From Lachnospiraceae bacterium (GTDB taxonomy: Bacteria > Bacillota > Clostridia > Lachnospirales > Lachnospiraceae), in NCBI GenBank assembly GCA_017517305.1, contig JAFWZV010000010.1, positions 1 to 64,000 of the forward strand: a stretch of DNA of 64,000 nt. Direction: 5' to 3'. Position numbers and translations under genes: made by a program. Under the pieces are notes generated by a model. It saw nothing but the letters and a program-made list of their open reading frames with translations, was not told the DNA's origin and searched no databases. Of this stretch, positions 1-64,000 are shown piece after piece (positions within the stretch are counted from its first letter, which is position 1; every line of letters starts with the position of its first letter).

Positions 1-53
1 AACCCACGTATCTAGCTTGGAAGGCTAGTGTTCTACCATTGAACTACACTCGC
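1..53 (-). tRNA. tRNA-Gly (TCC), 3' part cut by window edge
   Basis: Read on the minus strand the sequence begins GCGAGTGTAGTTCAATGG and has the anticodon loop CTTCCAA (anticodon complement at 19-21), typical of tRNA-Gly(TCC). Only the acceptor 5' strand, D arm, anticodon arm and the start of the T arm are inside the window. The remaining T arm and the 3' acceptor lie upstream of position 1. It follows tRNA-Pro and probably shares its transcript. Confidence 0.93.
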
Positions 54-84
54 ATATATGCACTAAAGTGTTTTGTTTTACAAG

Positions 85-159
85 TCGGGGTGACAGGATT
101 CGAACCTGCGACCTCCTGATCCCAAATCAGGCGCTCTAGCCAAGCTGAGCCACACCCCG
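85..159 (-). tRNA. tRNA-Pro (TGG)
   Basis: The minus strand gives CGGGGTG...CACCCCG with a full 7-bp acceptor stem, a D arm (GGCTCAGC), the anticodon loop TTTGGGA (TGG, proline), a T arm with GGTTCGAATCC and discriminator A. CCA is not encoded. It is the first gene of a minus-strand tRNA unit with tRNA-Gly, about 30 bases apart. Confidence 0.97.
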
Positions 160-224
160 TTAGGTGATTAAAACTAGTTGTGCGTTTGTGTGGTAGCTTG
201 CTACCTTTCCTTGACGCAAGATAG

Positions 225-253
225 ATTATATTATACAAATTTTCACTTGTCAA
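225..253 (-). promoter_or_regulatory. Promoter of the tRNA-Pro/tRNA-Gly unit
   Basis: On the minus strand TTGACA (248-253) and TATAAT (225-230) are separated by exactly 17 bases, a consensus vegetative promoter about 65 bases before tRNA-Pro. A second overlapping TATAAT lies at 230-235. Confidence 0.85.
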
Positions 254-335
254 CATTTTTTTAAAAAAATTATATTAAAATTTGACTTATACATTTTTTG
301 GGGTTAAACTCTTATACTAGCGAGGTGATGTTGGT

Positions 336-1283
336 ATGGAAAATTTTATTTTTAGTATTAATTCTACTATGCCTATTTTTTTGGTAATACTATTAGGCTA
401 TGTTTTGAAGATGAAAAAGTTTTTGACAGAGGAGTTTGCAGATATGGCCAACAAATTCTGCTTTAATATAGCTCTTCCTCTAATGTTATATCAGGATATA
501 TCGAAAACCAATGTAAGAGAAGAGATGGATATTAGATTCTTCTTGTTTTGTCTTATAGTTACAATAATTATGTTTATGTTGGTTTGGTGTATTGCAAAGC
601 TTTTTGTAAAGGACAAAACTATGGTTGGAGCTTTTGCTCAGGCGGGAGCAAGGGGAAGTGCAGCTATATTAGGAGTGGCATTTGTTGAAAATATATGTGG
701 AGACATAGGAATGACAGCTCTTATGATTGTTGCATCAGTTCCATTTTTTAATATGCTTTCTGTCATAATTCTTGTGTGTGAGGCTCCGAGCAAGAGTAAT
801 GAAAATATTAACAAAATAAAAAGTTCAATTATAAATATAGCGAAAAATCCTATAATAATAGGTATTGTACTTGGTCTCATTGCTTCTCTTGTTGAACTGA
901 GATTGCCAGTTATTATAGATAGAAGCTTTGACTATGTTGGAAGAACTGCTACACCTATAGCTTTAATTGCTATAGGTGCCGGATTTAATGTTAAGGAGGC
1001 TATAGCAAGGCTAAAACCTGCTATAGGTGCATCATTTATAAAGCTGATAGGGTTGCCTATGCTGTTTTTGCCTATAGCTGTTAAAATGGGATTTAGGGAT
1101 GCAGAAATGGTGTCTATACTTGTTATGCTGGCAGCTCCAACTACTGTAAGTAGCTATGTAATGGCAAAAAGTATGAATAATGATCATGTTCTTGCTTCCA
1201 ATGTCATTGTTCTTACAACACTTCTTGCTTCAGTTACACTTACTGCGTGGGTATTTATTTTGAGGACTTTAGGGGTTATATAA
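336..1283 (+). CDS. AEC family transporter (auxin efflux carrier/malate permease-like)
   Basis: A 315-residue, very hydrophobic protein with about ten membrane segments in two halves joined by a polar loop near residues 148-165. The N-terminal half has the AEC-type pattern of a short hydrophobic helix, a Lys-rich turn and the FNIALPLMLYQ stretch; the C-terminal half has GRTATPIALIAIGAGF, which resembles the second-half motif of this family. Members are secondary carriers for organic anions, auxin-like compounds or other weak acids, and the substrate cannot be told from sequence. GAGGTGATG just before the ATG serves as the ribosome binding site. The gene stands alone between two tRNA units, divergent from the first. 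Confidence 0.85.
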   Translation: MENFIFSINSTMPIFLVILLGYVLKMKKFLTEEFADMANKFCFNIALPLMLYQDISKTNVREEMDIRFFLFCLIVTIIMFMLVWCIAKLFVKDKTMVGAFAQAGARGSAAILGVAFVENICGDIGMTALMIVASVPFFNMLSVIILVCEAPSKSNENINKIKSSIINIAKNPIIIGIVLGLIASLVELRLPVIIDRSFDYVGRTATPIALIAIGAGFNVKEAIARLKPAIGASFIKLIGLPMLFLPIAVKMGFRDAEMVSILVMLAAPTTVSSYVMAKSMNNDHVLASNVIVLTTLLASVTLTAWVFILRTLGVI

Positions 1284-1312
1284 AAATCTTGTAAAAAATT
1301 TCAAAATAGTTC

Positions 1313-1341
1313 TTGACTTTTTGTCCATATACCTTTATACT
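1313..1341 (+). promoter_or_regulatory. Promoter of the tRNA-Val/tRNA-Met unit
   Basis: TTGACT (1313-1318) and TATACT (1336-1341) are 17 bases apart, ending 32 bases before tRNA-Val. No protein gene intervenes, so this is the likely start of the tRNA transcript. Confidence 0.8.
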
Positions 1342-1373
1342 AACAAAGGTGTCAGATGACACCAACGTTTAAT

Positions 1374-1446
1374 GGGATCTTAGCTCAGCTGGGAGAGCAT
1401 CTGCCTTACAAGCAGAGGGTCACAGGTTCGAGCCCTGTAGGTCCCA
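1374..1446 (+). tRNA. tRNA-Val (TAC)
   Basis: The 73-base cloverleaf has acceptor GGGATCT pairing with AGGTCCC (one G-U), D arm AGCTCAGCTGG, anticodon loop CTTACAA (TAC, valine), T arm CAGGTTCGAGCCCTG and discriminator A. CCA is not encoded. Confidence 0.97.
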
Positions 1447-1453
1447 TTTATAT

Positions 1454-1527
1454 GGCGGGATAGCTCAGTTGGCTAGAGCATACGGTTCATACCCGTAGTG
1501 TCGAGGGTTCAAATCCCCCTCCCGCTA
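1454..1527 (+). tRNA. tRNA-Met (CAT), elongator type
   Basis: Seven bases after tRNA-Val. Acceptor GGCGGGA pairs with TCCCGCT, the anticodon loop is TTCATAC (CAT at 1488-1490), and the discriminator is A. The anticodon stem TACGG/CCGTA lacks the three G-C pairs of initiator tRNA, and the body resembles the Bacillus elongator tRNA-Met as I recall it. The T stem has one apparent mismatch. A run of Ts follows directly (1528-1535) and may help end transcription. Confidence 0.92.
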
Positions 1528-1649
1528 TTTTTTTTATTTAAGAGTTCAATTTTTCAATTATTCAATAATTTTCCAATTAATTAAAATTTAATATTTATTA
1601 GGCTCTGTTTTTTGTGTGTAAAAAAACGGTAGTTAAAAGGAGGTATTGG

Positions 1650-2396
1650 TTGAAAAGAATACAAAACAAGTCCAGGTTACTTTTGATTGCTGGTATTACA
1701 AGCTTTGCGGTGATGCTGGTTTCATTGCTTTACTGCAATGTATACGTTAATGAAAATCATGGAATTTCCAACGTTTTTATTAAATCATATTCCTATTTTT
1801 CTGTGGTACAACAAGAGCAGAATAATCCTGAAGAATGTAATGAAACTGTAGATTCAGCAGTGAACATAAATTGTACCATAGAATCAATTACTACAACACA
1901 GGTATGTGATAATGATTTAACAGAATCTGCCTGTGAAGATGTGTTGATATCTACAACGGAAAATGAAATTACAGAGGAATATATGGTGGAATATACTACA
2001 GAATATTATGAAAGTACAGAAATGATTCAGACCACACAGGTTATTGAAGAAGTTACAACAACGGAACATGTACATACATATGCTATGTCTTCATCTTGTG
2101 CTTATTATCCCGAGGAAGGGCATTATGAAAAAGTTTGTGTGTCAGAAGGTTATACGGAAGAAATATATGAATGTTATGATAAGTATTGCTACTACTGTGG
2201 ATCAATAATGGATGATTGGGATTTTGAAGCACTTTTGGAGCATAGTTCAATTCATGGGGCTTATGGGACACAACAGATTGTTGTTGAAACAATTTGGCAT
2301 GAGCCAATATATGAGGAAATTTGGGTTGTAGATAAAGAGGAGTACTATGAAGAGGAGGTGGTAGTGGAATGCATTGAATGTGGCTACATAGAATAG
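1650..2396 (+). CDS. Membrane-anchored Cys/His/Tyr-rich surface protein with zinc-ribbon-like C-terminal module
   Basis: The TTG at 1650 is chosen as start because AGGAGG (1639-1644) lies six bases upstream; an in-frame GTG at 1614 has no ribosome binding site. The 248-residue product starts with basic residues and one hydrophobic segment (about 9-28), then a Thr/Glu/Tyr-rich linker with an ETTEYYESTE style. The last 110 residues hold paired Cys and His (CYYCGS, LEHSSIHG, CIECGY) among Tyr/Glu/Trp-rich strands ending in acidic DKEEYYEEEVV. Similar Cys/His-paired Tyr-rich modules occur at the ends of secreted Firmicute proteins; a structural zinc site is inferred. No sorting signal is present. 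It sits 57 bases before the thioester adhesin, so the two may act together. Function unknown. Confidence 0.65.
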   Translation: MKRIQNKSRLLLIAGITSFAVMLVSLLYCNVYVNENHGISNVFIKSYSYFSVVQQEQNNPEECNETVDSAVNINCTIESITTTQVCDNDLTESACEDVLISTTENEITEEYMVEYTTEYYESTEMIQTTQVIEEVTTTEHVHTYAMSSSCAYYPEEGHYEKVCVSEGYTEEIYECYDKYCYYCGSIMDDWDFEALLEHSSIHGAYGTQQIVVETIWHEPIYEEIWVVDKEEYYEEEVVVECIECGYIE

Positions 2397-2453
2397 TCTA
2401 AATTTTATTTATTATGGGGATTAGGGTTAAGTAAAATTTAGGAGGACTATAAA

Positions 2454-5400
2454 ATGAAATACAAAAAAGTCATATCATTTATTTTATTTTTACTTTTCAT
2501 TGCAATTAACGTCAGTTCACCTAGTATTTGCGCAGAGGAAAGTATTGAAGATACTGGAGCAAGTGTATATTCTCTGGGTGAGGATGGTGAAAGTATATTA
2601 GTTAGAGGTAATAAAAATACGGTTGGGGATTACGGAGATGTAATTGGGTACGAAGCAACCTCCTCTGCCGGTACTAGTTTTATCGATTATAGAGATTCAG
2701 TTCATCATGCAATGGTGGTTACCTCTGCTTCTGGGACTACTGTGGGGTACTGTATGCAACCATATATGAATGGACCAAGTACCAATGCTTATGTTGATTA
2801 TAATTACATAGAGAATTTGGAACACAGTAATATTTTTGCCGGCTTAGATGAGCTACAGGTGAATAGATGGCGAACATCTTATATTATTGCAGTTCAATAT
2901 GGTTTTGGAGGAGCTAACGCAAATCCTAATTATGCTGGCGTGAGAAATAAACATGATGGAGGAACCTTTGGCTCATATATAATATCTGAGCAAGGGAAGC
3001 TTAAGGTTGTAGATGGCCTTATGATTGGTGGAAAAGTGTACGAAATGACTGAGGGTGAAGCATTGGCTTTAACTCAGGTTATAGTTCATTATGTTGGCAA
3101 TAGAGGAAGTGATAAGAATATAACAGATTTCATAGGGAATACATACCCTGCCAGCACTTCTGCAGCCTTCAAGCATATGAAGAGATATGCTGATAATGGA
3201 GGATTATATTTTGATCAGTTAAAAACCTTGCGTAGCGTGTCTAATGTCTTTGACGCGTATACCCCAACTCAGGTTAAACAGACTATAGATTGGTATGTAT
3301 ATAATTATAATACAGGGCAATGGGATACATATTATGGACAGAAGCTGGGTGAGGAAAATGTGGGCGCAGATAATAAAATACAAATTAAAATTCATTATGC
3401 CTCTAAAAATTTATGTAATAAGCTGGTTAAGAATAGTACTGCGGAAAATACTGTTGTTGAACATAATTATGCTCCTTTTGTGGTTAATCGATTAAGTACA
3501 ACTGCAGATTACTATGATTACTTTTCAGTGACCAACACAAGTTCAATTCCGATAACTGTAACATATAATAATTTGGAAGCGGGAAAGGAACATATTAGTC
3601 ATCAACTTCTTGGAAACATGGAGTATGATATAGACACCTTTGGTCAAAGTGCAATTGTTACTGTAGACGCTTTGGCTATGTTGAATAATAGTGAGAATCT
3701 AGAGCTTAGTGTAAGTACAGGGATTGGTGCATCAGCGGCACCTTGCTATGTGGCAGATACTGGAAGGTATTGTGCCAGAATGTTTAGCTGTGAGAATATA
3801 CAGGATTGTCTTATGATTGCATCTAATATGGAAACAAGCGTAAGTGCCAATGCATCTGTGGATTATGAAGCTGCTGGTTCCATGAAGCTTAGAAAAATCA
3901 GTAGTAGAACCGATGTTACAGATAATAATCCCTGTTATGATAAGACAGGAGCTACATATAATGTATATGCAGTGAATTCTAATCAAGACCAAACAGGAGA
4001 ATTAGTGGGTACATTTTTAGTTAATTCTGATGGTATCGGTATGGTAAGTTACTCAAAATATAATTCTTTAGATGAATGGAATGGTACTGATTTGAGTAAG
4101 ACCACATTGACGAAGCTTCCTTTAGGTTGGTATATGGTGTATGAGACTGTTACCCCAAGTGATGGTTCTTATCTTATGGATACTAAAAGGTATTATGTGA
4201 ATATTACGGCAGAGGATTATAAGGAAACCAAGGTTATAGAAAGCGATGAAAGACCTACCTTTGATCCTATTCCCTTTGAGATTGTAAAGGAATGCTCGGA
4301 GGGGGAGAATGTTGGCTCAGCCACCTTAGAGGGGGCTGAGTTTACAGTTTGGTATTATAAGGGATACTATGAAAGCTATGATGAAATCAAAGCTAATAAC
4401 GTTGCTCCAGATAGAAAATGGATATTTGACACAAGAGTTTCCAAAGCTACTAATAATGCTACGTGTATTATTCATAAGGAGCTTCTGTTGCCAGGAAGCG
4501 ATGAGCCTTACCTAGATGAGGATGGAGATATGGCTCTTCCTCTTGGGACAATTGTTGTGGAGGAGACTAAGGCACCAGATGGATATATGCTTGAGGGTGC
4601 TACATATAATATTGTAAATACTATAGATGGTACTAAGACTTCTATAGATGGACCTTATGTTAGTAAGATTTATGTGGATCAAGGGACAGTTAAGCTTAGT
4701 ATGGGTAATAAGGTTATTGTGGAAGAGAAACCTATTAGAGGAGATATTAGTATCAGAAAAATAGACGAGTATACTGGGAAACCTATGGCAGGGATACCAT
4801 TTTTGATAACCTCTGAGACTACAGGGGAAAAGCATGTGATTGTTACTGATGAAGAAGGCATTGCTTCCACGGAAAATAATTTCAGACCTCATAGCGAGAA
4901 TACCAATAATAATGATGAATATAAAGAGGAGGATACATTAACACCTACAGGAGTTTGGTTTAGCGGTAATAACTCAGATGGAGTATTAGATGATTCTAAG
5001 GGTGCCCTGCCTTATGATACATACATTATTGAGGAGCTTCCTTGCAAGGCAAACCAAAATTATTATTTGTATGAAAGCTTTAAGGTTGATGTGGCTGAGA
5101 ATAATAAAGTGTTGGAGTATGGGGATGTTTTAAATGTACATAAGCCTGAGATAGGAACGGAAGTATTTGATGTTATAGATAATGATAAGGAAATATATAC
5201 TGGTGATAAGGTTTCGATAATTGACAGAGTGTCTTATAAGTATCTTGAACCAGGTAAGACATATGCTCTTGAAGGGACATTGGTTGTATGGTCTACAGGC
5301 AAGCAGTTGGTTGTTGGGGAAAAAAACATTAAAACCTATGTTGAGTTTACACCTAATGGTAGAGATGGAAATATAGATGTACCATTTGAATTTGTGTTAA

Positions 5401-5807
5401 ATTTAAAAGAAGGTGAAAAACTTGTTGTGTTTGAGTATTTGTATGATAAGGAAACAGGAGAATTAGTTGCATCACATCAGGATATAAATAGTTCAAGTCA
5501 AACTCTTAGTGTTATACAGAGAGAAAAACCTGAAGAAAATACAACAGAAATCACAACAGAAGTAACTACAGAGGAAAATACAACAGAAATCTCAACAGAA
5601 GTAACTACAGAAGAAATAACAACTGAAACAACAGAGGCATCGGAAGTGAAGGGAGAGGTAAAACCACCAGAGGAAGAGATTAATGGTGACGAGGAACCTA
5701 AGACTGGAGATAATGTAAAATTATATGGAATTGTATCCTGTATGCTGTGTGCGGTAGGTATGATAATATTTCTTATTCGGTTTCGTAAAAAATATAATAG
5801 AGGATAA
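2454..5807 (+). CDS. Cell-wall-anchored adhesin: thioester domain, three CnaB-like domains, VaFE repeat, sorting signal
   Basis: The 1117-residue protein starts at an ATG behind AGGAGG and has a signal peptide (about 1-27). The thioester domain shows a Tyr-Cys-Met-Gln-Pro motif (Cys100) and a Leu-Thr-Gln-Val motif (Gln208), the residue pair that forms the internal Cys-Gln thioester for covalent host or polysaccharide attachment in Gram-positive adhesins. Three CnaB-like domains follow (about 477-600, 605-755, 763-895), with typical Lys starts such as IRKID and Glu-containing ends such as VEETKAPDGY, so isopeptide bonds are likely. A VaFE-type repeat covers about 901-1015, then a Thr/Glu-rich stalk, the sorting motif PKTGD at 1082-1086 (P-K-T-G, without the usual preceding Leu), a hydrophobic helix and a basic tail. 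No sortase gene is in the window. Confidence 0.88.
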   Translation: MKYKKVISFILFLLFIAINVSSPSICAEESIEDTGASVYSLGEDGESILVRGNKNTVGDYGDVIGYEATSSAGTSFIDYRDSVHHAMVVTSASGTTVGYCMQPYMNGPSTNAYVDYNYIENLEHSNIFAGLDELQVNRWRTSYIIAVQYGFGGANANPNYAGVRNKHDGGTFGSYIISEQGKLKVVDGLMIGGKVYEMTEGEALALTQVIVHYVGNRGSDKNITDFIGNTYPASTSAAFKHMKRYADNGGLYFDQLKTLRSVSNVFDAYTPTQVKQTIDWYVYNYNTGQWDTYYGQKLGEENVGADNKIQIKIHYASKNLCNKLVKNSTAENTVVEHNYAPFVVNRLSTTADYYDYFSVTNTSSIPITVTYNNLEAGKEHISHQLLGNMEYDIDTFGQSAIVTVDALAMLNNSENLELSVSTGIGASAAPCYVADTGRYCARMFSCENIQDCLMIASNMETSVSANASVDYEAAGSMKLRKISSRTDVTDNNPCYDKTGATYNVYAVNSNQDQTGELVGTFLVNSDGIGMVSYSKYNSLDEWNGTDLSKTTLTKLPLGWYMVYETVTPSDGSYLMDTKRYYVNITAEDYKETKVIESDERPTFDPIPFEIVKECSEGENVGSATLEGAEFTVWYYKGYYESYDEIKANNVAPDRKWIFDTRVSKATNNATCIIHKELLLPGSDEPYLDEDGDMALPLGTIVVEETKAPDGYMLEGATYNIVNTIDGTKTSIDGPYVSKIYVDQGTVKLSMGNKVIVEEKPIRGDISIRKIDEYTGKPMAGIPFLITSETTGEKHVIVTDEEGIASTENNFRPHSENTNNNDEYKEEDTLTPTGVWFSGNNSDGVLDDSKGALPYDTYIIEELPCKANQNYYLYESFKVDVAENNKVLEYGDVLNVHKPEIGTEVFDVIDNDKEIYTGDKVSIIDRVSYKYLEPGKTYALEGTLVVWSTGKQLVVGEKNIKTYVEFTPNGRDGNIDVPFEFVLNLKEGEKLVVFEYLYDKETGELVASHQDINSSSQTLSVIQREKPEENTTEITTEVTTEENTTEISTEVTTEEITTETTEASEVKGEVKPPEEEINGDEEPKTGDNVKLYGIVSCMLCAVGMIIFLIRFRKKYNRG

Positions 5808-5810
5808 TAT

Positions 5811-5862
5811 CTAAATAAAAAGGGATTATACAATATTTCTACTGTATAATCCCTGATTTTTA
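5811..5862. terminator. Bidirectional terminator between convergent genes
   Basis: A perfect 11-bp stem (5821-5831 with 5844-5854, AGGGATTATAC/GTATAATCCCT) has a 12-base loop. T-rich sequence follows on the plus strand and an A-run (5815-5820) precedes it, giving a U-run on the minus strand. It serves both the adhesin gene and the minus-strand TPM-like gene, whose stop codon touches the hairpin. Confidence 0.85.
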
Positions 5863-6918
5863 TTGTTGATCGTATTTTTCAGCTAAATCATTGATGTCAC
5901 TTCCGAAGGTATCTAAAGGAGTATTAAGAATCTTCTCTAAGTCTTCCTGCTCCTTGTTATCCTGAGCCTTCTTATTCTTCCACCACTTAATTAACATAGC
6001 TACAATGATGATTGCACCTACAACAATTACAGCAACAACTCCGATAACTCTACCATTGCTTTTAGCCATAATGTTCTTTGATGCATCCTCTAAACCATCA
6101 CCAAAGGCTTTAGCTAAATCACCATAATCCCAATATCCATTTACCTTATCGCAGATAATATCAAGAGATGTTTCGTCAATGATTTCTCCTGTATTATAGC
6201 CTGCTGCAAAATAGTAATCGTCTTCTTCAGCAATGTATACGATGAGGAAATTACCTTCGCCCTCGAAGAGACGTTCATATATCATATCCTGATATGTAGC
6301 ATAACCCTCGTACTCACTCTTAGAAGGAGTATTCTCAATTACATAAAGGAATGGGAATACACCAGTCTTGCTATAGAATTCCTTAAAGCCAGATATAAGC
6401 GTTTGTTCATTGCTTCTATCAATAAACTTTTCAACACAGGTGTCTTCGTAATAACCATGACTACTGTCAACTGAACCGGTATATTTTTCTCTGTTAAGCT
6501 TAGCGTTTGATGAACTCTTGCTTCCGCCAACGGAACTAGAGAAGAGAGCAATCATTATAATTCCAAATATAATAAGGTAAGCTAGAACAGATGCGCATCC
6601 GCCGCCACTGCTTGAGTAATATCTTCTTCCGCCTCTATAATAATATCTACGACGTGGTGGAGGTGGCATATGATGACCATGATGATGGTGGTGATGATAA
6701 CTTGAACCGCTTGGTCTATAACCTCCACCGCTTGGTCTATAACCTCCACCGTATCCTCCGCCTGAACCACTCATACGTCTAGGACCGCTACTTGAACTAC
6801 TTGATCTGCCGCTTCCTGAGAATGAACGACTTCCGCCTCTGCTTCCGCCACCCATAGAACGACCGCCGCCACCGCGACTTCCGCCACCACCACGGCTACC
6901 ACTCATAGAACGTGCCAT
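5860..6918 (-). CDS. TPM-like domain membrane protein with RGG- and His-rich N-terminus
   Basis: The ATG at 6918 follows AAGGAGGAT. The 352-residue product starts with about 105 residues of low complexity: repeated Arg-Gly-Gly blocks, Ser runs, Gly-Tyr blocks and a run of six His at 75-80. Then come one membrane helix (about 109-130), a domain of some 140 residues resembling the TPM fold (stretches FPFLYVIEN, FLIVYIAEEDDYYFAAG, YGDLAKAFGDGL), a second helix near 290-313 and a Lys-rich cytoplasmic tail. TPM domains occur in YgcG-type membrane proteins and a thylakoid repair phosphatase; an enzymatic role is not shown here. The Gly/Arg/Ser-rich head is unusual for the family. Confidence 0.68.
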   Translation of the reverse strand: MARSMSGSRGGGGSRGGGGRSMGGGSRGGSRSFSGSGRSSSSSSGPRRMSGSGGGYGGGYRPSGGGYRPSGSSYHHHHHHGHHMPPPPRRRYYYRGGRRYYSSSGGGCASVLAYLIIFGIIMIALFSSSVGGSKSSSNAKLNREKYTGSVDSSHGYYEDTCVEKFIDRSNEQTLISGFKEFYSKTGVFPFLYVIENTPSKSEYEGYATYQDMIYERLFEGEGNFLIVYIAEEDDYYFAAGYNTGEIIDETSLDIICDKVNGYWDYGDLAKAFGDGLEDASKNIMAKSNGRVIGVVAVIVVGAIIIVAMLIKWWKNKKAQDNKEQEDLEKILNTPLDTFGSDINDLAEKYDQQ

Positions 6919-6955
6919 AATTTATCCTCCTTGTTAATTCAAAATTCATATGCTT

Positions 6956-6984
6956 ATTTTACAATGAAAATCTTAATCAGTAAA
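6956..6984 (-). promoter_or_regulatory. Promoter of the TPM-like gene
   Basis: On the minus strand TTTACT (6979-6984) and TAAAAT (6956-6961) are 17 bases apart, 38 bases before the start codon. The surrounding gap 6919-7200 holds only this promoter and the hairpin before ispF. Confidence 0.6.
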
Positions 6985-7160
6985 CATAAAAATTTCGATT
7001 AATTTTAAAATTTCTGGATATAGATTAATCTTATCTTCACAAAATGAATTAAATATGCTAGAGTAAGGGTTGTTGACAAGAATACAAGTAATATCACGCT
7101 ATTTGTGTGTTTGCAAAAGTAGTATATATGTAAGGATTTTACTTATTTCAAATAATGATT

Positions 7161-7183
7161 TATAGTTCAGATTTCGAACTATA
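7161..7183 (+). promoter_or_regulatory. Perfect inverted repeat before ispF
   Basis: TATAGTTC (7161-7168) and GAACTATA (7176-7183) form an exact 8-bp inverted repeat with a 7-base centre, ending three bases before the TAAGGAG ribosome binding site of ispF. It could be an operator or a leader hairpin. It lacks a T-run, so it is not a terminator. Confidence 0.5.
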
Positions 7184-7200
7184 GTGTAAGGAGCTTTATT

Positions 7201-7767
7201 ATGCGAATTGGAATGGGATATGATGTGCATAAACTGGTTGAAGGTAGACCTCTTATTGTTGGAGGAGTTACTATTCCGTATGAGAAAGGTCTTTTAGGAC
7301 ATTCAGATGCAGATGTGTTAACTCATGCTATTATGGATTCAATACTTGGAGCAGCTGGGCTTGGGGATATAGGAAAGCATTTCCCGGATACTGACCAGGA
7401 GTACAAAGGTGCTGATAGCTTAAAGCTTATGGAAAAGGTTGCACAGCTTATAGATGAAAGCAATATGCTTATTGGTAATATAGATGCTACCATAATTGCC
7501 CAGAAACCTAAGATGGCACCATATATTGAAAAAATGAGAGAAAATATAGCCAGAGTGCTTAATGTAGATATTAGCCAGATAAATATAAAGGCAACTACCG
7601 AAGAAGGACTTGGTTTTACAGGGGAAGGGCTTGGTATCAGTGCACAATCAATTTGCTTGTTAGAAACAGTAAATAACTATGATTATAGAGATAATTACAA
7701 TGTGGATGAGGTGGCAAGAGGCTGTGCAGGTTGCTCAGGCTGTGCTATGAATAGAGAAAAGGAGTAA
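7201..7767 (+). CDS. ispF: 2-C-methyl-D-erythritol 2,4-cyclodiphosphate synthase with Cys-rich tail
   Basis: IspF converts CDP-ME 2-phosphate to the cyclic diphosphate in the non-mevalonate isoprenoid pathway. The N-terminus [12 protein letters not shown] carries the metal-binding Asp-x-His, followed by GHSDADVL, a conserved [10 protein letters not shown] loop, and [14 protein letters not shown] near the normal C-terminus. IspF normally has about 155-160 residues; this one has 188. The extra ~30 residues end in Gly-Cys-Ala-Gly-Cys-Ser-Gly-Cys (Cys 175, 178, 181), a CxxCxxC array not part of the known fold. A GNAT gene starts 11 bases after the stop. Confidence 0.95.
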
Positions 7768-7778
7768 GAAATACTAAG

Positions 7779-8777
7779 ATGGACGATTACACGGGTGATA
7801 TATTATTCACTTATAACAAGGATTTAGATGCATTAAGACAGCTTTGGGATGAAGCCTTTGATGATCCAGAAGAATTTTCGGATTATTATTTCAGTGACGT
7901 GTGCAAGAATAATAAAATATTATCAGCATACATAGCTGATAGGTTGGTTGGAATGATTCACCTAAATCCTTATAATATGTTAGTTAATGGACAAGAGAAA
8001 AAATCATATTATGTTGTAGGAGTTGCAGTTACTCTGGATATGAGAGAAAAGGGCATTATGAAAGCCATGATGAAGAAGGTGTCTGAGGATGCAAAACATG
8101 AAGGGGTTGACTTTTTGTTTCTCATGCCTGCCCTTGAGGATTATTATAATAATCTTGGTTATAAGAAGATATATAGTACCAAGAGCATGGATTTTACAAT
8201 TACAGAACCAGAGGATTTTGAGAGAGATGTATCGGATTGCTATGCATCACTTATGCTATGTACGGAGCATATTGATGGTTTAGATGAAGAGACTATGGAG
8301 TCTGTGGCAGATATAATCAATGAAAAATTAGAGTTGAATTACAATGTATATTGTAAGAGAGATAAGGCATATTTGCTTAATATGATTGAGGAGCACAAAT
8401 GTCAATGTGGTAACGTGTGTATGGTCACAGAGCATATGATGTCAGAATGCGAAGATGAGTCGGAGGATATGGACTTAATTGGCCTGTTTTCCTATGATTT
8501 ATATGATGATACAATGTATGTTGAACGATTTGAATCCTTTGTAGATAACTCTATGGCTCTTATGATAAGTGTGCTTAAGCTGGCAAATGAGCTTTCTTGC
8601 TCAAGATGTATTATTACTGTTTCTGCTGGTGATGTGGATGGATATGAGCATATATTAGAAGGCATAGAGCTGGATATAACAGAGGAAAAGGGAATAATGG
8701 CTCAAATATTAATTGGTGATGAAGAAAAATATCTTGATATAATGATAGATAACACATTCATTGATGAAATTGTATAA
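7779..8777 (+). CDS. GNAT family N-acetyltransferase (Eis-like, two-domain)
   Basis: The 332-residue protein has an N-terminal GNAT domain (about 10-140): an acidic start DALRQLWDEAF, then YYVVGVAVTLDMREKGIMKAM, the acetyl-CoA motif A with Arg and Gly, followed by LMPALEDYYNNLGYKK. A second, more divergent half (about 145-330) may be another GNAT-like or SCP2-like domain, as in Eis-type enzymes. The acceptor substrate cannot be inferred. It lies 11 bases behind ispF and is probably co-transcribed, but its ribosome binding site is weak (GGAG about 16 bases from the ATG), suggesting low expression or coupling to ispF. Confidence 0.75.
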   Translation: MDDYTGDILFTYNKDLDALRQLWDEAFDDPEEFSDYYFSDVCKNNKILSAYIADRLVGMIHLNPYNMLVNGQEKKSYYVVGVAVTLDMREKGIMKAMMKKVSEDAKHEGVDFLFLMPALEDYYNNLGYKKIYSTKSMDFTITEPEDFERDVSDCYASLMLCTEHIDGLDEETMESVADIINEKLELNYNVYCKRDKAYLLNMIEEHKCQCGNVCMVTEHMMSECEDESEDMDLIGLFSYDLYDDTMYVERFESFVDNSMALMISVLKLANELSCSRCIITVSAGDVDGYEHILEGIELDITEEKGIMAQILIGDEEKYLDIMIDNTFIDEIV

Positions 8778-8781
8778 ATAG

Positions 8782-8823
8782 TTACAATTATCATTGTAAA
8801 TAATAGCTTTAATATGTTATAAT
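8782..8823 (+). promoter_or_regulatory. nfnAB promoter overlapped by a palindrome
   Basis: TTACAAT (8782-8788), TATC and ATTGTAA (8793-8799) form a perfect 7-bp palindrome. Its right arm overlaps TTGTAA (8794-8799), which lies 18 bases before TATAAT (8818-8823). The -10 has the extended TGT before it. The palindrome therefore covers the -35 region and is a candidate operator. It does not match the Rex consensus I know. Confidence 0.6.
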
Positions 8824-8878
8824 TAGTCGATTTGCCATAGGCAAAAACGGCAAAATAATAAAGATGGGAGAAAGACTC

Positions 8879-9703
8879 ATGTATAAGATTTTAAAGAAAG
8901 AAGTTATGAATCAGGCTGTTATCATGATGGAGGTGGAAGCTCCATATGTTGCTACACGTTGTGAGGCAGGACAGTTTGTAATTGTAAGGTTGGGTGAGGA
9001 TGGCGAGAGAATTCCTCTTACAATTGCTGATTTTGACAGAGAGAAGAATTCAGTAACTATTATTTTCCAGGTTGTAGGCTATTCTACAGAGCAGTACGCA
9101 AAGCTTGAGGTGGGAGATTCATTTGATGATTTTGTGGGACCTCTTGGCCAGCCAGCTCCATTTGGAAAGTGGAACAGAGTACTTGGTGTTGCTGGTGGTG
9201 TTGGTTCAGCACCTCTTTATCCACAGCTTAAGAAGCTTTCTGAGATGGGCGTAGAGTGTGATGTAATCATCGGTGGACGTTCAGCAGAGTTTGTTATTCT
9301 TGCTGAAAAGTTTGCTAAGTTCTGTAAGAATGTATATATTATGACAGATGACGGTTCCCTTGGAGAGCAGGGACTTGTAACTAAGAAGATTCAAGAGCTT
9401 CTTGACGCAGGAGAGAAATATGATCACTGTATAGCAATAGGACCACTTGTTATGATGAAGTTTGTTGTTGCTACTACAAAGCCAGCTGATCTTCATACTA
9501 CAGTATCTCTTAATCCTATTATGATTGATGGTACAGGTATGTGTGGTGGCTGTAGAGTCACAGTTGGAGGAGAGACTAAGTTTGCATGTGTAGATGGTCC
9601 TGACTTTGACGGATTCCTTGTTGATTTTGATGAGTGCATGAAGAGACAGACCTTCTATAAGGAAGAAGAGCATGCATGTAGAATGAGAAATGCAGCAAAC
9701 TAA
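8879..9703 (+). CDS. nfnA: NfnA: FAD/[2Fe-2S] subunit of NADH-dependent ferredoxin:NADP oxidoreductase
   Basis: The ATG at 8879 is preferred over one at 8864 because GGGAG sits eight bases upstream. The 274-residue protein has an FNR-type FAD domain (RIPLTIADFD), an NAD(P)-binding half (GVAGGVGSAPLYPQ) and a C-terminal iron-sulfur motif GMCGGCR...FACVDGP that holds [2Fe-2S]. Alone the family also includes PyrK and the sulfide dehydrogenase beta subunit. The gltA-type gene directly downstream identifies the pair as NfnAB, the cytoplasmic electron-bifurcating transhydrogenase that makes NADPH from NADH and reduced ferredoxin. This fits the ferredoxin-reducing Bcd-Etf system encoded at 29499-32529. 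Confidence 0.88.
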   Translation: MYKILKKEVMNQAVIMMEVEAPYVATRCEAGQFVIVRLGEDGERIPLTIADFDREKNSVTIIFQVVGYSTEQYAKLEVGDSFDDFVGPLGQPAPFGKWNRVLGVAGGVGSAPLYPQLKKLSEMGVECDVIIGGRSAEFVILAEKFAKFCKNVYIMTDDGSLGEQGLVTKKIQELLDAGEKYDHCIAIGPLVMMKFVVATTKPADLHTTVSLNPIMIDGTGMCGGCRVTVGGETKFACVDGPDFDGFLVDFDECMKRQTFYKEEEHACRMRNAAN

Positions 9704-9740
9704 CTAATTATAATAATAAGAGATATAGGAGATAAATATT

Positions 9741-11129
9741 ATGGCAAATATGAGTCCAACAAAGGTTCCTATGCCACAGCAGGATCCTAATGTTAGAAAT
9801 AAAAACTTTGATGAGGTTGCTACAGGCTATACAGCTGAGATGGCTATGGAAGAGGCGTCAAGATGTATTAATTGTAAGAATAAGCCATGTATGACAGGAT
9901 GTCCTGTTAATGTGCCAATTCCAGGATTTATAGAGAAAGTTGCAGCAGGTGATTTTGAAGCTGCTTATGAGATTATTACAAGTGAGAATGCGCTTCCAGC
10001 AATCTGTGGTAGAGTTTGTCCCCAGGAGAATCAGTGTGAGGGCAAATGTATCAGAGGAATTAAGGGAGAGGCAGTATCTATTGGTCGTCTTGAAAGATTT
10101 GTTGCTGATTACCATATGCAGAACGGTAAGAAGCAGGAGCTTAATATTGAGAAGAATGGTAAGAAGGTTGCAGTAGTAGGTTCAGGTCCTGCAGGTATTA
10201 CTTGTGCAGGTGAGCTCGCTAAGAAGGGCTATGATGTAACAATATTCGAAGCTTTACATAAGGCAGGTGGAGTTTTAAGCTATGGTATTCCGGAGTTCAG
10301 ACTTCCAAAGTCACTCGTTGCTAAGGAGCTTGAGAATGTTACAAATATGGGAGTTAAGATTGAGACTAATGTAGTTATCGGTCGTTCTCTTACTGTAGAT
10401 GATTTGTTTGAGAGAGGTTTTGATGCTGTATTCCTTGGAACAGGAGCAGGTCTTCCAAACTTCCTCAGAATTCCTGGAGAAAACTTACTTGGTGTTTACT
10501 CAGCAAATGAGTTCCTTACAAGAGTAAATCTTATGAAGGGATACAAGAAGGAAGCAGTTCCAACACCTGTAAAGGTTGGTAAGAAGGTAGCAGTAGTTGG
10601 AGCAGGTAATGTTGCTATGGATGCTGCTAGAACTGCTAAGAGACTTGGCGCTGAGGAGGTATACATTGTATACAGAAGAGGTGCTGAAGAGGTTCCTGCA
10701 AGAGCAGAAGAGGTTGAGCATGCTAAGGAAGAGGGCGTAATCTTTAAGCTTCTTAATAATCCGGTTGCTATCCATGGAGAAGACGGATGGGTTAAGGGTA
10801 TCGAGGTTGTTGAGCAGCAACTTGGTGAGCCTGATGCATCTGGAAGAAGAAGACCAGAGCCTATTGAAGGTTCAAATTATGTGATAGATGTTGAGACAGT
10901 AGTTATAGCTATTGGACAGTCACCTAATCCACTTATTCGGCAGACAACTGAGGGACTTGAGACTCAGAAGTGGGGCGGAATTATTGTTGAAGAGGAGACT
11001 AATGAGACCACACGTAAGAATGTTTATGCTGGTGGAGATGTTGTAACAGGTGCTGCAACAGTTATTCTTGCAATGGGAGCTGGTAAAAAGGCTGCTAAGG
11101 CAATTGATGAATCACTTAAGGAAATGTAA
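9741..11129 (+). CDS. nfnB: NfnB: glutamate synthase small-subunit-like (GltA/NfnB) flavoprotein
   Basis: The 462-residue protein has an N-terminal Cys-rich domain for two [4Fe-4S] clusters (CINCKNKPCMTGCP and CGRVCPQENQCEGKC), then a two-dinucleotide-binding flavoprotein core: VAVVGSGPAGITCAGELA for FAD and VAVVGAGNVAMDAARTAKRLG for NAD(P)H, ending with YAGGDVVTGAATVILAMGAGKKAA. Many are annotated homotetrameric NADPH glutamate synthase; pairing with nfnA 37 bases upstream makes NfnB more likely. GGAGA before the ATG gives good initiation. The codon use is strongly biased, like the butyrate operon, which suggests high expression. Confidence 0.88.
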   Translation: MANMSPTKVPMPQQDPNVRNKNFDEVATGYTAEMAMEEASRCINCKNKPCMTGCPVNVPIPGFIEKVAAGDFEAAYEIITSENALPAICGRVCPQENQCEGKCIRGIKGEAVSIGRLERFVADYHMQNGKKQELNIEKNGKKVAVVGSGPAGITCAGELAKKGYDVTIFEALHKAGGVLSYGIPEFRLPKSLVAKELENVTNMGVKIETNVVIGRSLTVDDLFERGFDAVFLGTGAGLPNFLRIPGENLLGVYSANEFLTRVNLMKGYKKEAVPTPVKVGKKVAVVGAGNVAMDAARTAKRLGAEEVYIVYRRGAEEVPARAEEVEHAKEEGVIFKLLNNPVAIHGEDGWVKGIEVVEQQLGEPDASGRRRPEPIEGSNYVIDVETVVIAIGQSPNPLIRQTTEGLETQKWGGIIVEEETNETTRKNVYAGGDVVTGAATVILAMGAGKKAAKAIDESLKEM

Positions 11130-11146
11130 GAATAGAGGTTTCATAT

Positions 11147-11680
11147 ATGGATAATTATATTGAACAAATTATTAAGAAAAATCCTGATGCAAAACAGAGA
11201 TTATACTTTGTTGGCGCTGTTTTTGTGACTATGCTTGGGGTAGCAGCTATGCTTTTCTATGATATGAGTGTTGGAATAATGGTATTGGCTGCAGGTGCAT
11301 TTCTTATATATTTTGCTAAGAATGCTCAAAGTATGGAGTACGAGTATGTTTTTGTAAACGCGGATTGTGATATTGCTAGAATATCCAATAAGCAAAATAG
11401 AAAGGAAATGTTCTCTATAAAAGGTGGAGATGTTCAGAAGGTTTTGCTTTATAATTCTCAGCAGTTTCAGAATGAACTTGAGGCAAATGGAAATCTAATT
11501 ATTAAGGATTTTACTTCAGGTGACAAGACAAAACAGGATGATTGGTACATGTTTATGACAAACGACAATGGTAAGACTGTTGCTGTAGGTCTTGAGCTTA
11601 ATGATAAAACTAAAACATATGTGGAAACCTATTATAAAAATAAAAGTAATATCGCTGGTGTTAATTCATCATTCAGATAA
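11147..11680 (+). CDS. Small membrane protein of unknown function (two TM helices plus soluble domain)
   Basis: The 177-residue protein has a charged N-terminus, two adjacent membrane helices (about 22-38 and 43-59), then a cytoplasmic beta-rich domain with EYEYVFVNADCDIARI, MFSIKGGDVQKVLLYN and DDWYMFMTND. The layout recalls small bacterial proteins that place a PH-like domain next to a helical hairpin and is common in Lachnospiraceae (possibly DUF6106, from memory). It follows nfnB by 17 bases and ends at a strong terminator, so it is the last gene of the nfnAB unit. The sequence shows no catalytic motif. Confidence 0.6.
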   Translation: MDNYIEQIIKKNPDAKQRLYFVGAVFVTMLGVAAMLFYDMSVGIMVLAAGAFLIYFAKNAQSMEYEYVFVNADCDIARISNKQNRKEMFSIKGGDVQKVLLYNSQQFQNELEANGNLIIKDFTSGDKTKQDDWYMFMTNDNGKTVAVGLELNDKTKTYVETYYKNKSNIAGVNSSFR

Positions 11681-11689
11681 CTATAATAA

Positions 11690-11721
11690 AATCCTTCCGT
11701 TAGATGACGGAGGGATTTTTT
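11690..11721 (+). terminator. Intrinsic terminator of the nfnAB unit
   Basis: AATCCTTCCGT (11690-11700) pairs with ACGGAGGGATT (11707-11717) over a 6-base loop, followed by T-run 11716-11721. Confidence 0.92.
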
Positions 11722-11814
11722 ATTAATTGAAAGTATTGGAATCTGATATAGGTATATTTTTTGGTGTTTAATCGGAAAATATAAGTAGATGAATAATATG
11801 AGAGTGAGGGAAAT

Positions 11815-12252
11815 ATGGCTGAGAATATAACAAGAGGAATAGTGATGTTTTTGACAGGTGGTATTGTCTATTTTTATTTCGAGATATTTGTAAGGGGATA
11901 CTCCCATATTTCAATGTTTTTGTTGGGTGGTTTGTGCTTTTGCATAGTAGGTGGAATTGGTGTGAACATATTGCATATGAACAAGCTATTATTAGTTAGA
12001 TTAATATCTATTATGCTAATTGCATCCTTTGTAATTACTTCGTTGGAACTTGTTACTGGGATGATAGTAAATATGCATTTAAAGCTACATGTGTGGGATT
12101 ATTCCCAGATGAAATTTAACTATAAAGGTCAAATCTGTTTGTTATATTCTGGTATTTGGTCTTTACTTGGTTTACCATGTGTATATTTTTATGGGCTTAT
12201 AGACAAGTTTGTCTTGGGGAAAGGAAAAACACGTAGTGAATTGAATTATTGA
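11815..12252 (+). CDS. Putative ABC-transporter type IV membrane protein (CmpB-like family)
   Basis: The 145-residue protein has four predicted membrane helices. The stretch YFYFEIFVRGYSHISMFLLGG at the first helix and WDYSQMKFNYKGQICLLYSG before the last resemble the PF06541-type family named ABC_trans_CmpB, whose function is not established. It starts at an ATG behind GAGGGA. No ABC ATPase is nearby, so a transport role is unsupported. It lies alone between two terminators. Confidence 0.65.
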   Translation: MAENITRGIVMFLTGGIVYFYFEIFVRGYSHISMFLLGGLCFCIVGGIGVNILHMNKLLLVRLISIMLIASFVITSLELVTGMIVNMHLKLHVWDYSQMKFNYKGQICLLYSGIWSLLGLPCVYFYGLIDKFVLGKGKTRSELNY

Positions 12253-12254
12253 GA

Positions 12255-12284
12255 CAAAAAAATAGCCAAGCAAATGCTTGGCTA
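12255..12284 (-). terminator. Terminator of the minus-strand 77-residue gene
   Basis: TAGCCAAGC (12263-12271), loop AAAT, GCTTGGCTA (12276-12284). On the minus strand the hairpin is followed by a U-run (A-run at 12256-12262). No U-run follows on the plus strand, so it serves the minus gene. Confidence 0.85.
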
Positions 12285-12299
12285 GTTATGTACATATTT

Positions 12300-12533
12300 T
12301 TATGGATCAAGTGGTTCCATCTTGAGACCTTTGTACATCTTAGTATAAAGACTCTTCTCATCGGTATAAAGCATATAACCCCTTGAACCGTCTTTTACAA
12401 TATAAGCATATTTGTTCTTTTGAACATTCATATAGAGAACTTCGTCAACGTTAAGCTCTTTCGCTTTTGCCTTAGCGGTGTAAACGTTAAGTGGCTCTAA
12501 CTTGTATTTTTTCACAGCCTGATCTACTGTCAT
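12300..12533 (-). CDS. Small hypothetical protein (77 residues)
   Basis: ATG at 12533 follows GGGAGG with good spacing. The product is basic and soluble, starts MTVDQAVKKYKLEPLNVYT and has a Lys/Ala-rich helix (AKAKAKELN) followed by a beta-rich part (VLYMNVQKNKYAYIVKDG). A consensus promoter (12626-12654) and a dedicated terminator frame it as a one-gene unit. No family is recognised. Real gene status is well supported by the signals around it. Confidence 0.75.
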   Translation of the reverse strand: MTVDQAVKKYKLEPLNVYTAKAKAKELNVDEVLYMNVQKNKYAYIVKDGSRGYMLYTDEKSLYTKMYKGLKMEPLDP

Positions 12534-12625
12534 TACAAATACCTCCCATCTAGAGTTACAATTAAATTATCTTGATTACAAATGGGCAAACAAGTATAAT
12601 TAATCATACATGATAACTTAAGTAT

Positions 12626-12654
12626 AGTATATTAGATAACGAGGTTAAAGTCAA
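12626..12654 (-). promoter_or_regulatory. Promoter of the 77-residue gene
   Basis: Minus-strand TTGACT (12649-12654) and TATACT (12626-12631) are 17 bases apart, leaving a leader of roughly 85 bases. Confidence 0.75.
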
Positions 12655-12708
12655 CTGTAAAAAAAGAAATCCGACATAATTTTTTGGCTTTTGATAGAGA
12701 GGTATAAT

Positions 12709-13305
12709 ATGAGTATGATAGAAGAAAGAAAACCCAAATTGTTATTGCACGTTTGCTGTGCTCCTTGTAGCTCACATGTGTTGGAGTTGCTTTCGAATGA
12801 GTACGATATAACAGTATATTTTTATAATCCTAACATTACTGATAATGATGAGTATGACAAGCGTTTTGGGGAATTGGAAAGGTTTGTTGGAGAGGCGCCT
12901 TTTGCTATGGATGTGAAAACTGTAGATGGTGGATATGATTCAAAAATCTTTTTTGAGATGAGTAAAGGCATGGAGGAATTGCCTGAAAGAGGTGCTAGAT
13001 GCTATCAGTGCTATAAGCTTAGAATGGAGGAAGCTGCAAGATATGCACAGTTAAATGGATATGATGTATTCACAACATCCCTGTCAATAAGTCCTCATAA
13101 GAATGCAAATTGGATTAATGAAATAGGTGCTTTGTGTCAGGAAAAGTACGGTGTGGACTATATGTATAGCGATTTTAAGAAGAAAAATGGTTATGCAAGA
13201 TCTATACAGTTGTCAAAGGAATATAGCTTATATCGACAGGATTACTGTGGGTGCATATTTAGCAAGAGGGATAAAATAGAAAAAAATAATAATTCCCTTG
13301 TTTAG
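12709..13305 (+). CDS. queH: Epoxyqueuosine reductase QueH
   Basis: QueH carries out the last step of queuosine formation in tRNA, reducing epoxyqueuosine. The 198-residue protein shows the family Cys pattern: HVCCAPCSSH near the N-terminus, RCYQCYKLR in the middle and DYCGCIFS near the end, which hold a [4Fe-4S] cluster and a nearby metal site. ATG 12709 behind AGAGG is preferred to the in-frame TTG at 12691, which lacks spacing. A hairpin overlaps the stop codon. No other queuosine gene is nearby. Confidence 0.92.
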   Translation: MSMIEERKPKLLLHVCCAPCSSHVLELLSNEYDITVYFYNPNITDNDEYDKRFGELERFVGEAPFAMDVKTVDGGYDSKIFFEMSKGMEELPERGARCYQCYKLRMEEAARYAQLNGYDVFTTSLSISPHKNANWINEIGALCQEKYGVDYMYSDFKKKNGYARSIQLSKEYSLYRQDYCGCIFSKRDKIEKNNNSLV

Positions 13306-13319
13306 ACAAAGGAATTATT
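13288..13319. terminator. Terminator-like hairpin overlapping the queH stop codon
   Basis: AATAATTCCCTTGT (13288-13301) pairs with ACAAAGGAATTATT (13306-13319) with one C-A mismatch and a 4-base loop containing the TAG stop. There is no T-run after it on the plus strand, but an A-run precedes it, so termination is clearer for minus-strand transcripts arriving from the regulator pair at 13819-14564. Confidence 0.55.
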
Positions 13320-13358
13320 GTAAAATTAGAATAAGTATAAGTAAAGGAGGGCTGTCTT

Positions 13359-13826
13359 ATGAAAATAGATGGAATGAGTAATAACTATACAATACCTATA
13401 AGTAATGTTGGAAGAGTTACACCAGTTAATGCAGATAATTCTGTGGACAGCTCTGCCAAAGTAAAAGGAGTGTCTGAATGCACTACCTGTGAAAATCGAA
13501 TGTATGTTGATGGCTCTAATGAGAGTGATGTGTCCTTTAAGGCACCGGGGCATATTAGTCCGGAACAGTCATATGCTAAGGTTATGTCTCATGAACAGGA
13601 GCATGTGAGTAATGCTGTTGCTAAGGGTAACGAACCTAATGCTCAACTAATGAGTGCAACAGTTTCCTTGAAGATGGCCACATGTCCAGAATGTGGAAGA
13701 AGGTATGTATCTGGTGGATTGACAAAATCTACAATTAAGTATACCGAGTCAATTCCGTATGAAAAGGGTAGAAAGACAATTGAGGGGAGCTTTCTCAAAG
13801 GAATGAATATAGATAAAGCTATCTAG
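13359..13826 (+). CDS. Putative HExxH metallopeptidase-like protein with two CxxC pairs
   Basis: The 155-residue protein follows AAAGGAGG. It has a CxxC pair at Cys41/Cys44, then a region SFKAPGHISPEQSYAKVMSH leading to His-Glu-Gln-Glu-His (78-82), a zinc-peptidase HExxH signature, and a second pair CPECGRRY (Cys109/Cys112). Small proteins of this type are annotated as SprA-related or putative metalloproteases; whether they cut proteins is unknown. There is no signal peptide. The reading frame overlaps the end of the convergent regulator gene by eight bases. Confidence 0.62.
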   Translation: MKIDGMSNNYTIPISNVGRVTPVNADNSVDSSAKVKGVSECTTCENRMYVDGSNESDVSFKAPGHISPEQSYAKVMSHEQEHVSNAVAKGNEPNAQLMSATVSLKMATCPECGRRYVSGGLTKSTIKYTESIPYEKGRKTIEGSFLKGMNIDKAI

Positions 13827-14205
13827 GGATTTCTGTGTTTGATTCTATGATAGAGTCCATAATATCAATGATTACTTTTTGTTCGTGTGGATTGAGCTTG
13901 TTAAAAGAGTCAAAAAAACTTTTTTGACACATAGAATCTTCAGGTGATAATTCTTCAATTGTGTTGATATCATCAGTGTTAATATCATCTTCGTGTGGTA
14001 TAATTGCATATATTAGTTCTCTTGGATCGGCATCTAATACTTCGCTTAATTTGATTAGAGTTTCGAAGGATGGATAACGGATTCCGCGTTCTAGATGACT
14101 ATAAGAGGATTTAGATAAATGACACAACTCTGCCACCTTATTTTGACTAAGATTTAGGGTGGTACGTTTTTGTTTTAGCAAGGAACCAAATTTGTTTTTA
14201 CTCAT
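13819..14205 (-). CDS. XRE family transcriptional regulator (second of tandem pair)
   Basis: A 128-residue protein with an N-terminal helix-turn-helix of the XRE/Cro type (about 6-62: LLKQKRTTLNLSQNKVAELC, SKSSYSHLERGIRYPS) followed by an acidic linker and a short helical tail (KLNPHEQKVIIDIMDSI). Its ATG overlaps the stop of the upstream regulator (TAATG) behind an ideal AGGAGGTGA, so the two are translationally coupled. Tail and length resemble the partner gene, suggesting duplication. Targets unknown; the divergent thyA gene is a candidate. Confidence 0.85.
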   Translation of the reverse strand: MSKNKFGSLLKQKRTTLNLSQNKVAELCHLSKSSYSHLERGIRYPSFETLIKLSEVLDADPRELIYAIIPHEDDINTDDINTIEELSPEDSMCQKSFFDSFNKLNPHEQKVIIDIMDSIIESNTEIPR

Positions 14206-14564
14206 TATTTGTCACCTCCTTTTACTAGGAGATTCATGAGGGATATTATTCTTTTTCTAGATAGAGGAGATAGTTTTGAATACAGTTCAAACATTTCGAA
14301 GAATTCTTCTCTGTTGCTACATTCCATAATTCCTTTGCTATGCGCAAATGTGTAGGTTGTGTGACTATATAGCATTTCCATAAGATCCGCACCTAGGATT
14401 TGTGATAGTTTTGCGATTGCTTCGGCAGAGGGCATACAACGGCCCAGTTCATAATTCATGTAGGCTTGTCTTGTTGTTTCGATTTTGTTAGCCAGCTGGG
14501 ATTGAGTTAGTCCATGACTTATACGAAGTTCTTTAAGACGGAGCCCAAAATCGTTTCGATTCAT
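14205..14564 (-). CDS. XRE family transcriptional regulator (first of tandem pair)
   Basis: ATG 14564 has GGAGG correctly placed; an upstream in-frame ATG at 14603 lacks one and would overlap the promoter. The 119-residue product has an XRE helix-turn-helix (LRLKELRISHGLTQSQLANKI, TTRQAYMNYELGRCMPS) and a C-terminal helix with KLSPLSRKRIISLMN that parallels KLNPHEQKVIIDIMD in the following gene. It is divergent from thyA with interlocking promoters. Confidence 0.85.
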   Translation of the reverse strand: MNRNDFGLRLKELRISHGLTQSQLANKIETTRQAYMNYELGRCMPSAEAIAKLSQILGADLMEMLYSHTTYTFAHSKGIMECSNREEFFEMFELYSKLSPLSRKRIISLMNLLVKGGDK

Positions 14565-14595
14565 AGAGTACCTCCGATTGATGAATAAAGAAAAA

Positions 14596-14636
14596 TTGAA
14601 CACTAATATTTTAACATATTATATAGAAAAAGCAAA
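14596..14636. promoter_or_regulatory. Overlapping divergent promoters of the XRE pair and thyA
   Basis: Minus strand: TTTGCT (14631-14636), 17 bases, TAAAAT (14608-14613). Plus strand: TTGAAC (14596-14601), 17 bases, TTATAT (14619-14624). The two interlock, so occupancy of one should affect the other. Confidence 0.5.
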
Positions 14637-14660
14637 TAAAAATTATAAAAGGAGAAGAAG

Positions 14661-15491
14661 ATGAGTAAGGCGGATGAAAAATTTATAACTATGTGCCAGG
14701 ATATAATATCTAATGGTTTTAGTACTGAGGGAGAAAAGGTGAGACCTAAATGGGAGGACGGAACCTATGCTTACACTCTGAAAAGGTTTGGAGTGGTTAA
14801 TAGATATGATTTATCTGAGGAATTCCCAGCCATTACCCTTAGGAAAACTTATATAAAATCTGCTATAGATGAATTACTTTGGATATGGCAAAAAAAATCA
14901 AATAATGTCAATGATTTGAAAAGTCATATATGGGATTCCTGGGCGGATGAAAACGGCTCTATAGGTAAGGCTTATGGATATCAGCTGGGTGTGAAGCATC
15001 AGTATAAGGAAGGAATGATGGATCAGGTTGATAGGGTTATATTTGATTTAAAAAACAATCCTTACAGTAGAAGAATTATGACAAATATTTATGTGCATCA
15101 GGATTTGTCTGAGATGAATTTGTATCCTTGTGCATATAGTGTGACATTTAATGTTACAGGGGACAAGCTTAATGCTATATTAAATCAAAGATCTCAGGAT
15201 GTTTTGGCGGCAAATAACTGGAATGTGGTGCAGTATGCTGTGTTGGTTCATATGATGGCTCAGGTTGCAGGTCTTAAACCAGGAGAATTGGTACACGTTA
15301 TTGCCGATGCGCACATATATGACAGACATATTCCTATAGTTGAGGAGTTGATTAAGAGACCTACATTTCCTGCACCAAAGTTTTCTATGAATCCAGATGT
15401 TAAGGATTTTTATGAATTTACATTGGATGATTTTACAATTGAGGATTATGTGACTGGACCTCAGGTTGCAAACATTCCTATTGCAATATAA
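14661..15491 (+). CDS. thyA: Thymidylate synthase
   Basis: ThyA methylates dUMP to dTMP using methylene-tetrahydrofolate. The 276-residue protein carries the active-site segment NLYPCAYSVTFNV with the nucleophilic Cys, followed by LNQRSQDVLAANNWNVVQYA and HVIADAHIYDRHIP, all family signatures. The residue after the catalytic Cys is Ala rather than the His of E. coli ThyA. AAAGGAG precedes the ATG. The dihydrofolate reductase gene follows 52 bases later, the usual pairing because ThyA produces dihydrofolate. Confidence 0.95.
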   Translation: MSKADEKFITMCQDIISNGFSTEGEKVRPKWEDGTYAYTLKRFGVVNRYDLSEEFPAITLRKTYIKSAIDELLWIWQKKSNNVNDLKSHIWDSWADENGSIGKAYGYQLGVKHQYKEGMMDQVDRVIFDLKNNPYSRRIMTNIYVHQDLSEMNLYPCAYSVTFNVTGDKLNAILNQRSQDVLAANNWNVVQYAVLVHMMAQVAGLKPGELVHVIADAHIYDRHIPIVEELIKRPTFPAPKFSMNPDVKDFYEFTLDDFTIEDYVTGPQVANIPIAI

Positions 15492-15502
15492 TGTTATAGA
15501 AG

Positions 15503-15546
15503 GGAGGAAGGCTTTGGTTAATTGATAACAAAGCCTGCGAAATATG
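15503..15546 (+). promoter_or_regulatory. Ribosome binding site bridged to the start codon by a hairpin
   Basis: GGAGG (15503-15507) lies 36 bases before the ATG at 15544. Between them AGGCTTTG (15509-15516) and CAAAGCCT (15529-15536) form a perfect 8-bp stem with a 12-base loop. Folding the hairpin leaves A plus GCGAAAT, eight bases, between GGAGG and ATG, an optimal distance. No closer SD is visible. There is no T-run, so it is not a terminator. Confidence 0.6.
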
Positions 15547-16050
15547 GATTTAATTGTTGCTGTAGATAAAAATTGGGCTATCGGTAATAAAGGAGAGCTG
15601 TTAGTTTCTATACCGGAAGATATGAAGTTTTTTAGACAAACTACAATGGGAAGTGTCCTAGTATTGGGCAGAAAAACATTGGCAGGGTTTCCTAATGGGT
15701 TGCCGTTAAAGGGGAGAGATAACATTATTCTCTCAACCAATGAAGACTATAATGTTAGAGGCGCAACTGTGGTGCATAACAAGGATGAACTTTTTGAAGA
15801 ATTAAAGAAATATAAAGATAGACAGATATTTGTTATAGGCGGAGGTACCGTTTATGAGATGCTGTTACCATATTGTAAATATGCTCATGTAACTAAAATT
15901 AATTATTCCTATGTGGCAGATACACATTTTCCTGATTTAGATGCTTTGGATAATTGGAATGTGGTTGAGGAGAGTGATGAACATACATATTTTGATTTGG
16001 AATATTTCTTTTACAAATATGAAAATAGTAATCCTATGGACATAGAATAG
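15544..16050 (+). CDS. folA: Dihydrofolate reductase
   Basis: The 168-residue enzyme reduces dihydrofolate made by ThyA with NADPH. Signatures are MDLIVAVDKNWAIGNKGELL (the Met20-type loop), the LGRKTLAGFPNGLPL segment, and IFVIGGGTVYEMLLP with the Gly-Gly NADPH turn. A stop codon lies 18 bases upstream in frame with only a CTG between, so ATG 15544 is the credible start. Its SD is 36 bases away but separated by an exact hairpin. thyA lies directly upstream in the same unit. Confidence 0.94.
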   Translation: MDLIVAVDKNWAIGNKGELLVSIPEDMKFFRQTTMGSVLVLGRKTLAGFPNGLPLKGRDNIILSTNEDYNVRGATVVHNKDELFEELKKYKDRQIFVIGGGTVYEMLLPYCKYAHVTKINYSYVADTHFPDLDALDNWNVVEESDEHTYFDLEYFFYKYENSNPMDIE

Positions 16051-16164
16051 AAATATTAGGCTATTTTCTATATAAATCAGATTTTAACTTTGGCATATTG
16101 CACAAAAAAACACAAAAAAACACTATGAAATTAACAAATAATACTTTTAAATATAAAATTAGTG

Positions 16165-16173
16165 TGGTATAAT
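16165..16173 (+). promoter_or_regulatory. Extended -10 promoter of the YbjQ-like gene
   Basis: TGG directly followed by TATAAT (16168-16173), 47 bases before the ATG at 16221; no good -35 is seen. The rest of the gap 16051-16220 is AT-rich, with a direct repeat of CAC and seven As. Confidence 0.5.
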
Positions 16174-16220
16174 TTCTGTATGTTTATGTATAAAAAACTA
16201 TTTTATTGGAGGATTATGTT

Positions 16221-17318
16221 ATGGCAGAAGTAATGATGACCTCAGGCTCAAGCTTTGAGGGCTATGAAATTGTAGAATATTTAGGGTTTGTAAATGTGCA
16301 AACAGTTCTTGCTTCCAATTTCTTTAAGGGGATTGCAGCGGGAGTTACAGAGATGTCTGACGCAGAGAGTGAGAAGCTTACAAGCAAGCTTGAACAGGCC
16401 AATGAGGTTGCTATTGAGAAGCTTATGGGCGTTGCTAAAAGACGTGGGGCTGATGCTGTTATAGGACTTGCACTTAATTATACTGAGTTTGCTAATAATT
16501 CTGTTGGAACAATCGCTTCAGGTACAGCTGTAAAGTTAAGAAAGAAGCAGTCTACAATTTCAGTTATTGAGAAAGAACTATATGTAAGTAATTACTATAA
16601 TAGACTTGTTCCTAGACCTGTAAAGGTTAAGATTGAAGGCAAGGGCAAAGATGTTACAATTGCTGCGAATTTCTACAATTATAATATGGATGACATTAAA
16701 GCTATAAGAGCGGATGTTGAGCTTACTAATCTTTATGAGGAAAAGCTAGTAATAAAGAATCTTGATTTTGTTTTTGATAAAGGTAATATTACACTCATTG
16801 AATCAAAGGCTATAGAGTGTAAGCTTCCTGCAAAGGATATATTACTTCTTAAGGACTCAAAGGTTACTATATCAAAGTATGTAACTAGTAGAGGAGTTTA
16901 TGCATGTAATGATTTACCTATCAATGTTTCTATGCCATTACATAGACTTGCTGCCCTTAAGGAAAAACGTGGTATCGATGCTGTTGAGAAGTATAGAACT
17001 GATGGTATGATTTGGACATGTAACTGTGGTTATGTTAATGAAGCTGGCGCTGAAGAGTGTGTTGTTTGTTCACGTAAGCAGGAGGACATGAAGAGTACTT
17101 CTAAGTTTAATCCTGATGAAATGATTGCAAAGATGCAAACTAAGGAGTATGTAATTGAAATTAAGGATGTCCTTATGGAGTACATTAAGGATATTGACAA
17201 TCAGTACAGAATGGAACTTCTTGAGATTATGGAATCTGGACTTCAGTATGAGAAGACTAGGGGCAATATGAAAGATACAGTAATTGAGAAGGTTGAGAAG
17301 GTATTCGAGGGACATTAA
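16221..17318 (+). CDS. YbjQ/UPF0145-type protein with added zinc ribbon
   Basis: ATG 16221 sits behind GGAGG. Residues 1-105 match the small pentamer-forming YbjQ (UPF0145, heavy-metal-binding-like) family: SFEGYEIVEYLGFVNVQT, a SNFF stretch and a GADAVIGLALNYTEF segment. The family is usually a single domain of about 105 residues; here some 260 more follow: a beta-rich middle, then a RanBP2-like zinc ribbon WTCNCGYVN...ECVVCSRKQ (Cys 267, 269, 280, 283) and a helical C-terminus. Function of YbjQ proteins is unknown. A 63-base gap separates it from the TPR/acidic gene. Confidence 0.75.
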   Translation: MAEVMMTSGSSFEGYEIVEYLGFVNVQTVLASNFFKGIAAGVTEMSDAESEKLTSKLEQANEVAIEKLMGVAKRRGADAVIGLALNYTEFANNSVGTIASGTAVKLRKKQSTISVIEKELYVSNYYNRLVPRPVKVKIEGKGKDVTIAANFYNYNMDDIKAIRADVELTNLYEEKLVIKNLDFVFDKGNITLIESKAIECKLPAKDILLLKDSKVTISKYVTSRGVYACNDLPINVSMPLHRLAALKEKRGIDAVEKYRTDGMIWTCNCGYVNEAGAEECVVCSRKQEDMKSTSKFNPDEMIAKMQTKEYVIEIKDVLMEYIKDIDNQYRMELLEIMESGLQYEKTRGNMKDTVIEKVEKVFEGH

Positions 17319-17381
17319 TTATTGTAAAAGAAGAGTCTGTGTGATAAACTTATAATATTGACTTGATTAGAGGTGAGAAGG

Positions 17382-20120
17382 ATGGGCTCAGGTCTTAGTA
17401 TGACCAGCGTAAATAAGATAAAAGAATTAGCTAATGCTAGAGAGTACAGCTTGGCTTTAGAAATTATAGATAGCCAAGATTTATCTAAATCTCTAAACCC
17501 ACAATTTATAAGATTGTGTGGTGATGTTTATATTGCTAACAAGAGATATAAGGATGCAAGAAAAGTGCTAGTTATGGCGCATAGAATGGCGCCAGAGGCA
17601 AAAAGAGTAATATATTCTCTTGTAGATTTATATCTTAGAATGGGATATAAGGAGTTAGCTTCTTTTTACTACAAATTGTATATGTTTGATGCAGAGCCAA
17701 ACCTTCCACAGACAGACCATATGAACTATATATATAACAAGGCCCAAGGGTGTCCATTTCAGGAGATAGAGACACTCTTGTTTCCTATGTATAGTGATGT
17801 TATGGATTATGATTGGTCTTTTGAGTTATTTTTGCTTATGAAGCTTCAAGGGAAAGAGGAGGAAGCCAAAAGAATCAAAGATGATTACCTTGCTTCCTTT
17901 AAGAATGAGCCTAATGCCATTCTCCTAGAAGAGATAGAAGAGTCTGGCTCGGAGGATAGAATCAAAGAGTTATTTTATATCTATTCCAAAGATAACGTGA
18001 CAGATGATTCTTTAGATGAGGAAAAGGTTCGTAACGAAGAAAGACCGTTATTAGAGGCAGATGAATTGAGGATGAATCCAAAGGAAGCAGAGATTCAAAT
18101 TCTATTTGAGGACAATGAAAAGGCTTCATTTGGTGCAAAACTTAAATACAAAAGACACATAAGAGAGCAAGAAAGATTAGCTAAAAAAGCAGAATCAGGT
18201 GAACCAGCTGAGGATCATGAGTTGAATTCTACTGATAATTCTGAAGTTGGAGAGATGCTTTCTCAACCAATGGAACAAGTAGATGAGAATGTTCTGGATT
18301 CATCTGATAAAACAGAAGCTTTAGATACCAAAACAGGTATTTTCAAGAAATTATTCTCTAAAATCAAAAAAGAGGATGGTACTGAAACAGATAATGCAGA
18401 TGAAACTGTTTTTGCAGAAGCTACTATGGATGCAGAAAAAACTGAAATTGTAGAAGCTGAAGTTGAAGAACCTGTAGAAGAAAATAAAAAACTAGATATT
18501 GTAGAAGTCGAAAATCCTGTAGAAGAACATAAGGACTCAGCTGTTGATGAAGCTGAAGAAACTGATGAATCTATAGAAGAGGTTGAAGAATCTCGATATG
18601 AAGAAACTATAGGTGGATTAGAAGGATTAACTACTACTTTTGAAATTGATACAGAGATTAAAGATACGAACAATGTGAATTATGATGTTGAAGAAGTTGT
18701 TCACACTGAAGAAAACATTGATTCGGAATGGACAGATATTGACGAAAATGATTATGACAGTGTTGTCCAAATACAAGATGATGTTGCAGAAGATGAATCC
18801 GAACAAGAGTCTTTAGATGTTACAGGAGATTCTGAAATGCATGAGATATATGAAAAGAAAAAAATCTCAATAGTTACTGAGATTGGTGAGGATTCCTTTG
18901 CTAATACTCAGGAGTTTGGACAAAGCTATGCTTCCGGCAATCCTTTTGAACAGATGCAAAAACAGGAGACAAAGTCGTCCTTTGTTTTTGAAGAAGTTCA
19001 ACTACAGCCAGAGGAAGAAGAATTCGAGGTTGATGATTTTACAGAAAGCTTTGAAAGTCTTGGATTTGAAGAAACAGATATTAATACTGATTCTGTTGTA
19101 ACAGAAGAAAATGTAGAATCTATAGATGTTAATAATCGTGAAGCAGGAACAACTGAAGTAAATGAGTATGCAGAAGCAGAAGCAACTGAAGTAAATGAGT
19201 ATGCAGAAGTAGAAACAACTGAAGTAAATGAGTATGGTGAAACAGAAACAATTGAAGTAGAGGAGTATCCAGAAACAGTTGAAGTTAATGCATATTTTGA
19301 AACAGAAATATCTGAAGATGAAGAAACTGCAGAATCGGCTGTAATAGAAGAATATGCAGGAATAGAATCAGCTGAAGTTGAAGAATATGCTGAAACAGAA
19401 ACGATTGAAGTGGAAGAGTATGCAGATGAAGAAAATATAACTGAGGCAGAAGAGTACGTAGAGGCGGAAACAACTGAAACAGAAATGTATAATGATTCAG
19501 ATATAGCATGTGAGCAAAACAGTACTGAGTTCAAAGTAGAAAATACATTTAATAATGAATATGATTTTAATTTTGACTTGGATTCTGAGTTAAGTGAACA
19601 TGCTAAAACAGATAGTTATGCTGATGTTAATACTGGTTACGTAGATTCTTTAGGAGGGGAGTCCGTTTATCAGACACTTAAAGTAAAAGGTAATTTGGAT
19701 TATCCGGAATTTAAGTCTACATTGTTTCCAGAATATGGGCAGGAAATTGTTAGTGTTGAAAATAATTTTGACGAGATAATGTCTGTTGCCCAGGATAAAA
19801 TTAATGAGAACCTCTTAAAAGAGGAGCAGATGCAGAGAGAAGCTGAGGCACTTTTGGCATCTTTGGGAATTGATTTGGGTAGTATCCAATCCACTGTAAA
19901 GCCTAATAACGCAAATGAAAGTTTGTATACAAAGGTGGATAGTGTATCAACTTTTGATTCAGTTGAACAAACTGTTATTGCAGAAGTGGAAGAAGAAACA
20001 ACAGAGATAGATTCTCAAACTACAAATAATTATAGCCCTTCAAGAGATGAGTTAAAGGCATCTTTGAAGATAGATTCTGTTAAGAAAAATATCTTAAAAC
20101 AAATTAAAGAATATAGATAA
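17382..20120 (+). CDS. TPR-like protein with long acidic repeat tail
   Basis: ATG 17382 follows AGAGGTGAG; a GTG at 17373 lies inside that site. The 912-residue protein has about 200 residues of helical TPR-like repeats (EYSLALEIIDSQDL, CGDVYIANKRYKDARKVLVMA, VIYSLVDLYLRMGYKELA), a basic patch (LKYKRHIREQERLAKK), then some 500 residues of Glu/Asp/Val/Thr-rich disordered sequence including 11-residue repeats of TEVNEYAEAEA type. A C-terminal part (DYPEFKSTLFPEY..., LLASLGIDLGSI) looks folded and ends in basic KKNILKQIKEYR. No signal peptide, so cytoplasmic. The coiled-coil/AAA+-like gene begins 39 bases later, making a likely partner. Function unknown. Confidence 0.68.
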   Translation: MGSGLSMTSVNKIKELANAREYSLALEIIDSQDLSKSLNPQFIRLCGDVYIANKRYKDARKVLVMAHRMAPEAKRVIYSLVDLYLRMGYKELASFYYKLYMFDAEPNLPQTDHMNYIYNKAQGCPFQEIETLLFPMYSDVMDYDWSFELFLLMKLQGKEEEAKRIKDDYLASFKNEPNAILLEEIEESGSEDRIKELFYIYSKDNVTDDSLDEEKVRNEERPLLEADELRMNPKEAEIQILFEDNEKASFGAKLKYKRHIREQERLAKKAESGEPAEDHELNSTDNSEVGEMLSQPMEQVDENVLDSSDKTEALDTKTGIFKKLFSKIKKEDGTETDNADETVFAEATMDAEKTEIVEAEVEEPVEENKKLDIVEVENPVEEHKDSAVDEAEETDESIEEVEESRYEETIGGLEGLTTTFEIDTEIKDTNNVNYDVEEVVHTEENIDSEWTDIDENDYDSVVQIQDDVAEDESEQESLDVTGDSEMHEIYEKKKISIVTEIGEDSFANTQEFGQSYASGNPFEQMQKQETKSSFVFEEVQLQPEEEEFEVDDFTESFESLGFEETDINTDSVVTEENVESIDVNNREAGTTEVNEYAEAEATEVNEYAEVETTEVNEYGETETIEVEEYPETVEVNAYFETEISEDEETAESAVIEEYAGIESAEVEEYAETETIEVEEYADEENITEAEEYVEAETTETEMYNDSDIACEQNSTEFKVENTFNNEYDFNFDLDSELSEHAKTDSYADVNTGYVDSLGGESVYQTLKVKGNLDYPEFKSTLFPEYGQEIVSVENNFDEIMSVAQDKINENLLKEEQMQREAEALLASLGIDLGSIQSTVKPNNANESLYTKVDSVSTFDSVEQTVIAEVEEETTEIDSQTTNNYSPSRDELKASLKIDSVKKNILKQIKEYR
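19152..19250 (+). repeat. Coding tandem repeat, 33-base unit
   Basis: Three in-phase 33-base units (19152-19184, 19185-19217, 19218-19250) starting ACTGAAGTAAATGAGTATG encode TEVNEYAEAEA, TEVNEYAEVET and TEVNEYGETET. Degenerate copies continue to about 19490. Likely variable in length between strains. Confidence 0.85.
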
Positions 20121-20159
20121 TTCTTGACTGAGAAGTGTTACTGAAAGGAGGCAAGGCTA

Positions 20160-23100
20160 GTGGCAATTGATCAAAGAGAAGCATTGATAGCTGCCGTTAG
20201 AGCGCAGGTTGAAAAAGAAAAGGCCGCTAAAGCTGCTAAGGAAAAGAAAGAGCAGGAAGCTATGCAGTTAGCTGGCAAGACTCCTTCTAAGAGTTCTAAT
20301 GCCGACAATAAGCCTAAGTACAAGACTTTATCTGCTGAAGATTTGGCAAAAATCGAAGAGAAAAAGAGACGTAAGCAGGCTGCTGAGCAGGGTATAGATC
20401 TAGACGAGTGGGATAGACAACGCGCTGCTGAAAAGGAAGCAGAAGAAGCTGCAAAGAAGGCTGAGGAGGCTGCTAAGGCAGAAGAAGCTAAGAAGGCTGA
20501 GGAGGCTAAGAAAGCTGCGGAAGCTAAGAAAGCAGAGGAAGCTAAGAAGGCAGAAGAAGCTAGAAAAGCAGAAGAAACTAAGAAGGCTGAAGCTAATACA
20601 GAGTCATCATTAGGCATGAGTGTTGGTATTCAACCAGATAAGTCGGGTATGTCCCTTAATTCTGTAAAGACAGCTACAGGTGGATTGTCAGGTGGTATTG
20701 GAGGAACTAAGACTGAGTCAAAGGGATTAGGATTAAGTCTTAAAAATGAGGTTGACGACGCAAAGGCTAAGGCAGAAGCGGAGGCAAAGGCTAAGGCAGA
20801 AGCGGAGGCAAAGGCTAAGGCAGAAGCGGAGGCAAAGGCTAAGGCAGAAGCGGAGGCAAAGGCTAAGGCGGAAGCGGAGGCAAAGGCTAAGGCGGAAGCA
20901 GAGGCAAAGGCCAAAGCTGCTGAGGAGGCAAAGAAGGCACTTGCACAGGAGAAGGAAAAATTAAGACCTACTAAGCTAGTTGGTGGAAGTGATGATGTAA
21001 AGGTTATAGGTGAGGATTCAGAGGATGATTCATTAGCATTCGCTCACGAAGGTGATACTACTATCATTTCAGATGGTTTAGCTTGGAAGGCTACTGATTC
21101 TGGTAAGAAACCAGATAGTGATGATATTATTAACATCGTTCCTAATAGAACAACTCCTACTAATGATGTTAAGAGTATGTATGATATGGACGATGATGAT
21201 GATATATTAGGTGCTGAGATTTCTAAGCTTGCTAATTTTGATGATTCAATGAATACATCAAAGGTAGATGAAGCTAAGAAAGCAGAAGAGGCAAAGAAGG
21301 CTGAAGAAGCTAAGAAAGCAGAAGAAGCTAAGAAAGCAGAAGAAGCTAAGAAAGCAGAAGAAGCTAAGAAGGCCGAAGAAGCTAAAAAGGCTGAAGAAGC
21401 TAAGAAAGCAGCTGAAGCTGCTGCAAAGAAGAGAGCTGAGGAGGCAGCTGCTAAGAAGGCTGCTGAGGAGGAAGAAGCTCGTAAGAAAGCTGAGGCGCAG
21501 AAGAGAAAACTTGAGGAAGCAGAACGTCGTGCGGCAGAGCAGCAGAGACGTATAGCAGAGGCACAGGCTAAGGCTAGAGCTGAGGAGGCTGCTCGTAAGA
21601 GGGCTGAAGAGGCAGAGGCTAGAAGAATTGAAGAAGAAGCAAGACGTAAAGCTTTAGAGGAAGAGCGTAAGAAAGCTGCTGAAGAGGCTCGTAAAAAGGC
21701 AGAAGAAGAGGCTAGAGCAAAGGCTAAGCAGGAAGCATTAAAGAATGCTGAAGAGGCTCGTAAGAAAGCTGAAGAAGCGGCTAAGCTTTTAGAGGAAGCA
21801 AGGAAAGCTGAGGAAGAAGCTGCGCGTAAGGCTGAAGAGAATAGAAAACGTGCTGAGGAAGAGGCACGCAAGAAAGCTGAGTTAGAAGCTAAGAGAAAGG
21901 CTGAAGAGGAAGCAAAGGCAAAGGCTGAAGCAGAGGCAAAGGCAAAGGCTGAGGCAGAAGCTAAGGCAAAGGCTGAGGCTGAGGCTAAGGCAAGAGCTGA
22001 AGAAGAAGCAAGAATTAAGGCTGAGGCAGAAGCTAAGAAGAAGGCCGAGGAAGAGGCTAAGAAGGCTGCTGAGGAGGCTCGTAAGAGAGCTGAGGAAGCA
22101 ATGCGTATTCTTGAAGAAGCAAAGAAAGCTGAGGAAGCAGCATTAAAGAAGGCCGAAGAGACTCGTAAGCAGGCAGAGGCAGATGCAAAGAAGGCTGCTG
22201 AGGAGGCTGCAAGAAAGGCTGCTGAAGCAGAGGCTAAGAGAAAGGCAGAGGCAGAGGCAAAGGCAAAGGCTGAGGCTGAAGCTAAGGCAAAGGCTGAAGC
22301 TGAAGCTAAGAGAAGAGCTGAGGAAGAGGCTAAGAATAAGGCTGAAGAGGAAGCACGTAAGAAGGCAGAGGAAGAGAACAAGAAGAAGGCTGAGGAGGCT
22401 GCAAAGAAGGCTGAGGAAGCACGTAAGATTCTTGAAGCTGCTAAGAAGGCTGAAGAAGATGCTCTTAAGGCTGCAGAAGCTGCAGAGAATATTAAGCTTG
22501 ATCTTACACAGCCAGCTGAGGATGGAAAGCTTCCTATGGCTGCATATTATCTTGAGAAATATACTAAGGTTGAGTCCGTTTCTGATAATATGATTACAAT
22601 GTTTAATAAGATAGCAAACAAAGCAACTAAGACAAATAACCTTGTTCTTATGGGAGAGCATGGATTTGGTCTCACTGGCTTTGGTGAAGACTTTGCAAGA
22701 AGCTTCTATGACATGGGTATCTGTAAAGCTAAAACTATAGCAAAGATAAAGGCGGCAGCACTTAATAAGGTAAAGCTTGCTGATGCTATGTTAAAGCTTA
22801 AGGATGGATGTCTTGTTGTTGAGAATGCAGGTCTTATAGCTATTGAAAAATTAACAGAGCTTGTAAATCTTGCCGATTCATCTAATAATAATGTAATCCT
22901 TATTCTTACAGGAGAGAAGGGTTCTATTACAAGATTACTTGAAACAGTAAATGCTGTATCAGGCAAGTTTGATAATAAGATAGATGTACTTAACTTAGGT
23001 AATAAGGATATGCTTGCTATAGCAAGAGGTTACATTTCACAGAGAGGCTTCAAAGCTGAGGAATCAGTTGATGGAACTATAAGAAATCAGCTTATGGCTA

Positions 23101-23225
23101 TGGAGTCTGGCAATATCGATAGAATGATTAAGACTATTGATGACGCTATGGTGAAGTGTGAGGAAAGAGAAAAGGCTAAGGGCAACACTGGTAAGAAATA
23201 TTTACTAAGTGAAGATTTTAAATAA
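20160..23225 (+). CDS. Giant Ala/Glu/Lys coiled-coil protein with degenerate AAA+ C-terminal domain
   Basis: GTG start eight bases after AAAGGAGG. Of 1021 residues, some 600 are (K/R)(A)(E)-rich repeats such as KKAEEA and AKAEAEAK, predicted to make long single helices or coiled coils, in three blocks divided by two linkers (about 145-200 and 265-370). The last ~230 residues look like a CbxX/SpoVK-type AAA+ fold. The Walker A position reads GEHGFGLT (832-839), with Leu in place of the catalytic Lys; the Walker B position reads CLVVEN (884-889), with Asn for the catalytic Glu. ATP hydrolysis is therefore unlikely. No signal peptide. It precedes mreB, suggesting a scaffold role near the cytoskeleton (inference). 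Confidence 0.7.
20760..20903 (+). repeat. Coding tandem repeat, six 24-base units
   Basis: Six consecutive near-identical 24-base units beginning GCAAAGGCTAAGGC encode AKAKAEAE-type octads. The last units differ only at silent or single bases. Confidence 0.9.
21271..21412 (+). repeat. Coding tandem repeat, 18-base units
   Basis: About eight 18-base units of the form GCTAAGAAAGCAGAAGAA encode AKKAEE hexads in the second coiled-coil block. Less regular copies continue through 22480. Confidence 0.85.
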
Positions 23226-23228
23226 TTA

Positions 23229-23289
23229 TTGAAAAATAAAGCGCTAATGTTATAATCAAAGTATTATGGCATAAGGCGCTTTATTTTTT
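23229..23289 (+). terminator. Terminator with an internal promoter, before mreB
   Basis: AATAAAGCGC (23235-23244) pairs with GCGCTTTATT (23276-23285), followed by a T-run to 23289. Inside the 31-base loop is TATAAT (23251-23256) with extended TGT, 16 bases after TTGAAA (23229-23234). Transcripts starting near 23263 lack the left arm and cannot form the terminator, whereas read-through RNA from the coiled-coil gene can. Confidence 0.72.
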
Positions 23290-23336
23290 ACATGGCTTTG
23301 TGATTCAAATAAAAAATAGGAATAAGAGGACATAGG

Positions 23337-24356
23337 ATGAATATAGATATTGGAATAGATCTTGGAACTGCTAATACTGTGATTTATATTAGAGATAAGG
23401 GTATAGTTGTCAATCAACCATCAGTTGTAGCTTATGAAGTAAAAGGAAAAAAGGTTATAGCTATAGGCAACAAGGCAAAACGTATGATGGGTAAAACACC
23501 AGAGGAGTTAGAGGTAGTAAAGCCTATAAAAAATGGTGTTATATCCGACTACACTCTCACTGAGAGAATGCTTAAAGCTTATGTTATGGCTGCGATGCAA
23601 AAACGTAAGATATGGGGCAAGCCAAATGTGTGCGTATGTGTTCCTAGTGGAATTACTGAGGTTCAGAAGAGAGCCGTAGAGGATGCAGTATTTCGAACTG
23701 GAGCTAAGAAGGTGTATATTCTTGAGGAGCCATTTGCAGCAGCTATAGGAGCAGGAGTAGATATTGAGTCCAATAAGGGACATATGGTTGTAGATATAGG
23801 TGCAGGTACTACAGATATAGCAGTAATATCTCAGGGTGGAATCAATTATAGTGCGTCGGAAAAGGTTGGCGGTGATGATTTTGATGAAGCCATAATAAAG
23901 TATATGAAGAAAAGACACAATGTGCTTATGGGTGAGGTATCTACAGAACAGCTTAAGCTTGAGATAGGTTCTGTGTATCCGAGAGAAAAGGATGCAGTTG
24001 GTTATGCCAAGGGTAAGGAGTTGGTAAGAGGTCTGCCTACAAAGGTGCCTGTTAAATCATCAGAGATAATTGAGGCCTGTGAGGAAGTTTCTGATATGGT
24101 GATAAATGCAATAAAATTGGCATTGGAATCAACTCCTCCAGAGCTGGTGGGAGATATTTCAGAATATGGAATTATCTTAACTGGTGGTGGTAGCAAGATA
24201 TTTGGTATGAATAGATTGATTACTGAAAAAACAGGTGTAAGAGTTAGAAGAATTGAATGTCCAGAGCTTGTTGTGGCTACAGGTGCTGCAAATGCAAAGG
24301 ATTATGTGCTTAATAGTGAGCATGTGACTGTGCTTGAATCACAGCAGGATTTCTAA
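23337..24356 (+). CDS. mreB: Rod shape-determining protein, MreB/Mbl actin family
   Basis: The 339-residue protein has all actin-fold nucleotide motifs: IGIDLGTANTVIY (phosphate 1), VCVPSGIT, MVVDIGAGTTDIAVIS (phosphate 2), the EEPFAAAIGAG connection and ILTGGGSKIFG (adenosine). MreB filaments guide lateral wall synthesis along the inner membrane. GAGGA precedes the ATG. mreC and mreD are not adjacent; upstream lies the coiled-coil pseudo-AAA+ gene and downstream ygiQ at 23 bases. It could be the Mbl or MreBH paralogue rather than the one from the mreBCD unit. Confidence 0.93.
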   Translation: MNIDIGIDLGTANTVIYIRDKGIVVNQPSVVAYEVKGKKVIAIGNKAKRMMGKTPEELEVVKPIKNGVISDYTLTERMLKAYVMAAMQKRKIWGKPNVCVCVPSGITEVQKRAVEDAVFRTGAKKVYILEEPFAAAIGAGVDIESNKGHMVVDIGAGTTDIAVISQGGINYSASEKVGGDDFDEAIIKYMKKRHNVLMGEVSTEQLKLEIGSVYPREKDAVGYAKGKELVRGLPTKVPVKSSEIIEACEEVSDMVINAIKLALESTPPELVGDISEYGIILTGGGSKIFGMNRLITEKTGVRVRRIECPELVVATGAANAKDYVLNSEHVTVLESQQDF

Positions 24357-24378
24357 AATATTACCTAAGGAAGAATAT

Positions 24379-26298
24379 ATGAAAAGATTGGATTATGAGT
24401 ATAATCAAGGCTTTTTGCCTTTAAATAGAATAGAGATGGAGCTAAAGGGATGGGAACAACCAGATTTTGTGTTTGTTATCGGAGATGCATATGTGGATCA
24501 TCCATCCTTTGGACCAGCCATAATTAGCCGTATGTTAGAGGTTAACGGCTATAAAGTGGCAATGATTTCCCAGCCAGATTGGAAGAATACAGATAGTATT
24601 GATATATATGGAAAACCAAGGCTGGGTTTTCTTGTGTGCGCTGGAAATATGGATTCTATGGTAAATCATTATTCGGTGTCAAAGAAAAGAAGAAGTCAGG
24701 ATGCCTATACTCCAGGTGGACAGATGGGTAAAAGACCAGATTATGCCACTGTAGTATATTGCAATTTGATAAGACGAAAATATAAGGATGTTCCTATAAT
24801 AATAGGAGGAATAGAAGCTAGTTTAAGAAGATTGGCTCACTATGATTATTGGTCAAATAGATTAAAGCATTCAATATTGGTTGATTCCCAGGCAGACATA
24901 CTTGTGTATGGCATGGGAGAAAAGGCTATAGTTGAGGTGGCTGATGCATTAAATAGCGGGATTGAAGTGAAAGACATAACCTTTGTTCGTGGTACTGTAT
25001 ATAAATCAAAAAACATATATGATATGGAAGAACATATTACTCTACCTAGCTTTGATGAATTGGTAGAGGATAAGCTTAATTATGCTAGAAGCTTCAAGCT
25101 TCAGTATGATAACACAGACCATATTACAGCTAAAATACTAATCGAGAAATATAATGATCATCAATATGTTATACAGAATCCTCCGGCAACACCTCTTACA
25201 GAGACGGAAATGGATAGAGTATACTCGCTGGATTATATGAGAACATATCACCCTAGCTATGAAGCCGCAGGAGGTATTCCTGCTATATCTGAGATTAAGT
25301 TCAGCCTTGTAAGCAACAGAGGTTGTTTTGGTGGATGTAGCTTCTGTGCTTTAACCTTTCATCAAGGAAGAACACTTCAGACTAGAAGCCACAAATCTAT
25401 TATCGAAGAAGCAAAGAAGATGATATGGGATCCTGAATTTAAGGGATACATTCATGATGTTGGTGGGCCTACAGCTAACTTTAGAATAAAGGCTTGCGAT
25501 AAGCAGGTAAAACATGGTGTATGTAAGGAACGTCAGTGTTTATTTCCTAAAACATGTCCTAACCTAAAGGTGGATCACAGTGATTATCTTAAATTGCTTA
25601 GACAACTGAGAGAGTTGCCTAATGTGAAGAAAGTATTTATACGTTCAGGCATACGTTTTGATTACCTCATGGCAGATGCTGATGATGAATTCTTCTATGA
25701 ACTTTGTAAGCATCATATTAGCGGACAGTTAAAGGTGGCGCCTGAACATATTACGGATAACGTTTTGTCTAAGATGGGAAAACCTGAGAATTCGGTATAT
25801 AGAGCTTTTGTAGAAAAATACAAAAAGGTAAATGAAAAGCTGGGCATGAAACAGTATTTGGTACCATATCTTATGTCTTCACATCCTGGTTCAACAATGA
25901 AGGATGCAGTAAAGCTTGCAGAGTACCTTCGAGATTTGGGATATATGCCGGAACAGGTTCAGGATTTTTATCCTACACCATCAACAATTTCTACTTGTAT
26001 GTATTACACTGGTGTGGATCCTCGTACAATGGAAAAGGTGTATGTTCCTATATCGCCACACGAAAAAGCAATGCAAAGGGCGCTTATACAGTATAGAAAT
26101 CCTAAAAATTATGATTTAGTTCATGAAGCGTTGACTATTGCCAAACGAACAGATTTGATAGGCTTTGATAAAAAATGTCTCATAAGACCAAGGAAAAATG
26201 ACAAGAATTTCAGACCACAGAATGAAAATCCTGGTTCGCAAAAAGCCAAGAAAACCAAGAAAACAATACGAAATGTCCACAAAAAGAAGAATAAATAG
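24379..26298 (+). CDS. YgiQ family radical SAM protein
   Basis: ATG 24379 after AAGGAAG is taken as start; an in-frame TTG at 24334 would overlap mreB. The 639-residue protein begins with FLPLNRIEMELKGWEQPDF and GDAYVDHPSFGPAII as in YgiQ, then the radical SAM cluster motif GCFGGCSFCA (CxxxCxxC) and a conserved C-terminal part HPGSTMKDAVKLAEYL and QVQDFYPTPSTISTCMYYT. The C-terminal 30 residues are Lys-rich and disordered. YgiQ proteins are widespread but without a proven reaction; radical SAM chemistry on an unknown substrate is inferred. Probably co-transcribed with mreB. Confidence 0.88.
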   Translation: MKRLDYEYNQGFLPLNRIEMELKGWEQPDFVFVIGDAYVDHPSFGPAIISRMLEVNGYKVAMISQPDWKNTDSIDIYGKPRLGFLVCAGNMDSMVNHYSVSKKRRSQDAYTPGGQMGKRPDYATVVYCNLIRRKYKDVPIIIGGIEASLRRLAHYDYWSNRLKHSILVDSQADILVYGMGEKAIVEVADALNSGIEVKDITFVRGTVYKSKNIYDMEEHITLPSFDELVEDKLNYARSFKLQYDNTDHITAKILIEKYNDHQYVIQNPPATPLTETEMDRVYSLDYMRTYHPSYEAAGGIPAISEIKFSLVSNRGCFGGCSFCALTFHQGRTLQTRSHKSIIEEAKKMIWDPEFKGYIHDVGGPTANFRIKACDKQVKHGVCKERQCLFPKTCPNLKVDHSDYLKLLRQLRELPNVKKVFIRSGIRFDYLMADADDEFFYELCKHHISGQLKVAPEHITDNVLSKMGKPENSVYRAFVEKYKKVNEKLGMKQYLVPYLMSSHPGSTMKDAVKLAEYLRDLGYMPEQVQDFYPTPSTISTCMYYTGVDPRTMEKVYVPISPHEKAMQRALIQYRNPKNYDLVHEALTIAKRTDLIGFDKKCLIRPRKNDKNFRPQNENPGSQKAKKTKKTIRNVHKKKNK

Positions 26299-26345
26299 TA
26301 TACCCTTACGCACTTGAAAAAATACAAAAGACAGTTCTAATATTA

Positions 26346-26374
26346 TTGCGAAAGGTATTCAAATATGATATTAT
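26346..26374 (+). promoter_or_regulatory. Promoter of the butyrate operon
   Basis: TTGCGA (26346-26351) and TATTAT (26369-26374) are 17 bases apart, leaving a leader of about 58 bases before thl. I saw no clear Rex-type operator in the leader. Confidence 0.6.
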
Positions 26375-26439
26375 GTGGGTAACAATGTCGAGGTATATAA
26401 CCTATGACATAAAAATAGAAAATGGAGGAATAAATTATC

Positions 26440-27621
26440 ATGTCAAAGAAAGTAGTTTTAGCAGGCGCATGTCGTACAGCGATTGGTACTATGGGTGGAA
26501 CACTTAGTAACACTCCAGCAGCAGAGCTTGGTGCAATCGTTATTAAGGAAGCCTTAAACAGAGCAGGAGTTGCTCCGGAGGCTGTTGATCAGGTATATAT
26601 GGGTTGTGTAATCCAGGCTGGTTTAGGACAGAATGTTGCACGTCAGGCATCTATTAAGGCAGGACTTCCAAATGAGATTCCAGCTGTTACAATAAATGTA
26701 GTATGTGGTTCAGGTCTTAACTGTGTAAATATGGCAGCTCAGATGATTATGGCTGGTGAGGCTGATATCGTTGTAGCTGGTGGTATGGAGAATATGTCAA
26801 TGGCTCCATATGCACTTGATAAGGCTCGTTTTGGATATAGAATGAACAATGCAGTTATGAAGGACTGTATGGTAAATGATGCTCTTTGGGATGCATTCAA
26901 TGATTACCACATGATTAAGACAGCAGATAACATCTGTGAGGAGTGGGGAATCACTAGAGAAGAGCTTGATGAGTTTGCAGTAAAGAGTCAGCAGAAGGCT
27001 GAGGCAGCTCAGGCAAATGGCGCATTTGATAAGGAAATCGTTCCTGTTACAATTAAGACTAAGAAGGGAGAAATCGTATTCGCTAAGGATGAGGGACCAA
27101 GAGCTGGTACATCTATGGAGGGTCTTGCAAAGCTTCGTCCTATTAACAAGGATGGCTTCGTAACTGCTGGTAATGCTTCAGGTATCAATGATGGTGCAGC
27201 AGCTATCGTAGTTATGTCTGAGGAGAAGGCTAAGGAGCTTGGTGTTAAGCCTATGGCTACTTGGGTAGCTGGTGCTCTTGCTGGATGTAGACCAGAGGTT
27301 ATGGGTATCGGTCCTGTTCCTGCAACTCAGAAGGTTATGGCTAAGGCTGATATGAAGATTGAGGATTTCGATATTATTGAGGCTAATGAGGCATTTGCAG
27401 CTCAGTCAATCGCTGTTGGTAGAGATCTTGGTATTGATGTTGACAAGCAGCTTAATCCAAATGGTGGTGCAATTGCACTTGGTCACCCAGTTGGTGCTTC
27501 AGGATGTCGTATCCTTGTAACACTTCTTCACGAGATGGAAGCTAAGGATGCTAAGACTGGTCTTGCAACACTTTGTATCGGTGGCGGTATGGGTTGTGCA
27601 ACTATCGTTAAGAGAGATTAA
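26440..27621 (+). CDS. thl: Acetyl-CoA C-acetyltransferase (thiolase)
   Basis: Thiolase condenses two acetyl-CoA to acetoacetyl-CoA, the first step of butyrate formation. The 393-residue enzyme has the acyl-binding Cys in [14 protein letters not shown], the [10 protein letters not shown] motif with the catalytic His, and the C-terminal CIGGGMGCA with the second catalytic Cys. ATGGAGGAA precedes the ATG. It is the first gene of the thl-crt-hbd-bcd-etfB-etfA unit. The codon use is highly biased (many CTT, GGT, AAG), consistent with strong expression. Confidence 0.96.
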
Positions 27622-27645
27622 GTATAAATATTAAGGAGATTCATA

Positions 27646-28437
27646 ATGGAATTTATAACTTATGAGCAGGATGGATACGTAGGTATCGTTACTATTAATA
27701 GAGAGAGAGCACTTAATGCTCTTAATAGCCAGGTTCTTGAGGAGCTTGAGGCTACATTTGATGCTATTGACTTAGATACTACTAGAGCAGTTATCCTTAC
27801 TGGTGCTGGTGAGAAGAGCTTTGTTGCTGGTGCTGATATTGGAGAGATGTCAACTCTTACAAAGGCTGAGGGTGAGGCATTCGGTAAGAAGGGTAATGAT
27901 GTATTTAGAAAGATAGAGACATTCCCACTTCCAGTTATTGCAGCTATTAATGGCTTTGCACTTGGTGGTGGATGTGAGATTTCTATGAGCTGTGATATCA
28001 GAATTTGTTCTGAGAATGCAGTATTTGGTCAGCCAGAGGTTGGTCTTGGAATTACTCCAGGCTTTGGTGGTACTCAGAGACTTGCTCGTCTTGTAGGCGA
28101 AGGCATGGCTAAGCAGATGATTTACACTGCTAGAAATATTAAGGCTGATGAGGCATATCGTATTGGACTTGTTAATGCAGTATATCCTCTTGAGGAGTTA
28201 CTTCCAGCAGCTAAGAAGATGGCTGCAGGTATTGCTGCTAATGCTCCAATTGCAGTACGTAACTGTAAGAAGGCAATTAACGAGGGAATGCAGGTTGATA
28301 TGGATGCAGCTATCGTTATCGAAGAGAAGCTTTTTGGTGATTGCTTTGAGACAGAGGATCAGAAGGCTGGTATGGGTAACTTCTTAGAGAAGGACAAGGA
28401 GAAGAAGCTTAAGGTAGTTCCTTTCCAGAATAAGTAG
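27646..28437 (+). CDS. crt: 3-hydroxybutyryl-CoA dehydratase (crotonase)
   Basis: Crotonase removes water from 3-hydroxybutyryl-CoA to give crotonyl-CoA. The 263-residue protein shows the enoyl-CoA hydratase signatures KSFVAGADIGEM (oxyanion hole), ALGGGCEISMSCDIR with its catalytic Glu, and VFGQPEVGLGITPGFGGTQRL with the second Glu. AAGGAG precedes the ATG, 24 bases after thl. A 142-base structured spacer separates it from hbd. Confidence 0.95.
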   Translation: MEFITYEQDGYVGIVTINRERALNALNSQVLEELEATFDAIDLDTTRAVILTGAGEKSFVAGADIGEMSTLTKAEGEAFGKKGNDVFRKIETFPLPVIAAINGFALGGGCEISMSCDIRICSENAVFGQPEVGLGITPGFGGTQRLARLVGEGMAKQMIYTARNIKADEAYRIGLVNAVYPLEELLPAAKKMAAGIAANAPIAVRNCKKAINEGMQVDMDAAIVIEEKLFGDCFETEDQKAGMGNFLEKDKEKKLKVVPFQNK

Positions 28438-28460
28438 TTATTAGATTAATAAGTTTTTAA

Positions 28461-28550
28461 CACAGTAGGGTGGTCAAATTGGCCATCCTATCCGTGTGAA
28501 ATAAGGATGTTTGATGGAACGAAACGTATATGAATTCTATTTGAACATCC
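28461..28550 (+). other. Structured spacer between crt and hbd
   Basis: Two hairpins lie in the 142-base gap. The first is TAGGGTGGTC (28466-28475) with GGCCATCCTA (28481-28490), ten pairs and a 5-base loop, extended by CACA/TGTG outside. The second is GGATGTT (28505-28511) with AACATCC (28544-28550). Neither has a U-run. The other operon gaps are 12-46 bases, so this may be an RNA-processing or stability element. Confidence 0.5.
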
Positions 28551-28579
28551 AAACAAATATATTTTAGGAGGACTTAAAA

Positions 28580-29452
28580 ATGAAAGTAGGCGTTATTGGT
28601 GCAGGTACCATGGGTCAGGGTATCGCTAAGGCATTCGCTATGGTTGATGGTTATGAAGTAGCTCTTTGTGACATCAAGCAGGAGTGGGCTGAAGGTGGTA
28701 AGGACAAGATTGCAAAGGGCTATGCAAAGCTTGTTGAAAAAGGAAAGATGACACAGGAGAAGGTTGATGCTATTTTAGCAAGCATTACTCCAGGTCTTAA
28801 GGAAGATCTCTGTGCAGATTGCGATTTAATTGTTGAGGCTGCATTCGAGGATATGGGCGTTAAGAAAACTACATTTGGTGAGTTAGATAAGATTTGTAAG
28901 CCAGAGTGTATCTTTGCTTCTAATACATCATCACTTTCAATCACTGAGATTGGAAATGGTCTTACTCGTCCTATGATTGGTATGCATTTCTTTAACCCAG
29001 CTGACAGAATGAAGTTAGTTGAGGTTATTGCTGGTGTTAACACTCCACAGGAGACAGTTGATACTATTGTTAAGATTTCAGAGGAGATTGGAAAGACTCC
29101 AGTACAGGTTAATGAGGCAGCTGGTTTCGTTGTTAACCGTATCCTTATCCCAATGATTAATGAAGCAGCATTCATTAAGATGGAGGGAGTTTCAGATGTA
29201 GCTGGTATTGATGCAGCTATGAAGCTTGGTGCTAATCACCCAATGGGACCACTTGAGTTAGGTGATTTCATCGGACTTGATATCTGTCTTGCAATTATGG
29301 ATGTTCTTTACAATGAGACAGGTGATAACAAGTATCGTGCATGTCCATTACTTCGTAAGATGGTTCGTGGTGGAAATCTTGGATGTAAGAGCGGCAAGGG
29401 ATTCTATATCTACAATGCTGATCGTACAAAGACACCTATGGATGCTCAGTAA
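28580..29452 (+). CDS. hbd: 3-hydroxybutyryl-CoA dehydrogenase
   Basis: Hbd reduces acetoacetyl-CoA to 3-hydroxybutyryl-CoA with NAD(P)H. The 290-residue protein starts with the Rossmann motif VGVIGAGTMGQGIAKAFA and contains the catalytic His in IGMHFFNPADRM, then GFVVNRILIPMINEAAF and HPMGPLELGDFIGLD. AGGAGG lies upstream of the ATG. Crt and Hbd act in reverse order to their gene order, which is common in these operons. Confidence 0.96.
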   Translation: MKVGVIGAGTMGQGIAKAFAMVDGYEVALCDIKQEWAEGGKDKIAKGYAKLVEKGKMTQEKVDAILASITPGLKEDLCADCDLIVEAAFEDMGVKKTTFGELDKICKPECIFASNTSSLSITEIGNGLTRPMIGMHFFNPADRMKLVEVIAGVNTPQETVDTIVKISEEIGKTPVQVNEAAGFVVNRILIPMINEAAFIKMEGVSDVAGIDAAMKLGANHPMGPLELGDFIGLDICLAIMDVLYNETGDNKYRACPLLRKMVRGGNLGCKSGKGFYIYNADRTKTPMDAQ

Positions 29453-29498
29453 GAGTAACCGAATTTATATGTGTTAAATAATTAGGAGGAAATAAACA

Positions 29499-30665
29499 AT
29501 GGATTTTACTTTAAGTAAGAAGCATGAGATGGCAAGAACTCTCTTTAGAGATTTTGCACAGAATGAAGTAAAGCCTCTTGCACAGGAAGTTGATGAGACA
29601 GAGTGCTTCCCAAGAGAGACAGTAGAGAAGATGGCTAAGAGCGGATTCTTAGGAATTCCTGTACCAAAGGAGTACGGCGGACAGGGTTGTGATCCATTAA
29701 CTTATGCTATGTGTGTTGAGGAGCTTTCAAAGGTTTGTGGTACTACAGGTGTTATCGTTTCTGCACATACATCACTTTGTGTAGATCCTATTCAGACTTA
29801 TGGTACTGAGGAGCAAAAGCAGAAGTATCTTCCAGACCTTTGTTCAGGAAAGAAGTTAGGTGCTTTCGGTCTTACTGAGCCAGGTGCTGGTACAGATGCA
29901 CAGGGTCAGCAGACTAAGGCTGTTCTTGATGGAGATGAGTGGGTTCTTAATGGATCTAAGTGTTTCATCACTAACGGTAAGGAAGCAGATGTATATATTG
30001 TAATCGCAGTTACCGGTATCGTTGAGAAGAAGGGTCGTCCTTTCAAGGAGATTTCAGCATTTATCGTTGATAAGGGAACTCCAGGATTTACTTTCGGTAC
30101 TAAGGAGAAGAAGATGGGTATCAGAGGTTCATCAACTTATGAGCTTATCTTCACTGACTGTAGAATTCCAAAGGAGAACTTACTTGGTCAGAAGGGTAAG
30201 GGATTTGCAATCGCTATGCACACACTTGATGGTGGTCGTATCGGTATTGCAGCTCAGGCTCTTGGTATTGCAGCAGGTGCTCTTGAGGCAACTATTAACT
30301 ACGTTAAGGAAAGAAAGCAGTTTGGTCGTTCAATCGCTCAGTTCCAGAATACTCAGTTCCAGTTAGCTGATATGGCTACTAAGGTTGAGGCTGCTAGAAA
30401 CTTAGTATATAAGGCAGCTATGAAGAAGGCTCAGTACCAGATTGATCATAAGACATCTTACGGTGTTGAGGCTGCAATGGCTAAGTTATATGCTGCAGAG
30501 GTAGCTATGGAGGTTACTACTAAGGCAGTTCAGTTACATGGTGGTTACGGTTACATCAGAGAGTATGATGTAGAGCGTATGATGCGTGATGCTAAGATCA
30601 CAGAGATTTACGAGGGTACTTCAGAAGTACAGCGTATGGTTATCTCTGCTGACTTATTAAAGTAA
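29499..30665 (+). CDS. bcd: Butyryl-CoA dehydrogenase
   Basis: Bcd reduces crotonyl-CoA to butyryl-CoA. The 388-residue acyl-CoA dehydrogenase shows the FAD-binding AFGLTEPGAGTDAQG and CFITNGKEAD, and the C-terminal VQLHGGYGYIREYDVERMMRDAKI leading to EIYEGTSEVQRMVIS, which contains the catalytic Glu region. With the EtfAB pair encoded next it forms the bifurcating Bcd-Etf complex that also reduces ferredoxin from NADH. AGGAGG precedes the ATG, 46 bases after hbd. Confidence 0.95.
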   Translation: MDFTLSKKHEMARTLFRDFAQNEVKPLAQEVDETECFPRETVEKMAKSGFLGIPVPKEYGGQGCDPLTYAMCVEELSKVCGTTGVIVSAHTSLCVDPIQTYGTEEQKQKYLPDLCSGKKLGAFGLTEPGAGTDAQGQQTKAVLDGDEWVLNGSKCFITNGKEADVYIVIAVTGIVEKKGRPFKEISAFIVDKGTPGFTFGTKEKKMGIRGSSTYELIFTDCRIPKENLLGQKGKGFAIAMHTLDGGRIGIAAQALGIAAGALEATINYVKERKQFGRSIAQFQNTQFQLADMATKVEAARNLVYKAAMKKAQYQIDHKTSYGVEAAMAKLYAAEVAMEVTTKAVQLHGGYGYIREYDVERMMRDAKITEIYEGTSEVQRMVISADLLK

Positions 30666-30678
30666 GGAGGTACAGGGC

Positions 30679-31461
30679 GTGAAGATTATAGTTTGTATTA
30701 AGCAGGTACCTGATACTAAGGGTGGAGTTAAGTTCAATCCAGATGGTACATTAGATAGAGGAGCAATGCTCACAATCATGAATCCTGATGATAAGGCTGG
30801 TCTTGAGGCAGCTCTTAGAATTAAGGATGAAACAGGCGCAGAAGTAACAGTTATCACAATGGGTCTTCCAAAGGCTGAAGATGTTCTTCGTGAGGCTATG
30901 GCTATGGGCGCTGACAAGGGAATCCTTGTTACAGATAGAGTTCTTGGTGGTGCTGATACTTGGGCTACATCAACTACTCTTGCAGGTGCAATTAGAAACT
31001 TAGAGTATGATTTAATCATCACTGGTCGTCAGGCTATCGATGGTGATACTGCTCAGGTTGGACCACAGATTTCAGAGCATCTTAACATCCCAGTTATCTC
31101 ATATGCTGAGGATATTAAGGTTGAGGGTAACAGCGTAATCGTTAAGAGACAGTATGAGGACAGATACCATATGGTAAAGGCCCAGATGCCATGTCTTATC
31201 ACTGCTCTTGCAGAGTTAAACGAGCCACGTTACATGACTCCAGGTGGAATCTTCGATGCATGTGATGCAGAGATTACTGTATGGGGTAGAGCAAATCTTG
31301 TTGATGTAGATGATGCTAACCTTGGACTTAAGGGATCACCTACAAAGATTGCTAAGGCTTCTGATAAGGTAAGAAAGGGTAGCGGAGAGAAGGTTACTCT
31401 TGATCCAGCTGAGGCTGTTGATTACATCGTAGGCAAGCTTAAAGATAAGCACGTAATATAA
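30679..31461 (+). CDS. etfB: Electron transfer flavoprotein beta subunit
   Basis: The 260-residue protein begins IIVCIKQVPDTKGGVKFNPD, the usual EtfB start, and has RQAIDGDTAQVGPQISEHL. In bifurcating complexes EtfB holds the FAD that takes electrons from NADH. The GTG start is chosen because AAGGAGG, overlapping the bcd stop, lies eight bases upstream; the bcd-etfB gap is 13 bases. Part of the cytoplasmic Bcd-EtfAB complex. Confidence 0.95.
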   Translation: MKIIVCIKQVPDTKGGVKFNPDGTLDRGAMLTIMNPDDKAGLEAALRIKDETGAEVTVITMGLPKAEDVLREAMAMGADKGILVTDRVLGGADTWATSTTLAGAIRNLEYDLIITGRQAIDGDTAQVGPQISEHLNIPVISYAEDIKVEGNSVIVKRQYEDRYHMVKAQMPCLITALAELNEPRYMTPGGIFDACDAEITVWGRANLVDVDDANLGLKGSPTKIAKASDKVRKGSGEKVTLDPAEAVDYIVGKLKDKHVI

Positions 31462-31485
31462 TAAAAAGGAAAAGTGGTGAATAAA

Positions 31486-32529
31486 ATGGGTTTAGAACAA
31501 TATAAGGGAGTATATGTCTTTGCACAGCAGGTTGATAACGAGTTAAGTGGAATCGCATTCGAACTTCTCGGTAAGGCTAAGGATCTTGCAAAGGACTTAA
31601 ACACAGATGTTACAGCAATTCTTATCGGATATCAGGTTAAGAATCTTGCTGACGAGCTTGCAGCATATGGTGCTGACAAGGTTATCGTTGTAGACGATCC
31701 AGAGTTAAAGGAGTACAGAACAGAGCCTTATACACACGCTATGGCTTCTGTTATTAACGAGTATAAGCCAGATATCGTATTAGTTGGTGCTACAGCTATC
31801 GGTAGAGATCTTGGTCCTCGTGTTTCAGCAAGAGTTGCTACAGGTCTTACTGCAGACTGTACAGTTCTTGAGATTGGTGATTTCCCAATCAACCCAATCC
31901 CTAATCAGGAGCAGAAGCACAATCAGCTTCTTATGACTCGTCCTGCATTCGGCGGTAACACAATTGCTACAATTGCATGTCCAGATAACAGACCACAGAT
32001 GGCTACTGTACGTCCTGGTGTTATGCAGAAGATTGATAGAATCGATGGTGCTAAGGCAGAGGTTATCGAGTTTAATCCTGGATTTACTCCAGATAACAAG
32101 TATGTAGAGATCCTTGAGGTTGTTAAGTCAGTTAAGGATACAGTAGATATCATGGATGCTAAGATTCTTGTATCAGGTGGACGTGGTGTTGGTTCAGCAG
32201 AGAACTTCAAGATTCTTCAGGATCTTGCAGATGTTCTTGGTGGAACAGTAAGCTGCTCAAGAGCAGTTGTTGATTCAGGTTGGATGGAGAGAGATTATCA
32301 GGTAGGACAGACTGGAAAGACTGTAAGACCAAATCTTTACTTCGCAATCGGTATCTCAGGTGCTATTCAGCATGTTGCAGGTATGGAGGAGTCAGATATC
32401 ATCATCGCTATCAATAAGGATGCAGATGCACCTATCTTTGATGTAGCTGATTATGGTATCGTTGGAGATCTTAACAAGATCGTTCCAGCTCTTACTGCAG
32501 CTCTTAAGAATGAGATTGCTAACAAGTAA
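31486..32529 (+). CDS. etfA: Electron transfer flavoprotein alpha subunit
   Basis: EtfA binds the second FAD that passes electrons to Bcd. The 347-residue form starts MGLEQYKGVYVFAQQVDNEL, as in clostridial homologues; two in-frame GTG codons at 31474 and 31477 are nearer to AAGGA and could add four residues. The FAD domain shows VSGGRGVGSAENFKIL, SRAVVDSGWM, QVGQTGKTVRPNLYFAIGIS and NKDADAPIFDVADYGIVGD. It ends the operon before a strong terminator. The terminal butyrate-releasing enzyme is not in the window. Confidence 0.94.
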   Translation: MGLEQYKGVYVFAQQVDNELSGIAFELLGKAKDLAKDLNTDVTAILIGYQVKNLADELAAYGADKVIVVDDPELKEYRTEPYTHAMASVINEYKPDIVLVGATAIGRDLGPRVSARVATGLTADCTVLEIGDFPINPIPNQEQKHNQLLMTRPAFGGNTIATIACPDNRPQMATVRPGVMQKIDRIDGAKAEVIEFNPGFTPDNKYVEILEVVKSVKDTVDIMDAKILVSGGRGVGSAENFKILQDLADVLGGTVSCSRAVVDSGWMERDYQVGQTGKTVRPNLYFAIGISGAIQHVAGMEESDIIIAINKDADAPIFDVADYGIVGDLNKIVPALTAALKNEIANK

Positions 32530-32556
32530 TAGAGATAAATAATTAAAAGGTTTATT

Positions 32557-32597
32557 AGAGGTTATTATTTCTTTGTGAATAATAACCTCTTTTTTAT
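32557..32597 (+). terminator. Terminator of the butyrate operon
   Basis: AGAGGTTATTATT (32557-32569) pairs perfectly with AATAATAACCTCT (32578-32590) over an 8-base loop, followed by T-run to 32595. Confidence 0.95.
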
Positions 32598-32744
32598 AAA
32601 AAAACCCATATAAACGTATATTTTATAAAGAATAAAAAATAGAATAAATCAATACGTCAGTATTGAAATATATACAAATATGTAATGTTGATTTTTTAAT
32701 AAAAAACATTGTAGCTGTGTAGGATATTTACTACATTAGAATGG

Positions 32745-32772
32745 TGACTTATTTTTTCTTTCTGTGTATAAT
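32745..32772 (+). promoter_or_regulatory. Possible promoter of the DUF3592-like gene
   Basis: TGACTT (32745-32750), 16 bases, TATAAT (32767-32772), 28 bases before the ATG. About 80 bases further upstream TCAATAC-GTCA-GTATTGA (32649-32666) is a perfect 7-bp palindrome that could bind a regulator. Confidence 0.5.
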
Positions 32773-32800
32773 CTTTGTATAAATTTATGGAGGAAAGCAT

Positions 32801-33541
32801 ATGGCATTAAAGTTAAAGGATGAACCGGTATCTACAGTTCAAAAAACTGGTTCGGATTATATTAATAGAGATTATTCAAAAATGGCAGATGATATATTGA
32901 AGGGTGAAGAAGAACTTCCGGAAAGTAGATATTCTTCTAGTAATACATATCAGTCCATGCATAATGATATGAAAGGACTAGATGCAAAGTTTGAATTAGA
33001 TGATTATACTTACCAATATAAGGATAGAGGATATTCGGGTTTTAGTAAATTTGATACTGGAAGAACTTATCCTAGACTAAACTGGTTTTCAAAAGTTAGT
33101 GATGATCCTACATCGTTATATATATGTATTGTGGTGTGTGCAGTTTTATTTTTTATGTTCTTGCATAGAGGAATGTCGGCAGTGTCAGATTTGAACCGAG
33201 ATACAGTTGAGGTTGAAGCAATTGTAACATCTGTAGACCATAAGGAAGAGTATGTAAAAAGAGGAAGAAGATCTGGCCGTTGGGTTGATAGATACAGAAC
33301 TACTTATGAGTGGGTTGGAGAAAATGGTGAAATACAAACCAATACTAGGATTTACGATGAAAGAAAATTTTCAGTAGGTGATACTGCAATTGTTACAGTT
33401 TCCAAATATAACTTAAATGAGGAAATAGATTCAAAATCTACCGCTAAAGGAAAGGCTGCTTCCGGTTTTTCTTTTTCTATTGGAGCGGCAGCTATATTGG
33501 CGCTATGCATTATTCGTCTAAAGAAAATACGGGAAGAATGA
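32801..33541 (+). CDS. Membrane protein with DUF3592-like domain
   Basis: The 246-residue protein has about 100 charged cytoplasmic residues, a membrane helix (about 108-126), an external beta domain (VEVEAIVTSVDHKEEYVKRG, YRTTYEWVGENGEIQTNTRIY, FSVGDTAIVTVSKYN) that resembles DUF3592, and a second helix near 222-238. ATGGAGGAA gives the ribosome binding site. The family has no known activity. A terminator follows 32 bases after the stop, so it is a single-gene unit. Confidence 0.65.
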   Translation: MALKLKDEPVSTVQKTGSDYINRDYSKMADDILKGEEELPESRYSSSNTYQSMHNDMKGLDAKFELDDYTYQYKDRGYSGFSKFDTGRTYPRLNWFSKVSDDPTSLYICIVVCAVLFFMFLHRGMSAVSDLNRDTVEVEAIVTSVDHKEEYVKRGRRSGRWVDRYRTTYEWVGENGEIQTNTRIYDERKFSVGDTAIVTVSKYNLNEEIDSKSTAKGKAASGFSFSIGAAAILALCIIRLKKIREE

Positions 33542-33563
33542 TATATATTTTATATAGAAAAGG

Positions 33564-33603
33564 TGATATAATATAGTGTAGATGCATGTCTACACTATTT
33601 TTG
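33564..33603 (+). terminator. Terminator overlapped by the kinase promoter
   Basis: ATAGTGTAGA (33573-33582) pairs perfectly with TCTACACTAT (33589-33598), followed by TTTT. Directly before it is TGA plus TATAAT (33567-33572), an extended -10. A transcript from this promoter would start near 33579, inside the left arm, and escape the terminator, whereas RNA from the upstream gene would be stopped. Confidence 0.7.
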
Positions 33604-33618
33604 CATTGGGGTGATAAA

Positions 33619-36405
33619 ATGGATAAGAATACAAAAGATTTAATGAAAATCATACAATGGTTATCCTGTGTATTTTTGACAATTTCCATATTATATTTTG
33701 TTATAGGAGAACTATCCTCGGAGAAGGAAGCCTACTTTAAGGTAGGGGGTAGTATGTCTTTTAATGATGGATGGGAGATGGTGACTTCTGATGGAATGAA
33801 AACTCCTATTGAGGTTCCGGGTGCTTGCGGAATTAAGAGTGGAGAGATCTTGAGAATAGAAAAGCAACTTCCGGAAGATATGGAGGGTGCATGGATTTGT
33901 ATTAGAAGTACGCAACAGGATATTAAAATTTCTGTAGATGATGAGGTAATAAAGTATTATAGCACAAAAGGTACAAGAAGTTTTGGAAAAAATAGTGTAA
34001 GTGTTTATGTTTTTGCAGAACTTACCCCAGAAGACTCAGGTAAAATTCTGAGTATGGAAATTGTGAGCCATTCTCCTTATTCGGGTTACGTAAATAATAT
34101 GTTAATAGGTGATAGAGAACAAATATGGACAGGATTAGTTAAAAAATATCTTCCTGTAACAATACTTGCCCTGTTTATGTTGTTGCTTAGTGCTATGCTT
34201 GTATTTTATTGTATAGTGATTCGCTGTGTGTACAAGAAGAATATGGATATATTTTATCTTGGATTGGCTCTATTAGTAGCATCTGTGTGGATTATAGCAG
34301 AATCCAAGCTCAGACAGATATTTTTGCCAAATAGTACTATTGCAAGTGACGTAGGCTTTTTCATGATAATGTTAATTCCATTTCCTTTTTTGGCATACAT
34401 AAATAAGATACAGAAAAGTCGTTATGAAAAAGGTTATGTTATAGTTGGTATCTGTGCTGTGATTAATTTTATTGTGTCTACCTTTTTGCAATTTGCCGAC
34501 ATAAGAGATTTTTCGGAAACAATGACAGTCTCTCACGTGATTATAGTTGCCTTTATAATTTTGCTTTTTGCTACTGTAATTATAGATATAAAACATAAGA
34601 GAATTGTTGAATATAAAGAAGTGGCTTTAGGACTAGCAGGACTTATGTTGGCTGGAATAGGAGAGATATATCAGGTGTATGATGAGGCTGCTGTTAATAA
34701 TGGTATTGCTTTATGTATAGGTCTTGTTTTCCTGTTCTTTATGGCTGTAATTCAGACGGGAAGAGATTTGCTACAGTTGGAAAAGGAAAAACAAATTGCT
34801 GTGGCAGCTAGCGAATCAAGAACTATGTTTTTGGCCAATATGTCTCATGAGATAAGAACTCCAATTAATACCATAGTAGGTATGAATGAGATGATTCTTA
34901 GAGAAAACCATAATAACGATACTAGAGAATATGCTAAGAATATAGAGAATGCAAGTAAGCTTCTTATGGGACTTATAGATGATATATTAGATTTTTCTAA
35001 GCTTGATGCTGGAAAACTTGAAATATGTGAGAATCCATACAATACAGCTATGATGCTTAAGGATGTGTTCCTCGGTGCAAGTGTCAGAATGGAAGACAAG
35101 GATATAGAGGTTAAAATAGATGTTGATGAAAAATTACCATCTGTATTAAACGGTGATGAGATTAGAATCAAACAGATATTTAATAACCTACTTTCTAATG
35201 CAATAAAATACACTGTGGAAGGAAGTATAAATATATCTCTTAAAGGTGTATGGAATAAGGAAATATATTATCTTGAATTCTCTGTGGCGGATACAGGAGT
35301 AGGTATCAGAGAAGAGGACTTGCCTACGATTTTTGATAGCTTCCAGAGAATGGAGTTAAAAAGGAATAAATATATTCAAGGCACTGGACTTGGATTAAGT
35401 ATAACTAAACAATTAGTTGAAAATATGAATGGAACAATAAATGTTGACAGTAAATACGGAAAGGGAAGCTGTTTTACTGTAACCATACCACAGCAGGTAG
35501 TGGATCATAGACCGATGGGGGATATAAAGAGTGCATATTTTGCACCGGATTTAAATGGTGATACACGAAAACAGATCAAATTCAGTGCGGATAAGTCAGT
35601 ACTCATTGTTGATGATAACGATATGAACTTAAAAGTAATGCAAGCATTGTTGGGAAAAACAGGTTTAAATCTGACTTTTGCATCTAGCGGTATAGAATGT
35701 GTAGAAAAGTGTAAGTGTAATAAATATGATTTAATATTTATGGACCACATGATGCCTGAGCCAGATGGTATAGAAACCTTGCATTTGCTTAGAAATGATT
35801 CCCAGGGTATGAACGGTGATTCTATAGTTGTGGTATTAACGGCTAATGCAATAAAGGGTGCTTCTGAGCAATATCAGAAAGCAGGCTTTGCGGATTATAT
35901 TACTAAGCCAGTGGAGTATGCTAAGATTGAGGAAATCCTTGTAAAATACTTAGGAGATGGAAGTATTGAAGGTAGAAGCGGAGCAGATGCTTGGAGTGAT
36001 GATGAAAATGATGATGTAGATGAAATTCATAATAGTAAAGTTATTGCTAATGATGAGTCAAAACTCTCATATGTATTGGATAAGGAGGAAGGATTAAAGT
36101 ACTGTGGAGATCTTGAGGATTTATATGAAGAAGTACTTGGGCATTATGTAAAGAATGCTACAGCATATAAAGTGGAATTGGGAAAATATTATAACGAAGA
36201 AAATTGGAAGGAATATGCTAGAGTAGCACATACTCTTAAGAGTAATTCTCTGACTATTGGTTTGAAAGAATTTTCTGAGGTTGCCAAGGAGCAAGAATAT
36301 GCAGGAAAAGCAGAGGATAAAGCTTTAATCACTGATAGATATGATTTTTTTGTAAAATGCTTAGAAGAGTCCATAAAAACTGTTCAAGCTGAACTTGAGA
36401 AGTAA
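33619..36405 (+). CDS. Hybrid sensor histidine kinase with receiver and Hpt domains
   Basis: ATG 33619 behind GGGGTGAT is chosen; the ATG at 33586 lies in the terminator stem. The 928 residues form, in order: a membrane helix (8-30), an external domain of about 150 residues with a jelly-roll-like pattern, seven membrane helices (about 186-390, 7TMR-DISM-like), a HisKA domain with FLANMSHEIRTPINTI (His410), a HATPase domain with NLLSNAIKYT and GTGLGLSITKQLVE, a receiver with VLIVDDNDMN and FMDHM (Asp709), and an Hpt domain with VAHTLKSNS (His871). All phosphorelay residues are intact. No partner regulator lies nearby, so the final output protein is unknown. Confidence 0.9.
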   Translation: MDKNTKDLMKIIQWLSCVFLTISILYFVIGELSSEKEAYFKVGGSMSFNDGWEMVTSDGMKTPIEVPGACGIKSGEILRIEKQLPEDMEGAWICIRSTQQDIKISVDDEVIKYYSTKGTRSFGKNSVSVYVFAELTPEDSGKILSMEIVSHSPYSGYVNNMLIGDREQIWTGLVKKYLPVTILALFMLLLSAMLVFYCIVIRCVYKKNMDIFYLGLALLVASVWIIAESKLRQIFLPNSTIASDVGFFMIMLIPFPFLAYINKIQKSRYEKGYVIVGICAVINFIVSTFLQFADIRDFSETMTVSHVIIVAFIILLFATVIIDIKHKRIVEYKEVALGLAGLMLAGIGEIYQVYDEAAVNNGIALCIGLVFLFFMAVIQTGRDLLQLEKEKQIAVAASESRTMFLANMSHEIRTPINTIVGMNEMILRENHNNDTREYAKNIENASKLLMGLIDDILDFSKLDAGKLEICENPYNTAMMLKDVFLGASVRMEDKDIEVKIDVDEKLPSVLNGDEIRIKQIFNNLLSNAIKYTVEGSINISLKGVWNKEIYYLEFSVADTGVGIREEDLPTIFDSFQRMELKRNKYIQGTGLGLSITKQLVENMNGTINVDSKYGKGSCFTVTIPQQVVDHRPMGDIKSAYFAPDLNGDTRKQIKFSADKSVLIVDDNDMNLKVMQALLGKTGLNLTFASSGIECVEKCKCNKYDLIFMDHMMPEPDGIETLHLLRNDSQGMNGDSIVVVLTANAIKGASEQYQKAGFADYITKPVEYAKIEEILVKYLGDGSIEGRSGADAWSDDENDDVDEIHNSKVIANDESKLSYVLDKEEGLKYCGDLEDLYEEVLGHYVKNATAYKVELGKYYNEENWKEYARVAHTLKSNSLTIGLKEFSEVAKEQEYAGKAEDKALITDRYDFFVKCLEESIKTVQAELEK

Positions 36406-36437
36406 GTTTTATATTATAAGTTAAGGTAGGGAGTTAT

Positions 36438-37106
36438 TTGGCATCATTAAAACATGTGAATTTTATAAAGGTATATAGTAAATCAACGGATTATTTTGGC
36501 GGAGATCAATCCTGGTGGAAGACAGAGGATGATTCTATGTGTGATTTCGGTTGTGGCGTAATAGCTTTGTGTAATCTGGAATTATACTTGGATGGAGAAG
36601 CAGTAAAAGGGATAGCTTACGAGGATTACAAACGCTATGTAGAAAAACGTCGTGGGGAAGCATATTTTCTTAATAAGGGAAAAGTTCTTGGACGGATGGG
36701 ACTATTACCTCTTATTATGGAACGTGGGTTAGATGGATATTTTAAATCTAAAGGTTGTGATAATGTTATATCCTGGTGCCCTACAATAAATAAAAAAAGA
36801 TTGAGAAAGCTTATTGAAAAAATGCTTGAGGCTAATATTCCTGTTGTGGCATCTTATTATGTGTTTAACAAGAAAAATAAACTTGACTTGTATACATACA
36901 ATAAGAAGACAAAGGAATTTGATAAGACTTCGGGAGCTAGAAGACATTACTTCAACATAGTGGGCATAACAAGAAGAAAAGGTAGAGATTTACTTGTGAT
37001 ATCTACATGGGGAAGAAGATATTATGCAGATTATAAGCAGTGGGAGCGAAAAATAAGCTTATTTTCAAATATTTTGTATGTGGAGAGAGGAAAAAAAGAT
37101 GAATAG
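36438..37106 (+). CDS. Putative papain-like (C39-like) cysteine peptidase fold protein
   Basis: TTG start with AGGGAG five bases before it. The 222-residue protein has CDFGCGVIALCNLELYL, where a Cys near an N-terminal helix resembles the nucleophile region of C39/papain-like folds, ARRHYFNIVGITRR with a candidate catalytic His, and LLVISTWGRRYYADY, a common last strand. No signal peptide or membrane helix is present, so it acts in the cytoplasm or its export is unusual. Catalytic identity is inferred. Its end overlaps the next gene by eight bases. Confidence 0.55.
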   Translation: MASLKHVNFIKVYSKSTDYFGGDQSWWKTEDDSMCDFGCGVIALCNLELYLDGEAVKGIAYEDYKRYVEKRRGEAYFLNKGKVLGRMGLLPLIMERGLDGYFKSKGCDNVISWCPTINKKRLRKLIEKMLEANIPVVASYYVFNKKNKLDLYTYNKKTKEFDKTSGARRHYFNIVGITRRKGRDLLVISTWGRRYYADYKQWERKISLFSNILYVERGKKDE

Positions 37107-38031
37107 AAAGACAAAGATAAGATTTCAGATGCTTGGATTGGCAATTCTAAAAATAATAAGTTTGCTTACCCTTGTAGGAGTAATAATCTGTACTCCTGTA
37201 GGCTTTGTTAAGATGGTAATTAAATCTGCTGAAGGCGAAAGTGATGGAATGCTTTTGCTGGTTGCTATAATATGCTTGGTTGTTTCACTGCTGACCGGAA
37301 TAATATTTAGATATAGCTATAAGAGAGTGATTGTGAAGAATGTACTTGATGTTGAGCTACCAGGTTACACATGGTCTCCTAATGATGGATTTGGTCAGGG
37401 ACTTATAGATTCCAATATTAGATTAGTGGAGGCGGGTAATAAGTATAAATCAGAGGATTTTATATATGGAGAATACAAAGGCTATCACTATGAACAGGCA
37501 GATGTAAAAATAGAAAATGTTGTAACAGAGAGGGTTGACTTTGGAAGACATAGACATACAAAGGTTAGAGTTTTTAAACATTTTGATGGTAGAATGATTA
37601 TATTAGACTCACCTGTATATGTAAAAAAACCTGTATATGTATTTTCCTATTATTTTGAACATAGGTATGGTGGATTATATGATAAGCTTACATCAGAGGA
37701 GCTAAAGGATAAGGTTTTTGGAGAACTGTTTGATGTAAAGGTACAGATGGGTGGAAGCGCAAGGACAATTCTTGATGAAAAAATGAAAAAGATTTTGCTT
37801 GCAGCATATAATAAATACAATAAAATTGCAGTACATTTTCAAGATAAAAAGATGTACATAGCAATTAACACAAAGGAAAGTGCTTTTGATTGGAGATGGA
37901 CTAGAGGCTTTAGCTTCAAAAAGGAGGTTGAAGCTGCTAGGGATCAAATATATGTAATTAAGGATATTGTAGATGCACTTACTTCTGAAGATGTTTCAGA
38001 TAATAATTCAGATGATAAAATAAAGATGTAA
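37099..38031 (+). CDS. DUF3137-like membrane protein
   Basis: ATG 37099, behind GGAGAGAGG, overlaps the stop of the upstream gene (ATGAATAG). The 310-residue protein has two membrane helices (about 13-35 and 50-70) and a cytoplasmic domain with FIYGEYKGYHYEQADVKIE and FKHFDGRMIILD, resembling DUF3137, followed by MKKILLAAYNKYNKIAVHFQ and an acidic tail. Function unknown. The overlap indicates co-translation with the papain-like gene. Confidence 0.6.
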   Translation: MNRKTKIRFQMLGLAILKIISLLTLVGVIICTPVGFVKMVIKSAEGESDGMLLLVAIICLVVSLLTGIIFRYSYKRVIVKNVLDVELPGYTWSPNDGFGQGLIDSNIRLVEAGNKYKSEDFIYGEYKGYHYEQADVKIENVVTERVDFGRHRHTKVRVFKHFDGRMIILDSPVYVKKPVYVFSYYFEHRYGGLYDKLTSEELKDKVFGELFDVKVQMGGSARTILDEKMKKILLAAYNKYNKIAVHFQDKKMYIAINTKESAFDWRWTRGFSFKKEVEAARDQIYVIKDIVDALTSEDVSDNNSDDKIKM

Positions 38032-38064
38032 AAAAATATAAAATGCTTAAATCGAGGTATTGTA

Positions 38065-38769
38065 ATGATTAGAGAAGTTTCGTTAAAGGATATATCAGAT
38101 GGCAGAACCTATACGGAAAATGATATGGTTAAGGCAGATACATCTGGCTGTGCGGGGTGCTACAAGTGTTGTACAGGAATGGGTAGTTCCATAGTGCTAG
38201 ACCCTTATGATGTATGGCAGATTAAGACTGGTCTTGGAAGAAGCTTTCAGGACCTGCTTAATGATGGTAGTATAGAGCTTAATATGGTGGATGGACTTAT
38301 TCTTCCTAATCTTAAAATGGGAGAGGATGAGCGATGTTCTTTTTTGAATGAAGAGGGTAGATGCTCTATACATAAATTTAGACCTGGAATCTGTAGAATA
38401 TTCCCTTTGGGAAGGATATATGAGAATGGAGATTTTAAGTATTTTCTCCAAAAGGATCAATGCGTTAAGGACAATCGTGCAAAGGTTAAAATAAAAAAAT
38501 GGATTGATATAGGCAATATTCCTGAGAACAGAAGATTTATTAACGAATGGCATAGCTTTATTAAGTTTGTGGGTGAAAAAAACATTAATCTTAGAAATAC
38601 GGGACGTGGAGAAAGCATTAATGATATAGCTATGTATGTCCTAAATGTATTCTATGTTTCAGAGCTTTTGAATGAAGAACAGTCTAAGGTGGTTGACGAG
38701 GGACTGTTTTATATGATAATAATGAATAAGATTGATAAGGCTAATAAGGTGATTGATACCTTAGGTTAG
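38065..38769 (+). CDS. YkgJ family cysteine cluster protein
   Basis: The 234-residue protein has the conserved cluster CAGCYKCCTGMGSSIVLDPYD, a segment CSFLNEEGRCSIHKFRPGICRIFPLG and a later Cys, the metal- or Fe-S-binding pattern of the YkgJ/UPF0153 (zinc/iron-chelating) family. Its reaction is not known. GAGG lies ahead of the ATG at fair spacing. It is 33 bases downstream of the DUF3137-like gene and may be in the same unit. Confidence 0.85.
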   Translation: MIREVSLKDISDGRTYTENDMVKADTSGCAGCYKCCTGMGSSIVLDPYDVWQIKTGLGRSFQDLLNDGSIELNMVDGLILPNLKMGEDERCSFLNEEGRCSIHKFRPGICRIFPLGRIYENGDFKYFLQKDQCVKDNRAKVKIKKWIDIGNIPENRRFINEWHSFIKFVGEKNINLRNTGRGESINDIAMYVLNVFYVSELLNEEQSKVVDEGLFYMIIMNKIDKANKVIDTLG

Positions 38770-38855
38770 TTTGCGAAAAGTTGGTTTACATAAATCTAGT
38801 CTATTGAGATTGGATTATTAGACTGACGTAATATAAAACAAAAAGGAGACAAATT

Positions 38856-39548
38856 ATGCTTGGAATTATTGGTGCAATGGACGAAGAGGTAAATAAGCTA
38901 AAGGAAGTAATGGAAGATGTTGAAATTATGACTAAGGCTTCTATGGATTTTTATAAAGGAACAATAAGTGGCAAGAATGTAGTTGTGGTTCGTTCTGGTA
39001 TTGGAAAGGTAAATGCAGGAATCTGTACCCAGATATTGGTTGATTGCTATGGGGTAGATGCGGTAATTAATACAGGTATTGCAGGAAGTTTGAATGCTTC
39101 AATTGATATAGGAGATGTGGTTCTTGCAACTGATACACTACAACATGATATGGATGCTACAGGCTTTGGTTATGAGCCTGGAGTGATTCCGAGAATGCCA
39201 ATATCTACATTTGTCGCTGACGATAAGCTAAGAGCATTGGCTAAGACTTGTTGTGAAAAAGTTAACCCTGATATTAAGGTATTTGAGGGAAGAGTGGTAA
39301 GCGGTGACCAGTTTATATCAGACAAGGCAGTTAAGGAAAGAATAACTACTCAGTTTGCAGGTTTTTGCACAGAGATGGAGGGAGCAGCCATAGCTCAGGC
39401 GGCATATCTGAATAATATACCATTTTTGATAATTAGAGCAATCTCGGATAAGGCTGATGACAGTGCTACTGTAGATTATCCAACCTTTGAGGCAAAGGCT
39501 ATAGAAAATAGTGTTAAGCTTATGAAAGAAATGATTGCAAATTACTAG
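38856..39548 (+). CDS. mtnN: 5'-methylthioadenosine/S-adenosylhomocysteine nucleosidase
   Basis: MtnN cleaves SAH to adenine and S-ribosylhomocysteine, and MTA to methylthioribose. The 230-residue protein starts LGIIGAMDEEVNKLK and has VVVVRSGIGKVNAGI, NTGIAGSLN and the nucleoside-binding FCTEMEGAAIAQAAYL, with RAISDKADDSA containing the catalytic Asp. AAAGGAG precedes the ATG. luxS starts 10 bases after its stop and uses its product, so the two act as a pathway. Confidence 0.95.
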   Translation: MLGIIGAMDEEVNKLKEVMEDVEIMTKASMDFYKGTISGKNVVVVRSGIGKVNAGICTQILVDCYGVDAVINTGIAGSLNASIDIGDVVLATDTLQHDMDATGFGYEPGVIPRMPISTFVADDKLRALAKTCCEKVNPDIKVFEGRVVSGDQFISDKAVKERITTQFAGFCTEMEGAAIAQAAYLNNIPFLIIRAISDKADDSATVDYPTFEAKAIENSVKLMKEMIANY

Positions 39549-39558
39549 GAGGATTAAT

Positions 39559-40038
39559 ATGGACAAAATAGCAAGCTTTACAATAGATCATACAAAGTTA
39601 CTGCCTGGAATATATGTATCTAGAAAAGATAATGTTAATGGAAATGTTATAACAACATTTGATCTTAGAGTTACCAGACCAAATTATGAGCCAGTTATGA
39701 ATACTGCTGAAATTCATACTATAGAGCATTTGGCTGCAACCTATCTTAGGAATCACGAGAAATACAAGGATATAACAATTTACTTTGGACCTATGGGATG
39801 TAGAACAGGCTTTTATCTTTTGCTAGCTGGAGATTACCAGTCTAAGGACATATTGGAATTGGTGATTGAAATGTTTGATTTTATTAGTAAATATGATGAT
39901 GAGGTTCCTGGGGCAAGTGCTAAGGATTGCGGTAATTATTTGGATATGAATCTTCCTATGGCAAGATATGTTGCAAAGAAATATGTTGATGAGGTATTGG
40001 TTAACATAGAAATGAATAGATTGGTATATCCTGAATAA
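39559..40038 (+). CDS. luxS: S-ribosylhomocysteine lyase LuxS
   Basis: LuxS splits S-ribosylhomocysteine into homocysteine and DPD, the precursor of autoinducer-2. The 159-residue protein has the metal ligands in EIHTIEHLAATYLRNH, the catalytic Cys in GPMGCRTGFYLLLAG and a third ligand in ASAKDCGNYLDM. ATG 39559 is used because AGGAGG overlaps the mtnN stop just upstream. The pair gives SAH recycling and possible AI-2 signalling; no AI-2 receptor is in the window. Confidence 0.96.
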   Translation: MDKIASFTIDHTKLLPGIYVSRKDNVNGNVITTFDLRVTRPNYEPVMNTAEIHTIEHLAATYLRNHEKYKDITIYFGPMGCRTGFYLLLAGDYQSKDILELVIEMFDFISKYDDEVPGASAKDCGNYLDMNLPMARYVAKKYVDEVLVNIEMNRLVYPE

Positions 40039-40054
40039 TAGAATATAAGCTTAG

Positions 40055-40092
40055 AAAGAAGAATGCATATGATTGATAAGCATTCTTCTTTT
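40055..40092 (+). terminator. Terminator of mtnN-luxS
   Basis: AAAGAAGAATGC (40055-40066) pairs with GCATTCTTCTTT (40080-40091), 12 bp with a 13-base loop and a short T-run. Confidence 0.85.
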
Positions 40093-40140
40093 AGTTTGTT
40101 CCATAGTATTTACCACCTAAAATATGGTAAAGATTATGGA

Positions 40141-40168
40141 TAAATAAATAATCATTTTGTGCCGATAT
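40141..40168 (+). promoter_or_regulatory. SigD/sigma-28-like promoter upstream of the giant surface protein
   Basis: TAAA (40141-40144), 16 bases, GCCGATAT (40161-40168). The known B. subtilis SigD consensus is TAAA with 14-16 bases to GCCGATAT, so both elements match fully. It lies after the luxS terminator and 247 bases before the next plus-strand gene. An extended -10-type TGC-TAGAAT at 40294-40302 is a second, weaker vegetative candidate. Confidence 0.6.
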
Positions 40169-40414
40169 ATAATTTGAGGTGTATATAAATGATTAGATTA
40201 TTAATAAAAGTACAAAATAGGCCATTTTAATAAAAAAAAAATCTATATTTTGTATAAAATAGCAAAAAAGGTATTTTATTTTAGAAAACATTGTGCTAGA
40301 ATTGTAAAGTAGTATGAGTAATTATGGGTAAGTGTAATTATTTATGCTTTTGATTGAGAATATACATATTAATTATAGAAGAAAGACCTTAAGAAAGGGA
40401 TAAGAGGTGGGAGA
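40169..40414 (+). other. Long AT-rich leader of the giant surface protein
   Basis: The gap 40039-40414 holds the terminator and promoter listed above, then this leader. It is very AT-rich with an A-run (40231-40241). A 13-codon ORF (40189-40230) with GAGGTG before it is visible, but no terminator or paired element makes it a convincing leader peptide. No riboswitch recognised. Confidence 0.5.
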
Positions 40415-43400
40415 ATGAATTTCAAAGACAAATTAACCAAAAAACTTCTTGAAACAGGAAAAAAGCATAGGCTGTTAGTGTATCCGACTCTGGCATTAGT
40501 GGCTATTATTACAGCTATTTCGCATGCTGTATATTGGGGCAGAGGTAATGGCAAACGTTTTGTTGCGTCAGCCATGATTATGGTTATGCTCTTTACTCAA
40601 TCTCTATTCCTTACATCATCGGCAAATGTTACTACTGATGAAGGACAGGCTGGAACATCTACAGAGATTAGTTCACAAATACCGGATGGACCAGTAGCTA
40701 CGGATAATGGAGAGCTTAATGTGGTTTCTGTTGAATCCACAGATAGTACAACAGAGGCGACAACAGAAAGTACATCTATGGATATAATCAATCCTGATGA
40801 GTTAAATCAGATAATGAATAATACTGAGGCAACTACAGAGGAAGCTTCAGATAATACAACAGAGGCTATAGCTGATGGACAGAATGTGCAGGATACAACA
40901 GAGACTGTAGCTGATGGTCATGAAGTTCAAGACACAACAGAAGCTGAGGTGGGTGCATCTACAGAGTCGACAGAGGCTACTGGTGAGAATCCAACCAGTG
41001 TATTAACTAATACACAGTTTGGCTTAAATGGTGATACAACTGAAACACCTACACCACAGGGGAATATTGTAAATATTTATAGAGTTGATGAGAATAATGT
41101 TGCACAGGGAATTATACCTATTGCATCACATAATTATGGCTTCAATGCAGTAGCTGATGATGATACAGTCATTGATTTAGATCTTCCGGCAGCAGCAACT
41201 GTTCTGGCTGCTTATGCAGGTGAAAATCAGGATCCTAGTCATTTTAAAATCAATGGTTTATACGAGGATGTAAAATGTGATGGAATAAGTTATGCAGGTG
41301 ATAAAATAAGAGTTAAAAAGAATGCTAGTGGTACATATAACATCTATTGTAAGATTACTAGAACTGCTTACCCTGTTATAATTGACGTGGATGGACAGAC
41401 TGTTAAGGATGTGGCTACAGCTGATGCCAATGCCGCACTTGGAACAATTAATCCAACAGCTACTTACAATGTTCCTGCTAAAGATGCAAATATATATAAG
41501 GGATGCGAAGGTGAAGGCGCTTATGGCTGGGGAAAGAATTACATAGGTTTGAAATATGATGATGTTCATCATGATGTAAATGCTTCTATTACTATTGATG
41601 ATGCAACCTTAAGCACTACCTATATCGAGCTTAAGGCGAGCTGGGAGATGCAGACTGTTACAGTCACTTATGACTTTGTTAGTGATGCAGACGAACATAT
41701 CGAAATAGAAGGAGAACAGAACACAACAAAGACTTATCAGTATGATGATTCGAAGGTTTTACCTTTGAACGGTGATACAGTCAAGACTACTAATGAAGGA
41801 TATTATTTGGTTGGTTGGTCTGAGGATGGCTCAGCTACTGTAAAGTATAAGGTTGATGGAGAATACATTAACTCCAAAGATTTAGTGACAAAGGGAGCAG
41901 ATATAAAAGCTGATCCTAATATGGTGGGTAAAACACTTACAGCTGTTTGGGCGTATAAGAATAATACTCTAGTAGCAACTGGCAATGGAGTGGTTAGTGG
42001 CAAGAGTACAGTAACTGTAACAGGAACCTATGGAAATAGTGTTAATAGTATTATCTCAGCTAAATATGAAAAGGACGGTAAGGCAAACTTTGGTTTGTTA
42101 ATATCAGATACTGATATTGCAAATGCACTTAAGAATTATGGCATAGTAATTAAACCATACGAATCTGCAAATGGTATTGTATCCTCATATAGCATATCAG
42201 GTGATTTGGATAATATAACAGACCCTGCAGGTGCAACTATAAATCTTACACTTACAGACTATAATAGACCAGATGGAGATCAGACATTCCCTTGTAAGTT
42301 GATTATAGTTTCTAATCAAAGAGAAGTATCTCTTGATCCAACTACAATTAAGCATCATAACAACAACGGTATTCCTAAGAAGGAATATGATGGCAATGAC
42401 ATTATAAAGGTTAATACTCAGGCTGATGTAAATGAAAAGGTTGGAAGTGATGATGTTTATGTAACATTTGATGAGCAGGCAATATTAGATAATGCAAATG
42501 CTGGAGAGGGTAAGGCAATTACTCTTAGCAATGTTAAGCTAGATGGCGACCAGGCAGATATGTATAAGTTAACTGATCTTGTAGATGGTAGTACAACCCT
42601 TAGAGTTGAAGGAATTGCAACTGTTACAAGAATAGCTCTTACCGTAACAACAAGTTTGGCAGAGGGTTCAAGTGACTCTATATTGTTTGGACAGGAAAGT
42701 CCTGTTTATACAGTTGATATAGCAAGCCCAAGTCTTTTGGCTCCAAATGATTTGACTAGATATAACAAACTTGATTCTGCTGCTGCTAAGGAAGCGTTTA
42801 TGAAGCAGGTTATAGGCTTTACTGGTACATGGGATACTACTAGAACACTATATAGTCCTGCTAATTCATATACTATAACACCAGTATTTAGTAGTGCAGG
42901 CGTAAACTATTCTGTAGATGCTACTGGAATTACTAAGACATTTACAGTTGGTAGAGATTCTGGAGATGGACATTATGCATTAAGTCCAGAACCAGTAAAT
43001 GGCTATTATCCAAAGCTGACAATCACAGCAAGTGGTGGAAAGTATGAAAGAGTTAGATTGATAACAGATGAGTCAGATATAGCAGAGGGTTCAACTCCTT
43101 CTGAGGTTGTGAATATGTTCTCAGAGTCAGTAACTATTACTGATGATATGACCAACGGAACAATTATGTTCCAAATGTACGATAACGATACAGGAGCTAT
43201 AACATATCCTGTTAAGCTTACAGGTATTAATATTGATGGCTCAGGTCCAACCTTGGTTGATTATACAGTATCACCTAATGTAAAGTATTTTAATGAATAT
43301 AAATTTGGTTCGTATTATCATGCACAAACTATAGAGGGAACATTAGTTGAAAGTGTTGATATAACATTTGACTATCATACAGATGATAGTGAGTGTGATA

Positions 43401-46400
43401 AGCTGGTATATTACTTCACAGATGAAGATGGTAATACAAAGAGTGAGTTTAATGGAGAGGTTAAGCTTCTTAAGAATGCAATGACTAATAATTATACAGC
43501 AACTGTTACCATAGGTACAGGTGTATCAGGACAGCTTGTTGTTTATGCAGTTGATACAACTGGTAATCCTTCAGGACAGAGTAAGGTTAAGCTTACAGAA
43601 GCTATTAATTTTATCAAAGAAGGACAGTCAGCTGAGAACTATTATGAGTGGATGATTGAGAATACAATTAAGTCTGCAGACATAGTAGTTACAGATTTGA
43701 ATGGTAATGGTACTGATTCTGGCGTCTGGTACAATGGATTGAATTTCAATGTACTTGCGGTAGATTCAGATAGTGGAGTTAATAAAATTACTTGGAGCAT
43801 TACTGACCCAACAGGAACAGTTACTCCTATAACTGAAAGTGCACATGATAGTGTTGCAATGGTTATTAATCAGACTAAGAAGGGTGAAGCTACATCATAT
43901 GGTAAGCTTACTGCATATGATTTCAATACCTCTATATCAGGTGAGGACGCTTTGGTTGGTGAGTATTATGTAACAGCAGTGTTATATGATAATGCAGGTA
44001 ATAGTGTTCCATTAGAAGATAAGGGACCTTTCCTCTTCGATGGTAAGGCACCTCGTATTGAATGTGATGACTATGAAGCAGAGGGTGATGAATATCTCTC
44101 TGGAGTAGTATTTGATTTCAATGTAACTGAGGGTGAAAATGAAAGTGGTGTTGCAACAGTACAGCTTTACTATGGTTCAGAAAGCGAAGAAACCTTACTT
44201 GGCAACTGGGGACCACAGGATAGCTATTCCAAGGAGATTACTTCCAATGGTACTTATATTGTTGTAGCAACAGACGTTGCAGGTAACGTTGCAAGAAGAG
44301 AAGTTACATTTAGTGGAATATCAGATGTTATTCCAACAGAACCAATAATTCAAGTAGATGGAACATTGGGTAATGATAATTGGTACATTGAGGAATTACC
44401 TACAGTAACTATTCTTTCAGAGGATGAAACTACTGATGGTGTACCTGTTACAACAACCTACAAGCTTACAGTTGGTGGCAATCAGATTCAGGCCAATGTT
44501 GATGATGAGGAAGAGGTAATAAATATTACCAGTGAAGGTGAAATCCTTCTTGAGGCATGGAGTAAGAGTAAGGCTGATTGTACTAGTGCTGTTGTTTCAA
44601 AGAATATAAAGATTGATATTAATGGACCTAAGATTACAATTACAGATTCTTCAGTGGATTCAGAGGGTAATACATTGATAAAGTTCACAGTAACTGATGA
44701 GATTAGTGGAGTGGATCCTGAAGAAGTATATGTAAATGGTGAAAAGGTTCAGGTGACAGAGGATGCTGGTGTTGTTACTGGAAGCTTTGTTGCAAACAAT
44801 GACCAGACATATAGTATTGTAGCAAGTGATATTGCTGGTAACGAGTCTGATGCTACAGACTTTGCACCTTTAACTCTTAAGGTTAGTCCAGTAATAAATA
44901 TTACTCCAACAGGAGCATATATTGATGCAAAGGTAATAGCAGGAACATATCCAATATCAGATTGTTATATTGCTTACAAGAAGGCAAGCGAGAATGATTA
45001 TGATACTGCATTAAGCAATAAGCACAAGGAAGATTACGGTATTAGCATGGATTATACCTTCAGAAACCTTGACTCAGATACTGTATATGATTATAGAGTT
45101 TATGCTATAGCTTCAAATTCTAATGAGGTTAAGGTTGTAGAGGGAAGCTTTAGAACAGCAGACCTTACATCAACTGCTACAGTATATGGTAGTGTAACCT
45201 ATGCGGAGGATATTCCTGATGCATATAAGACATATCCGGTTTATGTAGCTTTGTATGATGCAAATACAGTAATTGCAGGTGTTCAGCTTGAAACTGCTGA
45301 TGATGTTGATTACATTTTCAAGAATGTAGCTGACGGAAATTATAGAATAGTTGCATCAAATGGAATGCTTAATGAAGTTAGTACAGTAACAGTAACAAAG
45401 GGTGGTATTTCATATCCTACTGATTACGCAGCTAAGGGCGGAGTACATTTTGTGTTAGATGGATTAAGTACTGATGTTGTAGTTGAGGATAACTCAATTA
45501 GTATAACTGCAGATGGACTTGATAAGATATACAATACAGCACTCTATAACGGAAATGTTACAGACGAGGATCTTGAGGTTGTAGAAGCTGGTGGTACTGT
45601 AAATATTACACTTTACGCAAGCTACATCAACGTGAGTGGAGTTGATAAGACAACAGAGAGTATATTTATAGATAAGATAGGCAAGAATGGTATTATCGAG
45701 AGATATATTCAGCTTTATGTGGTTAAGGAAGTTAAGGATGTTGATGGAAAGCTGGTAAATGGTACTCCAACTAATATCACAAGACTTGCAGAGCCAGTTA
45801 CAATATCATTCCCATTAGGCGATTTGTCAGGACAGAAGGTTTATGTAGCATCTGTTCACCAGAGTGGAAATGATTATGCATATATTAACTGGGCTGGATC
45901 AGATGTAACATTATCACAGAATTATGTGACTATATCTACAGACAGGTTCTCAGTATACGCACTTTATAGACTTATTGAGACTAAGAAGGAGTATACAGTT
46001 AAGTGGATAGATGGTGATGGTAATATTATGAAGACTGAGACTGTTGTTGAGGGTAATGCAGCAACACCGCCAGTTGAGATACCTAAGAAGGCAGAAACTG
46101 AGAAGTACACATATGAATTCTCTGGTTGGGATACAGATTATAGCAAGATTGGTAAGGATACAGTTATCTCAGCTTGGTTCGTAGCTAAGGAGAAGGAGGT
46201 TACCCCACCACCAACTACTGAACCACCGGCTACTGAGGCACCAACTACTGAAGCACCAAAGGATGACAATAATAAGAATGACGGTAAGGATGATATAACT
46301 AAGGAACCTACAAACTATCCATATATGGGTTCTGGTATATCACCTCAGACTGGAGATGAGATGCCAATCATAGCACTTATTGCACTTATGATTATCTCAG

Positions 46401-46444
46401 CATCTGGTATGGTTGTACTTAACAAAAAGAAAAAAGAAGAATAA
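40415..46444 (+). CDS. Giant cell-wall-anchored surface protein (2009 residues)
   Basis: ATG behind GAGGTGGGAG. The N-terminus has two hydrophobic stretches (about 24-42 and 50-68); the second, ending near SSANV, likely serves as an extended signal peptide. A Thr/Glu-rich linker follows (about 80-195), then a long string of beta-sandwich Ig-like and MBG-like segments (LTVTTSLAEGSSDSILFGQE; NGTYIVVATDVAGNVARREV; DQTYSIVASDIAGNESDATD), an InlB B-repeat-like domain (about 1858-1925, EYTVKWIDGDGN...FSGWDTDYSKIG), a Pro/Thr stalk, and the sorting signal PQTGDE at 1977-1982 with hydrophobic helix and Lys tail. The role is probably adhesion or glycan binding on the cell surface. A SigD-like promoter suggests co-expression with motility. 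Confidence 0.82.
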   Translation: MNFKDKLTKKLLETGKKHRLLVYPTLALVAIITAISHAVYWGRGNGKRFVASAMIMVMLFTQSLFLTSSANVTTDEGQAGTSTEISSQIPDGPVATDNGELNVVSVESTDSTTEATTESTSMDIINPDELNQIMNNTEATTEEASDNTTEAIADGQNVQDTTETVADGHEVQDTTEAEVGASTESTEATGENPTSVLTNTQFGLNGDTTETPTPQGNIVNIYRVDENNVAQGIIPIASHNYGFNAVADDDTVIDLDLPAAATVLAAYAGENQDPSHFKINGLYEDVKCDGISYAGDKIRVKKNASGTYNIYCKITRTAYPVIIDVDGQTVKDVATADANAALGTINPTATYNVPAKDANIYKGCEGEGAYGWGKNYIGLKYDDVHHDVNASITIDDATLSTTYIELKASWEMQTVTVTYDFVSDADEHIEIEGEQNTTKTYQYDDSKVLPLNGDTVKTTNEGYYLVGWSEDGSATVKYKVDGEYINSKDLVTKGADIKADPNMVGKTLTAVWAYKNNTLVATGNGVVSGKSTVTVTGTYGNSVNSIISAKYEKDGKANFGLLISDTDIANALKNYGIVIKPYESANGIVSSYSISGDLDNITDPAGATINLTLTDYNRPDGDQTFPCKLIIVSNQREVSLDPTTIKHHNNNGIPKKEYDGNDIIKVNTQADVNEKVGSDDVYVTFDEQAILDNANAGEGKAITLSNVKLDGDQADMYKLTDLVDGSTTLRVEGIATVTRIALTVTTSLAEGSSDSILFGQESPVYTVDIASPSLLAPNDLTRYNKLDSAAAKEAFMKQVIGFTGTWDTTRTLYSPANSYTITPVFSSAGVNYSVDATGITKTFTVGRDSGDGHYALSPEPVNGYYPKLTITASGGKYERVRLITDESDIAEGSTPSEVVNMFSESVTITDDMTNGTIMFQMYDNDTGAITYPVKLTGINIDGSGPTLVDYTVSPNVKYFNEYKFGSYYHAQTIEGTLVESVDITFDYHTDDSECDKLVYYFTDEDGNTKSEFNGEVKLLKNAMTNNYTATVTIGTGVSGQLVVYAVDTTGNPSGQSKVKLTEAINFIKEGQSAENYYEWMIENTIKSADIVVTDLNGNGTDSGVWYNGLNFNVLAVDSDSGVNKITWSITDPTGTVTPITESAHDSVAMVINQTKKGEATSYGKLTAYDFNTSISGEDALVGEYYVTAVLYDNAGNSVPLEDKGPFLFDGKAPRIECDDYEAEGDEYLSGVVFDFNVTEGENESGVATVQLYYGSESEETLLGNWGPQDSYSKEITSNGTYIVVATDVAGNVARREVTFSGISDVIPTEPIIQVDGTLGNDNWYIEELPTVTILSEDETTDGVPVTTTYKLTVGGNQIQANVDDEEEVINITSEGEILLEAWSKSKADCTSAVVSKNIKIDINGPKITITDSSVDSEGNTLIKFTVTDEISGVDPEEVYVNGEKVQVTEDAGVVTGSFVANNDQTYSIVASDIAGNESDATDFAPLTLKVSPVINITPTGAYIDAKVIAGTYPISDCYIAYKKASENDYDTALSNKHKEDYGISMDYTFRNLDSDTVYDYRVYAIASNSNEVKVVEGSFRTADLTSTATVYGSVTYAEDIPDAYKTYPVYVALYDANTVIAGVQLETADDVDYIFKNVADGNYRIVASNGMLNEVSTVTVTKGGISYPTDYAAKGGVHFVLDGLSTDVVVEDNSISITADGLDKIYNTALYNGNVTDEDLEVVEAGGTVNITLYASYINVSGVDKTTESIFIDKIGKNGIIERYIQLYVVKEVKDVDGKLVNGTPTNITRLAEPVTISFPLGDLSGQKVYVASVHQSGNDYAYINWAGSDVTLSQNYVTISTDRFSVYALYRLIETKKEYTVKWIDGDGNIMKTETVVEGNAATPPVEIPKKAETEKYTYEFSGWDTDYSKIGKDTVISAWFVAKEKEVTPPPTTEPPATEAPTTEAPKDDNNKNDGKDDITKEPTNYPYMGSGISPQTGDEMPIIALIALMIISASGMVVLNKKKKEE

Positions 46445-46539
46445 AAAATAGACATAATTTTCCATACATATTATTTTAAGTATTTCAAATAATACTATTA
46501 AGACAAAAAGTCTTAATAAATATATGGAGGTAAATTACA

Positions 46540-46746
46540 ATGTCAAACACAAATTCAAACAATTATGCTGCACCAAATGCAAAGGAAGCAATGAATAAGT
46601 TCAAGATGGAGGTTGCTAGTGAGCTCGGTATTAACCTTAAGCAGGGTTACAATGGCGATTTAACATCTCGTGAGAACGGTTCAATCGGTGGAGAGATGGT
46701 AAGACAGATGATTAAGAGACAGCAGGAGCAGATGTCAAATAAGTAA
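46540..46746 (+). CDS. Alpha/beta-type small acid-soluble spore protein
   Basis: The 68-residue protein has the SASP signatures KFKMEVASELGINLKQGYNGDLTSRENGS and GSIGGEMVRQMI. These coat spore DNA and protect it from UV; the EVASE segment resembles the site cut by the germination protease GPR. ATGGAGG lies 9 bases ahead of the ATG. CATATTA (46467-46473) resembles a SigG -10, but no good -35 is found. ATTAAGAC and GTCTTAAT (46497-46517) form an 8-bp leader hairpin. Presence implies spore-forming ability or recent loss. Confidence 0.93.
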   Translation: MSNTNSNNYAAPNAKEAMNKFKMEVASELGINLKQGYNGDLTSRENGSIGGEMVRQMIKRQQEQMSNK

Positions 46747-46781
46747 TTATTAGACTATAGCTTAATGTAATCATCAAATAT

Positions 46782-46847
46782 AAAGGCTTGTTTAATTATA
46801 TGTAATTATTTAAGTAATAAATGCATATATATTAGACAGGCCTTTTT
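46782..46847 (+). terminator. Terminator of the SASP gene
   Basis: AAAGGCTTGTTTAAT (46782-46796) pairs with ATTAGACAGGCCTTT (46831-46845), 15 pairs including two G-U, with a 34-base loop and T-run. Confidence 0.8.
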
Positions 46848-46926
46848 CTGTGTAAGAAATAGTTTACTATCTAAAACTTTAAACTAATGGTACAGTATTT
46901 TATCAAGGATATTTAGTGAAAAAATA

Positions 46927-46955
46927 TAGACTTGTCTTAATTCTTGTGTTATAAT
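46927..46955 (+). promoter_or_regulatory. Promoter of tig-clpP-clpX
   Basis: TAGACT (46927-46932), 17 bases, TATAAT (46950-46955) with extended TGT. No CIRCE or CtsR-like box is apparent near it. Confidence 0.65.
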
Positions 46956-46996
46956 CCAAGGAATAGTGCGTTTTGCAATATAAGGAGGAAAGACGA

Positions 46997-48283
46997 ATGA
47001 GTTTATCAGTTGAAAAATTAGAAGGAAGCATGGCGAAGCTTACTATTGAAGTGCCAGCAGAAGAATTTGAGAAGGCTATGACAGCTGCTTATCATAAGCA
47101 GAAGAATCAGATTGCTATTCAGGGTTTCAGAAAGGGTAAAGTTCCACAGGCTATGATTGAGAAGATGTATGGTCCTGAGGTATTCTATGATGAAGCTGCA
47201 AATAGACTTATTAATGAATACTATCCAAAGGAATTAGAAAACTGTGAGGAAGATATAGTTTCTAATCCAGAGATAGATGTAGAGCAGATTGGTAAGGGCA
47301 AGAGCTTTATCTTTACTGCAGTAGTTGCAATTAAGCCAGAGATTAAGATTGGTGATTATAAGGGTGTTGAGATTGAGAAGATTCCTACAGAGGTAACTGA
47401 GGATGAGATTCAGGCTGAGCTTTTAAAGGCACAGAAGGAAAACTCAAGAATAGTACCAGTTGAGGATAGAGCAGCACAGATGGATGATGAGGTTCTTATT
47501 AACTTTGACGGTTATATGGACGGTGAGGCTTTTGAAGGTGGAAAGGGTGAGAACTATAAGCTTACTCTTGGCTCACATTCATTTATCGATACATTTGAGG
47601 ATCAGATTGTTGGTAAGAAGATTGGTGATAGCTTTGATGTTAATGTTACATTCCCAGAGGAGTATCATGCAGCTGATCTTGCAGGTAAGCCAGCAGTATT
47701 TAAGGTTGAGCTTCTTGGAATTAATGCAATTGAATTACCAGAATTAGATGATGAGTTTGCAGCAGAGGTTTCTTCATTTGAGACATTTGCAGAATACAAG
47801 GAAGATGTAAAGAAGGTACTTGAGGTTAAGAAGGAGAAGCAGGTTAAGTCAGAGAAGCAGGCAAAGATTCTTGAGAAGCTTTCTGAGACAGCTGAGGTTG
47901 AGCTTCCTGAGGCTATGGTTGAGTATCAGCAGGAGCAGATGTTCGCAGAGTTTGAGCAGAGCATGATGTATCAGGGTCTTCAGATGGAGCAGTACTTAAA
48001 GCTTACTAATACATCTAAGGAAGAATTACTTGAGAGAATTAAGCCAGATGCTGTTGCAAGAATCAAGACAGGCCTTATCCTTGAGGAGGTTGTAAAGCTT
48101 GAGGGCATTACAGCTACAGATGAGGAGTTTGAGGAGCAGCTTAAGAACATGGCTAACGCTTATCAGATGGATGTTGAGAAGATTAGAGAGATTATGGGAG
48201 ATAAGGAAGCAGATTCAATTAAGAAGGATGTTTGCTCTAGAAAGGCTCTTGATTTCTTAGTAGAGAATTGCAAGGAGGTATAA
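46997..48283 (+). CDS. tig: Trigger factor
   Basis: Trigger factor is the ribosome-bound chaperone and prolyl isomerase. ATG 46997 follows AAGGAGG; an upstream TTG at 46973 has no site. The 428-residue protein shows the ribosome-binding motif QGFRKGKVPQAMIEKMYG, a PPIase domain (MDDEVLINFDGYMDGEAFEGG, FPEEYHAADLAGKPAVFKVE) and a helical C-terminal chaperone domain. clpP follows 3 bases after its stop, the usual order. Confidence 0.96.
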   Translation: MSLSVEKLEGSMAKLTIEVPAEEFEKAMTAAYHKQKNQIAIQGFRKGKVPQAMIEKMYGPEVFYDEAANRLINEYYPKELENCEEDIVSNPEIDVEQIGKGKSFIFTAVVAIKPEIKIGDYKGVEIEKIPTEVTEDEIQAELLKAQKENSRIVPVEDRAAQMDDEVLINFDGYMDGEAFEGGKGENYKLTLGSHSFIDTFEDQIVGKKIGDSFDVNVTFPEEYHAADLAGKPAVFKVELLGINAIELPELDDEFAAEVSSFETFAEYKEDVKKVLEVKKEKQVKSEKQAKILEKLSETAEVELPEAMVEYQQEQMFAEFEQSMMYQGLQMEQYLKLTNTSKEELLERIKPDAVARIKTGLILEEVVKLEGITATDEEFEEQLKNMANAYQMDVEKIREIMGDKEADSIKKDVCSRKALDFLVENCKEV

Positions 48284-48286
48284 TCC

Positions 48287-48871
48287 ATGTCATTAGTGCC
48301 TATGGTGGTTGAGCAAACCAGTAGAGGTGAGCGCTCATACGATATTTATTCAAGACTTTTAAAGGATAGAATAATATTTTTGGGAGACCAGGTAAATGAT
48401 ACTACTGCAAGTCTGGTTATTGCACAGTTATTATTTCTTGAGTCAGAGGATCCTACAAAGGATATAAGCCTTTACATTAACAGTCCAGGTGGCTCAGTTA
48501 GTGCAGGTATGGGTATATACGATACAATGAATTATATTAAGTGTGATGTTTCAACAATCTGTGTTGGAATGGCTGCAAGTATGGGAGCATTTCTTCTTGC
48601 AGGTGGTGCAAAGGGTAAGAGATATGCACTTCCTAATTCAGAGATTATGATACATCAGCCTTTAGGTGGTACAAAGGGTCAGGCATCAGATATTAAGATT
48701 CATGCTGATCATATTATTAAGACAAGAACAAAGCTTAACACTCTGTTGAGTGAGGCAACAGGAAAGCCACTTGATATAATTGAGAGAGACACTGAGAGAG
48801 ATAATTTTTTAAGTGCGCAGGAGGCTTTAGAATATGGTCTTATAGATCATGTTGTAACAAGCAGACAATAA
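48287..48871 (+). CDS. clpP: ATP-dependent Clp protease proteolytic subunit
   Basis: The 194-residue serine peptidase shows the catalytic Ser in [16 protein letters not shown], the His in [11 protein letters not shown], and the downstream Asp in ERDTERDNF. It forms the two-ring chamber fed by ClpX, encoded 21 bases later. GCAAGGAGG lies inside the end of tig, so translation is tightly linked. Confidence 0.97.
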
Positions 48872-48892
48872 ATTAAAAGAGGTGGCTGAAAT

Positions 48893-50191
48893 ATGGCTAA
48901 TCGTACAGACGATAGAAAAAAACCAAGATGCTCCTTCTGTAATAAGTCACAGGAGCAGGTTAGAAAGTTAATAGCAGGTCACAATGTATATATATGTGAT
49001 GAGTGTGTTGATATATGTTCAGAGATAATTCAGGATGAATTTGAGGCTGACTATATTGATACAGACATTAATTTATTGAAGCCAAAGGAAATTAAAGAAT
49101 TTCTTGATGATTATGTGGTTGGTCAGGAAGCTGCCAAAAAGGTGCTTTCTGTTGCAGTGTATAATCATTATAAGAGAATTTTGGCTGAGAAGGATTTTGA
49201 TGTTGAACTTCAGAAGAGTAATATTATTATGATAGGACCTACTGGTTCAGGTAAGACATATCTTGCCCAGACCTTGGCGAAGCTTCTGAATGTTCCATTT
49301 GCTATAGCTGATGCAACCACACTTACTGAGGCTGGTTATGTTGGTGAAGATGTTGAGAATATTCTTTTAAAGCTTATTCAGGCGGCAGATTATGATATTG
49401 ACAGAGCACAGTGTGGTATCATTTACATTGATGAGATTGATAAGATTACGAAGAAGTCTGAGAATGTTTCTATAACAAGAGACGTATCAGGTGAGGGTGT
49501 ACAGCAGGCACTTCTTAAGATTATTGAAGGAACTGTTGCATCTGTTCCACCACAGGGTGGACGTAAGCATCCAAATCAGGAATTTATACAGATTGATACA
49601 ACTAATATCTTATTTATCTGTGGTGGTGCCTTTGAGGGCATGGATAAGATAATAGAGAATAGAGTTGGTAAGAAGTCTATAGGCTTTAATGCTAATGTAA
49701 TTTCTAAGACTAAGGAGCAGGATAACGAGTTACTTAAGCTTGTTCAGCCAGGTGACTTTATAAAGTATGGACTTATTCCAGAGTTTATAGGAAGAGTACC
49801 TGTATCAGTTACATTAGATTTACTTGATGAGGAAGCATTAGTTCGTATTTTGTCAGAGCCAAAGAGTGCTATATGTAAGCAGTATATGAAGCTCTTTGAA
49901 TTAGATGGAGTTGAGCTTGAGTTTGAGCACAAGGCTTTACTTGCTATAGCCAAAGAGGCTATGGACCGTAAGACTGGTGCAAGAGGACTTAGATCCATTA
50001 TTGAAAAAGTTGTTATGGACCTAATGTATGAGATTCCAACAGATGAGTACATCGAGAAATGTGTTATAACAGAGGAAGTTGTGACAGATGGAGCAGATCC
50101 TATAGTTACTTATTCTGACAAGCCAAGAGCTAAGAAGAATAATAACTTCCGTAGACATATTAGAACAAGCAGTGCAGATAGCATAGCTTAA
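48893..50191 (+). CDS. clpX: ATP-dependent Clp protease ATP-binding subunit ClpX
   Basis: The 432-residue unfoldase has an N-terminal zinc domain CSFCNKSQ...CDECVDIC, Walker [11 protein letters not shown], Walker [12 protein letters not shown], the pore loop [11 protein letters not shown] and sensor 2 [14 protein letters not shown]. It selects substrates for ClpP. AGAGGTGG is the ribosome binding site. A hairpin ends the tig-clpP-clpX part before engB. Confidence 0.97.
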
Positions 50192-50197
50192 AATTAT

Positions 50198-50237
50198 ATG
50201 GTGAATAGCTTAAGCAATGCTATTCACCATTTATTTT
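50198..50237 (+). terminator. Hairpin/terminator between clpX and engB
   Basis: ATGGTGAATAGC (50198-50209) pairs perfectly with GCTATTCACCAT (50219-50230), 12 bp with a 9-base loop, then TTATTTT. The SD of engB follows directly, so it may attenuate rather than fully stop transcription. Confidence 0.75.
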
Positions 50238-50250
50238 AGGAGGGATAAAA

Positions 50251-50838
50251 ATGGTTATTAAGAGTGCAGAATTAGAAACTGTGTGTGGAATAACAAGTAA
50301 GCTTCCAGATAATGAGCTTCCTGAGATAGCATTTGCAGGAAAGTCCAATGTAGGAAAATCATCATTAATTAATGGTTTGTTAAACAGAAAATCATTGGCT
50401 AGAACCTCATCCTCACCAGGAAAAACACAGACAATTAATTTCTATAATATTAATAAGGAATTATATTTTGTGGATTTGCCGGGATATGGATACGCAAAGG
50501 TTTCTATGGAGATAAGAAATAAATGGGGTAAGATGATAGAAAAGTATTTGAATACTTCAAAGCAGCTTAAAACAGTATTTTTGCTCATAGATATTAGACA
50601 TGCACCTGGAGAAAATGATGTGACAATGTATGATTGGATTGTTGCAAATGGATACAAACCGGTTATTATAGCTACAAAGCTAGACAAAATAAAGAGAAGC
50701 CAGAAGGACAAGTGTATTAAGATAATAAAAGAAAAACTTAAGCTTACTTCTGACACAAAAATAATCCCCTTTTCCGCAGTTTCAAAGCAGGGAAAAGAGG
50801 ATATATGGAATCTTATTCAGTCAACCATAGCTGATTAA
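50251..50838 (+). CDS. engB: Ribosome biogenesis GTPase EngB (YsxC/YihA)
   Basis: The 195-residue GTPase has G1 FAGKSNVGKSSLIN, the switch region TSSSPGKTQTINFY, G3 FVDLPGYGYAK and G4 IATKLDKI. It acts in 50S subunit assembly. AGGAGG precedes the ATG. Its last 26 bases overlap the end of the convergent DUF4364 gene. Confidence 0.95.
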   Translation: MVIKSAELETVCGITSKLPDNELPEIAFAGKSNVGKSSLINGLLNRKSLARTSSSPGKTQTINFYNINKELYFVDLPGYGYAKVSMEIRNKWGKMIEKYLNTSKQLKTVFLLIDIRHAPGENDVTMYDWIVANGYKPVIIATKLDKIKRSQKDKCIKIIKEKLKLTSDTKIIPFSAVSKQGKEDIWNLIQSTIAD

Positions 50839-51331
50839 TCAAATATTCATATATTGCTGAGCTTTTGCCACGCCAGTTGTTGCATATAGTCTCAGCCTGT
50901 GACTTAGTTGGTACATCGAATTTTAAGTCTATTAAGGTTTCGCGTCGGTCCTTAATAATGCATTGTACGGTGTACCAGTTAGAGTCATTGTAAAAATAAT
51001 CTGCATATATTTCAGACTCATTCTTAACATTAATTTTCTCCTGGGATAAGTATTCCAGAATATCCTGTTTAATCGCATAGGGAAGACGATTCTCAAAATA
51101 TGAGAGGGCTTCTTCTCCTTGGGTTGTTATCTTATAGTGAATAGTATCTCTAATAGTATCTGTGGATATAAAGTCACTACTAATCATTTCACTAAGAACT
51201 TCGTGAAGATTAAAAAGATTAGTGTAACCTTTTCCTACAACAAAATTAGATATAAGAGTATTGGTCATTGTATAATCAGTTCTGTCTAGCATAAAAAGAA
51301 CGATTAATTTGTATAATAGTAAACCTTCCAT
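50813..51331 (-). CDS. DUF4364 family protein
   Basis: ATG 51331 follows AGGAGG; the upstream in-frame ATG at 51361 has none. The 172-residue protein has an N-terminal winged-helix-like region (LLLYKLIVLFMLDRTDYTMT, NLFNLHEVLSEMISSDFI, YKITTQGEEALSYFENRLP) and a C-terminal part with NWYTVQCIIKDRRETLIDLKFD. This matches the DUF4364 family of Firmicutes; a DNA-binding role is plausible but unproven. The tail overlaps the engB tail by 26 bases. Confidence 0.8.
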   Translation of the reverse strand: MEGLLLYKLIVLFMLDRTDYTMTNTLISNFVVGKGYTNLFNLHEVLSEMISSDFISTDTIRDTIHYKITTQGEEALSYFENRLPYAIKQDILEYLSQEKINVKNESEIYADYFYNDSNWYTVQCIIKDRRETLIDLKFDVPTKSQAETICNNWRGKSSAIYEYLINQLWLTE

Positions 51332-51359
51332 GGGGTTCCTCCTAAGTAGAGATGTTACC

Positions 51360-51389
51360 ATTATAAAACATTGTAATAAGTAAAATCAA
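51360..51389 (-). promoter_or_regulatory. Promoter of the DUF4364 gene
   Basis: Minus-strand TTGATT (51384-51389), 18 bases, TATAAT (51360-51365), 28 bases before the start codon. Confidence 0.6.
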
Positions 51390-51414
51390 CACAATCGAAA
51401 AATATATTTTTGTG

Positions 51415-51443
51415 TTTACCTTTTTGTATTGATATGTTATCAT
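51415..51443 (+). promoter_or_regulatory. Promoter of rho
   Basis: TTTACC (51415-51420), 17 bases, TATCAT (51438-51443) with extended TGT. It leaves a leader of about 95 bases, AT-rich and without an obvious hairpin. Confidence 0.5.
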
Positions 51444-51543
51444 TACATTGTTTAATTGAGAGTTTAAGAATATCTGGAAATAGTTCAATATTTTACCCAC
51501 AAGATAATTAATAATTACATACTTACATATTAAAGGAGTTATT

Positions 51544-52977
51544 ATGGATTTTAAGAAAATGTCAATTGCCGAATTAAGGCAGTATGCAAAGGATAAGGGA
51601 TTAAGAGGTGTTTCAGCACTTAAGAAACCAGAATTGGTTGATTTACTTGAAAAGGTTGATATGATGACATCTAAGAATGTAGCTAATACTCAAGAAGCTT
51701 CTGAGCAGGAGATGTCAGCTGATAAGTCAGAATCAGTAGAAGCAAAAACTCAGGTGGATAATAAAACAGATAGTACACAAGCACAAGAAAATAAAGCTGT
51801 GGCTTCTAAGCTTATGGTATATGATGGTCAGGAATATGATCCTAATTTGGATAGTGGACAGATGGCTTCTGGAATTCTTGAGGTTATGGAAGGATATGGA
51901 TTTATCAGAAGTGATAATTATCTTCCTGGAGATAAGGATATTTATGTAGGGGCTCCACTTATTAAGAGATTCAACTTAAAAAAGGGTGATATACTTGAAG
52001 GACCAATAAAGGTTAATGATCAAGGTAGTAAGTTTAGCGCACTTCTCTATGTAAAAAGCATTAACGGAATGCTTCCTACTGAAGCGGCAAAGAGAATTCC
52101 TTTTGAACAGCTTACTCCTATATTCCCTGATGAGAGAATAAGACTTGATCAGCCAGGTGCACCTGTATCTATTAGAATAGTTGATTTGCTTTCTCCTATT
52201 GGTAAAGGTCAAAGAGGTATGATTGTATCTCCTCCTAAGGCAGGAAAGACAACATTACTTAAATCAATAGCCAAGAGTATTAGCACTCAGAATAAGGACA
52301 TGCATTTGATTGTTCTTCTTATAGATGAGCGTCCAGAGGAGGTTACTGATATAAGAGAGTCCATAGAAGGAGAAAATGTGGAGGTTATTTACTCTACATT
52401 TGACGAGCTTCCAGAGCATCACAAGAGAGTTTCAGAGATGGTTATGGAGAGAGCTAAGAGGCTTGTAGAGCATGGTAAGGATGTTGTGATTCTTCTTGAT
52501 AGTATTACAAGACTTGCCAGAGCATATAATCTTACTGTTCCACCAAGCGGAAGAACCCTTTCAGGAGGTCTTGATCCTGCAGCACTTCATATGCCTAAGA
52601 AATTTTTCGGTGCAGCTAGAAATATGAGAGAGGGAGGAAGCTTAACTATCCTTGCAACCGCTCTTGTTGACACAGGAAGTCGTATGGATGATGTGGTATT
52701 CGAGGAGTTTAAGGGAACTGGTAATATGGAGCTTGTTCTTGACAGAAAGCTTTCAGAGAGAAGAATATTCCCTGCTATAGATATCGCTAAGTCAGGAACT
52801 AGAAGAGATGACCTTCTTCTTGACCTTGATGAGCAGGAGGTAGTAAATGGTCTTCATAAGGCATTTGCAGGTGTTAGAGCAGAGGAGTCCATAGAGGAAG
52901 TACTTAAATTATTTGTTAAAACTAAGGATAATAAAGAGTTTGTTAACACTGCAAAGAAGATGTTTGTAAAAAAGTAG
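51544..52977 (+). CDS. rho: Transcription termination factor Rho
   Basis: The 477-residue hexameric helicase has an N-terminal Rho_N domain ([17 protein letters not shown]), a Glu/Ser/Gln-rich insert (about 40-90), a cold-shock-like RNA-binding domain ([20 protein letters not shown]) and the ATPase with Walker [41 protein letters not shown] and [28 protein letters not shown] precedes the ATG. It heads the rho-rpmE-DUF1385-prmC-prfA region typical of Lachnospiraceae, though rpmE has its own promoter. Confidence 0.97.
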
Positions 52978-53009
52978 CACATTTTATGCTATAAAATGCG
53001 AAAAAGTAC

Positions 53010-53038
53010 TTGAAATGTTAGCATTGCTATGTTAGAAT
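53010..53038 (+). promoter_or_regulatory. Promoter of rpmE
   Basis: TTGAAA (53010-53015), 17 bases, TAGAAT (53033-53038), giving a leader of about 72 bases. Confidence 0.75.
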
Positions 53039-53053
53039 AGCTTTTGTTGTGAG

Positions 53054-53086
53054 TATGAAGAATCAAGGCGTTTGCCTGTTCTCATA
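53054..53086 (+). ncRNA. Possible L31 leader hairpin
   Basis: TATGA-GAA-C-AGGC pairs with GCCTG-TTC-TCATA around a GTTT loop, 13 pairs with three single-base bulges, all on the 5' side (59, 63, 65). It lies between the promoter and the SD of rpmE. Structured leaders before rpmE are known in several bacterial groups for autogenous control; identity with one of them is inferred. Confidence 0.4.
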
Positions 53087-53116
53087 GAGTATTTTATTTG
53101 TAAAGAGGTGAAAAAC

Positions 53117-53320
53117 ATGAGAGAAGGAATCCATCCAGATTATTATCAGGCAAAGGTTGTTTGCAACTGCGGTAACGAGTTCGTAACTGGTTCAACTAAG
53201 AACGATATTCACGTAGAAATTTGTTCAAAGTGCCATTCATTCTACACTGGTCAGCAGAAGGCTGCTCAGGCTCGTGGTAGAATTGATAAGTTCAACCGTA
53301 AGTACGGTGTTCAGGCATAA
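53117..53320 (+). CDS. rpmE: 50S ribosomal protein L31
   Basis: ATG 53117 behind AGAGGTG. The 67-residue protein starts [20 protein letters not shown] and has [10 protein letters not shown], i.e. the four-Cys zinc-binding C+ form of L31, then [10 protein letters not shown]. Zinc-binding L31 is replaced by a C- paralogue under zinc starvation in some species; no such paralogue is in the window. Confidence 0.97.
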
Positions 53321-53342
53321 TTTACTGAATAATATGACATAT

Positions 53343-53375
53343 AAGGCTTGTTACGCTTACGTAGCAAGCCTTTTT
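53343..53375 (+). terminator. Terminator of rpmE
   Basis: AAGGCTTGTTACG (53343-53355) pairs with CGTAGCAAGCCTT (53360-53372), 13 pairs with one G-U, loop CTTA, T-run 53371-53375. Confidence 0.95.
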
Positions 53376-53407
53376 AACATTATAAGCAGAGCTTATAATG
53401 TTAAAAA
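53371..53407. repeat. 17-bp perfect palindrome with AGA loop
   Basis: TTTTTAACATTATAAGC (53371-53387) is the exact reverse complement of 53391-53407, with only AGA between. It begins in the T-run of the rpmE terminator and could act as a second terminator stage (no T-run follows) or be an insertion remnant. Confidence 0.8.
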
Positions 53408-53408
53408 T

Positions 53409-53494
53409 CGCTCCACGAGGATGCACACGAGCGCGATAGGTAATATATGGCTTACGCCATCGTGCTGGGTGCGTGGGTTCGGCAAAGCGAACCC
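53409..53494. repeat. GC-rich structured intergenic stretch before the DUF1385 gene
   Basis: Distinctly GC-rich compared with its surroundings. It holds small inverted repeats: CGCTC/GAGCG (53409-53433), ATGGC-TTAC-GCCAT (53447-53460) and GGGTTCG-GCAAAG-CGAACCC (53475-53494). It contains no gene and resembles in style the palindromic repeats at 58313 and 62657, but I could not align it to them. Confidence 0.55.
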
Positions 53495-53518
53495 GAATAA
53501 TTATAAGGAGAATTTAAT

Positions 53519-54520
53519 TTGGGACGAGTTAGTATTGGTGGTCAGGCAGTTATAGAAGGAATTATGATGAAAAACGATGACAAGTATGCCATCGCTGTTA
53601 GAAAGCCTGATAAGGAAATCGAAGTAAAATTAGAAAGCTACACACCTTGGTCTAAAAAGGGAGCTATATTTAGAATGCCAGTGGTTAGAGGTGTGTTTAA
53701 TTTTGTAGAGTCTCTGGTCATAGGTATGAAAACTCTTATGTACTCAGCAGAGTTTTATGATGAGGAAGAAGAGGTAAAGCCTAAGAAGGAGAAGAATAAG
53801 AAGAACAAGAAAGCTGGAGACATAATTGAAACAGTCAATGACAAAGCATCTGAACCAGATAAAGACCATAAGAAAAAAGAATCCTCTGATGATGCTCTTA
53901 TGATAGGTACAGTGGCATTTTCACTTGTTTTAGCTATAGGTTTATTTATGCTACTTCCAGCATTTATAGCATCCCTTTTAGATGGTGTGATTAAGAATCA
54001 TTTTTTGCTTGGACTTGTTGAAGGTGTAATAAGACTAATTATATTTTTGATATATGTTGTGCTTATTTCTATGATGGAGGATATTAAGAGAACCTTCATG
54101 TATCATGGTGCAGAGCATAAATGTATTAATTGTTTGGAATCAGGCAAGGATTTAACTGTGGAAAATGTTATGGCATCAACCAGATTTCATAAAAGATGCG
54201 GTACAAGCTTTTTATTCATAGTTATGATAGTAAGTATACTGGTGTTTATGTGCATTAGAACTGAGACAGTATGGCTTAGACTTGGTCTAAGAGTGCTTTT
54301 GGTTCCTGTAATTGCTGGAATATCATATGAGTTTATTCGATTTGCAGGAAGACATGACAACTGGATTGCTAATGTACTTAGTAAGCCAGGATTATGGGTT
54401 CAGAAGCTTACTACTAAGGAACCAACACCTGATATGGTTGAGGTTGCTATTAAGGCAGTTGAGGGAGTTCTTGATTGGAGAGCGTATCTTGAAGAACAAA
54501 AGAGTGTTCAGAACAGTTGA
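53519..54520 (+). CDS. DUF1385 (YqhQ-like) membrane protein
   Basis: TTG start with AAGGAG eight bases upstream. The 333-residue protein begins GRVSIGGQAVIEGIMMKNDD, the DUF1385 hallmark, followed by RMPVVRGVFNFVESLVIGMK, a Lys/Glu-rich loop (about 82-122), membrane helices near 130-155, 160-187 and further on, and FMYHGAEHKCINCLESG with FHKRCGTSFLF. Function unknown. It regularly lies between rpmE and prmC/prfA in Clostridia, as here. Confidence 0.88.
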   Translation: MGRVSIGGQAVIEGIMMKNDDKYAIAVRKPDKEIEVKLESYTPWSKKGAIFRMPVVRGVFNFVESLVIGMKTLMYSAEFYDEEEEVKPKKEKNKKNKKAGDIIETVNDKASEPDKDHKKKESSDDALMIGTVAFSLVLAIGLFMLLPAFIASLLDGVIKNHFLLGLVEGVIRLIIFLIYVVLISMMEDIKRTFMYHGAEHKCINCLESGKDLTVENVMASTRFHKRCGTSFLFIVMIVSILVFMCIRTETVWLRLGLRVLLVPVIAGISYEFIRFAGRHDNWIANVLSKPGLWVQKLTTKEPTPDMVEVAIKAVEGVLDWRAYLEEQKSVQNS

Positions 54521-54553
54521 TTTAGTAATGAATTAGCTATATGGAGATTTGTT

Positions 54554-55402
54554 ATGCAGTTAAAGGAATTAATAAAATGTGGTGAAAACATTTTAAAAGA
54601 TGCAGGTATCGAGGGATATGCTAATGATGCCAAGCTTCTGGCTATGTTCATATTTGGCCTGGATTATACAGGAATATTTATGAAAATGAATGAAGAGGTA
54701 TCTACGGAGGATAGAGAATCTTATATGGATGTTATAAATGTCCGTAGCACCCATTATCCTTGTCAGTATATTGTAGGTAGTCAGGACTTTATGGGTTATA
54801 CATTTAAGTGTGCAGAAAATGTTTTGATACCTAGGCCGGAGACTGAAATTTTGGTAGAAACAGCCTTACAGCTTACAGAAGAGTACAAGGACATTAAGGC
54901 TCTTGATATGTGCTGCGGCACAGGCTGCATAGGAATTAGCTATAATCTTAAGAGATTAGAGTCAGGACATACCAATGATTTTGTTCAATTAGCTGATATA
55001 TCTAGAGATGCCATAGAATTAAGTAAAGAAAATATATTTAATCTTGGTGCAAAATGTGATATAGTAAGGACTGACTTGTTTGAGAAGATAGAGGATTCAT
55101 TTGATATTATTATGTCTAATCCACCATACATTCCTACATCTGATATTGATGAGATTATGGAGGATGTGAAGGAGTTTGAGCCACGACTTGCTCTAGATGG
55201 CATGGAGGATGGTCTTTACTTTTATGATAATATTATAAGAAGAACTGACAGATACCTAAGACAGGACGGTATCTTAGTATTCGAGATAGGTTATAATCAG
55301 TACCAGGATATACGGGAGCTGCTTATTAATAAAGGATTTACAGATGTAAGTGTTAAGAAGGATTATGCCGGACTTGACAGAGTAGTTATTGCCAGGAGGT
55401 AG
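54554..55402 (+). CDS. prmC: Peptide chain release factor N5-glutamine methyltransferase
   Basis: PrmC methylates the Gln of the GGQ motif in release factors. The 282-residue protein has the N-terminal substrate-binding helical domain, the [10 protein letters not shown] motif, the SAM-binding [15 protein letters not shown] and the catalytic NPPYIP. TGGAG precedes the ATG. The substrate RF1 is encoded 8 bases after its stop. Confidence 0.96.
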
Positions 55403-55410
55403 GAGAGAAA

Positions 55411-56487
55411 ATGTTTGATAGATTAGAGGATTTGGTTGCAAGATTGGATGAGCTTCAGCTTTCACTTAGTGATCCATCAGTTATTTCTGATCAGGATAAG
55501 TTTAGAAGACTTATGAAGGAGCAGGCGGAGCTTTCACCAATAGTTGAGAAATACTTAGAATATAAGAATGCTAAGCAGACTATCGAGGATAGTCTTATGA
55601 TGCTTGACGAGGAAAGCGATGAGGAGCTTAGAGAGCTTGCTAAGGAAGAGCTTAATGATGCAAAAGCATTAGTAGAGAAATGTGAGAATGAGTTAAAGAT
55701 TCTTCTTCTTCCTAAGGACCCTAATGATGACAAGAACGTTATCGTGGAAATTAGAGCAGGCGCAGGTGGAGATGAGTCAGCACTTTTCGCTGCTGAGATT
55801 TATCGTATGTATGTACACTACTGTGAGGGTAGACGTTGGAAGATAGAGACCATGGAAGTGGAGGAAATCGGTATCGGTGGTATGAAGTCAGTATCATTTA
55901 TGGTTACTGGTAATGGCGCATATTCAGTGCTTAAGTACGAGAGTGGTGTTCACCGTGTACAGAGAGTTCCTGAGACAGAGTCAGGTGGACGTATCCACAC
56001 ATCAACAATAAGTGTTGCAGTGCTTCCAGAGGCAGAAGAGGTTGATGTTCAGATTGATGAGAAGGATATTCGTATTGATGTAATGCGTGCATCAGGAAAT
56101 GGTGGTCAGTGTGTCAATACAACTGATTCAGCTGTACGTCTTACTCACTACCCATCAGGAATTGTAGTTTATAGCCAGACCGAGAAGTCACAGCTTCAGA
56201 ATAAGGCAAAGGCATTTGCGCTTCTTCGTGCAAAGCTTTATGATATCGAGCAACAGAAGGCTCATGATGCAGAGGCAGAGCTTCGTAAGAGCCAGGTAGG
56301 AACAGGTGATAGATCTGAGAAAATCAGAACCTACAACTTCCCACAGGGACGTGTTACAGACCACAGAATTGGTCTTACACTATATAAGCTTGACAAGATA
56401 ATGGATGGAGACATTCAGGAGATAATCGATGCTTGTATCGCAGCAGACCAGGCTGCCAAGCTTGCAAAGATGAATGAGGAGAACTAA
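55411..56487 (+). CDS. prfA: Peptide chain release factor 1
   Basis: RF1 ends translation at UAA and UAG. The 358-residue protein shows [22 protein letters not shown], the codon-recognition domain and [20 protein letters not shown] containing the GGQ that PrmC methylates. Its SD AGGAGG lies within the end of prmC. A strong terminator follows. Confidence 0.97.
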
Positions 56488-56527
56488 ATATAATGATTCA
56501 GTAAACTGCCACCGGGTAGTGTAATGC

Positions 56528-56587
56528 AAAAAGCATTCGTTTGCACATCGTTAGGTCTTAGAAGATGTGTTGATGAATGCTTTTTTG
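56528..56587 (+). terminator. Terminator of prmC-prfA
   Basis: AAAGCATTC (56530-56538) pairs with GAATGCTTT (56575-56583), with an inner stem GCACATC/GATGTGT, and T-run 56581-56586. Confidence 0.92.
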
Positions 56588-56630
56588 TTTGAATAGTATA
56601 AATTGAGTAGCAAAATAAAGGAGTAAATAT

Positions 56631-57320
56631 ATGAAACTAAAAAATCCATTCAAGGACCTAACAAAATTTGAACTAAGCTTATGGCTAACATCGATAATAG
56701 TAATTATAGTATCCTTTGCGGTATCAGGGGGAGATGATGTGCTTACAATTATAGCATCTCTTATAGGAGTAACTGCTCTTATATTTGTAGCCAAAGGTTA
56801 CGTTATAGGTCAAGTTCTCACAGTTGTATTTGCAGTGTTCTATGGAATAATTTCATACTTCTTCAGATATTATGGAGAGATGATAACCTACCTTTGTATG
56901 ACAGCCCCTATAGCGGTTATGGCGGTTATATCCTGGATTAAAAATCCATATGAGGGAACTAAGGAGGTAAAGGTTAGCCATGTGACTAAGAAACAGGTAT
57001 TAGTAATGGCCACATTGGCTATTGTTACAACTATAATATTCTATTTTATATTAAAGGCTATGAATAATGCTAATCTACTGTTTAGTACTATATCTATAAC
57101 CACTAGCTTTTTGGCATCTTACCTTACATTTCTTAGAAGCCCCTACTATGCAGTTGCTTATTCAGCCAATGATGTTGTGCTTATAGTGCTTTGGACAATG
57201 GCTACATTAGAGGATAGGTCATATCTTCCCATGATACTTTGCTTTGTGATGTTCTTAATTAATGATATGTATGGCTTCTTTAATTGGAGAAGAATGAGAA
57301 TACGTCAGGAAAATATATGA
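56631..57320 (+). CDS. pnuC: Nicotinamide riboside transporter PnuC
   Basis: The 229-residue protein has about seven membrane helices. FVAKGYVIGQVLTVVFAVFYGI with YFFRYYGEMITYLCMTAPIAV, and the C-terminal YYAVAYSANDVVLIVLWTMA and MFLINDMYGFFNWRRM are typical PnuC motifs. PnuC imports nicotinamide riboside or, in some relatives, thiamine or riboflavin by facilitated diffusion. AAAGGAG precedes the ATG. No NAD or TPP riboswitch is seen before it, so nicotinamide riboside is only the likely default. Confidence 0.88.
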   Translation: MKLKNPFKDLTKFELSLWLTSIIVIIVSFAVSGGDDVLTIIASLIGVTALIFVAKGYVIGQVLTVVFAVFYGIISYFFRYYGEMITYLCMTAPIAVMAVISWIKNPYEGTKEVKVSHVTKKQVLVMATLAIVTTIIFYFILKAMNNANLLFSTISITTSFLASYLTFLRSPYYAVAYSANDVVLIVLWTMATLEDRSYLPMILCFVMFLINDMYGFFNWRRMRIRQENI

Positions 57321-57356
57321 TAAAACTATTAAAGATTTGACAAAAATATGTCGTTT

Positions 57357-57399
57357 TAGACAAGTTACTATTCAAATTGTCTATGATAAATGTTATAAT
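57357..57399 (+). promoter_or_regulatory. Promoter and inverted repeat before the phosphoesterase gene
   Basis: TTCAAA (57371-57376), 17 bases, TATAAT (57394-57399) with extended TGT. TAGACAA (57357-57363) and TTGTCTA (57377-57383) form an inverted repeat flanking the -35, a possible operator. Confidence 0.5.
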
Positions 57400-57455
57400 A
57401 ATAATTGGCGCATATGACATGTAACAAAGGATAAGATCCTGTGAGGTAGAATAAT

Positions 57456-58274
57456 TTGAGTACTTACGTTATAGCAGATGTTCATGGTTGTTATTCAGAG
57501 TTTATCGAGCTTCTTAGAAAGGTTAGATTCTCTGAAAATGACAGACTTATTGTAGCGGGGGATATTATTGACAGGGGAAGAGAAAGCTATGCTATGCTTC
57601 AATGGATGGAAAAAAAGTTTGACAACGTAGATTTTGTGATGGGGAATCACGATAGAATGTTTGTTGAATCAGTAGCTAAGCTGGCAGATTTTTCAAAGGT
57701 AACTGCAAATGTTAAGGAAGCATATAAGGAAGTTAAGATGTATGATCCTAATTTTGACAGATACAAAACAATCAGAGATTTAATCAGAGATCATGGTGTA
57801 GGATTAGCAACTCTTATTAAATGGGCAAAGATTATAAAGAATTTTCCGTACACTATAGATTTGAATATTAATGGTAGAGATTACATAGTGGTTCATGCTG
57901 GGTACATGGAAGAAGGGGATTTAAAGGATACAGATATAGATTTAAGCCCTATTATAGCTAGTATGGAGAAACCACTAAGTGAGCAAAAGTTCTTTTACCT
58001 TTGGGCTAGGGAAGAAGCTTTGGTTGTTGGAGGTAAGGAAAATACTACGATAATTGCGGGACATACTCCAACTATAGCTGATAGCGTATTCTTCACTGGA
58101 GGTACTGTGTTTAAGTATGAGAATAAGGAAAAGAACAGTGTGATATATGATATTGACTGTGGCTGTGTATTTAAGGATAAGATACCAGGTGCTAATCTTG
58201 CTTGCATAAGACTAGAGGACGAGCAGGTATTTTATCTATTTGAGAAAAAACCAGATACATATTACTATGAATAA
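57456..58274 (+). CDS. Metallophosphoesterase (Ser/Thr protein phosphatase-like)
   Basis: TTG start behind GTGAGG, beginning STYVIADVHGCYSEF. The 272-residue protein has the calcineurin-type motifs DVHG, GDIIDRG, GNHD and GHTP in order with usual spacing, so a two-metal phosphoesterase site is intact. Relatives include bacterial PrpA/B-like phosphatases and ApaH-like Np4A hydrolases; the substrate is not evident. It has its own promoter and terminator. Confidence 0.85.
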   Translation: MSTYVIADVHGCYSEFIELLRKVRFSENDRLIVAGDIIDRGRESYAMLQWMEKKFDNVDFVMGNHDRMFVESVAKLADFSKVTANVKEAYKEVKMYDPNFDRYKTIRDLIRDHGVGLATLIKWAKIIKNFPYTIDLNINGRDYIVVHAGYMEEGDLKDTDIDLSPIIASMEKPLSEQKFFYLWAREEALVVGGKENTTIIAGHTPTIADSVFFTGGTVFKYENKEKNSVIYDIDCGCVFKDKIPGANLACIRLEDEQVFYLFEKKPDTYYYE

Positions 58275-58278
58275 TAAT

Positions 58279-58305
58279 GCGCCGGAATAATTTCCGGCGT
58301 TTTTT
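58279..58305 (+). terminator. Terminator of the phosphoesterase gene
   Basis: CGCCGGAA (58280-58287), loop TAAT, TTCCGGCG (58292-58299), T-run 58300-58305. Confidence 0.95.
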
Positions 58306-58312
58306 GTTTTAA

Positions 58313-58443
58313 TGAGCCATGCACATATGAGCTAAAAATGTTTGCTATGAGCTTGCTCATAAGAAAATATTTTTATGCTAAAATGTATATGGCGAAGCCG
58401 TGACAGTGAGCAAGCTTGCTTGCGAACCTGTCGGCATGGCGAA
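58313..58443. repeat. Palindromic intergenic repeat, copy A
   Basis: Ends TGAGCCATGC (58313-58322) and GCATGGCGAAG (58434-58444) form a terminal inverted repeat. Inside is a left arm (AGCTAAAAATGTTT 58330-58343 with 58364-58379, an inner ATGAGC-TT-GCTCAT hairpin) and a right module GGCGAAGCC plus GACAG-TGAGC...GCGAAC-CTGTC (58402-58432). The same layout occurs at 62657-62862. It contains no gene and fills the 245-base gap before the ECF sigma gene. Confidence 0.7.
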
Positions 58444-58519
58444 GAAAAGTAAAAAATTTTTGGGGATTTAGGATATTTTTAGACGTTCATTCGTGTATTA
58501 AGTGAAGGAGGAATGAGAG

Positions 58520-58993
58520 ATGAACTTAAGAGACGTATTTGAGCGTCAGCATAAGCGAATATACCGTATTGCTATGCTGATGTTAAACAATGAAGCAGAT
58601 GCTGAGGATGCAGTGCAGAATGTTTTCATAAAGTATTATGAAAAAGGGATAGAATTTACTGATGGTGAACATGAGAACGCATGGTTTATTACAGTGACTA
58701 GGAATTATTGTACTGATGTCTTAAGGAGCTATTGGAAGAAACAGGTGGATTTTGGGGATATTCCTGATACACCAGTGGAGGATGGTGAGGAAGAAGGGGA
58801 ACTTCTATCACACATACGCAAGCTACCGGACAAGTATCGGGATGTAATTTACTTGTATTATTACGAAGAATACTCTGTTAGGGAAATCTCTAAGATGTTG
58901 GATAGAAAAGAAAGCACTATCCAAACCCAGCTTTCAACTGCAAGGGAGAAGCTGAAAAAAATATTAGAGAAGGAGGGAAATGTTTATGCATAA
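58520..58993 (+). CDS. RNA polymerase ECF-type sigma factor
   Basis: The 157-residue protein has region 2 (HKRIYRIAMLMLNNEADAEDAVQNVFIKYYEKG) and region 4 (LPDKYRDVIYLYYYEEYSVREISKML, STIQTQLSTAREKLKK) and nothing else, as in ECF sigma factors. AAGGAGG lies eight bases before the ATG. It overlaps the next gene, a membrane protein that is probably its anti-sigma factor, by eight bases. Its regulon cannot be read here. Confidence 0.92.
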   Translation: MNLRDVFERQHKRIYRIAMLMLNNEADAEDAVQNVFIKYYEKGIEFTDGEHENAWFITVTRNYCTDVLRSYWKKQVDFGDIPDTPVEDGEEEGELLSHIRKLPDKYRDVIYLYYYEEYSVREISKMLDRKESTIQTQLSTAREKLKKILEKEGNVYA

Positions 58994-60488
58994 GGACGGA
59001 TATGATAATGAAATTAAGAATAGCTTAGATAAGTTAAATCCTACCAAGGAACAGTCAATGGCTATGTGGGAACGACTGGAAAAAACCATAGCTGAGAGAG
59101 ATGCTTATAATGCAATAGATGAGGCAACAGATAACACAGCTATTGTATCTGAAGATGAAAAGAAGGTTGTTTCCTTTGATTCCTTTGAAAGCAAGAAAAA
59201 GCCAAAGAGAGTTGGTAAAATACTTACCAGAGTTGCTGCAGCAATTATGGTGGTTTTTGTGGCATTTGGTATCGACAAGGTAACTGGTGGACATGTATAT
59301 GCAGCAATCAAGGATTTGCTTAATATAGACCAAGGTAGACAGGATATCGTTGGTAATATTGATGATGATATAGATGAACACTATAATATCTACGCTCCAA
59401 ATATCTATCATATGGACAGTGAAATGTTAGTTTTTGGAGGTCTTAGAGGCTTAATTATTTATGACTTAGTTGATAATGTTGTAATGGGTACCATAGATAC
59501 TCAGAAAATAGGCTGTGTGTATTTTGACAGTGATACCAAGGAGACACACATAGTTAAGGATGAGGATAAACTTGTTGTATTTAATTCTGAGAATGATAGG
59601 CCTTATGGTGATTATTACATTTATAGTCTTGATAATCTTAATGGTGATGAATTAGAGCCTGTAGAAATCGGAAATGATACAGAGCTTCTTAAGGATTATT
59701 ATTCTAAATGGATGACCGTATATGAAACCTATGTTGATACATTTGACATGGCACAAGGTAATGATGAGCTAAGAGCTGTTGCCAATGTTGACCACACATA
59801 TGGTGAATTAAGCTTTTCGTGGGTAGGTTCTTCTGGTGATAAGTGTAATTCATTCCTTATTGAAGGTGACAAGTTGTATGTATTATACACTTATAATAAT
59901 GGAGATGGTTCTGTAACTACACAGGATATAGATTTATCAAATACTATGATCGAAGCTACAACTGAAGCTACTACTAATAGTGAAAATGTAGTATTAACAG
60001 AGTTTGTTTACGCCGGTGACATTAAGGCCATTGAAGCAATCTATAATTATATGAGACCTGAATATATGAAGATGTTTGGAGATGAATCTCAGATTTACAT
60101 TCCAGCATATATTATATATCAAGAAGTGGATGCAGGGGATGAATATCTAGTATTTGGTAATTTCTATATTCATGGTTATAAACTAACTGGAAATATATTA
60201 GAGTCTGAAAGTGGTGCATCTATGCCGGGATGTGCCCACCTTAAGCGAAATGGGGATGGCTTTGAGGTGATTAATATAGAATTTGCCGGTGATGGTGAAT
60301 ATTACGATTTGGATATTAAGGAGTTTACAAAGGATTATCCTGAGGTCTATGATATGTATTTTGATTATCAGCCTGAAAGAGATGAAGAGATAAGAAAAGA
60401 ATATATCAGAATGTATGTTACAGACAATAACCTTGATGTTGAGTATTATAAGGATTTTGGTTGGGATCCAGTAAAGTTATTTGATTAA
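58986..60488 (+). CDS. Putative membrane anti-sigma factor with large external domain
   Basis: ATG 58986 has AGGAGG nine bases upstream; ATG 58980 would be only three away. The 500-residue protein has a cytoplasmic N-terminus (about 1-75) with helical KNSLDKLNPTKEQSMAMWERLEK, one membrane helix (about 78-96, VGKILTRVAAAIMVVFVAFGI) and an external part of about 400 residues with a beta-propeller-like start and a Thr/Glu linker (EATTEATTNSE). Position and translation coupling to the ECF gene support anti-sigma function; no known zinc motif of the ZAS type is seen. Confidence 0.7.
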   Translation: MHKDGYDNEIKNSLDKLNPTKEQSMAMWERLEKTIAERDAYNAIDEATDNTAIVSEDEKKVVSFDSFESKKKPKRVGKILTRVAAAIMVVFVAFGIDKVTGGHVYAAIKDLLNIDQGRQDIVGNIDDDIDEHYNIYAPNIYHMDSEMLVFGGLRGLIIYDLVDNVVMGTIDTQKIGCVYFDSDTKETHIVKDEDKLVVFNSENDRPYGDYYIYSLDNLNGDELEPVEIGNDTELLKDYYSKWMTVYETYVDTFDMAQGNDELRAVANVDHTYGELSFSWVGSSGDKCNSFLIEGDKLYVLYTYNNGDGSVTTQDIDLSNTMIEATTEATTNSENVVLTEFVYAGDIKAIEAIYNYMRPEYMKMFGDESQIYIPAYIIYQEVDAGDEYLVFGNFYIHGYKLTGNILESESGASMPGCAHLKRNGDGFEVINIEFAGDGEYYDLDIKEFTKDYPEVYDMYFDYQPERDEEIRKEYIRMYVTDNNLDVEYYKDFGWDPVKLFD

Positions 60489-60505
60489 AAGGAATTGATG
60501 TGTGT

Positions 60506-60540
60506 AAGAGCTGTGAGTAATAATAATTCACAGCTCTTTT
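60506..60540 (+). terminator. Terminator of the ECF/anti-sigma unit
   Basis: AAGAGCTGTGA (60506-60516) pairs perfectly with TCACAGCTCTT (60528-60538) over an 11-base loop, then TTTT. Confidence 0.93.
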
Positions 60541-60627
60541 CTTAGTGTTCTTGCCAAGACAGGATAAAAAATATATAATTAAAATAGTAGTATATTTTGG
60601 AGTTTAAATAATTATAGGAGTGGAAAT

Positions 60628-61044
60628 ATGGAATCAAGAGTTGAAAAAACTATAGAATTGCATAATAGAGGCTATAACTGCGCTCAATCAGTTGCATGCG
60701 CATACTGTGACTTGGTTGGAGTGGACGAGGAGACTATGTTCAAGCTGACTGAAGGACTAGGACTTGGTATGGGCGGTATGGAAGGAACCTGTGGAGCACT
60801 TACAGGTGCATGTATATTGGCAGGAATGAAGAATAGTACTGGAAACATAGAGGCCCCAGACAGTAAGGTGAGTACATATAAGCTGTCAAGAGAGATATTA
60901 GAAAGCTTTAGAATTAAGAATGGAAGCTCAGCATGTAAAAGACTTAAAGGTATAGAGACAGGGATAGCTCTGCGCTCATGTTCAGGTTGCATTATGGATG
61001 CAGCGGATTTGGTAGAACGAATTTTATTTTCAGAGGAGAAATAA
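60628..61044 (+). CDS. C_GCAxxG_C_C family redox-type protein
   Basis: The 138-residue protein shows the family pattern: YNCAQSVACAY, GTCGALTGACILAGM (the CGAxxG element), a distant CKRLKG and CSGCIMDAADL. The conserved Cys suggest a metal cluster or disulfide chemistry; the family has been linked to heme/split-Soret-like proteins but its role is unknown. ATAGGAGTGG precedes the ATG. The acyltransferase gene follows at 11 bases. Confidence 0.85.
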   Translation: MESRVEKTIELHNRGYNCAQSVACAYCDLVGVDEETMFKLTEGLGLGMGGMEGTCGALTGACILAGMKNSTGNIEAPDSKVSTYKLSREILESFRIKNGSSACKRLKGIETGIALRSCSGCIMDAADLVERILFSEEK

Positions 61045-61055
61045 GAGAAATAATT

Positions 61056-62180
61056 ATGCCAAAAAGAGTAACGAAAACAAGGGATTCTGGAATTGAATTA
61101 TTGAGAATTATTGCTATTTTCATGGTTATTGGTGTTCATTTATTTGCGTATAGCCATTATAAAAATCAATCCATTGAAATAGGCGGTATTGTAGAAAGTA
61201 TGTCTTTTGGTATTAGAGTTTTGTTTATGCCATGTGTAAATATATTTATTATTATTACAGGATATTTTATGGTTAAAATGAAATTCAATTTAGAAAGAGC
61301 ATATAAAAGAGTTTTCAAAACATATTTAACTGTATTATTTTATTCGATTGTTTTGAATATGATTTTTATCATATTGGGACAGAAGTATTATATCATTAAT
61401 GGTAAAACACCTACTTTATTAAATATAGTGCTCAAGATGTTTTTCCCAATATTGTCACAACAATGGTACTTTATGACAGATTATATTCTGCTGTGTTTAT
61501 TTGCACCATTTTTAAACATAATTCTTCAAAATATAAAACAAAAGGATTATAAGATATTGCTTTGTATATCTACTTTTGTGATGAGCATATGGTTTTTATT
61601 ATCTAATTTAAGAGGCTTTGATCATATAGTAAGTAATAATGGATTTGGAGATATTCAAGCAGGAAAAAATTTATTTTCATTTATGTATATTTATATGATA
61701 GGTGGATATATTAGATTGCATTGTAGGAAGAATGAGTCACCCAAGCTTCTGTATTTGGTAGGGGCATTTGTATGTTGGATAATTAATGTACAGCTAGGGA
61801 ATGGAATGCTTGAATTTTTAGAACTTCAAGATATGGTTTTAAAATTCTCGAATCCTCTGCTTATTTTAAGTGCTGTATTTTTATTATTGTATTTTAAAGA
61901 TTTGCATTTTCAAAGTAAAATAGTCAATACTATAGCATCTACATCCTTAGGGGTGTATGTCATTCATGAATTTGTATGTGTTAGAAATGTAATTTGGAGT
62001 ATTTTTGACTTCAGAAAAGTTGATTGCTCAAACATGTTTTTTAACATAGTGTACATTTTTAGTATAATGATAATGGTATTTGGAGTTTGTGCAGCTTTAG
62101 ATTTACTAAGACAAAAGCTATTCAATTTGTTCAAAAAGAAAGGTAAGAATAGCGAATCAATGTCAGAAAATAATGGTTAA
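61056..62180 (+). CDS. Acyltransferase 3 family membrane protein
   Basis: ATG 61056 (MPKRVTKTRDSGIELLRIIAI) matches the usual family start; a long upstream frame to 60978 overlaps the previous gene. The 374-residue protein has about ten membrane helices, with LLRIIAIFMVIGVHLF holding the conserved Arg and His, GYFMVKMKF, WYFMTDYILLCLFAPFLN and LGVYVIHEFVC near the end. Members O-acylate wall or surface glycans. It is more AT-rich than neighbours and has a weak SD, so coupling to the upstream gene or recent gain are both possible. Confidence 0.82.
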   Translation: MPKRVTKTRDSGIELLRIIAIFMVIGVHLFAYSHYKNQSIEIGGIVESMSFGIRVLFMPCVNIFIIITGYFMVKMKFNLERAYKRVFKTYLTVLFYSIVLNMIFIILGQKYYIINGKTPTLLNIVLKMFFPILSQQWYFMTDYILLCLFAPFLNIILQNIKQKDYKILLCISTFVMSIWFLLSNLRGFDHIVSNNGFGDIQAGKNLFSFMYIYMIGGYIRLHCRKNESPKLLYLVGAFVCWIINVQLGNGMLEFLELQDMVLKFSNPLLILSAVFLLLYFKDLHFQSKIVNTIASTSLGVYVIHEFVCVRNVIWSIFDFRKVDCSNMFFNIVYIFSIMIMVFGVCAALDLLRQKLFNLFKKKGKNSESMSENNG

Positions 62181-62206
62181 TTGCAGATTAGTATAGGAGA
62201 TAAGAT

Positions 62207-62377
62207 ATGGAAACAGTATATTATATAGTTAAAAGCATAGATGGAGATTATGCAAATTTAGTTAGAGAAGATGAACCAAGTGGTGAACCAAAGCTTGTTG
62301 CAAGGGCACTGCTGCCTGAAAATATAAGTGAAGGTTGTAGATTAAAATATGAATTTTTACAGTATGAAATATGTTAA
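62207..62377 (+). CDS. Small 56-residue hypothetical protein
   Basis: ATG behind ATAGGAGATA, 26 bases after the acyltransferase stop. The product METVYYIVKSIDGDYANLV continues with an acidic EDEPSGEPK turn, then ALLPENISEGCRLKYEF and ends EIC. The pattern of a short beta-rich protein with IDGDYA and LPENISEG recalls small DUF3006-like proteins of Firmicutes. The SD, codon use and size support a real gene. Role unknown. Confidence 0.62.
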   Translation: METVYYIVKSIDGDYANLVREDEPSGEPKLVARALLPENISEGCRLKYEFLQYEIC

Positions 62378-62435
62378 TGTAAAAATAGTTCACCAAGGAA
62401 ATCTACAAACATATGAACAATTATCGAAATAACTC

Positions 62436-62464
62436 TTGACATTATGTTTTTCGCATGCTATTAT
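62436..62464 (+). promoter_or_regulatory. Strong promoter of the riboswitch/ABC transporter unit
   Basis: TTGACA (62436-62441), 17 bases, TATTAT (62459-62464) with extended TGC. This is one of the best promoters in the window. Transcription should start near 62471, just at the riboswitch. Confidence 0.88.
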
Positions 62465-62470
62465 ACCCTC

Positions 62471-62566
62471 ATAGAAATTCCTATGAGGGAGTAGCAGACG
62501 TTTATGACGTAATAAGTCAACATCCTGGCCGAAAGGTCTGGCTTATTTTAAATTGCGAGACTCATG
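62471..62566 (+). ncRNA. yybP-ykoY (manganese) riboswitch, probable
   Basis: The conserved core GGGAGTAGC (62487-62495), GTCAACATCC (62516-62525) with a GGCC-GAAA-GGTC stem, and GCGAGACTCAT (62555-62565) are in the order and spacing of the yybP-ykoY class. ATGAG (62483-62487) pairs with CTCAT (62561-62565) as closing helix. CCTCATAG/CTATGAGG at 62468-62488 is a competing local hairpin. The class senses Mn2+ and usually turns genes on. Confidence 0.78.
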
Positions 62567-62579
62567 TATTGCTAATAAA

Positions 62580-62645
62580 GCTATACGTGTGTCTTATTTT
62601 TTATGATTTTAACCGGGTATAGCAATTAGCGTACCCGGTCTTTTT
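62580..62645 (+). terminator. Riboswitch expression platform: terminator and antiterminator
   Basis: ACCGGGTA (62612-62619) pairs with TACCCGGT (62632-62639), followed by CTTTTT: a full terminator. GCTATAC (62580-62586) can instead pair with GTATAGC (62617-62623), which takes part of the left terminator arm, so the two folds exclude each other. Confidence 0.78.
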
Positions 62646-62656
62646 GCGCGTTGCAA

Positions 62657-62862
62657 TGAGCCGTGCTGGATAATGGATTAATTGTTCGTTGGGTGCTTGC
62701 ACACATAAGAACATATTAATCCATTAGACAATGCGGCGAATGCCGCGACACTGAGCGACACGAAGTGTTGCGATGTGTCAGCACGGCGAGGAGTGACACT
62801 GAGTGACACTGAACGACACTGAGCGACACGAAGTGTTGCGATGTGTCAGCACGGCGAGGAGT
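62657..62862. repeat. Palindromic intergenic repeat, copy B, with a duplicated 48-base module
   Basis: TGAGCCGTGC (62657-62666) pairs with GCACGGC (62781-62787, and again 62849-62855). Left arm ATGGATTAATTGTTC (62673-62687) pairs with 62709-62724 (one bulge) around GTGC-TT-GCAC. Right module: GCGGC-GAAT-GCCGC, then GACAC...GTGTC (62747-62779). A 48-base block 62747-62794 recurs exactly at 62815-62862, separated by two 10-base GACACTGA-type units. The gap 62378-62897 thus holds promoter, riboswitch, terminator and this repeat, with no gene. Confidence 0.78.
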
Positions 62863-62897
62863 GAATTTCCTACACATAAGAAAGGATGGTAAAAATT

Positions 62898-63596
62898 ATG
62901 TTTCTTGAAATCAGCGGAATTAAAAAGCACTTTGGAGAGGGTGATAGCAGAGTAGATGTACTTAAGGGTATCGACCTTCAAATCGAAAAGGGAGAGATTT
63001 GCGTTCTTCTTGGACCATCAGGCTCAGGTAAGTCAACACTTCTTAACATTATAGGAGGAATTGATGATGCAGATAGTGGCTACATATCAATAAATGGTGA
63101 GAAGACTGCAGACATGAATGAAAAATCTCTAACAAAGTATAGAAGAAAGCATCTTGGATACATTTTCCAGATGTATAATCTTATTCCTAATCTAAACATC
63201 AAAGAAAACATCGAGGTTGGCGCGTATCTTAGTGACAATCCTTTAGATGTAGACGAAATTCTTAAAACTCTTGGCTTGTATGAGCATAGACACAAGCTTC
63301 CAAATCAATTGTCAGGTGGCCAGCAGCAGAGATGCGCTATCGGCCGTGCTATAGTTAAAAACCCGGATATTTTACTTTGTGATGAGCCTACAGGTGCTCT
63401 TGATTACAACACTTCAAAGGATATTCTTAAGCTTATTGAAGATGTTAATAAAAAGTATGGAAATACAGTTATAATGGTAACCCACAATGATGCTATAAAA
63501 AATATGGCCGATAGAGTGGTTAAGCTTAGAGATGGTGTTATTCGTAAGAATTACCTTAACGATGAAAAGATTGCTGCTATGGATCTTGATTGGTAG
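62898..63596 (+). CDS. ABC transporter ATP-binding protein (MacB/LolD type)
   Basis: ATG 62898 is preferred since AAAGGA is about 11 bases upstream; an in-frame ATG at 62886 abuts that site. The 232-residue ATPase has Walker A LGPSGSGKSTLLN, the Q-loop FQMYNLIPNL, signature LSGGQQQRCAIGRAI, Walker B ILLCDEPTGALD and the H-loop VTHN. The family partners FtsX-like permeases in peptide efflux, antimicrobial resistance or mechanotransmission. A FtsX-like gene starts 12 bases after the stop. Expression should depend on the upstream riboswitch. Confidence 0.93.
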   Translation: MFLEISGIKKHFGEGDSRVDVLKGIDLQIEKGEICVLLGPSGSGKSTLLNIIGGIDDADSGYISINGEKTADMNEKSLTKYRRKHLGYIFQMYNLIPNLNIKENIEVGAYLSDNPLDVDEILKTLGLYEHRHKLPNQLSGGQQQRCAIGRAIVKNPDILLCDEPTGALDYNTSKDILKLIEDVNKKYGNTVIMVTHNDAIKNMADRVVKLRDGVIRKNYLNDEKIAAMDLDW

Positions 63597-63608
63597 GAGG
63601 TGTAGATT

Positions 63609-64000
63609 ATGAAGAATCCACTTAATAAACGATTTGTTAGAGAGCTTAAAAGCGATTTTGGAAAGTACATAGTTCTATTTGTATTTATAGTAGCAATGAT
63701 AGCTATAGTTTCAGGTTTTCAGGTTGCTGGAAATAGTATGATAAAGGCTTATGAAGAAAGCTTTGAAAAGTATAATATCGAGGATGGTAATTTTGAGCTT
63801 ACTGCTAAAGCAGATGAAGAGCTTATTAGTAAGATTGAAGAAAATGATGTGACTATCTATGAGAACTTTTACTTAGAAGAGGAAACTACATTAGGTACAA
63901 CAATGAGAATCTTCAAGAATCGTGAAGAGGTAAATAGAGCCTGTTTAATGTCAGGAGAGTTTCCAGTAGCAGATAATGAAATAGCCATAGATAGAATTCA
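63609..64000 (+). CDS. FtsX-like ABC transporter permease, cut by window end
   Basis: ATG behind TAGGAGGTG. The visible 130 residues have a basic start (NPLNKRFVRELKSDFGKY), one membrane helix (about 21-40, IVLFVFIVAMIAIVSGFQVAG) and an extracytoplasmic start with GNSMIKAYEESFEKYNIEDG and GEFPVADNEIAIDR, the MacB_PCD-like pattern. The remainder lies beyond position 64000. It partners the ATPase just upstream. Confidence 0.85.
   Translation, partial: MKNPLNKRFVRELKSDFGKYIVLFVFIVAMIAIVSGFQVAGNSMIKAYEESFEKYNIEDGNFELTAKADEELISKIEENDVTIYENFYLEEETTLGTTMRIFKNREEVNRACLMSGEFPVADNEIAIDRI

Follow-up and report, generated by a model that had tools for sequence, protein, structure and literature searches.

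The window analysed here is a 64,000-nucleotide stretch of DNA from a Lachnospiraceae bacterium, and near its end lies what is quite probably a Mn2+-ON transcriptional yybP-ykoY riboswitch driving a two-gene type VII (FtsX) ABC system for Mn/Fe balance. As a riboswitch it belongs to a known kind. Its ABC target was not found in the open literature searched, where no yybP-ykoY switch was reported before this FtsX-type ABC target (the two founding papers of 2015 were outside the scope of this search). The ON direction of the switch and the function of the ABC system in metal balance are predictions, and the features on which they are built are as follows.

62436..62464, + strand: sigma-70-type promoter, TTGACA-17-TATTAT, 11/12 consensus matches
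62481..62566, + strand: yybP-ykoY (Mn2+) aptamer, by RF00080 and models R1 and R2
62482..62487, + strand: 5' strand of switch helix P1, TATGAG, partner of 62561-62566 (CTCATG)
62487..62495, + strand: L1 core GGGAGTAGC, exact in the window
62516..62525, + strand: L3 core GTCAACATCC, exact in the window
62555..62566, + strand: 3' core GCGAGA(C) and P1 3' strand CTCATG, exact in the window
62558..62602, + strand: hairpin 1 (stem 62558-62594), terminator/anti-antiterminator, with U-tract TATTTTTT
62571..62586, + strand: antiterminator 5' strand, GCTAAT-AAA-GCTATAC, complementary to 62617-62630
62612..62645, + strand: hairpin 2 (stem 62612-62639), intrinsic terminator ACCGGGTATAGC..GTACCCGGT-CTTTTT
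62617..62630, + strand: antiterminator 3' strand, GTATAGC-A-ATTAGC, within hairpin 2
62646..62864, + strand: dispersed repeat between terminator and ribosome-binding site, weakly Clostridiales-1-like
62886..63596, + strand: ABC ATPase, 236 aa (232 aa from ATG 62898), PF00005 124 bits
63609..64000, + strand, running past the window end (G000:C10:63609-65858): FtsX-type permease, 749 aa

By its sequence and covariation the window element is confirmed as an aptamer of the yybP-ykoY Mn2+ class, with Mn2+ as its predicted ligand. A preliminary description of this DNA had named three core motifs, and all of them are present without a mismatch, GCGAGAC starting at 62555. It had also proposed a check by covariance model, which gave a match to RF00080 over 62487-62627 at 24.6 bits (E 7.1e-5 in a 521-base search), under the curated cut-off of 45 bits; the aptamer is therefore absent from the whole-window scan and the whole-genome search at the gathering cut-off, neither of which returned an RF00080 match. 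The same cut-off fails 20/20 loci of this branch in which model R1 detects an aptamer before genes for mntP, P-type ATPase, GDT1 or Na/Ca exchanger, fails 12/12 ABC-linked aptamer loci too, and is passed in only two of five control genomes. Since it loses members of the branch in known contexts, it cannot decide membership, and the refuting condition set in the preliminary description, the lack of a covariance-model hit, is ambiguous for this branch. The window aptamer scores 103.5 bits with R1, of which the window sequence is itself a part, and 86.6 bits with R2, which was made from other loci.

The class hallmark, an L1 GGGAGUAG and an L3 UCAACA with an invariant discriminator A, is present. 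In the aligned aptamers the L1 motif GGGAGTAG occurs in 16/16, a motif which the aptamer-cutting script had required and which is present in all 17 source loci, and the L3 motif TCAACAT is invariant. Among the 32 ABC-linked aptamers, GGGAGTA is found in L1 throughout, while L3 reads TCAACA in 29 and CCAACA in three. By alignment, A62522 is the putative counterpart of A48 of the Xanthomonas oryzae RNA, which is the Mn-discriminating residue according to the published account (PMC6754395). The covariation set consisted of 16 aptamers, 14 of them distinct and the window's own included, after L022 (identical to L021) was dropped from 17. Two-sided changes were found at 10 of the 22 helix pairs overall, and 94% of cells are paired compared with 21-47% on sliding. 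P2, P3 and P4 have changes on both sides (72% of P2 cells paired); the changes in P1, where 97.6% of cells are paired, are confined to one side. The leader fold has a z of -6.1 relative to shuffles, with 0/200 as stable.

The consensus promoter of the preliminary description was found again with 11/12 matches, and it places the predicted transcription start near 62471; such sites are no commoner in the region than in shuffles (21 versus 26.3). TTGACA-like boxes were also seen by eye 5' of the aptamer in L008, L009 and L011. A 5' hairpin at 62466-62489 was rejected as a part of the switch, as the predicted start overlaps with its 5' arm, which is missing in L011-L013. The terminator and mutually exclusive antiterminator described earlier are both present, in the form of two hairpins of which the second can be opened by pairing of 62571-62586 with 62617-62630, and the 5' arm of hairpin 1 includes the P1 3' strand, which makes hairpin 1 and P1 mutually exclusive as well. 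In 23 representative leaders the native antiterminator duplex has a mean of -15.9 kcal/mol versus -11.4 kcal/mol for cross-species pairings, and 0/5000 between-species permutations paired as well as the native ones in a test that ignores relatedness. In four of these leaders (L075, L077, L092 and L124) the native pairing is no better than that with foreign segments. The OFF fold is computed at -63.2 kcal/mol and the ON pairing, ligand-free, at -39.0 kcal/mol.

In the proposed mechanism, hairpin 1 (62558-62594) and hairpin 2 (62612-62639) would fold when Mn2+ is absent and transcription would halt. Mn2+ would clamp L1 onto L3 and stabilise P1 (62482-62487/62561-62566), which would capture the 5' strand of hairpin 1 and free its 3' half, 62571-62586; the freed strand would then invade hairpin 2 by pairing with its 5' arm (62617-62630), so that the two terminators would be lifted together. 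Once expressed, the ABC system would act in Mn/Fe balance. In the Lactococcus lactis-type transcriptional yybP-ykoY switch, Mn2+ relieves termination and the P1 3' strand is shared with a platform hairpin (PMC11087558, PMC6754395), and the leader in the window has the same L1 and L3 cores, the same discriminator A and the same sharing of the P1 3' strand with a hairpin. It differs from that switch type in its two tandem hairpins with one antiterminator able to lift both, in a score under the Rfam cut-off, and in its target, an FtsX-type ABC pair in place of mntP, TerC, P-type ATPase or UPF0016.

The pairing of switch and ABC genes is conserved. A search with the permease in the genus returned 47 rows, made up of 12 orthologues, a partial second copy at a contig edge (G005) and 34 others. 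The switch is present with 12/12 orthologues, 11 of them in cis and one (G009) on a contig that ends inside the ATPase gene. Eighteen of the 34 other rows were scanned for the aptamer, one of them (L252) with only 104 upstream bases; in the genus's other family loci with enough upstream sequence it was found in 0/17, but the row of G016 is aptamer-positive, and in G016 and G020 the aptamer precedes more distant ABC genes. Among named relatives, 32 of the best 80 of 320 have the switch, at least 8 of the 32 being contigs already counted in the genus. All 32 bear a MAG or uncultured label, whereas cultured organisms such as Butyrivibrio hungatei are found among the relatives with the DNA box described below. 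In one clade of 29 rows the switch occurs in 28/28 assessable rows (quick tree, no bootstrap). Order-wide, 12 of the 130 aptamers among the matches listed precede the ABC genes, the window's included, with a permease relative next in each, and the pair is found in many uncultured gut bacteria. The earlier suggestion of a Mn-linked transporter unusual for the class, to be sought as the same pair in related genomes, is supported by these counts.

Homologues of the aptamer also lie before genes for Mn2+ exporters. The 30 R1 matches in the genus lie before the ABC genes (14), mntP (10) and a Na/Ca exchanger (4), with two unclear. The order-wide census comprised 130 aptamers among the matches listed (30 loci and 100 more, leaving out a second aptamer of G199:C183 inside a stretch already taken), and a simple rule identified a first open frame behind 123 of them but not behind the other seven. 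Among these listed matches, comparison with seed proteins by phmmer assigned 72 of the 123 first genes to MntP, 12 to the ABC family and 12 to the Na/Ca exchanger; the remaining 27 were classified by eye as 17 P-type ATPases, four GDT1/UPF0016, two oxaloacetate decarboxylase beta and four unclear. Pfam spot checks covered 3/17 P-type ATPases, 1/4 GDT1, 2/2 decarboxylase beta and 1/12 exchangers. MntP is also present in 10/12 genus carriers of the switch-ABC pair, so the ABC system does not simply supply a missing Mn exporter, and its role as a simple MntP replacement was rejected. Leaders of mntP genes in this genus (L014, L017 and L019) have the same aptamer and, by eye, a second hairpin with a 5' arm able to pair with hairpin 1; they differ from the window's leader in gene and inter-hairpin spacer.

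The two genes encode an FtsX-type (type VII) ABC system, consisting of an ABC ATPase and a permease with an FtsX domain (PF02687, 73 bits against a cut-off of 25.5, in two stretches). The preliminary description had called the ATPase MacB/LolD-type and the permease FtsX-like, of which the ABC ATPase and the FtsX permease stand, and the MacB/LolD likeness is only superfamily-deep. The ATPase lies below every NCBIfam cut-off shown, including those of MacB, LolD and FtsE. Orthology to MacB was rejected at 203 bits against a cut-off of 966 (set for a fused protein, and here the genes are separate), orthology to LolD at 196.9 against 307.75, and a MacB core domain in the permease at 18.1 for PF12704, under a cut-off of 27. 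The system shares the ATPase superfamily branch and an FtsX-type permease with MacB, LolCDE, BceAB, YtrEF and YbbAP; it is set apart by a separate ATPase and a 749-aa permease with two FtsX stretches, and no MacA-like partner was recognised by eye beside the ABC genes. No chain among solved structures matches the permease by sequence, and TetR-type regulators were found by motif beside none of 80 family loci. One upstream frame of L096 looks regulator-like by eye.

The nearest solved chain to the ATPase is BceA, and its near relatives also include MacB and YtrE. FtsX-type ABC proteins are not known as ion pumps, which counts against the metal-balance reading. The likenesses to BceA, MacB and YtrE, together with the FtsX-type permease, would suit an ordinary Bce/YtrEF-like exporter for envelope stress or antimicrobial peptides, for which Mn2+ or iron serves as a proxy of host conditions. 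Bce-type exporters have an adjoining two-component system, and in G033 (L026) the ABC genes are followed, as seen by eye, by a response regulator gene and by a frame that resembles a kinase. Such an exporter is unlikely, though by no means far-fetched, given that a DNA box shared with iron genes and a Mn2+ switch both occur before members of one ABC family.

This box, an exact GTTAG-N6-CTAAC, lies upstream of the ABC genes in 26/42 loci without the switch compared with 3/32 with it, and a reversed-pattern control gave 0/42 in the former. It was first noticed by eye in these same loci and then counted, in the 74 of 80 loci with enough upstream sequence, with close relatives kept unthinned and 30 shuffles of two-base blocks. 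L121, L122 and L139 have box and switch together, and five further switch loci have boxes with one mismatch. Genome-wide, sites and control sites number 1/4 in the window's genome and 9/4, 3/5, 8/2, 9/0 and 19/0 in the others, above control in only four of the six. Among 34 box sites examined, a feo, DtxR, flavodoxin, ApbE or ZIP gene is a neighbour at seven, DUF3793 or DUF2325 only at six, the ABC system itself at one, and none was recognised at 20. At L363, L364 and L366 the box is near feoA/feoB and a DtxR-family gene. The box is a candidate iron-sensing DtxR-type operator; a literature search on the iron side of the ABC system and box returned nothing relevant. Since relatives lacking the switch often carry at its position a box that also lies near iron genes, the transporter probably takes part in metal balance, and this is the ground for its proposed role in Mn/Fe balance. 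It may export Mn2+ or a Mn complex, or serve an envelope function required at a high ratio of Mn to Fe.

The same observations allow another assignment of role, in which the ABC system aids iron acquisition or saving and high Mn2+ induces it because excess Mn2+ mis-loads a DtxR-type repressor and brings on iron starvation. Boxes near feoA/feoB, flavodoxin and ApbE genes and the three loci with both box and switch would fit this; the mis-loading is extrapolated from the repressor family, and we regard the assignment as rather unlikely. It is improbable that the aptamer is a yybP-ykoY variant for another divalent ion such as Fe2+, Ca2+ or Co2+ which the ABC system serves. A review deems common yybP variants with altered specificity likely (PMC7266159), and the ABC relatives do lie behind a box also near iron genes, but the L1 and L3 cores and the Mn-discriminating A are unchanged in 16/16 aptamers, mntP-linked copies included.

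The repeat between switch and genes, earlier described at 62657-62862, is real, with a start corrected to about 62646, at the hairpin 2 U-tract, by comparison with another copy. It contains a 48-base unit twice, at 62747 and 62815, and matches RF01699 (Clostridiales-1) at 31 bits against a cut-off of 48; a literature search on Clostridiales-1 RNA returned nothing relevant. Its location exactly between terminator and ABC genes had suggested that it separated the switch from an original gene (e.g., mntP) and left the ABC genes as accidental neighbours, which is hardly credible as the repeat is absent in 7/12 genus orthologues, all with the switch directly before the ABC genes (a remnant persists in G031), and the same pairing is met again in other genera and in records that bear the names of other families.

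With the Mn2+-ON switch as the preferred reading, we put forward tentatively, at somewhat less than an even chance, a wider scheme in which this FtsX-type ABC family, with no earlier assignment, serves as an effector of Mn/Fe balance. Its control would have been swapped during evolution between a protein iron sensor (the DtxR-type box) and an RNA sensor of Mn, with L121, L122 and L139, which have both, as living intermediates, and in the RNA version one antiterminator would lift two stacked terminators. A match at 62483-62600 to the Streptococcus sRNA SSRC10 (RF02617; 26.2 bits, cut-off 56) is no separate finding, as SSRC10, whose consensus has similar GGGAGuagC and GCgaGaC blocks, itself looks like a streptococcal yybP-ykoY leader. 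Because the RF00080 cut-off passes over the tested members of this branch, its Mn regulon is probably under-annotated. The Mn2+ riboswitch regulon of gut Firmicutes would gain an unstudied transporter family, and a type VII ABC system is given a testable role. The loci would also provide a natural case in which an RNA switch and a DNA box shared with iron genes take each other's place before the same genes and, if the wider scheme is true, a mechanotransmission-type ABC system would be working in transition-metal homeostasis.

At the end of the window lies a two-gene ABC operon that continues beyond it, encoding an ATPase of 236 aa and a permease of 749 aa (remainder read from contig C10 of G000, the window's own genome). 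The leader of this operon folds with a z-score of -6.1 relative to shuffles and is organized as follows:

62436-62464, promoter
62481-62566, yybP-ykoY aptamer
62558-62602, hairpin 1 with U-tract
62612-62645, hairpin 2 with U-tract
62646-62864, repeat, followed by a ribosome-binding site ahead of the ATPase gene

A 56-aa open frame (62207-62377), seen also in the compared genomes G031 and G003, is located between an acyltransferase gene and the switch.

Its core sequence marks the riboswitch as a typical member of the known class. The Rfam model of the yybP-ykoY (Mn2+) riboswitch, RF00080, gives the leader a score of 24.6 bits (E 7.1e-5 over 521 bases searched), below the curated cut-off of 45, and therefore nothing is listed at that cut-off in the whole-window scan or the whole-genome search. 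The cut-off is an unfair test here because it also misses 20/20 loci whose aptamers are linked to mntP, ATPase, GDT1 and exchanger genes, as well as 12/12 ABC-linked loci; none of the Mn-type aptamers in the 32 loci tested reaches it, yet they are matched by R1 and R2, the models built in this analysis from window-type aptamers and from other loci, respectively. With 221 bases of the leader as query, 17 of 61 genomes have a match; 16, including the window's own, belong to the genus (37 genomes), and mntP is the downstream gene in five matching loci (G019, G008, G024 and G023 in the genus, and G052). The blocks GGGAGTAG, TCAACAT and CGAGACTCATG are invariant across 16 aptamers (14 distinct); the script that cut out the aptamers searched for the first and last block, but both are present in all 17 loci. 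In these 16 aptamers, two-sided changes occur in 10 of 22 helix pairs, and 94% of alignment cells are paired vs 21-47% for slid partners, with one of five measures (further pair types) not above shuffles. ABC-linked aptamers of named relatives carry GGGAGTA in 32/32 cases and TCAACA in 29 or CCAACA in 3. PMC6754395 describes an L3 adenosine that provides a soft contact to Mn2+ in the RNAs of X. oryzae and L. lactis; by our alignment this residue would correspond to 62522. Some yybP variants may respond to other ions, according to PMC7266159.

The strand CTCATG is common to P1 (62482-62487 with 62561-62566) and hairpin 1. Complementary sequences are found in the 3' half of hairpin 1 (62571-62586) and the 5' arm of hairpin 2 (62617-62630). 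With P1 formed, 62571-62586 would be released and could pair with 62617-62630. For ligand-free 62466-62645, the computed energies are -63.2 kcal/mol for the OFF fold and -39.0 for the ON pairing. In L. lactis, Mn2+ stabilizes the switch helix and termination is lifted (PMC11087558); by analogy, Mn2+ would stabilize P1 in the window RNA and lift termination. Both antiterminator segments were obtained from 29 of 31 leaders, and among 23 representative ABC leaders the mean duplex energy is -15.9 kcal/mol within species vs -11.4 cross-species, the native mean being reached by 0/5000 permutations, which ignore relatedness. Native pairing is no better than that with foreign segments at four loci (L075, L077, L092, L124). 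Hairpin 1 is by eye devoid of a clear U-tract in the relatives L087, L074, L086 and L095, so hairpin 2 would be the terminator there and hairpin 1 a sequestering stem. The observation, made in the preliminary description, of a riboswitch ahead of ABC/FtsX-type genes is confirmed.

Orthologous full-length permeases (at least 1380 bits) are found in 12 of the 37 genus genomes, and 11 of them have the aptamer in cis; in the twelfth, G009, a contig break falls inside the ATPase gene and the aptamer and gene start are at the end of another contig. Among 18 other family loci scanned in the genus, the aptamer is present in none of the 17 with at least 1000 bases upstream. It is found, however, ahead of a more distant family member in G016 and, in G020, ahead of an ABC ATPase located where the contig ends. 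The 30 R1 matches in the genus comprise 14 before ABC genes, 10 before mntP, 4 before Na/Ca exchangers and 2 unclear. MntP is present in 10 of the 12 carriers of the switch-ABC pair and absent from G030 (97% complete) and G010 (87%), and in G033 the switch-ABC and switch-mntP pairs are about 6 kb apart. The permease gene of G031, a MAG, carries one in-frame stop codon (L065/L236).

The alternative that the repeat was inserted and cut the switch off from its original gene is not supported. The repeat is confined to a close group (G000, G009, G018, G003, with a remnant in G031), and seven genus members hold the pair repeat-free (G033, G030, G010, G005, G034, G001, G014). In the window it begins exactly at the intrinsic-terminator U-tract after the Mn switch. 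In the genome stretch L003 (about 1500-1650) it starts at the terminator U-tract following a lysine riboswitch that lies ahead of a dapA-like gene; a third copy (L004) has no such leader. The repeat could conceivably be a terminator-seeking dispersed element. In L124 (2983-3149), a full Clostridiales-1 RNA (141 bits) lies between the Mn switch and the ABC genes.

The proposal of a Mn-linked transporter of a type unusual for the class gains support, as the same switch-ABC pair recurs in the genus and in relatives. Among the best 80 of 320 relatives (GTDB species genomes; labelled Lachnospiraceae, Ruminococcus, other Oscillospiraceae and Clostridium), the aptamer lies 0.8-1.2 kb upstream of the permease in 32. 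Each of these carries a MAG or uncultured label, and at least 8 are contigs of genus members counted before. In the permease tree, the switch occurs in 28/28 assessable rows of one 29-row clade and also in L087 and L121/L122/L139, requiring at least four changes.

Order-wide, the aptamer is found in 152 of 393 genomes. For the 130 aptamers examined among the matches listed, the downstream genes, whose labels were spot-checked with Pfam, are 72 mntP, 17 P-type ATPase, 12 Na/Ca-exchanger, 12 ABC-ATPase (the window's own being one), 4 GDT1 and 2 oxaloacetate decarboxylase beta-subunit genes; 4 are unclear, and 7 have no frame. A relative of the window's permease is next in 12/12 ABC cases, weak or cut in L039, L043, L062 and L298. 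Na/Ca-exchanger genes (PF01699 where tested) recur behind the aptamer both in this census (L274, L287, L288, L302, L310, L318, L320-L322, L324, L325, L339) and in 4/30 genus matches (L189-L191, L198), and probably also next to mntP in the window's own genome (L216, 2240-2345). An unexpected target is the oxaloacetate decarboxylase beta-subunit gene (PF03977; L343, L356). In G000, MntP is encoded at G000:C15:99745-100188, and a divergent Na/Ca exchanger (PF01699) beside it lies behind a weaker leader of the Mn type (24.9 bits with R2, E 4e-4 in 21 kb searched), not found by the genome-wide R1 search; it is probably a second switch of the yybP-ykoY class.

The palindrome GTTAGN6CTAAC (the box) was noticed in leaders of relatives without the switch first and counted in them afterwards. 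It occurs exactly within 1.4 kb upstream of the permease in 26/42 no-switch loci, mostly at -740 to -850, immediately ahead of the ATPase gene, and with one mismatch in 37/42; the reversed pattern gives 0/42 for both, and shuffle means are 0.07 and 0.8. The 32 switch loci have 3 exact and 8 one-mismatch boxes (reversed pattern 0 and 1; shuffles 0 and 0.57). L121, L122 and L139 carry an exact box upstream of the Mn aptamer, both before the same ABC genes. Genome-wide site/reversed-control counts are 1/4 (the window's), 9/4, 3/5, 8/2, 9/0 and 19/0, so the box is not enriched in two of six genomes. Box sites L362-L397 come from Blautia, Butyrivibrio, Coprococcus and Ruminococcus genomes. With ten neighbor proteins Pfam-checked and the others judged by eye, 7 of 34 sites examined have as neighbors feoA or feoB (L364, and L366, which sits between feoB and a feoA-like frame of the window's own genome), DtxR-family (L363, L366), flavodoxin (L367, L389), ApbE (L365) or ZIP transporter (L385) genes. 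DUF3793 or DUF2325 are the sole noted neighbors at six (L368, L369, L376, L380, L384, L394), one (L362) is an ABC system of the window's permease family, and no neighbor was recognized as metal-linked at 20. The box is a candidate iron-regulon element that may be an iron-responsive DtxR-type operator.

Targets named for yybP-ykoY in the literature covered include MntP, P-type ATPases (YaoB, mgtA), UPF0016 and YkoY/TerC (PMC9495176, PMC11477304, PMC7266159, PMC7380456, PMC10898510, PMC7838592, PMC6614840, PMC11087558, PMC6754395); none of the text covered names an FtsX-type ABC system, and unpublished status is not claimed. New here are the gene target, an ABC system, the stacked expression platform, and the replacement of the switch in relatives by a box also seen near iron genes. 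The permease has no match among solved structures. A single ABC family is linked to the box or to the Mn2+ switch, sometimes to both, and therefore a role in Mn/Fe balance, whatever the substrate, is the best reading. A Mn2+-ON riboswitch driving an FtsX-type ABC system that would serve Mn/Fe balance is the best explanation of the locus and a likely one. More tentatively, the FtsX-type ABC system may be a Mn/Fe-balance effector whose control has been exchanged between a DtxR-type box and a Mn RNA sensor.
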